The position numbers were made by a program, and so were the translations under genes. From a candidate division WOR-3 bacterium (GTDB lineage: Bacteria > Hydrothermota > UBA3072), in assembly GCA_039804165.1 (NCBI GenBank), contig JBDRZZ010000025.1, forward strand, positions 1 to 25,092: DNA of 25,092 nt. The letters run 5' to 3'. Position 1 is the first letter of the stretch, and every line of letters begins with the position of its first letter. Shown one piece after another: positions 1 to 25,092 of the stretch. Under the pieces are notes generated by a model that did no database searches, was not told the origin of the DNA, and saw only the letters and a program-made list of their open reading frames with translations.

Positions 1-374
1 ATATTCTACCTGTTCGAAAGCATTAAAAGCCATCCTTTTCCTTCTCTCTTTTCTCTAGGTAATTCCTCTCGCATGTAAAATCCTTCTGGCGGTTTCATGG
101 GAAACAGGAACTTAGAAATCTCTAACCGATACCTTTATTGACATTTTACCCTTCTCTTTGCGTTTTTCTATGTGTTTGAGTGTCTTATTATGGACTCCCT
201 GATGTGCTCTGGAAGGGTTATATAAGCCTTCTATGCCACATTTATCAAATTTTAAGCCATTTGTAAACGGTGGGTCTTCCTGTATTAAAAATACGAGCTA
301 TATCTCCTATAGACTCTTCTTTCGGATTTTTTACCATCTCAAAACGAATTTTTACCTTATTCAAAGGGTTGCAT
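1..374 (-). pseudogene. Transposase remnant (helix-turn-helix part), left copy
   Basis: Reading from ATG at 374 gives MQPFE and then an immediate stop. Downstream the frame gives KVKIRFEMVKN and ARIFNTGRPTVYKWLK, a typical helix-turn-helix of IS481/IS3-type transposases, which then ends in a TGA-TAA pair. A different frame continues with DKCGIEGLYN. Further in-frame stops lie at 112-114 (TAA) and 55-57 (TAG) inside the conserved stretch around VSHETARRILHARGI. It cannot make a full transposase. The frame break after YKWLK and both later stops are also present in the right-hand copy. Confidence 0.75.
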
Positions 375-572
375 ATTTTTTATAACCTCGTAATGTTGAT
401 AATAAAACACATCTCCTCCTTTCATTGTTTGTCTTTAAAAGGAGGAGATTTATTTTAACAATCATTGCAACTCCTTAATTCTTCTAACCAACAATTTTTA
501 GGTTTATATTTAAATCTACCCTCTTTATACCCAGAACCTCCACAAAGTGTCCACCTGCTTTGGATTTAACAG
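1..572 (-). mobile_element. Decayed IS481/IS3-like insertion sequence, left copy (runs off the window)
   Basis: The reverse complement of this stretch aligns almost base for base with 24348-24931, so the two form a long inverted repeat around the whole window. The inner end is an apparent terminal repeat that reads CTGTTAAATCCAAAGCAGG on the element's own strand and stops matching the other copy at about 572. The TGT start is common among IS481-like elements. Compared with the right copy it has scattered substitutions and lacks about 15 bases near 170-190. The other end of the element lies outside the window, so its full length, second terminal repeat and any target duplication cannot be seen. 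The family call rests on the helix-turn-helix remnant here and the DDE remnant in the other copy. Confidence 0.8.
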
Positions 573-590
573 ATGGTGCTAAATTTTCCC

Positions 591-621
591 TTGACAACTT
601 TTAAATATTTGCATATATAAT
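591..621 (+). promoter_or_regulatory. Sigma70-type promoter upstream of the propeller gene
   Basis: A perfect TTGACA at 591-596 is followed 17 bases later by TATATA at 614-619, overlapping TATAAT at 616-621. The predicted transcript starts near 626-628 and leaves a leader of about 225 bases before the ATG at 854. The promoter begins 18 bases outside the insertion-sequence end. Direct reading of motifs; no transcript data. Confidence 0.6.
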
Positions 622-680
622 AATTAGAGTTATGATAATATTTATTTTATTGTCTTTTATTATAAATCAGGAAATATTGA

Positions 681-851
681 GTGAGGCTGAATTTGAATAA
701 ATTTCCTTTTCTTAGCATTCAATCTAAAAGAATAGACATTGGTCTTGTGAGTACTTTGAATTTTCCATTTGAAATTCCGGGTGCAATAAAAGACACTGTC
801 CAGGCTAACACTGACTGGATTCCCATCCAAAGTTCAAAAAAGAGGAGGTAA
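681..851 (+). CDS. Possible small protein, 56 codons, in the leader of the propeller gene
   Basis: A GTG at 681 sits directly after an in-frame TGA and opens 56 codons that begin MRLNLNKFPFLSIQSKR and end with TDWIPIQSSKKRR. The stop at 849-851 falls inside the Shine-Dalgarno and spacer of the next gene (ATG 854), which would suit translational coupling. An AGGA at 669-672 lies at a usable distance upstream of the GTG. I do not recognise the product: there is no signal peptide, no membrane segment and no motif. It could be a real small protein, a leader ORF that controls the downstream gene, a remnant of an older gene, or chance. A run this long without stops in such AT-rich DNA is unusual but not decisive. 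Confidence 0.3.
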   Translation: MRLNLNKFPFLSIQSKRIDIGLVSTLNFPFEIPGAIKDTVQANTDWIPIQSSKKRR

Positions 852-853
852 AT

Positions 854-3106
854 ATGTTTGTCAGATTAAAATCTACGAGATTTTTCTTTATTATTGTATT
901 GCTTATGTTTTTTTCTACCCTAGTTGCCGGACCAAAAAGGTTTTCCAGAAATGATGAGTCAATAGATAGGCTTGGGTTATACTCTGAATTTTTATTGTCC
1001 TTCAAAACAAGGGAGGTGGATTCTCTTAATTGCACTTTGGTTGGTGGTTGGTTTACTGGACCTGGATATGCAGTGTGTGTTTTTGATACTCTTGCCTATA
1101 TAGGAGCAGGTTTTCATATGAAGATATTGGATGTAAAAGACTCTACAAATCCAGTTCTTATCGGAGAAATCAGATTACCGAATATTATTATTTACGATAT
1201 TTTTGTTCAAGATAATCTCGCCTTTGTAGCGGATGGTCCAGATGGTCTCCGTATAATTGATGTCTCCAACCCTTACTCCCCAAAAGAAGTAGGTTTTTAT
1301 GAGACACCTGGTTTGGTTTACGGTGTCTGGATTCAGGATTCCTTTGCGTATATTGCGAATTCTGACAGAGGACTTCGTATAATAAATATATCCGACCCTT
1401 CTTCTCCAAAAGAGGTTGGTTCCTGCGAGACACCTGTATGGGCCTCGGAAGTATGGGTAGATTCGAATCTTGCTTATGTTGTTGATAGGTGGAATGGATT
1501 AAGGATAATCAATATCTCTAACCCTTCTTCTCCAAAAGAAGTTGGTTCTTTTTACACTGATGGTGATGCCAACGCCGTATATATTCAGAATACGCTTGCG
1601 TATTTAGGAACTTCAGATGGCTTACACATAATAAATGTATCCGATACCTCATCCATAGTTGAGATTGGATTCTATGATTTAAATACCCAGAACTATTATG
1701 TGAGTAGTGTATGGGTCAAAGATACCCTTGCTTATCTCGCAATTAGTTCGGACATTTCTGGAGCTGATTCGTGTAGAGTGCAAATATTGAATGTGGCTGA
1801 CCCTGAATCTATAAAGGAGGTTGGCTTATATTTTACTCCCGGTAGAGCAGTTGCTGTCCAAGTAAAAGGTAATCTTGCCTATGTCGAATATTTCGGGAAT
1901 TTTCCGGAATATCTAGAGGGTCTTCTCACACTCAATGTATCCGACCCTTCGTTACCTTTTGAAACCAGTAGATACGGAATGGGCGGTATTAACACGGGTG
2001 TATGGGTCAAGGATTCTTTTGCTTATCTTACCAATCATTCAAGAGGACTCAGAATAATCAATTTATCTAACCCTACAACTTCAAGTGAAGCAGGCTGGTT
2101 TGATACACCTGGTAGTGCTATAGATGTTTGGGTCCAGGATTCATTTGCCTATGTGGCTGATTGGGACAGCGGCCTGAGGATAATCAATATCTCGGAGCCT
2201 TCATCTCCTTACGAGGTTGGCTCTTATAACACTCCGGGTCATGCTAACGATGTTTATGTTAGGGATACACTTGCATATATCGCTGATTGGGATAATGGAC
2301 TTAGGATAATCAATATATCTCATCCTTCTATTCCAACTGAAATTGGTTCTTGTAATATCCCAGAATGGGCTTTTGGTGTTTGGGTTCAAGATAATATTGC
2401 TTATGTAGCCGATGGTGAAACCGGTCTTCATATAATAGATGCATCCACTCCTTCTTCACCGACTGAAATTACAAATATTCCGGGTGAATATTATGCTGTT
2501 TTCGTCAAGGATACGCTCGCCTATCTTGCTGGAGAGAATCTTGACATAATGGATATTTCCGAACCTTCTTCACCAGTTAAAATTGGTTCTTATACTCTAC
2601 AGTCTGAATGGGGGAAAAAAGGAATATGGGTTAAGGATAACCTTTCCTTTGTAGCTGATGGTGAAAGTGGCCTTCGTATAATCGATGTTTCCAATCCTTC
2701 TTCTCCTGTGGAAGTTGGACATTACAATCTTTCCTGGGAATGTCATGCTTACGATGTATATGTTAAGGATAGTCTTATTTATGTCCCTTATAATAGACTT
2801 GGCCTTTATATCTTCAAATACACAGGACCCTACAGCAACATTGAGGAAACCCCAATCAAAAAAGACGAATTCAACATAACAGGTATTAGTGGAACGATGG
2901 AAATCAAATATTCGGTTCCTGAAGAAAATGAAAAAGTAAAAATAGAAATTTTCAACATTCTCGGTCAGAGGATTGCATGCCCGATTAACAGGGTTCAAAC
3001 AAAGGGAAATTACACGATAAACTGGAAGGAGAAAACAGGAATATATTTTGTGAGGATCGAAATAGGAGAAAAGGTATACAAGCAAAAAGTCTTACTCCTA
3101 AAGTGA
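854..3106 (+). CDS. Secreted LVIVD-repeat (beta-propeller) protein with C-terminal sorting-type tail
   Basis: This 750-residue protein is probably exported. Residues 1-26 form a signal peptide: basic start, hydrophobic run FFFIIVLLMFFSTLVAG. Roughly residues 65-660 are about 14 tandem units of some 42 residues built on the pattern VWVQDSFAYVAD...GLRIINIS.PSSP.EVGSY, which matches the LVIVD repeat family, a propeller-type blade. The last 90 residues contain IEIFNILGQRI and GIYFVRIEIGEKVYKQKVLLLK-like strands, the form of Por/T9SS-type sorting or FlgD-like Ig tails in FCB-related bacteria. AGGAGGT just upstream supports the ATG at 854. It stands alone on the plus strand, convergent with the rseP operon. 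Its codons look somewhat less AT-biased than those of its neighbours. The exact function is unknown; adhesion or surface binding is a guess. Confidence 0.85.
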   Translation: MFVRLKSTRFFFIIVLLMFFSTLVAGPKRFSRNDESIDRLGLYSEFLLSFKTREVDSLNCTLVGGWFTGPGYAVCVFDTLAYIGAGFHMKILDVKDSTNPVLIGEIRLPNIIIYDIFVQDNLAFVADGPDGLRIIDVSNPYSPKEVGFYETPGLVYGVWIQDSFAYIANSDRGLRIINISDPSSPKEVGSCETPVWASEVWVDSNLAYVVDRWNGLRIINISNPSSPKEVGSFYTDGDANAVYIQNTLAYLGTSDGLHIINVSDTSSIVEIGFYDLNTQNYYVSSVWVKDTLAYLAISSDISGADSCRVQILNVADPESIKEVGLYFTPGRAVAVQVKGNLAYVEYFGNFPEYLEGLLTLNVSDPSLPFETSRYGMGGINTGVWVKDSFAYLTNHSRGLRIINLSNPTTSSEAGWFDTPGSAIDVWVQDSFAYVADWDSGLRIINISEPSSPYEVGSYNTPGHANDVYVRDTLAYIADWDNGLRIINISHPSIPTEIGSCNIPEWAFGVWVQDNIAYVADGETGLHIIDASTPSSPTEITNIPGEYYAVFVKDTLAYLAGENLDIMDISEPSSPVKIGSYTLQSEWGKKGIWVKDNLSFVADGESGLRIIDVSNPSSPVEVGHYNLSWECHAYDVYVKDSLIYVPYNRLGLYIFKYTGPYSNIEETPIKKDEFNITGISGTMEIKYSVPEENEKVKIEIFNILGQRIACPINRVQTKGNYTINWKEKTGIYFVRIEIGEKVYKQKVLLLK

Positions 3107-3279
3107 AATCGGAATCAGGTTAGTAAATTAGTAAAAATTTTGGTGTTATTAGTGCGATTCGTTCTAAATAGTTAAAAGAAGATAGATTCCTTCTTCCGGA
3201 ATTAGGTTTCGTAAATTACATTATATCCCAATGCATATTTAAATCTATTGCTCTATAAAGGGGGTCTTTACAAATTTAT

Positions 3280-4545
3280 TTAAAATTGGCGTTGAATAAA
3301 TTTAATTATATCATTAAACAATATTAAAATCATTAGAGCTACCAGGATAAAAGTGCCAATCCCTTGGATAATCTTAAGAATTTTCTTAGAAGGAGGTTTT
3401 TTTGAATTAAAAGTTACTAAAGACATAGCAATATGAAAACCATCCAAGGGAGGGATTGGAATTAAATTTATTATTGCAAGGTTAATAGTAATAACTCCAA
3501 CTAACATCAAAAGTCTCACAAAACCACGATCTATTGTTTTTTTGGTAATTATTACTATTCCCAATGGACCAGAAACTTCCTTTGGAGAAATCTTTTTCTT
3601 AAACAAAAAAGAAATAGTTCGACAACCCCATAAAGCTGTATTATAAGTTTGCCTCCAACCAAAAATAAACGCTTTATAAAAAGGAACGTTTACCCTATCA
3701 GTAGAAGACTCTATTCCAATAACTCCTATATTAACTATTGAATCACCTTCAATGGTTTTTTGCGGCTCTGGAACCACTGAGGCTTTTAGAGTGTCTTCTT
3801 TCCTAAGAAAAACGATATTAAGTGTTTCCCCAAAAGCTGGATGAATCACTTCTGTTATGTCTTCCCAACTATTTATTTCTCTATCTTGAATTCTTAATAT
3901 CCAATCTCCTTCTTTTATTCCTGCCTTTTCTGCTGGAAAGCCGCTAAGGACATTACCTACACAAGGGGGAACAAAAGGTTCCAAAGAATCAAGAATTAAG
4001 GAATCAACAGAAACCTCAATTTCTTTACTTTCTCTAACTAAAAAAACCTTAGAATTTTTTCTCAACTTTTCCGTCAATTCATACCAGTTTTTTACTTCTT
4101 TCTCATCCACTTTTAAAATTTTATCCCCAGGTAAAAGATTACTTTCCTTATTCACCTTTTTTATTGCAGTTGTTGAAGGAGCTTCTATTCCATTAAAAAA
4201 TATCACAGAAACAAAAACTAAAAAACCGAAAACAAAATTGGCAAAAGGTCCTGAGAAGGCAACTGCACTCTTTAAAAAGAAATTCTTTGAATAAAATTCA
4301 TCCTCTTCTCCCTTCATTTCCTCAGGATTCATACCCTTTATTTCAACATAACCTCCAAAAGGTATGAGAGAAACTCTAAATTCTGTTTCCCCCCATCTTA
4401 AAAAAGAAAATAATTTTGGGCCAAGCCCAATTGAAAAGATAGGAGCATTCATTGAAGCAAGTTTTGCAATTATTAAATGTGCGAATTCGTGGACAAAAAC
4501 CATTACACTCAATATAAGAATTCCAACTACTACTCCAAGGAACAT
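3280..4545 (-). CDS. rseP: RseP-type site-2 zinc metalloprotease (M50)
   Basis: A 421-residue inner-membrane intramembrane protease. The zinc-binding HEFAH (His19, Glu20, His23) lies in the first transmembrane helix. The second active-site segment, NLIPIPPLDGFH, lies near residues 355-367. Between them are the membrane-associated FGGYVEI stretch and two PDZ-like regions (around LLPGDKILKVDEKEVKNW and AEKAGIKEGDWILRI). The family cleaves single-pass anti-sigma factors and leftover signal peptides; no anti-sigma substrate is visible in this window. The ATG directly abuts the TAG of dxr, and its AGGAGG Shine-Dalgarno is formed by the last Arg-Arg codons of dxr, so the two are translationally linked. 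It is the last gene of the core operon. Confidence 0.93.
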   Translation of the reverse strand: MFLGVVVGILILSVMVFVHEFAHLIIAKLASMNAPIFSIGLGPKLFSFLRWGETEFRVSLIPFGGYVEIKGMNPEEMKGEEDEFYSKNFFLKSAVAFSGPFANFVFGFLVFVSVIFFNGIEAPSTTAIKKVNKESNLLPGDKILKVDEKEVKNWYELTEKLRKNSKVFLVRESKEIEVSVDSLILDSLEPFVPPCVGNVLSGFPAEKAGIKEGDWILRIQDREINSWEDITEVIHPAFGETLNIVFLRKEDTLKASVVPEPQKTIEGDSIVNIGVIGIESSTDRVNVPFYKAFIFGWRQTYNTALWGCRTISFLFKKKISPKEVSGPLGIVIITKKTIDRGFVRLLMLVGVITINLAIINLIPIPPLDGFHIAMSLVTFNSKKPPSKKILKIIQGIGTFILVALMILILFNDIIKFIQRQF

Positions 4546-5676
4546 CTATTTAATCCTCCTTGCTTCTTCTTGAGCCCATTTGAACGCCTCTATAATTTCT
4601 TCCTCCTTTGGATTTCTATTATTCTGATGAGATTCTGTGACCTTAAGAATTATCTCCGTAATTTTTTTAAAAGGAATTTCCTTCCTTAAAAATCTCTCTA
4701 CAGCGACCTCATCTGCTCCCACAAGGACCGCTGGTAAAGTTCCTCCTTCTTCCAAAACTCTATAACTTAAAGGTATTAAAGGAAATCGCTTTTCATCTAA
4801 TTTTTTAAAAGTTAAAGATTTTATGTTCCTAAAATCAAGCCTCTTAAAAAAGGCTTCTCTTCTTAAAGGAGAGGTTAAGGCAAATTGGATTGGGATCTTC
4901 ATATCAGGAACAGATAATTGAGCAATTATTGAACCATCCTTAAATTCTACCATACCGTGGATTATAGACTCAGGATGAATTATAACTTCAATTTCCTCTG
5001 GCTCAAGACAGAAAAGAACCGAAGCTTCAATAATCTCAAAACCTTTATTCATTAGGGTTGCTGAATCAATTGTAACTTTTCTCCCCATCTTCCAAGTAGG
5101 ATGTCTAAGAGCATCTTGAGGAGTTATCCTATCCAGGTTCTTTTTGTTATAAAAAGGGCCTCCTGAAGCTGTTATTATTACTTTTCTTAAATTATTTTTA
5201 TCTGAGGTAGAAAGCACTTGATATATTGCTGAATGTTCGCTATCAATTGGAACTAATTCTCCAGGTAAATTCTTCAATTCGACCTTAAGAAGAGAAGAAA
5301 AAGCTACCAATGTCTCTTTATTTGCAGTGCAAATTCTTTTTTTTCTTTTCAACCCTTTTATAAGAGAAGAATAAGAAGATACACCAGCTGTAGCTATTAC
5401 TATTATATCCACATCTTCTTTTTCGTATAAAAAAGAAGCTTCTTCTCCAACAATCACCTTAAATTTATTTTTAAATCTTCTTTGTAGTTCCTCTCTATTT
5501 CTCTCAAATAAGCTTCCCACAAATTCTGGGTGAAACTCATCTGCTTGTTTGGAAAGCAAAGAGATATTATCTCCACAAAGTAAAGCAATTACTCTATAAT
5601 CTTTAAGGTTTTTTATTACTTTAAGAGTGTTAGTTCCTATAGAACCTGTTGATCCAAATATTGCAACATTTTTCAT
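4546..5676 (-). CDS. dxr: 1-deoxy-D-xylulose 5-phosphate reductoisomerase
   Basis: This 376-residue enzyme converts DXP to 2-C-methyl-D-erythritol 4-phosphate with NADPH, the committed step of the MEP isoprenoid pathway. The N-terminal dinucleotide-binding GSTGSIG lies at residues 8-14. Further along are ANKETLV, the metal-binding DSEHSAIYQ, TASGGPF, and the HPTWKMGRK...DSATLMNKGFE region with the conserved glutamate, then HPESIIHGMVEFKDGS. Length and motif order are normal for the family. Its ATG overlaps the cdsA stop by four bases (ATGA) and its stop abuts rseP. Its product feeds the isoprenoid precursors used by UppS, encoded two genes upstream. Confidence 0.96.
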   Translation of the reverse strand: MKNVAIFGSTGSIGTNTLKVIKNLKDYRVIALLCGDNISLLSKQADEFHPEFVGSLFERNREELQRRFKNKFKVIVGEEASFLYEKEDVDIIVIATAGVSSYSSLIKGLKRKKRICTANKETLVAFSSLLKVELKNLPGELVPIDSEHSAIYQVLSTSDKNNLRKVIITASGGPFYNKKNLDRITPQDALRHPTWKMGRKVTIDSATLMNKGFEIIEASVLFCLEPEEIEVIIHPESIIHGMVEFKDGSIIAQLSVPDMKIPIQFALTSPLRREAFFKRLDFRNIKSLTFKKLDEKRFPLIPLSYRVLEEGGTLPAVLVGADEVAVERFLRKEIPFKKITEIILKVTESHQNNRNPKEEEIIEAFKWAQEEARRIK

Positions 5677-6539
5677 TTTACTGCAAAGAAACGCAGATAA
5701 TAATATATAATTGGGGCTGTGAAAAGTAACGAATCAAATCTATCAAGAAAACCACCATGCCCAGGAATAAAAGTAGAAGTATCTTTAAGCTTAACATCTC
5801 TTTTAATCATAGACTCAACCAAATCCCCTATAGGAGCGAAAATACCAACTAGAGTTCCAAGAATAACACAATCAAAAAAGGAAAGATAGGGAGCATAAAG
5901 ATAGCGATATATAAATCCTGCGATGAAAGCAAAAAAAGTTCCTCCTATTACTCCTTCCCAAGTTTTCTTAGGAGAAATAGAAGGGAAAAACTTTCTCTTT
6001 CCAAATTTTCTTCCAATAAAAAAAGCCATTGTATCATTAGTCCAAGTTAAAACAAAAGGAAGAAGTGCAAGGCTTGTCCCTAATCTTATTTTTATTCCAA
6101 AAACATTATTATAACATAAAGGTTCTAAGACCAATGGCATCCGGCTTAAAAGGATAAGATGGCTAAATAACCATCCAACATAAATAACTCCAAAAACTGT
6201 TCCGGAAAGATGAAAAATAGCTTCTTCTTTCTTTCTTCTAAATAGCTCTGCAGTAGAAACAATAATAACAAGAGCTGTAATAGTCATTACTGTAAATAGA
6301 TGACTATGAAAATATGCATTTAATCCCAAAAGAAGAGAAGAAACTATTGCAAGAGATTTATAAGGGGTGAGCCCTCTTCCTCTTAATATATCGCAGAACT
6401 CATACACCCCTAAAAAAATCCCTAATTCAATAAGAATCAAAAAATAAATTCCCCCTTCCCTAGCTATGATGATAAGAGCAGGGATAAAAAGAATTGCTGT
6501 TATCCAGCGGTTAGCTAATTCTCTCGAATTGCTCCGAAT
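5673..6539 (-). CDS. cdsA: Phosphatidate cytidylyltransferase (CDP-diacylglycerol synthase)
   Basis: An integral membrane enzyme that makes CDP-diacylglycerol from phosphatidic acid and CTP. The family signature is complete near the C-terminus: SMIKRDVKLKD...FIPGHGGFLDRFD. FGKRKFFPSISPKKTWEG upstream is also typical. The first canonical start is TTG at 6440, giving 255 residues. However, the same frame is open for 33 more codons into the end of uppS and reads RELANRWITAILFIPAL and IIIAREGGIYF, the usual CdsA start (R..TA....P) and first membrane helix. No ATG, GTG or TTG lies in that extension. ATT at 6537-6539 follows a GAGGG at 6547-6551 and is taken here as the start. If TTG is the true start, the gene runs 5673-6440 and lacks the first helix. 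A frameshift error near the end of uppS is another explanation. Confidence 0.85.
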   Translation of the reverse strand: MRSNSRELANRWITAILFIPALIIIAREGGIYFLILIELGIFLGVYEFCDILRGRGLTPYKSLAIVSSLLLGLNAYFHSHLFTVMTITALVIIVSTAELFRRKKEEAIFHLSGTVFGVIYVGWLFSHLILLSRMPLVLEPLCYNNVFGIKIRLGTSLALLPFVLTWTNDTMAFFIGRKFGKRKFFPSISPKKTWEGVIGGTFFAFIAGFIYRYLYAPYLSFFDCVILGTLVGIFAPIGDLVESMIKRDVKLKDTSTFIPGHGGFLDRFDSLLFTAPIIYYYLRFFAVK

Positions 6540-7207
6540 CTTCTTTCCCTCTTTTGATAAGACCTTATTGCCCGAATAAAATCTTCTTTACTAAAGTCTG
6601 GCCAAAGGGTCTCAGTAAAAAACAATTCAGAATACGCTATCTGATAAAGCAAAAAGTTTGAAATTCTAAGTTCTCCACTTGTTCTTATAAATAAGTCAGG
6701 GTCAGGAACATCTGGTAGAAATAAGAAGTTTCTAAAACTTTCTTCTGTTACCTTTTCGCCTCTTTCTACAGCTTTATTTACAGCTTCCACTATTTCTGAT
6801 CTCCCACTATAATTAAAGGCGATTATAAGATCCAATCTATCAGAGTTTTTTGTTTGCTCCTGAATCCACATTGTCGATTCTTTTATCTCTATAGGTAGTT
6901 CTTGAATATTCCCAATAAATCTAACTCTGATTCTATTCTTCTTCAACTCTTTCACTTCCTCTTTTATTACCTTAGAAAAAAGCTTCATTAGCCCTTCAAC
7001 TTCTTCTTTTGGCCTTTCCCAATTTTCCCTTGAGAAAGCAAATAAAGTTAGATACTTAACATTAAACTCAAAGCAGTATTGAATAACCCTCCTAACAGTA
7101 TTTACTCCTGCTAAATGACCTTGTAGACGAGGGAGACCTTTCTCTTTTGCCCATCTCCCATTTCCATCCATTACAATTGCAATATGTAAGGGAATTTTTC
7201 TATTCAT
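6515..7207 (-). CDS. uppS: Undecaprenyl (isoprenyl) diphosphate synthase
   Basis: This 230-residue cis-prenyltransferase condenses isopentenyl diphosphate onto farnesyl diphosphate to make the C55 lipid carrier for the cell wall. The catalytic MDGNGRWA with the essential Asp lies at about residues 13-20, followed by the GH of LQGHLAG, LTLFAFSRENWERP, and the C-terminal DLFIRTSGELRISNFLLYQ and SELFFTETLWPDF, which carry the conserved Arg and Glu of the IPP and metal sites. Length is normal. The start overlaps the end of frr by eight bases. Its own 3' end overlaps the proposed true start of cdsA. It is grouped with cdsA and dxr in the usual bacterial order. Confidence 0.96.
   Translation of the reverse strand: MNRKIPLHIAIVMDGNGRWAKEKGLPRLQGHLAGVNTVRRVIQYCFEFNVKYLTLFAFSRENWERPKEEVEGLMKLFSKVIKEEVKELKKNRIRVRFIGNIQELPIEIKESTMWIQEQTKNSDRLDLIIAFNYSGRSEIVEAVNKAVERGEKVTEESFRNFLFLPDVPDPDLFIRTSGELRISNFLLYQIAYSELFFTETLWPDFSKEDFIRAIRSYQKRERRFGAIREN
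6537..6551 (-). promoter_or_regulatory. Ribosome-binding site and proposed ATT start of cdsA
   Basis: On the minus strand GAGGG (6551-6547) is followed by AAAGAAG and then ATT (6539-6537), which opens the frame containing the conserved CdsA N-terminus. The rival start is TTG at 6440, with GGGGG about ten bases upstream. Homology favours the upstream site; the start codon itself is unproven. Confidence 0.4.
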
Positions 7208-7757
7208 CGAAAATTTCTTTTTCTTTCTTCTTTAAAAGCTCATTAATTTTTTCTGAAAAGTGATCTGTAATTTTTTGAATTTCTTCTTTGTATCTTAACT
7301 CATCGTCTTTTGAAATCTTTTTCTCTTTCTCCATATCCTGAACAATCTTTATAAAATCTCTTCTTATATTTCTAAGAGAAACCCTTCCATTCTCTGCGAG
7401 TCGGTGAATAAGCTTTTTCAACTCTTCTCTTCTTTCATCTGTAAGTGGAGGAATTGGAATACGAAGAACCGAACCATCATTAGAAGGATTTAGACCTAAC
7501 TCCGAAGCTACAATAGCTTTCTCAATATTATCTATTGCTTTTTCATCAAAGGGATGAATCACAATAAGATGGGGTTCAGGCACTGTAATTGAAGCGAGTT
7601 GATTTATAGGAACTTTAGTCCCATAATAATCTACTTTTATTCCTTCTAAAAGAGCTGGAGAAGCTCTACCTGTTTTGATGCTTGCAAATTCTTCTGAAAC
7701 AATAGAAAGAGTTTTCTCCATTTTTTCAACCATTTGTTTTTTCAAAACCACATCCAT
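7200..7757 (-). CDS. frr: Ribosome recycling factor
   Basis: A 185-residue cytoplasmic protein that, with EF-G, splits the post-termination ribosome. Diagnostic segments are IKTGRASPALLEGIKVDYYG, PINQLASITVPEP, the PFDEKAI region, LNPSNDGSVLRIPIPPLTDERR and the helical C-terminus with RDFIK. Length matches the family. Its ATG lies one base after the pyrH stop, and the Shine-Dalgarno GGAGG is made from the last two Gly codons of pyrH, so it depends on upstream translation. Confidence 0.97.
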   Translation of the reverse strand: MDVVLKKQMVEKMEKTLSIVSEEFASIKTGRASPALLEGIKVDYYGTKVPINQLASITVPEPHLIVIHPFDEKAIDNIEKAIVASELGLNPSNDGSVLRIPIPPLTDERREELKKLIHRLAENGRVSLRNIRRDFIKIVQDMEKEKKISKDDELRYKEEIQKITDHFSEKINELLKKKEKEIFDE

Positions 7758-7758
7758 T

Positions 7759-8484
7759 TTATCCTCCTTTAACGATAGTTCCTATTTCTTTACCCATAAT
7801 TACGGACTTTAAATTATCTTTTTTTTCCCCATTAAATACAACTATAGGTAACTTATATTCTCTCGCTAAAGAGAATGCAGTTAAATCCATTATTTCTAAA
7901 CCTCGTTCCAACGCTTCCTTATAAGTTATTTCCTTATAAAATTTAGCTTCGGGAAATTTATTCGGATCTTTATCATATACTCCATCTACATTTGTTACTT
8001 TTAATAAAATATCAGCCTCGATTTGTAAAGCACGAAGAACAGCAGCTGTATCTGTTGTAAAATAAGGGTTTCCTGTACCTCCAACAAAAATAAGAACGTA
8101 TGATTCTTCTAATAGTTCTCTCGCTTTTCTCTTATTATATATCTCACCAATAGAAGGAGAAATTGGAATACTAGATAAAACAACAGCTGGAATTCCCATT
8201 TTTTTGAGAAACAAAGAAATCAGACTACCATTTACTAAAGTAGCAATCATTCCTATCTCATCTAAATCTTCTTGAGATACTCCAAATTTTTCTCTACCTT
8301 CTAATCCCCTAAGGATATTCCCTCCTCCAATCACAACTCCCATTTCTACTTTCTTACTGTGCAAGTATTTTATTTCAGAAACGATCGAGTTTAACTTTTG
8401 GAAACTAAGAGCTTCTTCTTTATCTTTCAGAAACTCTCCACTTAACTTTATAAGGACCCTTTTATACTTTGGATTCTTCTCCAA
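7759..8484 (-). CDS. pyrH: UMP kinase
   Basis: A 241-residue amino-acid-kinase-fold enzyme that phosphorylates UMP to UDP. It shows KRVLIKLSGEFL at the N-terminus, GVVIGGGNILRG, IPISPSIGEIYN, and the acceptor and nucleotide segment GTGNPYFTTDTAAVLRALQ followed by ADILLKVTNVDGVYDKDP. The start is TTG at 8482-8484, inside the 3' end of tsf (23-base overlap), with AAGG seven bases upstream. No ATG lies near the conserved KRVLIKLSGE, so TTG is the best choice. Confidence 0.96.
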   Translation of the reverse strand: MEKNPKYKRVLIKLSGEFLKDKEEALSFQKLNSIVSEIKYLHSKKVEMGVVIGGGNILRGLEGREKFGVSQEDLDEIGMIATLVNGSLISLFLKKMGIPAVVLSSIPISPSIGEIYNKRKARELLEESYVLIFVGGTGNPYFTTDTAAVLRALQIEADILLKVTNVDGVYDKDPNKFPEAKFYKEITYKEALERGLEIMDLTAFSLAREYKLPIVVFNGEKKDNLKSVIMGKEIGTIVKGG

Positions 8485-9073
8485 CCTGGAACCTTTGAAA
8501 TCTTCTTACTACAATATTTTCACCTATAACTGAAATTTTCTCCTTTATCAAATCACCCACCGTTATTGACGGATCTCTAAAATAGGGTTGTTCTAAAAGG
8601 ACAACTTCACTATAAAATTTCTCAAGCTTATTTTCAATTATTTTCTCTTGAACTTGAGGTGGCTTATTCATTCCCTTAACCTGTTCTTCATATATTGCTC
8701 TTTCTTCCTTTAGAACCTCTTCAGGAATTGATTCTCTATCTACCGCGATTGGATTGCAAGCTACAACTTGCATTGCAATCTCTTTCGCAAGATTTTGAAA
8801 TTCATCTGTTCTTGCTACAAAATCAGTCTCACATCCAAGTTCAACAACACCCAAAAGCTTATTTCCGGGATGAACATAAGCATATAAGATACCTTCTTTT
8901 GCAAATCTCCCCATTTTTTTAGAGGCTTCTTTTATCCCTTTCTTTCTCAAAATATTAATAGCTTTTTCTATATCACCTCCAGATTCAATTAAAGCGTTCT
9001 TACAATCTAAAACCCCCGCATTTGTCTTTGCCCTTAACTCTTTAATTAAAGAAATATCAATTTCAGAAGACAC
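8462..9073 (-). CDS. tsf: Elongation factor Ts (short form)
   Basis: The guanine-nucleotide exchange factor for EF-Tu. The N-terminal UBA-like part reads ISLIKELRAKTNAGVLDCKNAL and GDIEKAINILRKKGI, followed by the core motif ETDFVARTDEF. At about 203 residues it is the short, single-core type known from some thermophiles and Chlamydia-like lineages rather than the roughly 280-residue E. coli form. The start is set at GTG 9073: AGGAGG lies five bases upstream. The other possible GTG at 9079 overlaps that same Shine-Dalgarno and is unlikely. It lies between rpsB and pyrH, the conserved order. Confidence 0.94.
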   Translation of the reverse strand: MSSEIDISLIKELRAKTNAGVLDCKNALIESGGDIEKAINILRKKGIKEASKKMGRFAKEGILYAYVHPGNKLLGVVELGCETDFVARTDEFQNLAKEIAMQVVACNPIAVDRESIPEEVLKEERAIYEEQVKGMNKPPQVQEKIIENKLEKFYSEVVLLEQPYFRDPSITVGDLIKEKISVIGENIVVRRFQRFQVGEESKV

Positions 9074-9090
9074 TTCCACCTCCTAAAAGC

Positions 9091-9840
9091 TTATTCTTTT
9101 CCCTCTTCCTTTACTTCCTCTAATTCCTCTTTTTTCCTAAGCTGCTCTTCCTCCTCAAAATGTTTTCTTCCTTCTGCAATTGCTGTTTCAATAACACTTG
9201 TTATCAATCTAATTGATTCAATAGCATCATCATTAGCTGGAATTGGATAATCTACAGTCTCAGGATCAGAATTGGTATCCACTATTGCAACAACAGGAAT
9301 TTCTAATAAATTAGCCTCTTTAACCGCATTTTCCTCCTGGGTTACATCCACCACATATAATAAGTCTGGAAGACTTTCCATATTCTTTATTCCATCAAAG
9401 TATTTCCTCATTTTTACCTGTTGTCTCAACATTCTACTTTGGATTTTTTGAGGTAACTCTTTAAAGCTTTCCGCTTCTATCTCCTCACAAAGTTTGTTAT
9501 ACTTTTCAATACTTCTTCTTATTACGTTAAAATTTGTCAAAGTTCCCCCAACCCATCGGTCTTTAACATAAGAAGCCCCAACTCTCTTTGCCGCTTCTTC
9601 TATTATACTCTGAGCCTGTTTTTTTGTTCCTACAAAAAGAAACTTACCTCCTCTTGCGGCAATCTCAGTTACAGCTTTATAAGCTTCTTTCAATAACTCA
9701 ACAGATTTTCTAAGATCAATTATGTGTAATCCATTTTTCTGCTTATATATGTAAGGCTGCATCTTAGGATTCCAATTCTGTTTTTTATGCCCAAAATGCG
9801 CTCTTGCTTCCAAAAGGTCTTTGAATTGTAAAATCGCCAC
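9091..9840 (-). CDS. rpsB: 30S ribosomal protein S2
   Basis: A 249-residue S2 that begins MAILQFKDLLEARAHFGHKK (GTG read as Met), then WNPKMQPYIY and GLHIIDLRKS. KFLFVGTKKQAQ and RWVGGTLTNF follow, and the late nucleotide-like motif PVVAIVDTNSDP is present. The frame stays open for 28 codons upstream into rpsI, but that stretch is unlike S2. GTG at 9838-9840 is preceded at seven bases by AGGAG, which overlaps the rpsI stop, and it places the start where S2 proteins usually start. The C-terminal tail is Glu/Lys-rich, as is common. It lies ten bases after rpsI, in one transcript with it. Confidence 0.95.
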   Translation of the reverse strand: MAILQFKDLLEARAHFGHKKQNWNPKMQPYIYKQKNGLHIIDLRKSVELLKEAYKAVTEIAARGGKFLFVGTKKQAQSIIEEAAKRVGASYVKDRWVGGTLTNFNVIRRSIEKYNKLCEEIEAESFKELPQKIQSRMLRQQVKMRKYFDGIKNMESLPDLLYVVDVTQEENAVKEANLLEIPVVAIVDTNSDPETVDYPIPANDDAIESIRLITSVIETAIAEGRKHFEEEEQLRKKEELEEVKEEGKE

Positions 9841-9850
9841 TTTTGAACTC

Positions 9851-10240
9851 CTATCTCTTTGAATGTTGGAAGGCTCTTCTTGCCTTTCTAAGTCCATATT
9901 TTCTTCTTTCTTTAATACGAGCATCTCTGGTTAAAAAACCAGCGTCTTTCAAAGGTTTCTTAAATTCCTCATTTATCTTAACAAGTCCTTTTGCAATTGA
10001 ATGTCTTATCGCTTGCGCCTGTCCAGAAATCCCACCGCCCTTTGCTACAACTTTAATATCAAACTCATTTTGCATTCCAACTCTTTCAAGAGGCTTTCGC
10101 ACTTCGTGAACCAATCTTTCTACCTTTAGATACTCCTTTAGTGTCTTATTATTAATTATAATCTTTCCACTCCCCGGAAAAAACCGAGCGGTTGCAACAG
10201 CATCTTTTCTTCTTCCAGTTGCGATTGCAAGTTCATTCAT
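9851..10240 (-). CDS. rpsI: 30S ribosomal protein S9
   Basis: This 129-residue protein shows ATGRRKDAVATARFFPGSG at the N-terminus and GGGISGQAQAIRHSIAKGL in the middle. The C-terminus ends LRKARRAFQHSKR with the invariant terminal Lys-Arg that reaches the P-site tRNA. The ATG follows the rplM stop with no gap, and its GGAGGT Shine-Dalgarno lies in the last codons of rplM. Length is normal. Confidence 0.97.
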   Translation of the reverse strand: MNELAIATGRRKDAVATARFFPGSGKIIINNKTLKEYLKVERLVHEVRKPLERVGMQNEFDIKVVAKGGGISGQAQAIRHSIAKGLVKINEEFKKPLKDAGFLTRDARIKERRKYGLRKARRAFQHSKR

Positions 10241-10672
10241 TTAGCTTACCTCCAATTTCTTCAGATTTTGAGATTCATAAGGATGTTTCACTCCACAATA
10301 AACTTTTAATCTTTTTATCATTCTCTTTCTAAGCTTATTCTTAGGTAACATTCCTGAAACTGCCTCTATTATTATACTCTCTGGAGCCAATTCTTTTCTC
10401 TTCTTAAAAGAAATCTCTTTTAAACCTCCAAGATAACCTGTATGTTTTATATACACTTTTTTCTCTTCTTTATTTCCTGTAAGTTTTATTTTATCAGCAT
10501 TTATCACAACAACACAATCTCCATTATCAATATTAGGGGTAAAATTCGGTTTATGTTTACCCCTTAATATACTAGCGACTTTTGAAGCTAACCTTCCTAA
10601 TATCTTATTATCGGCATCCACAAGCCACCAATCTCTTTTTATTTCTTCCTTCTTTAAAAGAAAAGTTCTCAT
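10241..10672 (-). CDS. rplM: 50S ribosomal protein L13
   Basis: A 143-residue L13 with WWLVDADNKILGRLASKVASILRGK, the NGDCVVVINADKIKLTG segment, YIKHTGYLGGLK, and the C-terminal GMLPKNKLRKRMIKRLKVY and HPYESQ. The start is ATG 10672 with AGGAG six bases upstream. It is the first gene of the rplM-to-rseP operon. A clear promoter lies about 60 bases upstream of the ATG. L13 and S9 are nearly always paired; fusion of this pair with the rpsB-tsf-pyrH-frr-uppS-cdsA-dxr-rseP run makes one long core operon. Confidence 0.97.
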   Translation of the reverse strand: MRTFLLKKEEIKRDWWLVDADNKILGRLASKVASILRGKHKPNFTPNIDNGDCVVVINADKIKLTGNKEEKKVYIKHTGYLGGLKEISFKKRKELAPESIIIEAVSGMLPKNKLRKRMIKRLKVYCGVKHPYESQNLKKLEVS

Positions 10673-10733
10673 TCTTCTCTCCTTTCAACTTAATGAGTAT
10701 TCATAAAAATTAATTTTATATTAACTTGGGCTA

Positions 10734-10761
10734 AATATATAAGAAAAAAGATTTTTGTCAA
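10734..10761 (-). promoter_or_regulatory. Promoter of the rplM ribosomal operon
   Basis: On the minus strand TTGACA (10761-10756) is followed by a 16-base spacer and TATATT (10739-10734). Transcription would begin near 10727, leaving a leader of about 55 bases. The three bases before the -35 (CTC) are also shared by two other promoter candidates in this window. Confidence 0.65.
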
Positions 10762-11312
10762 GAGATACTGGATTAATATTTGTTAAACCAAATCAAAAAG
10801 GACAAAACAATCCCCTCTTTGCACCAATCAAGACTTACCTTTTTAAAAAGCCCCATTTTAACCTATTAAAGACCAACATGTTCCCCCATCCCCAAAAATG
10901 ACAAAGAATAAAATTTATACCTCTTTTAAAAAACAAAAAAGGAAAATGTGAACAATGTGGAAAACTTGTTTAAAACTTCTAAAATACTATTTAAGTAATT
11001 GATTATTAATATCTTATACTAAATAACTTATCCACAGTATTTTGTGATAACTCATTAATTAATAAGAGCTTAGGTTAAGGGACTAGAAAAGGGAAGGTCA
11101 TTTTGCTTAAAAAATTTTTTTATTCAAAATTTTGATTGTATGTCAAGGAATTAATAAAATACATTGGAATAAAATAACTTAAGAAGAAATTTTTTTAAGA
11201 AAAATTTTTAAAATTTTTATATAATGAAAAATCCTAAAAATGAAAATTAACTTAAAAAGTGGAAAAATTGTGGAAAATAAGTCTTTGTTTATCAAATCCT
11301 TAAGGTTTTTTA
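10762..11312. other. AT-rich gap with a cluster of DnaA-box-like 9-mers; no gene seen
   Basis: No convincing protein or RNA gene is visible in these 550 bases. Three exact matches to the relaxed DnaA box TTWTNCACA occur: TTATCCACA at 11028-11036 (plus strand), TTTTCCACA at 10956-10964 (minus) and TTTTCCACA at 11269-11277 (minus). One-mismatch neighbours lie at 10947-10955 and 11259-11267. Between them, 11100-11255 is extremely AT-rich with long A and T runs. A second TTGACA on the minus strand at 11141-11146 lacks a good -10. This layout resembles a replication origin, but no dnaA, dnaN, gidA or rpmH lies nearby and the flanking genes do not diverge. It may equally be a regulatory leader region. 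Confidence 0.4.
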
Positions 11313-11341
11313 AGAGTGAAAATCATTAAAGGCTTCACTCT
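11313..11341 (-). terminator. Possible 3' hairpin at the end of the signalling operon
   Basis: AGAGTGAA and TTCACTCT (11313-11320 and 11334-11341) form an 8-bp stem with a 13-base loop that spans the stop codon of the last gene. On the minus strand it is followed by A residues rather than a T run, so it is not a standard intrinsic terminator. It may be a 3'-end stabilising hairpin. Confidence 0.25.
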
Positions 11342-12036
11342 GCTGAGCTTTTAAAATCGACAATTTCAATTCCTTTTAAATAAGGTTTTGTTACGTATTT
11401 TTTCACGTTTGCCATCTTTTTTACAATATCTTTAATCCTTAAGGCAGAATTTATAATAAAGTTAATCTTCTCTTCCCACGAAGGGTGTTCAGTTAGATCT
11501 TTTTTTAAAATCTCAGCCATTCCAATAATAGAGGTTAAAGGTTGATTTATTTCATGTGCAGCAGCTCCTGCTGTTTCAACCAGAACTTTAAGTCTTTCAG
11601 ACTGAAGGACAATCTCTTGCATTTTTTTTAAGCTTAGTAATAGCTTACTTCTTTCAAAAGCATAATTTAAGGATCTTATCAAAGTTCTATTATCTACTTC
11701 TCCTTTAACAAGATAATCTTGTGCTCCTTCCTTAACAGCTTCAATAGCTATCTTCTCATCATCAAGACCTGTCAAAATGACAATAGGGATATCGGCACCT
11801 TGCTTAAAAACTTTTCTAAAAGTCTCAAGACCAGAGCTATCTGGAAGACCAAGATCTAAAAGAATCATATCAATTTTTTCTTTTTTTATCGCCTCTAAAA
11901 ATTCAACAAGACTCGTTACACAAAGAACATCATAACTACTTTGTTTCAGCTGTATAGAAAGAACCTTTTGAAATTTTTTATCATCTTCGATAATAAGAAT
12001 TTTCTTTTTAGGTTCTTTTTTTAAAGAATCTTCCAT
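11335..12036 (-). CDS. Response regulator with a lone histidine-phosphoacceptor domain (REC-DHp)
   Basis: About 233 residues. The N-terminal receiver domain shows IIEDDKKF and MILLDLGLPDSSG with the phosphoacceptor Asp at about residue 61, ILTGLDDE, and the Lys of YLVKGE. After a coiled linker comes a HisKA-type segment, ETAGAAAHEINQPLTSIIGM, with the phosphoacceptor His at about residue 161. The protein then ends after some 70 residues (TKPYLKGIEIVDF). There is no N, G1 or G2 box, so it cannot bind ATP or phosphorylate itself and must receive phosphate from another kinase, most simply the hybrid kinase just upstream. The start is taken as ATG 12036; a TTG at 12054 is also possible and would overlap that kinase. 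It is the last gene of the operon, and no DNA-binding domain is present. Confidence 0.8.
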   Translation of the reverse strand: MEDSLKKEPKKKILIIEDDKKFQKVLSIQLKQSSYDVLCVTSLVEFLEAIKKEKIDMILLDLGLPDSSGLETFRKVFKQGADIPIVILTGLDDEKIAIEAVKEGAQDYLVKGEVDNRTLIRSLNYAFERSKLLLSLKKMQEIVLQSERLKVLVETAGAAAHEINQPLTSIIGMAEILKKDLTEHPSWEEKINFIINSALRIKDIVKKMANVKKYVTKPYLKGIEIVDFKSSAE

Positions 12037-12040
12037 AAGC

Positions 12041-14131
12041 TCATTTCCCTGCAAATTTTTTAATAGCTTCCAATAATTTTGCTTTCTTTATTGGTTTAGT
12101 AAGATATCCGTTACAACCCACTTTAATTGTCTTCTCTTCATCTTCTTTCAAAGCATAGGCGGTAAGAGCTAATATTGGAGTTGTTCCCTTTTTTTGTTCT
12201 TTCTCCCATTCTCTTATTAAACGAGTTGCATTATAACCGTCCATAATTGGCATCTGCATATCCATCAAAACTAAATCATATTTATTATTTTTAAACTTCT
12301 CTACAGCCTCTTTTCCATTTTCTGCGTCTTCAATTTTTATAGGAAAATTTTTTAAAAAAGCTTTTATAAGTAATCTATTATCGAGATTATCCTCAACAAG
12401 TAAAATATTAAGAGGCGGGAGAGAAATTTCTATTTCTTTTAACTCTTTTCTTTCTCTCTCTTCTTTTTTCTTCATCTTAGCCTTCCATAAACCTAAAGTA
12501 GAGAGAATGGCATTTTTCAATTCCTTTCTTTTTATTGGTTTTAGAAGAAAAGCTCCAATACCAATTTTATCTATCTCTTTTAAATGATGAGGCTTATAAT
12601 CTGAGGATAACATTATTATTGTGGTAGCTTCTGAATTTTTTTGTTTTCTTAAGAATTTTGCGACAGAAATTCCATCAATTTCCGGCATTCTACAATCAAG
12701 AAGAACAAGTTCAAAAGGTTGATTATTCTCATATGCTTCTTTAATTAAAGAAATAGCCTCATTTCCTCCTTTTGCTTCAACAATCTTTGCCTCCCAAGTA
12801 GAGAGAATTTCTCTTAAAATAAGTCTATTTGTTTCGTTGTCATCCACAATAAGAGTAGAAATACCCTTTACATCAATCTCTCCAGGTTTCACAAAAGTCT
12901 CTTTGCTTTTATCTTTCTGAATCTTAAATTTAGCTGTGAAGAAAAATGTGCTCCCCTCTCCTAACTTACTCTTAACCCACATTTTTCCATTCATAAGTTC
13001 TGTAAGTTTTTTTGAAATACTCAATCCAAGACCTGTTCCACCATATTTCCTTGTAGTAGAGGCATCTACCTGCTTAAAACTTTCAAAAATTTGTTCTTGC
13101 TTATCCAGGGGGATCCCAATTCCCGTATCCCTTATTGAAAAAAGCAAACAAATTTCCCCTTCCTCTTTAGGAAATTCCTCTTTTGAAATACTAACGTTAA
13201 GAACTATTTCTCCTTTTTCTGTAAACTTTATTGAATTTCCAAGGAGATTTACAATTATTTGACGAAGTCGGGTTGGATCTCCTACTAAATTTACAGGAAC
13301 ATTAGGTTCAATCCGAAATAAAAATTCGATGTTTTTCTTTCTTGCTCGAACCGCCATAACATCGCAGGTTTCCTCGATAAGATCTGCAAGATTAAAATCT
13401 ATCTTCTCAAGTTCTATTTCTCCAGCTTCTATCTTAGAAAGATCAAGAATATCATTTATTAGGGAAAGCAATGTATCTCCTGCTTTCTCCAATGTCTCAA
13501 CAAAACCTCTCTGTTCCTTAGAAAGAGGTGTATCAAGAAGAAGTTCAGTCATTCCTATAATAGCATTCATTGGGGTTCTTATCTCGTGACTCATTGAGGC
13601 TAAGAATTCACTTTTGGCTTTATTTGCCCTTTCAGCTTCCATTTTTGCCTTTTTCAGTTCCTTCTCGGCTTTTAAATGAGCTTCAATTTCCTTTTTAAGT
13701 GAAACATTTGCCCTTTGAAGTTCTTCATAAAGTTCATCTTTAGAAGGACGAGTAATTTCTTCTCTTAGCTTTTTTATAAAATCTTCTGTAAAATCAAAAG
13801 TTCTTGGAATAAATTTTGATAATTCTAAAAAACCCTCGCTTATTTTAACTTCGTCAAATATCTCTTCAAGAAAGAGATTCTCTCCAATTTTATTTTTAAA
13901 AAAAACTCTGATTAATAACCCAAATTGTCTCTCTTTTTCTTTAATAAATAAATCTACTCTACATTCATCATAAAGATTAATAACTCTATAAATTAATTCA
14001 GAAATAGCTGTTGTAATTTTAGTAGAAGTGATTTCTCCAAAACCAATTTTCTCTGCCAAATTAAATAATTTATCTCTTTTTTCAACAAAATATTCTTTAC
14101 CTTTAAATAAAATACTTCCAAGTTCAATCAT
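12041..14131 (-). CDS. Hybrid histidine kinase with an N-terminal RsbT-like segment and two receivers
   Basis: A soluble 696-residue kinase with no membrane segment or PAS domain. Residues 1 to about 85 resemble Rsb[29 protein letters not shown] matches the AEKIGF...TRIATAVSELTRNI of the RsbT encoded in the same operon, but the N-box Asn and the DxGxG box are gone. A coiled coil covers about 130-175. The kinase core follows with [14 protein letters not shown] (His182), the N box around [10 protein letters not shown]1 DTGIGI and G2 GGTGLGLSI. Receiver 1 has DCRMPEIDG (Asp479) and receiver 2 has [10 protein letters not shown] (Asp624). The order is RsbT-like - HisKA - HATPase - REC - REC. It overlaps the preceding rsbS-like gene by eight bases and the next gene is four bases away or overlapping. 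I infer that it takes its input from the stressosome through the N-terminus. Confidence 0.88.
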
Positions 14132-14591
14132 TAATTAAATTTTTCTTTTCCTTATCTTCTTCCTCCTGCAAAACATTAAGAGTTTCTCCTCGACCTATCG
14201 TTTCTTCAACTCTTTCTAAATCTAATTCTCCTTCTCCAACTATTGGTTGGAGTTTTTCTACACCTTCTTCAAAGGTCCTCGCAGTCCCGTATATCTCTTT
14301 AAAATCAAAATTTAAATTTACAAGAGAAATAGCAACCCCTGGTTTTATTCCTGTAAGAACGGTTTCTGCTCCCAAAAGATGAACCATTTTCGCTGTATTA
14401 TCAATAATAGAAGCAAGATAAGGTTCAACAATTCTAACTCCAGAGAGATCAATAACTACTCCTTTTACTTTAGAACTCCTTACTTCCCTTAAAATTTGTT
14501 CTTGGATCTCTTTCATTCTTCCTTCGTCAATCTCTCCTTGAATAGGAGCAATAAGACAACCCTTAGAAAAATTAATAGGAATTCTAGAAAT
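14124..14591 (-). CDS. RsbS-like STAS protein lacking the phosphorylatable serine
   Basis: A single STAS domain of the RsbS class. With the proposed ATT start at 14589-14591 it has 155 residues. [20 protein letters not shown] matches the RsbS N-terminus, KGVVIDLSG is the central strand, and [13 protein letters not shown] matches the VGIQPAVAISLV of the RsbS encoded upstream. Where RsbS has VDSF (phospho-Ser, Ser59 in B. subtilis), this protein has VEPY, so a Pro replaces the Ser. A charged tail of about 35 residues follows the domain. The first ATG, at 14516, would delete the first strand of the fold and has a cramped Shine-Dalgarno; the ATT sits six bases after a perfect AGGAGG. It lies directly before, and overlaps, the kinase with the RsbT-like N-terminus. 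Confidence 0.78.
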
Positions 14592-14602
14592 CTCTTCCCT
14601 CC
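14589..14602 (-). promoter_or_regulatory. AGGAGG Shine-Dalgarno and proposed ATT start of the rsbS-like gene
   Basis: After the TAA of the previous gene (14613-14615), the minus strand shows AGGAGG (14602-14597), six bases, then ATT (14591-14589). This opens the frame holding the conserved RsbS N-terminus, and an in-frame TAG lies just upstream. No ATG, GTG or TTG occurs between that TAG and the ATG at 14516. Confidence 0.55.
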
Positions 14603-14612
14603 TTAGCTAAAA

Positions 14613-15425
14613 TTAGCTTTTGGTCTTCTCGGATTTAATATTCCTAAATAGAACAAGATAAGCTCCGTCCCCTTCCCATTCGGTTTCTATAACTTTCATC
14701 TCTGCTTTGGTTTTAATCTTCCCTTTATCTATTATTTTGACTTCCTTTGTTTGCTCTAATTCTAAAGGGAAACAAAATGTTTCTCCAATAAGGTCCTCCG
14801 GTGGAGTCCCGAGAAAGTTTTCGGAAGAACTATTTGCAAATTGAACAATACCTTTCTTATCCACTATAATAACAGCATCTTCTATTCTTTCTATTATGTT
14901 TTTAAATCTTTCTTCACTCTTTTTAAGCTCTTTAATCTTTCTCTCTAACTCCATTAAAATTTTATGGCGTTCTACGGCAAAAAATATTGCTTGTAGAAGA
15001 GCATTTACACCCATCTGTCCCTTAACAAGAAAACCTTCTGCACCTCTTTTCATAGCCTCAAGACCAAGTCCTTCATCACTTAAAGCCGTAATCACAACTA
15101 TAGGAACTGAAGGTGCATTTCTTCTAACACTATCCAAAGTGGCTAATTCTTTACTATCTGGAAGATTAAGGTCTAATAAAATAAGATCAAATTTATTCTC
15201 CGAAAGACACTTTAGAGCTTCTCCAAGGGTCTCAACGTTTGTAAGAGCGAATTTTGTTCCTCCAACTAGTTCGGCTTCCTCGCAATAAGCCAAAGTTTCT
15301 CTAATGAAAGTAACGGCAAAAGAGGCATCTTCAATTAAAAGAACATTCATTACTTTAATATCATCACGAGCTCCTTCTATAATTTCAGCGTCTTTATTTT
15401 CATAATCTTTGTTTTCTTTATTCAT
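14613..15425 (-). CDS. Response regulator with C-terminal PAS domain (REC-PAS)
   Basis: 270 residues. After a 25-residue charged lead, a receiver domain runs from VMNVLLIEDAS through LILLDLNLPDS (phosphoacceptor Asp85), the VITAL strand, and the Lys of FLVKGQ. A short coiled coil (ELERKIKELKKSEERFKNIIERI) leads into a PAS domain of about residues 170-260 (DAVIIVDKKGIVQFANSS, FLGTPPEDLIGE). There is no kinase, STAS or DNA-binding domain. The ATG has GGAG six bases upstream. Its place between rsbR2 and the rsbS-like gene suggests that it links phosphorelay state to the stressosome; this is inference. Confidence 0.85.
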   Translation of the reverse strand: MNKENKDYENKDAEIIEGARDDIKVMNVLLIEDASFAVTFIRETLAYCEEAELVGGTKFALTNVETLGEALKCLSENKFDLILLDLNLPDSKELATLDSVRRNAPSVPIVVITALSDEGLGLEAMKRGAEGFLVKGQMGVNALLQAIFFAVERHKILMELERKIKELKKSEERFKNIIERIEDAVIIVDKKGIVQFANSSSENFLGTPPEDLIGETFCFPLELEQTKEVKIIDKGKIKTKAEMKVIETEWEGDGAYLVLFRNIKSEKTKS

Positions 15426-15444
15426 TTTACTCTCCTAATAAATC

Positions 15445-16308
15445 TCAAACCTCCTGTTTTTTCTTAGAAATCACATATTTTAGACCTTCTCTTAATGTAG
15501 AAAGAGTTTTAAGACCCGAAAGATCGATTCCAAGATCAGCAATTGTCTGGGCAATCTCTACTCCAATCCCAGTAAGAATAGCTTCTGCTCCAACCAGTCG
15601 CACTGCTTTTGCTGTTCTAATTAAGTGATCTGCTACTGCACTATCAACAGCTGTAATACCTGAAATATCTATTATAGCTACTTCAGCCCTTTTCTCAACA
15701 ATTTGTGTCAATAAAGCTTCTGAGATTCTTGAAGCTCTTTCACTATCAAGAGAACCCAATATCGGAACAGTTAAAACCCCTTCCCAAACATCAATTACAG
15801 GGGTCGAAAGCTCTAAGAGTTCTTCCTTTTGGGCCTTCAATTTTGCTTCTCTCTCAGCCTCCCAAAGTTTTCTTTCTGTTATATCTTTTGAAATTCCAAA
15901 AGTCCCTATTATGTTGCCTTTCTCGTCATACCTGGGAAGCTTGACAGTCTCCACCCATTTTTCCCTTCCATCTGGATAAACCTCTTTTTCTTCTTTACGA
16001 ATAGGCTTACCTGTTCTTATTATCTCCTGTTCATCTTCAAAGGCAGGTCTTGCGTGCGCTTCATCAAAAATATCAAAATCGGTTTTCCCAATCATCTCTT
16101 CAGGACTTTTGAACCCAAGATAAGTGGCACAAGCCTTACCTACTCTCACAAATCTGCTTTCTTTGTCTTTAAAATAAATATTATCAGGCAAATGCTCTAA
16201 AAGCGAATTTAATAAACTCCTGTCTAATTTCAGTTCTTCGTTTTCTTTCCTTAACTTCTCTATTTCTTTGAGTAACTCCTCCTTAGATCTTTCTCCCTTC
16301 TTTCCCAT
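15445..16308 (-). CDS. RsbR-type stressosome sensor, PAS-STAS (second copy)
   Basis: 287 residues. An N-terminal coiled coil (about 8-40) leads into a PAS domain (about 40-150, DNIYFKDKESRFVRVG through GTFGISKDITERK), in place of the globin-like sensor of B. subtilis RsbRA. The C-terminal STAS domain starts at LLELSTPVIDVWEGVLTVPI and contains GSLDSERASRI and DISGITAVDSAVADH, then ILTGIGVEIAQTI. These are the RsbR signatures; both usual phospho-Thr positions (GTLDT, VDT) appear as Ser. The STAS half is almost identical in DNA to the first rsbR at 18055-18900, while the PAS halves differ. AGGAGGT lies seven bases before the ATG. Confidence 0.9.
   Translation of the reverse strand: MGKKGERSKEELLKEIEKLRKENEELKLDRSLLNSLLEHLPDNIYFKDKESRFVRVGKACATYLGFKSPEEMIGKTDFDIFDEAHARPAFEDEQEIIRTGKPIRKEEKEVYPDGREKWVETVKLPRYDEKGNIIGTFGISKDITERKLWEAEREAKLKAQKEELLELSTPVIDVWEGVLTVPILGSLDSERASRISEALLTQIVEKRAEVAIIDISGITAVDSAVADHLIRTAKAVRLVGAEAILTGIGVEIAQTIADLGIDLSGLKTLSTLREGLKYVISKKKQEV
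15472..15804 (-). repeat. 333-bp direct repeat: STAS-coding half of rsbR (copy in the second gene)
   Basis: This stretch matches 18103-18435 with about 10 differences in 333 bases by my hand alignment (about 97%). The protein differs at only three residues. The match ends abruptly at the PAS side. Confidence 0.9.
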
Positions 16309-16323
16309 TTTACTTACCTCCTT

Positions 16324-17316
16324 TTATGGTATTTTTGCAATTAATAAAGTTGCATCATCTGTCTTCTTTCTATACTTCTCAAAAGCTTCTTTTGCAACTT
16401 CCATAACAGGTCTATATATAACTCTTTTATCTTCAAAATTAAAAGAAGAAACTCCGTCAGAATGTAAAACAATAAGACAAGGGGTAGTAAGTTTCATTTT
16501 TTCTGTTTTAAAACTTCTCATATTACTTCCTAAAAGCCCATCAAAAGAAACCAACCTTCTATACATTTCGGGGGTATAAATCTGCGCTTTAATATTTCCT
16601 ATCCCAAGGAATTCTACATCACCATTCTTACTCATCCTAACAATTCCAATAACACAACCTCTACTGTGTTGAAGCTTATGATGGATTGCCAAAACAATTT
16701 CTTCAAGGTCATCTTTAAATCTATCCTTGAGCACTTTTATCGCCAATTTACTCGCCAAATTTGCCTTTGTTCCATGCCCAATACCATCAAGAACAGCCAC
16801 AACTGCATAATCTCCATATCTCTTCACAAAATAAGCATCTCCATTACTTTTAAAACCACTCATTGGCCGACTATAAACACTAATCTCTATTGAATTTCTC
16901 TTCTTATCCGAAAAAATCTTTCTCCCACTTAAAATAAATTTCCCATTCTCTACTTTAACCTTAACATCATTGAGTAATCTCTTTACGGCTCCTAATCCTA
17001 TTCCAAGTGTTTTTGCGGTGCTATATCCATCATCAAAAATTTCTTTTGTATCCACAGGGAAATCTACAGGATTCTCAGCTACAATATATACACTCTTTTC
17101 ATCTCCTCCTTCAAGGAAAATACTCAACTTGCCAGAAGAACTATGCTTTATCATATTTTTCGAAATTTCCTTTATTACAATCTTGAGCTCTTCTATGTCT
17201 TTTTCTTTAAGACTAAATCCTTTAACAAATTTTACCGTCTCAGAACCAGCTCTAAGGACATCCTCAGGACACTCTATATTAAATTCTATTGAAGGAAAAT
17301 TCTTATCTTCTTTCAT
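16324..17316 (-). CDS. RsbT-like / RsbX-like fusion: PP2C (SpoIIE-type) phosphatase
   Basis: 330 residues. About 1-135 is a GHKL ATPase-like domain of the RsbT/anti-sigma type: N-box region IVIKEISKNMIKHS, and G2-like DDGYSTAKTLGIGLGAVKRL. The G1 DxGxG is replaced by ENPVDFPVD, so ATP binding is doubtful. From about 145 to the end it is a PP2C-type phosphatase with Asp160, LDGIGHG (177-182), LGIGNIKA, LHSDGV (Asp287) and TDDATLL (Asp320/321). This metal-binding set is complete, and RsbX with this fold resets phosphorylated RsbR and RsbS. It overlaps rsbT by four bases. Its likely role is to dephosphorylate the stressosome. B. subtilis RsbX has no N-terminal domain like this one. Confidence 0.85.
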   Translation of the reverse strand: MKEDKNFPSIEFNIECPEDVLRAGSETVKFVKGFSLKEKDIEELKIVIKEISKNMIKHSSSGKLSIFLEGGDEKSVYIVAENPVDFPVDTKEIFDDGYSTAKTLGIGLGAVKRLLNDVKVKVENGKFILSGRKIFSDKKRNSIEISVYSRPMSGFKSNGDAYFVKRYGDYAVVAVLDGIGHGTKANLASKLAIKVLKDRFKDDLEEIVLAIHHKLQHSRGCVIGIVRMSKNGDVEFLGIGNIKAQIYTPEMYRRLVSFDGLLGSNMRSFKTEKMKLTTPCLIVLHSDGVSSFNFEDKRVIYRPVMEVAKEAFEKYRKKTDDATLLIAKIP

Positions 17317-17702
17317 CTTAATCTTTTATAAGTTATCACTTTTGTTCCTCTTTCATTACTTTCAATTTTAAATTCATCCATAAGATGTTTAGCTCCAATA
17401 AGGCCTATCCCCAAAGAATTGGAAGTGCTATAACCTCTTTCCATTGCTTTTTCAATATCCGGAATTCCAGGACCTTCATCTTGAAAGACAATTTCCATTC
17501 CCCCTTCATCTTTATAAACAATTACCTCTCCCCTATAAGCGTGTTTTATTATATTCCTTGTAAGTTCAGAAACCGCTGTTGCTATTCTTGTTTGATCAAT
17601 CCATCTAAAACCTATTTTTTCAGCCTGATTTTTTACCTCACGTCTTGCAATTAAAACATCTATTTCTTTAACTATTGGAATCCTTAAAATCTCCTCTTTC
17701 AT
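17313..17702 (-). CDS. rsbT: RsbT-type serine kinase of the stressosome
   Basis: This 129-residue kinase phosphorylates RsbS and RsbR and, once released, activates a downstream partner. The sequence follows B. subtilis RsbT closely: IARREVKNQAEKIGF, the N box TAVSELTRNIIKHA with Asn50, the G1 box QDEGPGIPD at 74-82, and GYSTSNSLGIGLIGAKHLMDEF. All ATP-binding boxes are intact, unlike the RsbT-like parts of the two neighbouring proteins. The start overlaps the rsbS stop (ATGA) and its stop overlaps the next gene by four bases. The usual RsbT target, RsbU, is not in the window. Confidence 0.93.
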   Translation of the reverse strand: MKEEILRIPIVKEIDVLIARREVKNQAEKIGFRWIDQTRIATAVSELTRNIIKHAYRGEVIVYKDEGGMEIVFQDEGPGIPDIEKAMERGYSTSNSLGIGLIGAKHLMDEFKIESNERGTKVITYKRLR

Positions 17703-18067
17703 AATGAATTTTTATCTATCTTTTTTCTCAGTTTTTCAATAGCAGCATCAAGCTCAAAAGCTGTTTCTATTTCCTCAAGATATAAACCAAGTTCTACAAG
17801 AGAAATTGCAACAGCCGGCTGAATCCCAACAACTATGACTTCTTTTCCCATAGCATTTAAGCCCGTTGCTATTTTCTGAAGCAATCGTCCAAGAAAGCTA
17901 TCTACTATATCAAGGGCAGAGATATCTATCGCTACACCTTTAATTTTAGAGTCTTCAGCCTCTCTAATTATCGCCTCTCCGGTTTCCTCTGCAGCTGTAT
18001 CATGAAGTTCTTCCTGAATTGGAACAACAAGAATATCTCCCAAATGCATCCTTGTCAGTCTTGCCAT
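17699..18067 (-). CDS. rsbS: RsbS-type STAS protein of the stressosome core
   Basis: 122 residues forming a single STAS domain. The signature ALDIVDSFLGRLLQ contains Ser57, aligned with the B. subtilis RsbS phosphoserine 59. It is followed by VVGIQPAVAISLVELGLYLEEIETAFELD, a close match to RsbS. In the family it forms the scaffold with RsbR and holds RsbT until it is phosphorylated. The ATG overlaps the end of the first rsbR by 13 bases, with GAGG/GGAGG close upstream; Met7 is a weaker alternative start. It is overlapped by rsbT downstream. Confidence 0.93.
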   Translation of the reverse strand: MARLTRMHLGDILVVPIQEELHDTAAEETGEAIIREAEDSKIKGVAIDISALDIVDSFLGRLLQKIATGLNAMGKEVIVVGIQPAVAISLVELGLYLEEIETAFELDAAIEKLRKKIDKNSL

Positions 18068-18900
18068 TCTCCTCCTCTTTTATTCTTTGCTCTTTTTGAA
18101 ACCACATATTTTAGACCTTCTCTTAATGTAGAAAGAGTTTTAAGACCCGAAAGATCGATTCCAAGATCAGCAATTGTCTGGGCAATCTCTACTCCAATCC
18201 CAGTAAGAATAGCTTCCGCTCCAACTAGCTGCACTGCTTTTGCTGTCTTAATTAAATGATCTGCTACTGCACTATCAACAGCTGTAATACCTGAAATATC
18301 TATTATAGCTACTTCAACCCTCTTCTCAACAATTTGTGTCAATAAAGCTTCTGAGATTCTTGAAGCTCTTTCACTATCAAGAGAACCCAATATTGGAACA
18401 GTTAAAACCCCTTCCCAAACATCAATTACAGGGGTTGAGATTTCTAAAAGTTCTTCCTTCTGAGCTTCAATTTTTTTCTCTTTTTCAAGCTCAAGAAGTT
18501 TCAATTTTGTAACGTCTTTTGTAATACCAAGAGTCCCAATTATATTACCTTCGTAATCATAAAATGGTAATTTCGTTACAGAAACCCAAGCATCTTTTCC
18601 TCCAGGGAGTGTGATTTTGAAAATTTTATCTATAATAGGTTTTCCACTCCTCATTATCCTTTTTTCTTCCTCAAACATTTCTCTTGCTACATCCTCTGGA
18701 TAAAAATCAAAATCTGTTTTTCCTACATATTCCTCTCTGGAAAGGCCTGTTCCTTCTGCCTTCGAAGCACTTACAGCCAAAAAACGCCCTTCTTTATCTT
18801 TAAAATAAATCCTATCAGGAATATGCTCTAAAAGCGCATCTAACATCATACTCTTTGAAAGAAGTTCCTCTTCTCTCTTTGGTAAATTTTTCTTATTCAC
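18055..18900 (-). CDS. RsbR-type stressosome sensor, PAS-STAS (first copy, head of operon)
   Basis: 281 residues. A PAS domain covers about residues 20-130 (DRIYFKDKEGRFLAVSAS, VGKTDFDFYPEDVA, GTLGITKDVTKL). A short helix (KEKKIEAQKEELLEIS) joins it to a STAS domain with GSLDSERASRI and DISGITAVDSAVADH, which place it in the RsbR class with Ser at the usual phospho-Thr sites. The frame extends 47 codons upstream, but that extension crosses the promoter region. GTG at 18898-18900 with AGGAGG seven bases upstream is the better start. It heads the operon and supplies the sensor subunit for RsbS and RsbT. Confidence 0.9.
   Translation of the reverse strand: MNKKNLPKREEELLSKSMMLDALLEHIPDRIYFKDKEGRFLAVSASKAEGTGLSREEYVGKTDFDFYPEDVAREMFEEEKRIMRSGKPIIDKIFKITLPGGKDAWVSVTKLPFYDYEGNIIGTLGITKDVTKLKLLELEKEKKIEAQKEELLEISTPVIDVWEGVLTVPILGSLDSERASRISEALLTQIVEKRVEVAIIDISGITAVDSAVADHLIKTAKAVQLVGAEAILTGIGVEIAQTIADLGIDLSGLKTLSTLREGLKYVVSKRAKNKRGGEWQD
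18103..18435 (-). repeat. 333-bp direct repeat: STAS-coding half of rsbR (copy in the first gene)
   Basis: Partner of 15472-15804 in the same orientation, 2631 bases away. Outside the repeat the two rsbR genes differ strongly. Confidence 0.9.
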
Positions 18901-18982
18901 TGTGAAACCTCCTTTGCGAAAAAGTTTTATGTTGAAGATTGAAGAAAAATAATATGCTTTTTCAGAATCTTCAAAAAAACTC

Positions 18983-19020
18983 ATCATAAAAAAATTTAAA
19001 AAGAAAATTTTTTTTGTCAA
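18983..19020 (-). promoter_or_regulatory. Probable promoter region of the stressosome operon
   Basis: TTGACA on the minus strand (19020-19015), preceded by CTC as in two other promoters here, lies between the upstream operon's terminator and the first rsbR. The best -10-like hexamer, TATGAT at 18988-18983, is 26 bases away, too far for an ordinary pair, and at 17 bases only AAATTT is found. The -35 looks real; the -10 is uncertain. The leader would be about 80-110 bases. Confidence 0.4.
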
Positions 19021-19060
19021 GAGAAAATCCTTCTCATTCAATTAAACTAAAATTTCTTAC

Positions 19061-19094
19061 TAAAAATCGGGGAAGGTTCTCACCTCCCCCGATT
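19061..19094 (-). terminator. Strong intrinsic terminator after serA
   Basis: On the minus strand AATCGGGGGAGG (19094-19083), a six-base loop and CCTTCCCCGATT (19076-19065) form a 12-bp stem with one G-U pair, followed by TTT. It sits 30 bases past the serA stop and separates that operon from the stressosome operon. Confidence 0.85.
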
Positions 19095-19124
19095 CAATCT
19101 TCAATTTAGAAAGAAATTTTATTT

Positions 19125-20027
19125 TTATAATCTCTCAGCTATCTTTTTAACCACTTCTGTCCCGACTCTCCTTGAAGACTCTTCAGCTTGTGCTCCAAGA
19201 TGAGGAGTACAGATAAAATTATCTAATTCCATAAGCTTTAAGTCTTTTGGAGGTTCTTCTTCAAAAACATCAAGAGCTGCTCCTCTTATCTCTCCATTTT
19301 TAAGGGCATTATAAAGAGCATCTTCATCCACAATTCCTCCCCGAGCACAATTTACCAGATAAGCAGTTTTCTTCATTTTCTTGAATTCTCTTTCCCCAAT
19401 TAAATGGTGTGTTTCTTCTGTGTGTGGTAAATGTAAAGAGATGATGTCAGAAGATTCTAAGAGCTCATCAAAACCAACCATCCTAACATTTAATCCTTCT
19501 ACACTTTTAACATAAGGATCATATCCAAGAACCTTTGCTCCAAATCCAAGAACAAGCTCAGCTGTCCTTCTACCTATTCTTCCTAAACCAATGATACCAA
19601 CAATGCAGGAACCAAGCTCATTTCCAATAAACTGTTTCTTTGGCCATTCTCCTCTTCTCATACTTGCTGTTGCCTGAGGAATGTGACGTAAAAGAGCAAG
19701 CATATGAGCAACAGCTAACTCAGCAACCCCATTTGTAGAAGCCTCTGGAGTATTAATAACTTCTATTCCTTTCTCTCTTGCATATTCGGCATCAATATTG
19801 TCAAGACCAACACCTGCTCTTATAATGAATTTTAGCTTTCCCTTTGCTATATCTATCAAATCTTTCCTAATCTTCGTTCTACTTCTTACAATAACTCCAT
19901 CAAAATCACCTATAATTTTAGCTAATTCTTCTTTTTCAATTGATGTATTCTCAACGACCTCAACATTCAATTTTTTAAGAGCTTCCACAGCTTCTTTCTC
20001 TAACTGATCACAAATTAAGACCTTCAT
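19125..20027 (-). CDS. serA: D-3-phosphoglycerate dehydrogenase, short form
   Basis: A 300-residue D-2-hydroxyacid dehydrogenase that oxidises 3-phosphoglycerate in serine synthesis. The substrate segment RAGVGLDNID, the NAD-binding GIIGLGRIGR (about 145-153), the catalytic Arg in VNCARGGIVDE, the Glu in the ALDVFEEEPP region, and the catalytic His in TPHLGAQ are all present. It ends soon after the second half of the catalytic domain and lacks the C-terminal ASB and ACT domains of long SerA, so it is unlikely to be serine-inhibited in that way. Other hydroxyacid dehydrogenases of the family cannot be excluded. ATG 20027 has GGGGG five bases upstream; the TTG just before it is too close. Last gene of its operon. 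Confidence 0.87.
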   Translation of the reverse strand: MKVLICDQLEKEAVEALKKLNVEVVENTSIEKEELAKIIGDFDGVIVRSRTKIRKDLIDIAKGKLKFIIRAGVGLDNIDAEYAREKGIEVINTPEASTNGVAELAVAHMLALLRHIPQATASMRRGEWPKKQFIGNELGSCIVGIIGLGRIGRRTAELVLGFGAKVLGYDPYVKSVEGLNVRMVGFDELLESSDIISLHLPHTEETHHLIGEREFKKMKKTAYLVNCARGGIVDEDALYNALKNGEIRGAALDVFEEEPPKDLKLMELDNFICTPHLGAQAEESSRRVGTEVVKKIAERL

Positions 20028-20046
20028 CAAAACCCCCTTTCTTTAA

Positions 20047-20679
20047 CTATTTCGGTAAAATATCAATAACAATTCTCCTATTTTTATTTCTTCCTTCTGG
20101 AGTTTCATTTGAAGCAATTGGCCTAAATTCTCCATATGCGACAGCTGATAGCCGCCTAGGATCTATCCCTACTTCATCTACCAAAAAAACCACTACATTC
20201 ACAGCTCTTTTCGCAGAAAGGTCCCAATTAGTTGGATATTTTTCTTTTAAACTACCTGAAATACTCGACCCATCAGTATGACCTTCAATTCTTATCTCTC
20301 TATTTCCCATTTCTTTTAAGACATTTGCTATTCTAACCAGAGTCCTTTTTCCTTCTTCACTCAACTCTACAGAACCAGGAGGAAACATTTTTTCACAAGG
20401 TAAAGTAATCGATATTTCTTCTTTTTCAAGATCTACTTCTACTCCTTCGACCATATCCTTAATATCTTGAATTAAATAACTTACCTTTCTTTCTTTACTT
20501 AACGTATCTACCTTTTGGGCGGTCTTTTTTAATTCATTAACCACAGAAACAAGTATTTTATTTTCTTCCTTGTATTCAATAAGACTCTTACATAAAGGAG
20601 TATATTTCCTCTCGTAAAACAAACTAAAAGCCACCAGTAAAGTTAAAATTAAAATAAAATAAAAAACATCCTTTTTCAT
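20047..20679 (-). CDS. Membrane-anchored OmpA/MotB-type peptidoglycan-binding protein
   Basis: 210 residues. One N-terminal transmembrane segment (about 5-23, FYFILILTLLVAFSLFY) is followed by a coiled stretch (about 30-70) and an OmpA-like domain (about 85-208) with IRIEGHTDG, NWDLSAKRAVNVVVFL, RRLSAVAYGEFRPIASN and the typical GRNKNRRIVIDI. The domain binds diaminopimelate in peptidoglycan. The TM segment lacks the channel Asp of MotB and no motA is next to it, so a flagellar stator role is not supported; an envelope anchor is more likely. AGGAGG overlaps the stop of the PBP gene upstream, which suits a shared cell-wall role. Confidence 0.85.
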   Translation of the reverse strand: MKKDVFYFILILTLLVAFSLFYERKYTPLCKSLIEYKEENKILVSVVNELKKTAQKVDTLSKERKVSYLIQDIKDMVEGVEVDLEKEEISITLPCEKMFPPGSVELSEEGKRTLVRIANVLKEMGNREIRIEGHTDGSSISGSLKEKYPTNWDLSAKRAVNVVVFLVDEVGIDPRRLSAVAYGEFRPIASNETPEGRNKNRRIVIDILPK

Positions 20680-20688
20680 AAATTCCTC

Positions 20689-22797
20689 CTAAAAATTAAA
20701 ATCATCAAGCATTTCAATTGGCTTCTCAGGAGGGACTTTCTCCTTACTATGAAGTCTGCATAAGTTTGTAGGAACCTCCCCTTTTCTAAAAACTTCCTTT
20801 TTTACACTAGGACATCTTGAAGTCGCAAGCTCCCCACTCTCAGTGCAAACAAATCTAAATTCAATCTCCTCTGGAATAGGAAATTCATAATTCATAGTAG
20901 AATCACAAACATCTTTCATAAATTGAGTCCAAATAGGAAGAGCCACTACTGCGCCGCTTGCTTTATCTCCTATTGGTCTTGGATAATCAAAACCAACCCA
21001 CACTCCAACACATAGGTTTTTAGTAAATCCTATAAACCAAGCGTTCCTAAAGTCGTTAGTAGTTCCTGTTTTCCCAGCTGCAGGCAATAAAAAACCTTCT
21101 TTTCTTGCAGAATAAGCGGTCCCCCCTCCTTCTAAAACACTTTCCATCATATTAATCATTATATATGCAGTGCTTTCAGAAAGAACTCTTTGCTTAACAA
21201 TTCTATTCTCATACACTGTATTACCATACCTATCAACAACTTTCCGAATAAATATAGGATTAACTTTCTCTCCAAGATTTGCAATTGTTGAAAAAGCCCT
21301 CACCATTTCAAGAAGGGAAACACCTGAGGAGCCAAGAGCTATAGAAAGAACAGGCTCAAGAGGACTTTCTATTCCCATTTGATAGGCATATTCCACCACC
21401 GAAAAAGGTCCAACTTCTTGAACAAGATTTAAAGAAGCTACATTCCTGGACTTTGCCAAGGCTGTTCTTAAGGAAATTTTCCCCATAAAAGTCTCATCAT
21501 AATTTTTAGGTGCATAAATTTTCCCTGCTATTTCTTTTATAATTGGGAGATCAAAAACAAAATCAGAAGGCAAAAATCCATTGTCAATTGCTGCTGTAAA
21601 TAGGAATGGTTTAAAAGCCGAACCCGCCTCTCTTTTAGCCTGAATAGCTCTGTTATAGGAACTGTGTTTAAAATCTCGTCCTCCGCAAAGAGCAAGAACA
21701 TAACCTGTATTTGGATCCATCGCAACAAGGGCCCCTTGGATGTAAGGAATATTTCCTGGATTAATAAGAGAATCAGGAATAGAATTTTTCTTTGGGGTAA
21801 TCCGCCAAACTTCTTCAATTTTTTCAAGACCAATTTCTAAAATACTATCAGCAAGCGCCTGCATTTCTTTATTCATAGTAGTATAAACCTTATAACCTCC
21901 CCAAGAGATATATGCCTTACCAAAAAGTTCTTCCATTTGTCTTTTTACCTCATTTATGAAATATGGACCTATTGGTTTTTCCCTTGAATGATCCACAACG
22001 GAAAGAGATTCTTCTAAAGCTCTCTTATATTGTTCTTCTGTAATGTTTTTTTCTTCAAACATTTCCTTCAACACTAAGTTTCGTCTTTGAATAAAGCGCT
22101 CATAGTTATTATAGGGAGAATAATATCCAGGAGAACGAATAAGACCCACAAGAGCTGCAGCTTCAGATATTGAAAGATCCTCAGGGAGTTTTCCAAAATA
22201 ATAACGGGAAGCAGCTCCTATTCCATAATTTCCATATCCCCAATATATTTCGTTTAGATACATCTCAAGTATCTCTTTTTTTGTATATCTTCTTTCAATC
22301 AAAATGGAAAGATAAATTTCCTCTATTTTTCTAAGAAGTGTTTTTCTCAAAGTTAGAAATATATTCCTTGAAAGTTGTTGGGTAATCGTGCTCCCACCTT
22401 GCCCCCACTCTTTTCCAACCACTTTTCTCCCTAAATTTACCAATGCAACTTTTAAAAGTCTCCTACAATCTATTCCCCAGTGGCGATAAAATCTTTTATC
22501 TTCAAGAGAAACAATCGCTTGGGGAATATACTTTGGAATTGAATCAAGAAATATAGGAATTCTTCTCTCTTCAAAAATTTCCAAGATTAATTTATCATTT
22601 ATATCATATATTTCTGTAGAAAGTTTTGGCTCATAATTTGCTAAAGACTCTACATTTGGTAAATCGTTAATTATCACAATATTAATTCCAATTATAGCTC
22701 CAAATATAAAAAAAATAAGATTTAGAATGAAAAATCTTCGATTTTCTACAAAAATAAATTTAATTATATTAGAAAATTTCTTTTCTTCTTCATGCAT
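20689..22797 (-). CDS. Class A penicillin-binding protein (PBP1A-like)
   Basis: 702 residues; a bifunctional peptidoglycan polymerase and cross-linker. A short cytoplasmic start and one transmembrane helix (about 20-44) precede the GT51 glycosyltransferase with SLEDKRFYRHWGID (catalytic Glu99) and GGSTITQQLSRN. The transpeptidase has the active Ser393 in GSAFKPF (SxxK), SRN at 450-452 and GKTGTT (KTG 576-578). The C-terminal tail contains four cysteines (around CDSTMN, FVCTESGE, SRCPSV and TNLCRLH). The ATG lies three bases after the stop of the GGDEF gene, with no evident Shine-Dalgarno, so coupling by reinitiation is likely. Length and order are typical. Confidence 0.93.
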   Translation of the reverse strand: MHEEEKKFSNIIKFIFVENRRFFILNLIFFIFGAIIGINIVIINDLPNVESLANYEPKLSTEIYDINDKLILEIFEERRIPIFLDSIPKYIPQAIVSLEDKRFYRHWGIDCRRLLKVALVNLGRKVVGKEWGQGGSTITQQLSRNIFLTLRKTLLRKIEEIYLSILIERRYTKKEILEMYLNEIYWGYGNYGIGAASRYYFGKLPEDLSISEAAALVGLIRSPGYYSPYNNYERFIQRRNLVLKEMFEEKNITEEQYKRALEESLSVVDHSREKPIGPYFINEVKRQMEELFGKAYISWGGYKVYTTMNKEMQALADSILEIGLEKIEEVWRITPKKNSIPDSLINPGNIPYIQGALVAMDPNTGYVLALCGGRDFKHSSYNRAIQAKREAGSAFKPFLFTAAIDNGFLPSDFVFDLPIIKEIAGKIYAPKNYDETFMGKISLRTALAKSRNVASLNLVQEVGPFSVVEYAYQMGIESPLEPVLSIALGSSGVSLLEMVRAFSTIANLGEKVNPIFIRKVVDRYGNTVYENRIVKQRVLSESTAYIMINMMESVLEGGGTAYSARKEGFLLPAAGKTGTTNDFRNAWFIGFTKNLCVGVWVGFDYPRPIGDKASGAVVALPIWTQFMKDVCDSTMNYEFPIPEEIEFRFVCTESGELATSRCPSVKKEVFRKGEVPTNLCRLHSKEKVPPEKPIEMLDDFNF

Positions 22798-22800
22798 TTC

Positions 22801-24294
22801 TTATTTGCCTATAGAAGAAAACTCGATTCTATCTCCACCTTTTTCTTTAGCAATATAACAAGCATTATCTGCATAACGGACGAGTTCAATAAATGTTTTC
22901 CCGTCATAAGGATAGACCCCCACACCAATAGAAACAGTTAATCCTTTAAGAAACTCGTTTTCTCTTACTTTCTCAAGCATTTGATTAGCTATTTTTACAG
23001 CCTTATTAATATTCGTTTTTCTTAAAAGAGCAATAAATTCATCACCACCGTATCTTCCAAGTAAATCATTAGAAGATAAACAACTTTTCATAATATTAGA
23101 GAAAATTTTTAAACCCTCATCCCCTCTCTGATGACCATACCTATCGTTAAATTCTTTAAAATTATCAAAATCAAGAAACAAAATCGTAAATTCCTCCCCT
23201 CTTTTTTCTGCAAGAGCAATCTCTTCCATTATCTTTTCCTCTAAAATCCTTCTGTTAACCGCTCCTGTTAAAGGATCCTCTATGGAAAGTCTCTTTGTTT
23301 CTTCAAAAAGCTTAGAGCGCTCTATAGCAATTGCAATTTGAGCTCCAAGAGCTACTAATAAATTTCTTGCTGATTTAGGAAAGGCTTCTCTTTGAAGACT
23401 TTCAATATCAAGAACACCTATCACCTTATCTCTAATTTTAAGAGGTATTGAAAATTCAGATCTTTTCTTAAATCCTTTTGGCCCATGTAAAGGAACCATA
23501 GAAACATCAGCAGCATAATAAGGTTGACCTGTTTCTATAACCCTTCCAATAATACCTCCTTCATCAATTCTCATTTTTGTCCCTATATGTTCTTTTATAG
23601 AATTTACTCCCCACTTAAGTGTAGCATACTTCCCATCCTCTTCCACAAGATAAACCGCTATAATTTCATAACCAAAATGCATTGTTAACTGCTTAATAAT
23701 TTCTTCGATTAATTGATCAATATCCAAACTAGCATTAATTATGTTACTTAAATCACAAGAAATTCGGAGTTCTCTCATAACCTCGTTAAGTTTTTGGTAA
23801 AGTCTGGAATTGGCAAGAGCATAAGCAAGTATAGGAGCAATATTTCTTATTAACTCTTTTATCTCTTCCACTTTATCAGAAACATCTTCAAAATAATACA
23901 AATATAAAATACCTTCTACCTCTCCCCTAAGTCCTATAGGAGCAGCTATTAATAGTTTTATCCTATCCATAATTCCACTTTTCCTATTAGAAAATTCATA
24001 AGAGTTTCTCGTAACTATAATATTTCTCTTTCTTATCACTTCTCCTTCTATTCCTATAGCTAAATTTGCTGTGCTTCTATGAGTAGAAAATTCTTTCTTC
24101 TCAGGATAATAATCATAAGCAATTTTTTCTGGATTTTCTTTAAGGATTAAAAAAGAAGAATAATCAGCCCCTGAAATCTCAGGCACCGACTTTAGGATTT
24201 CTCTTATAATCCCTTCTTGCTTAGAGAAAAGGGAAAGATTCCCTAATAAACGGCCTACCCAATTCAAAAACTCTATTTCATTATAAGTTTTCAT
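22801..24294 (-). CDS. Diguanylate cyclase with two GAF domains
   Basis: 497 residues, soluble. The first GAF-like domain covers about 10-165 and the second about 185-325 (YEIIAVYLVEEDGKY, GGIIGRVIETGQPYYAADV, RSEFSIPLKIRDKVIGVLDIES). The GGDEF domain follows from DPLTGAVNRRILEE, with FLDFDNFKEFNDRYGHQ and the catalytic GRYGGDEF (GGDEF at 416-420), then LTVSIGVGVYP and YADNACYIAKEKG. All catalytic parts are intact, so it should make cyclic di-GMP from GTP. The inhibitory RxxD site usually found a few residues upstream reads SSND, so product inhibition is probably lost. The first gene of its operon; its promoter lies so close to the ATG that the mRNA may be leaderless. Confidence 0.9.
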   Translation of the reverse strand: MKTYNEIEFLNWVGRLLGNLSLFSKQEGIIREILKSVPEISGADYSSFLILKENPEKIAYDYYPEKKEFSTHRSTANLAIGIEGEVIRKRNIIVTRNSYEFSNRKSGIMDRIKLLIAAPIGLRGEVEGILYLYYFEDVSDKVEEIKELIRNIAPILAYALANSRLYQKLNEVMRELRISCDLSNIINASLDIDQLIEEIIKQLTMHFGYEIIAVYLVEEDGKYATLKWGVNSIKEHIGTKMRIDEGGIIGRVIETGQPYYAADVSMVPLHGPKGFKKRSEFSIPLKIRDKVIGVLDIESLQREAFPKSARNLLVALGAQIAIAIERSKLFEETKRLSIEDPLTGAVNRRILEEKIMEEIALAEKRGEEFTILFLDFDNFKEFNDRYGHQRGDEGLKIFSNIMKSCLSSNDLLGRYGGDEFIALLRKTNINKAVKIANQMLEKVRENEFLKGLTVSIGVGVYPYDGKTFIELVRYADNACYIAKEKGGDRIEFSSIGK

Positions 24295-24302
24295 TTCTTA
24301 AA

Positions 24303-24330
24303 AATATACCCTTTACATAGGATATGTCAA
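24303..24330 (-). promoter_or_regulatory. Promoter of the GGDEF-PBP-serA operon
   Basis: TTGACA (24330-24325), a 16-base spacer and TATATT (24308-24303) on the minus strand. Only eight bases separate the -10 from the ATG at 24294. Confidence 0.7.
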
Positions 24331-24347
24331 GAGTTTTTCTCTTTTTA

Positions 24348-25092
24348 CTGTTAAATCCAAAGCAGGTGGACACTTTGTGGAGGTTCTGGGGATAAAGAGG
24401 GTAGATTTAAATATAAACCTAAAAATTCTTGGTTAGAAGAATTAAGGAGTTGCAATGATTGTTAAAATAAATCTCCTCCTTTTAAAGACAAACAAAAAAG
24501 GAGGAAACACGTTCTATTATCAATAGGACGAGGTTATAAAAATATGCAACCCTTTGATAAGGTAAAAATCCGTTTTGAGATGGTAAAAAATGCGAAAGAA
24601 GAGTCTATAGAGATGTAGCCCGTATTTTTAACCCAGGAAGACCTACCGTTTACAAATGGCTTAAAATTTGATAAATATGGCATAGAAGGCTTATATAATC
24701 GTTCCAGAGCTCATCAGGGAGTCTATAAATAAGACACCTAAACACATAGAGGATCTTGTATTAGAAAAGCGCAAAGAGAAGGGTAAAATGTCAATAAAGG
24801 TATTGGTTAGAGATTTCTAAGTTCCTGTTTCCCATGAAACCGCCAGAAGGATTTTACATGCGAGAGGAATTACCTAGAGAAAAGAGAGAAGGAAAAGGAT
24901 GGCTTTTAATGCTTTCGAACAGGTAGAATATCAGTATAGTGGGAGGTGTGTATCAAGTGGTTTTACCGCCTATTCCGAGAACATCAGTATTGCTCATTCG
25001 TGCATATTTGCCAGGCTTTCATGTGAGTTTTTAAAGGGAAATGGGGTTCATCTAAATAAAGTCAGATTTCAATATGATAATGGTCTGGAGTT
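24348..25092 (+). mobile_element. Decayed IS481/IS3-like insertion sequence, right copy (runs off the window)
   Basis: Inverted relative to the left copy and matching it from the terminal repeat at 24348 (CTGTTAAATCC...) to about 24931, where the left copy leaves the window. It continues for another 160 bases that code for part of a DDE (rve) integrase core, including FQYDNGLE, the usual second catalytic Asp motif. The far end is outside the window. Family assignment is by helix-turn-helix plus rve core only. Confidence 0.8.
24454..25092 (+). pseudogene. Transposase remnant, right copy
   Basis: Pieces of one transposase are readable in different frames: MQPFDKVKIRFEMVKNAKEE, then after a stop ARIFNPGRPTVYKWLK, DKYGIEGLYNRSRA, and IEDLVLEKRKEKGKMSIKV. 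VPVSHETARRILHARGI follows between a TAA at 24818-24820 and a TAG at 24875-24877. The rve part FTAYSENISIAHS...RFQYDNGLE is open from about 24959 to the window end. The many stops and shifts exclude a working enzyme. The TAA, the TAG and the frame break after YKWLK are shared with the left copy. Confidence 0.75.

Follow-up and report, generated by a model that had tools for sequence, protein, structure and literature searches.

In the stressosome, RsbT sits on the RsbR:RsbS core, which it phosphorylates and, under stress, leaves; RsbX reverses this (PMC9237108, PMC10014275). RsbT bound to RsbU works via a helical linker that dimerizes the output (PMC12143880). Operons in which RsbR, RsbS, RsbT and RsbX (RSTX) are followed by HisKA/REC proteins are already published (Heinz et al. 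2022, PMC9237108), as are kinases with an RsbU_N domain behind stressosomes (PMC12143880) and the loss of phospho-sites from Vibrio RsbS (PMC4976288). According to Heinz et al. 2022, most downstream proteins lack RsbU_N, and RsbT made no contact with the Vibrio kinase D1 (PMC9237108). The question addressed here is by which route the signal passes from stressosomes without sigma-B to two-component kinases.

The DNA analyzed (the window) is one entire contig of 25,092 bases from a candidate division WOR-3 MAG (1.95 Mb, 49 contigs, 95% complete). A single sister species of the genus (G001, n=1) served for comparison; each of the two genomes is a draft MAG, about 95% complete.

Operon layout and the stressosome module

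Nine minus-strand open reading frames lie in a row from about 18900 to 11335 in the ORF list and Pfam annotation. The nine-gene operon is real, each gene being confirmed by Pfam, with domains in the order PAS+STAS, STAS, HATPase_c_2, HATPase+SpoIIE, PAS+STAS, REC+PAS, STAS, HisKA+HATPase_c+2xREC and REC+HisKA. This is the order that the earlier note had read from the bases. The four-base overlaps it described hold for rsbS/rsbT and rsbT/rsbTX only, the other junctions ranging from a 14-base overlap to gaps of about 20 bases. Promoter and terminator scans of the region gave matches at chance level, and an Rfam search of the window found nothing. A terminator-like hairpin on the minus strand between serA and the operon (19069..19089) is a weak candidate, such sites being no more frequent in the region than in shuffled sequence.

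The first gene, rsbR1 (18055..18900; all genes are on the minus strand), encodes a PAS sensor and a STAS domain (PAS_4 9e-17, STAS 1e-13). Its start is a GTG at 18900, 3′ of AAAGGAGG, and its N-terminal part has its ortholog in the first RsbR of G001. It is followed by rsbS1 (17699..18067), a single STAS domain (7e-12) whose alignment with Bacillus subtilis RsbS reveals the canonical VDSF phospho-Ser site, and by rsbT (17313..17702; HATPase_c_2 1.3e-12), an intact switch kinase in which the alignments show both the N box (SELTRN) and the G boxes (DEGPG, GIGL). Next comes rsbTX (16324..17316; SpoIIE 1.1e-6, HATPase 4.9e-5), a fusion of an RsbT-like domain that has lost DxGxG with an RsbX-type PP2C phosphatase; many stressosome loci have the same fusion 3′ of rsbT, in Bacteroidota, Deinococcus and Proteobacteria as well as in other WOR-3 families. 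The set from 18900 to 16324 thus places a sensor-STAS RsbR, an RsbS with its phospho-Ser, a GHKL-type RsbT and an RsbX-type PP2C side by side. Judged by sequence, it is a complete RsbR-RsbS-RsbT-RsbX module, whose RsbR and RsbS would be expected to form a particle that binds RsbT.

Behind this module lie rsbR2 (15445..16308), recognized as a second PAS sensor with STAS by Pfam and by its DNA identity to rsbR1, and a response-regulator-like REC+PAS gene (14613..15425; Response_reg 4.6e-15, PAS 1.2e-6). The STAS protein RsbS2 follows (14124..14591; 8e-14), in which VEPY replaces VDSF. On inspection of the sequence, no ATG, GTG or TTG stands at a suitable place for rsbS2, and the best candidate start is probably an ATT at 14591, six bases 3′ of AAGGAGG; the ortholog in the sister species starts with GTG. 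A hybrid histidine kinase (12041..14131) comes next, with an RsbT-like region that we call pseudo-RsbT (residues 1-110) before a helical linker and the Pfam domains HisKA, HATPase_c, REC and REC. The last gene (11335..12054; Response_reg 6e-23, HisKA 4e-10) joins a REC domain to a DHp domain without a catalytic domain and may encode a phosphotransfer protein.

A genome-wide search placed all STAS proteins of the genome (4/4) in this operon; no STAS domain was detected outside it in the draft genome, and no RsbU_N anywhere in the draft, the kinase included. SpoIIE-type phosphatases amount to RsbTX and one gene elsewhere, and RsbT is the only HATPase_c_2 protein of the genome above the cut-off. 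With neither RsbU_N nor a further STAS protein, the classic RsbU/V/W/sigma-B output is not found in the draft genome, with its incompleteness as a caveat. The same two absences support the view of the earlier note that the output is a His-Asp kinase and not a sigma factor.

Conservation in the sister species

In G001, one contig carries PBP1a-OmpA-SerA-RsbR-RsbR-RsbS-RsbT-RsbTX-RsbR and ends within the STAS domain of the last RsbR; a second contig begins within an RsbR STAS domain and continues with REC/PAS-RsbS2-hybrid kinase. PBP1a, OmpA and SerA also lie upstream of the operon in the window, and the REC/PAS gene occupies the same place in both species. In the window, rsbR1 and rsbR2 share 95.8% DNA identity across STAS and 59% across their N-terminal parts. 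RsbR STAS identity is 71-74% between the species and 84% between two G001 copies. This pattern suggests that gene conversion has acted on the core-forming domain as the sensors diverged.

The RsbR STAS domain is a near-exact repeat, which accounts for the assembly break in G001. We considered whether the two halves of the operon lie at separate loci in this species and rejected the idea, as both contigs stop inside the repeat. With the two contigs joined across the break, a join that we infer, the operon order is conserved, with one additional RsbR in G001. The conservation of the whole order, which the earlier note had proposed as a check, is thus seen for 8/9 genes. The exception is the terminal REC/DHp gene, which has no full-length relative in G001 and lies outside the conserved unit, contrary to its earlier inclusion. 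Among 147 genomes of the phylum, the kinase fusion is limited to this genus, and one other family (f22) has RsbRST loci without adjoining kinases.

The kinase N-terminus as a degenerate RsbT

The C-terminal part of the hybrid kinase has a HisKA domain with SHEIRTP, a HATPase_c domain with N, G1 and G2 boxes, and receiver domains. Several comparisons indicate that residues 1-110 (13802..14131) are a homolog of RsbT that has lost its ATP-site residues. BLASTP matches the kinase N-terminus to the operon's own RsbT at E 3e-7 over 33 residues. An HMM of intact RsbT, searched among 1,737 other ORFs, recovered the kinases of the window (E 5.8e-7), G001 (9e-9) and a Flavobacteriales MAG (7e-7), while control kinase N-termini without the domain scored E >30. 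A profile-profile comparison of the degenerate set with RsbT gave E 2e-14 over 113 columns.

A PDB sequence search with the pseudo-RsbT profile returned chance matches only, so a fold search was needed. AlphaFold2 predicted the kinase N-terminus with pLDDT 87.5 and pTM 0.79; its input alignment contained only two kinase N-termini, so RsbT sequences could not have biased the model. The model resembles RsbW (Z 12.8), UsfX (12.3) and SpoIIAB (11.9), with histidine-kinase catalytic domains at about 6. RsbW, UsfX and SpoIIAB are all STAS-binding switch kinases. The Flavobacteriales copy gave the same outcome (pLDDT 82.2, RsbW Z 13.5). By homology and predicted fold, then, the domain belongs with the RsbT switch kinases; the ATP/Mg residues of RsbT (Asn50, DxGxG, GxG) are missing from it. 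Two other kinases were set aside: G000:C5, matched weakly at its N-terminus, is one of the ordinary PhoR-type kinases, and G000:C4, a close relative of the hybrid kinase, begins with PAS and not with pseudo-RsbT.

Three SpoIIAB residues serve as reference: Asn50, a chelator of Mg; the catalytic base Glu46; and Arg20, in the SpoIIAA-binding cluster (PMC10345196). Asn50 and DxGxG are invariant in 25 intact relatives and lost in all eight degenerate copies, from which the GxG region is mostly gone as well. Arg at the Arg20 position is kept in 5/8 degenerate copies, among them the window's (Arg19), and is not retained in the copies L140, L141 and L142; Glu46 is kept in 6/8. The residue pattern suggests that catalysis has been lost and that the STAS-facing side may have been retained. 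Alternatively, the domain might serve for dimerization only, or its partner might be a different one. The earlier note placed an inactive RsbT-like unit on the kinase side; this unit is the N-terminus of the kinase itself, as supported by BLASTP, the HMM, the model, the fold match and the site table.

From the computed gene content with its conserved order, the fold and RsbT homology of pseudo-RsbT, its lost residues and the missing sigma-B branch, we judge it somewhat better than an even bet that pseudo-RsbT holds the kinase on the STAS core and that the kinase is gated there; this docking, argued from homology, is the best explanation of the whole. A different explanation is that the N-terminal domain is a functionless fossil and that RsbT, once released under stress, transiently binds or phosphorylates the kinase, a route suggested earlier for V. 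vulnificus D1. Heinz et al. 2022 proposed such a route for kinases without RsbU_N (PMC9237108), and the domain does lack catalytic residues. A fossil, however, would hardly stay foldable and keep 48% identity between the two WOR-3 species, with a surface Arg kept across phyla, and the same paper reports no RsbT-D1 interaction (PMC9237108). We regard this explanation as very unlikely.

RsbS2 and related fusions in other phyla

Where B. subtilis RsbS carries Ser59, RsbS2 has neither Ser nor Thr for phosphorylation, the motif being VEPY or IEPY in the two species, and these alignments bear out the inactive RsbS-like unit described in the earlier note. In RsbS trees built with the site columns removed, and with long branches present, six Ser-less proteins fall on one side of a branch (95/93), separate from the RsbS1 of the same operon. 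A tree constrained to group WOR-3 RsbS1 with RsbS2 is worse by 15.6 log units (AU p 0.059). The grouping favors a kinase arm derived from a merged second stressosome type rather than from local duplication, which the AU test only nearly rejects. The kinase-side parts, earlier taken for duplicates, are therefore probably not local copies, RsbS2 joining the Ser-less RsbS proteins of other phyla.

Fusions of RsbT to a kinase also occur elsewhere. Intact forms stand behind RsbR-S-T-TX on Deinococcus radiodurans plasmid MP1 (DR_RS15590) and in Phaeobacter porticola, Paraburkholderia sp. D15 and Sphingomonas aliaeris; a Bacteroidota genome (L143) has an intact fusion in an RsbR-S-T-TX operon with one other kinase gene intervening. 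In WOR-3, the fusion is degenerate and its neighboring RsbS lacks the Ser, and the same holds for a Flavobacteriales MAG and for an Elusimicrobia MAG (RsbS sites VEPY, IDPY, VDRY). A Ser-less RsbS thus lies beside most degenerate fusions, but those of two Bacteroidota genomes (L141 and L142) adjoin an RsbS that bears Ser, so loss of Ser is no requirement for a degenerate fusion.

Two further N-termini probably belong to the pseudo-RsbT family: that of a D1-like kinase in Vibrio sp. THAF191d (RsbS site LDRQ) and that of a PP2C phosphatase in Flammeovirga kamogawensis (IDIS). They match each other at E 9e-8 and pseudo-RsbT more weakly; for the Vibrio domain, the leave-out E value to the pseudo-RsbT family is 0.052 and the single-comparison E value to RsbT is 5e-4. 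The distribution of RsbT-kinase fusions is patchy. Either sort was seen in 4/395 sampled Bacteroidota genomes and 1/247 in the Elusimicrobia phylum, with intact fusions under-counted in these figures because the survey profile was built on the degenerate form.

These data bear on whether the operon simply houses two independent systems, a self-contained stressosome and a kinase with RsbS2 and pseudo-RsbT as its private sensor or dimerization unit, the two making no contact. RsbS1 and RsbS2 do fall in different RsbS groups, and the REC/PAS-rsbS2-kinase block is contiguous in G001. Against this, the conserved order separates the two blocks by RsbR2, which is needed for cores, the same kinase type lies directly behind a single RsbR-S-T set in other phyla, and no alternative stressosome output was found in the genome. 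We consider two separate systems unlikely.

Proposed mechanism and comparison with known systems

Under the docking model, the stressosome would comprise the PAS sensors of RsbR1 and RsbR2 with RsbS1, RsbT and RsbTX, and its output would be the hybrid histidine kinase. The kinase would act independently of released RsbT, its own ATP-dead N-terminal domain docking on the STAS core; RsbS2 would be the likeliest docking point and would offer an RsbT-like site. Under stress, RsbT would phosphorylate RsbR and RsbS1, and RsbTX would undo this, altering the docking surface. The resulting strain, arising in pseudo-RsbT, could reach the HisKA dimer by way of the short helical linker (residues 112-156) and switch autophosphorylation; the REC/PAS protein and the receivers of the kinase itself would then be phosphorylated by His-to-Asp transfer. 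The usual release of the partner should be impossible from an RsbS2 without Ser, which favors a held kinase over a released messenger; phosphorylation of the neighboring RsbR and RsbS1 would gate it. In this scheme, docking and its partner, gating, the way the switch turns and the ultimate output are all proposals.

The operon encodes neither a DNA-binding nor an enzymatic output domain, which would also suit a kinase that serves as an upstream input arm. Such a kinase would phosphorylate REC/PAS or its own receivers, and pseudo-RsbT would rival RsbT for STAS sites and so tune the stressosome, the real output lying elsewhere, for example in a GGDEF protein. A dead RsbT would fit the role of competitor, and a gene for a GAF-GGDEF protein is found 3.8 kb upstream. 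That protein, however, has neither RsbU_N nor a REC domain, and in Vibrio the kinase and response regulator 3′ of the stressosome are proposed as its output (PMC9237108, PMC10014275). We think an input role improbable.

More tentatively, the docking model can be widened: ATP-dead RsbT domains could form a family of general stressosome adaptors for non-sigma outputs (histidine kinases, and PP2C in Flammeovirga), with Ser-less RsbS as a permanent anchor and allostery in place of messenger release, and the WOR-3 operon would merge a classic and an anchored stressosome in one particle. We find this generalization possible, with the balance tilting against it. A kinase with a docking domain derived from RsbT would be a concrete, testable answer to how stressosomes without sigma-B signal. 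If it is correct, the contacts to seek are those of the kinase with RsbS or RsbR and not with RsbT, and the series from intact to degenerate fusions, together with the Ser-less RsbS lineage, would record a catalytic switch protein that became a pure adaptor.

The earlier note had not recognized the combination of stressosome and phosphorelay. As a class, the link is published (PMC9237108). In the literature searched, mainly freely available text and including that of Heinz et al. 2022, whose Fig. 3 may show an N-terminal HATPase_c, we found no description of the RsbT-kinase fusion, its dead form or two RsbS types in one operon. The B. subtilis RsbRST-RsbU-RsbVW-sigma B pathway shares the RsbR, RsbS, RsbT and RsbX core, whereas its RsbU, RsbV, RsbW and sigma-B branch is not found in WOR-3. 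The D1-D2 stressosomes of Vibrio vulnificus and V. brasiliensis are closer: a sensor kinase and response regulator follow RsbR-S-T-X, with no sigma-B (PMC9237108, PMC10014275, PMC4976288), and the WOR-3 operon likewise has kinase and receivers in one operon with RSTX. In V. brasiliensis, RsbS also lacks the B. subtilis phospho-sites (PMC4976288), and the corresponding site in Vibrio sp. THAF191d is LDRQ. Unlike WOR-3, these systems have a single RsbS, a globin RsbR and a separate RsbX. The text of these reports does not describe the D1 N-terminus as RsbT-like, the weak match to the pseudo-RsbT family being computed here. Deinococcus radiodurans, Phaeobacter, Paraburkholderia and Sphingomonas share the RsbR-S-T-TX-kinase order and the RsbT domain at the kinase N-terminus, but their fused RsbT retains its ATP motifs, their RsbS retains Ser or Thr, and they have no second RsbS. 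Finally, the RsbU_N kinases and cyclases behind stressosomes (Moorella MtG; Proteobacteria) resemble the WOR-3 kinase in driving a non-phosphatase output via an N-terminal domain and helical linker (PMC12143880; PMC9237108). There, RsbU_N receives RsbT after its release, whereas in the WOR-3 kinase the RsbT relative is itself a covalent part of the protein.

Homogeneity of the RsbR STAS domains

The STAS parts of the two RsbR genes in the window operon (rsbR1, window 18055-18450; rsbR2, window 15445-15820) share 95.8% DNA identity, compared to 59% for their sensor parts and merely 71-74% between orthologous RsbR STAS parts. The core-forming STAS domain seems to be kept uniform within the genome by gene conversion.

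The rsbS2 start codon and a possible output

The apparent start codon of rsbS2, which encodes a STAS protein without the phospho-Ser, is ATT (window 14589-14591), six bases past AAGGAGG, and that of its sister-species counterpart is GTG. Such an uncommon initiation codon may hold the RsbS2 subunit at a low level. Upstream of PBP1a, a gene for a GAF-GGDEF diguanylate cyclase (window 22801-24294) represents a possible, unlinked output candidate.

Related loci and N-terminal domains in other genomes

In another WOR-3 family, f22, genomes carry several RsbRST loci each (L070:7426-10411, L071:6692-8584, L076:381-1666), with tandem RsbS or RsbT genes and no adjoining kinases. A Flavobacteriales MAG encodes a second kinase (L140:8369-9910) with a pseudo-RsbT, the ATP-dead RsbT homologue; no STAS gene lies nearby, and this kinase could dock in trans on the same particle. 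Deinococcus radiodurans, a laboratory organism, carries on MP1 a full RsbR-RsbS-RsbT-RsbX operon in which DR_RS15590 (L149:9533-11266; annotated as 'ATP-binding protein') joins an intact RsbT to a histidine kinase and a receiver.

On plasmid p1 of Flammeovirga kamogawensis, a PP2C phosphatase lies behind a globin stressosome (L158:1-1623 with L152:7733-9387), followed by a STAS antagonist; the RsbS site reads IDIS instead of the canonical VDSF. The N-terminal domain and linker of this phosphatase are of the same kind as those of D1, the sensor kinase behind the Vibrio stressosome.
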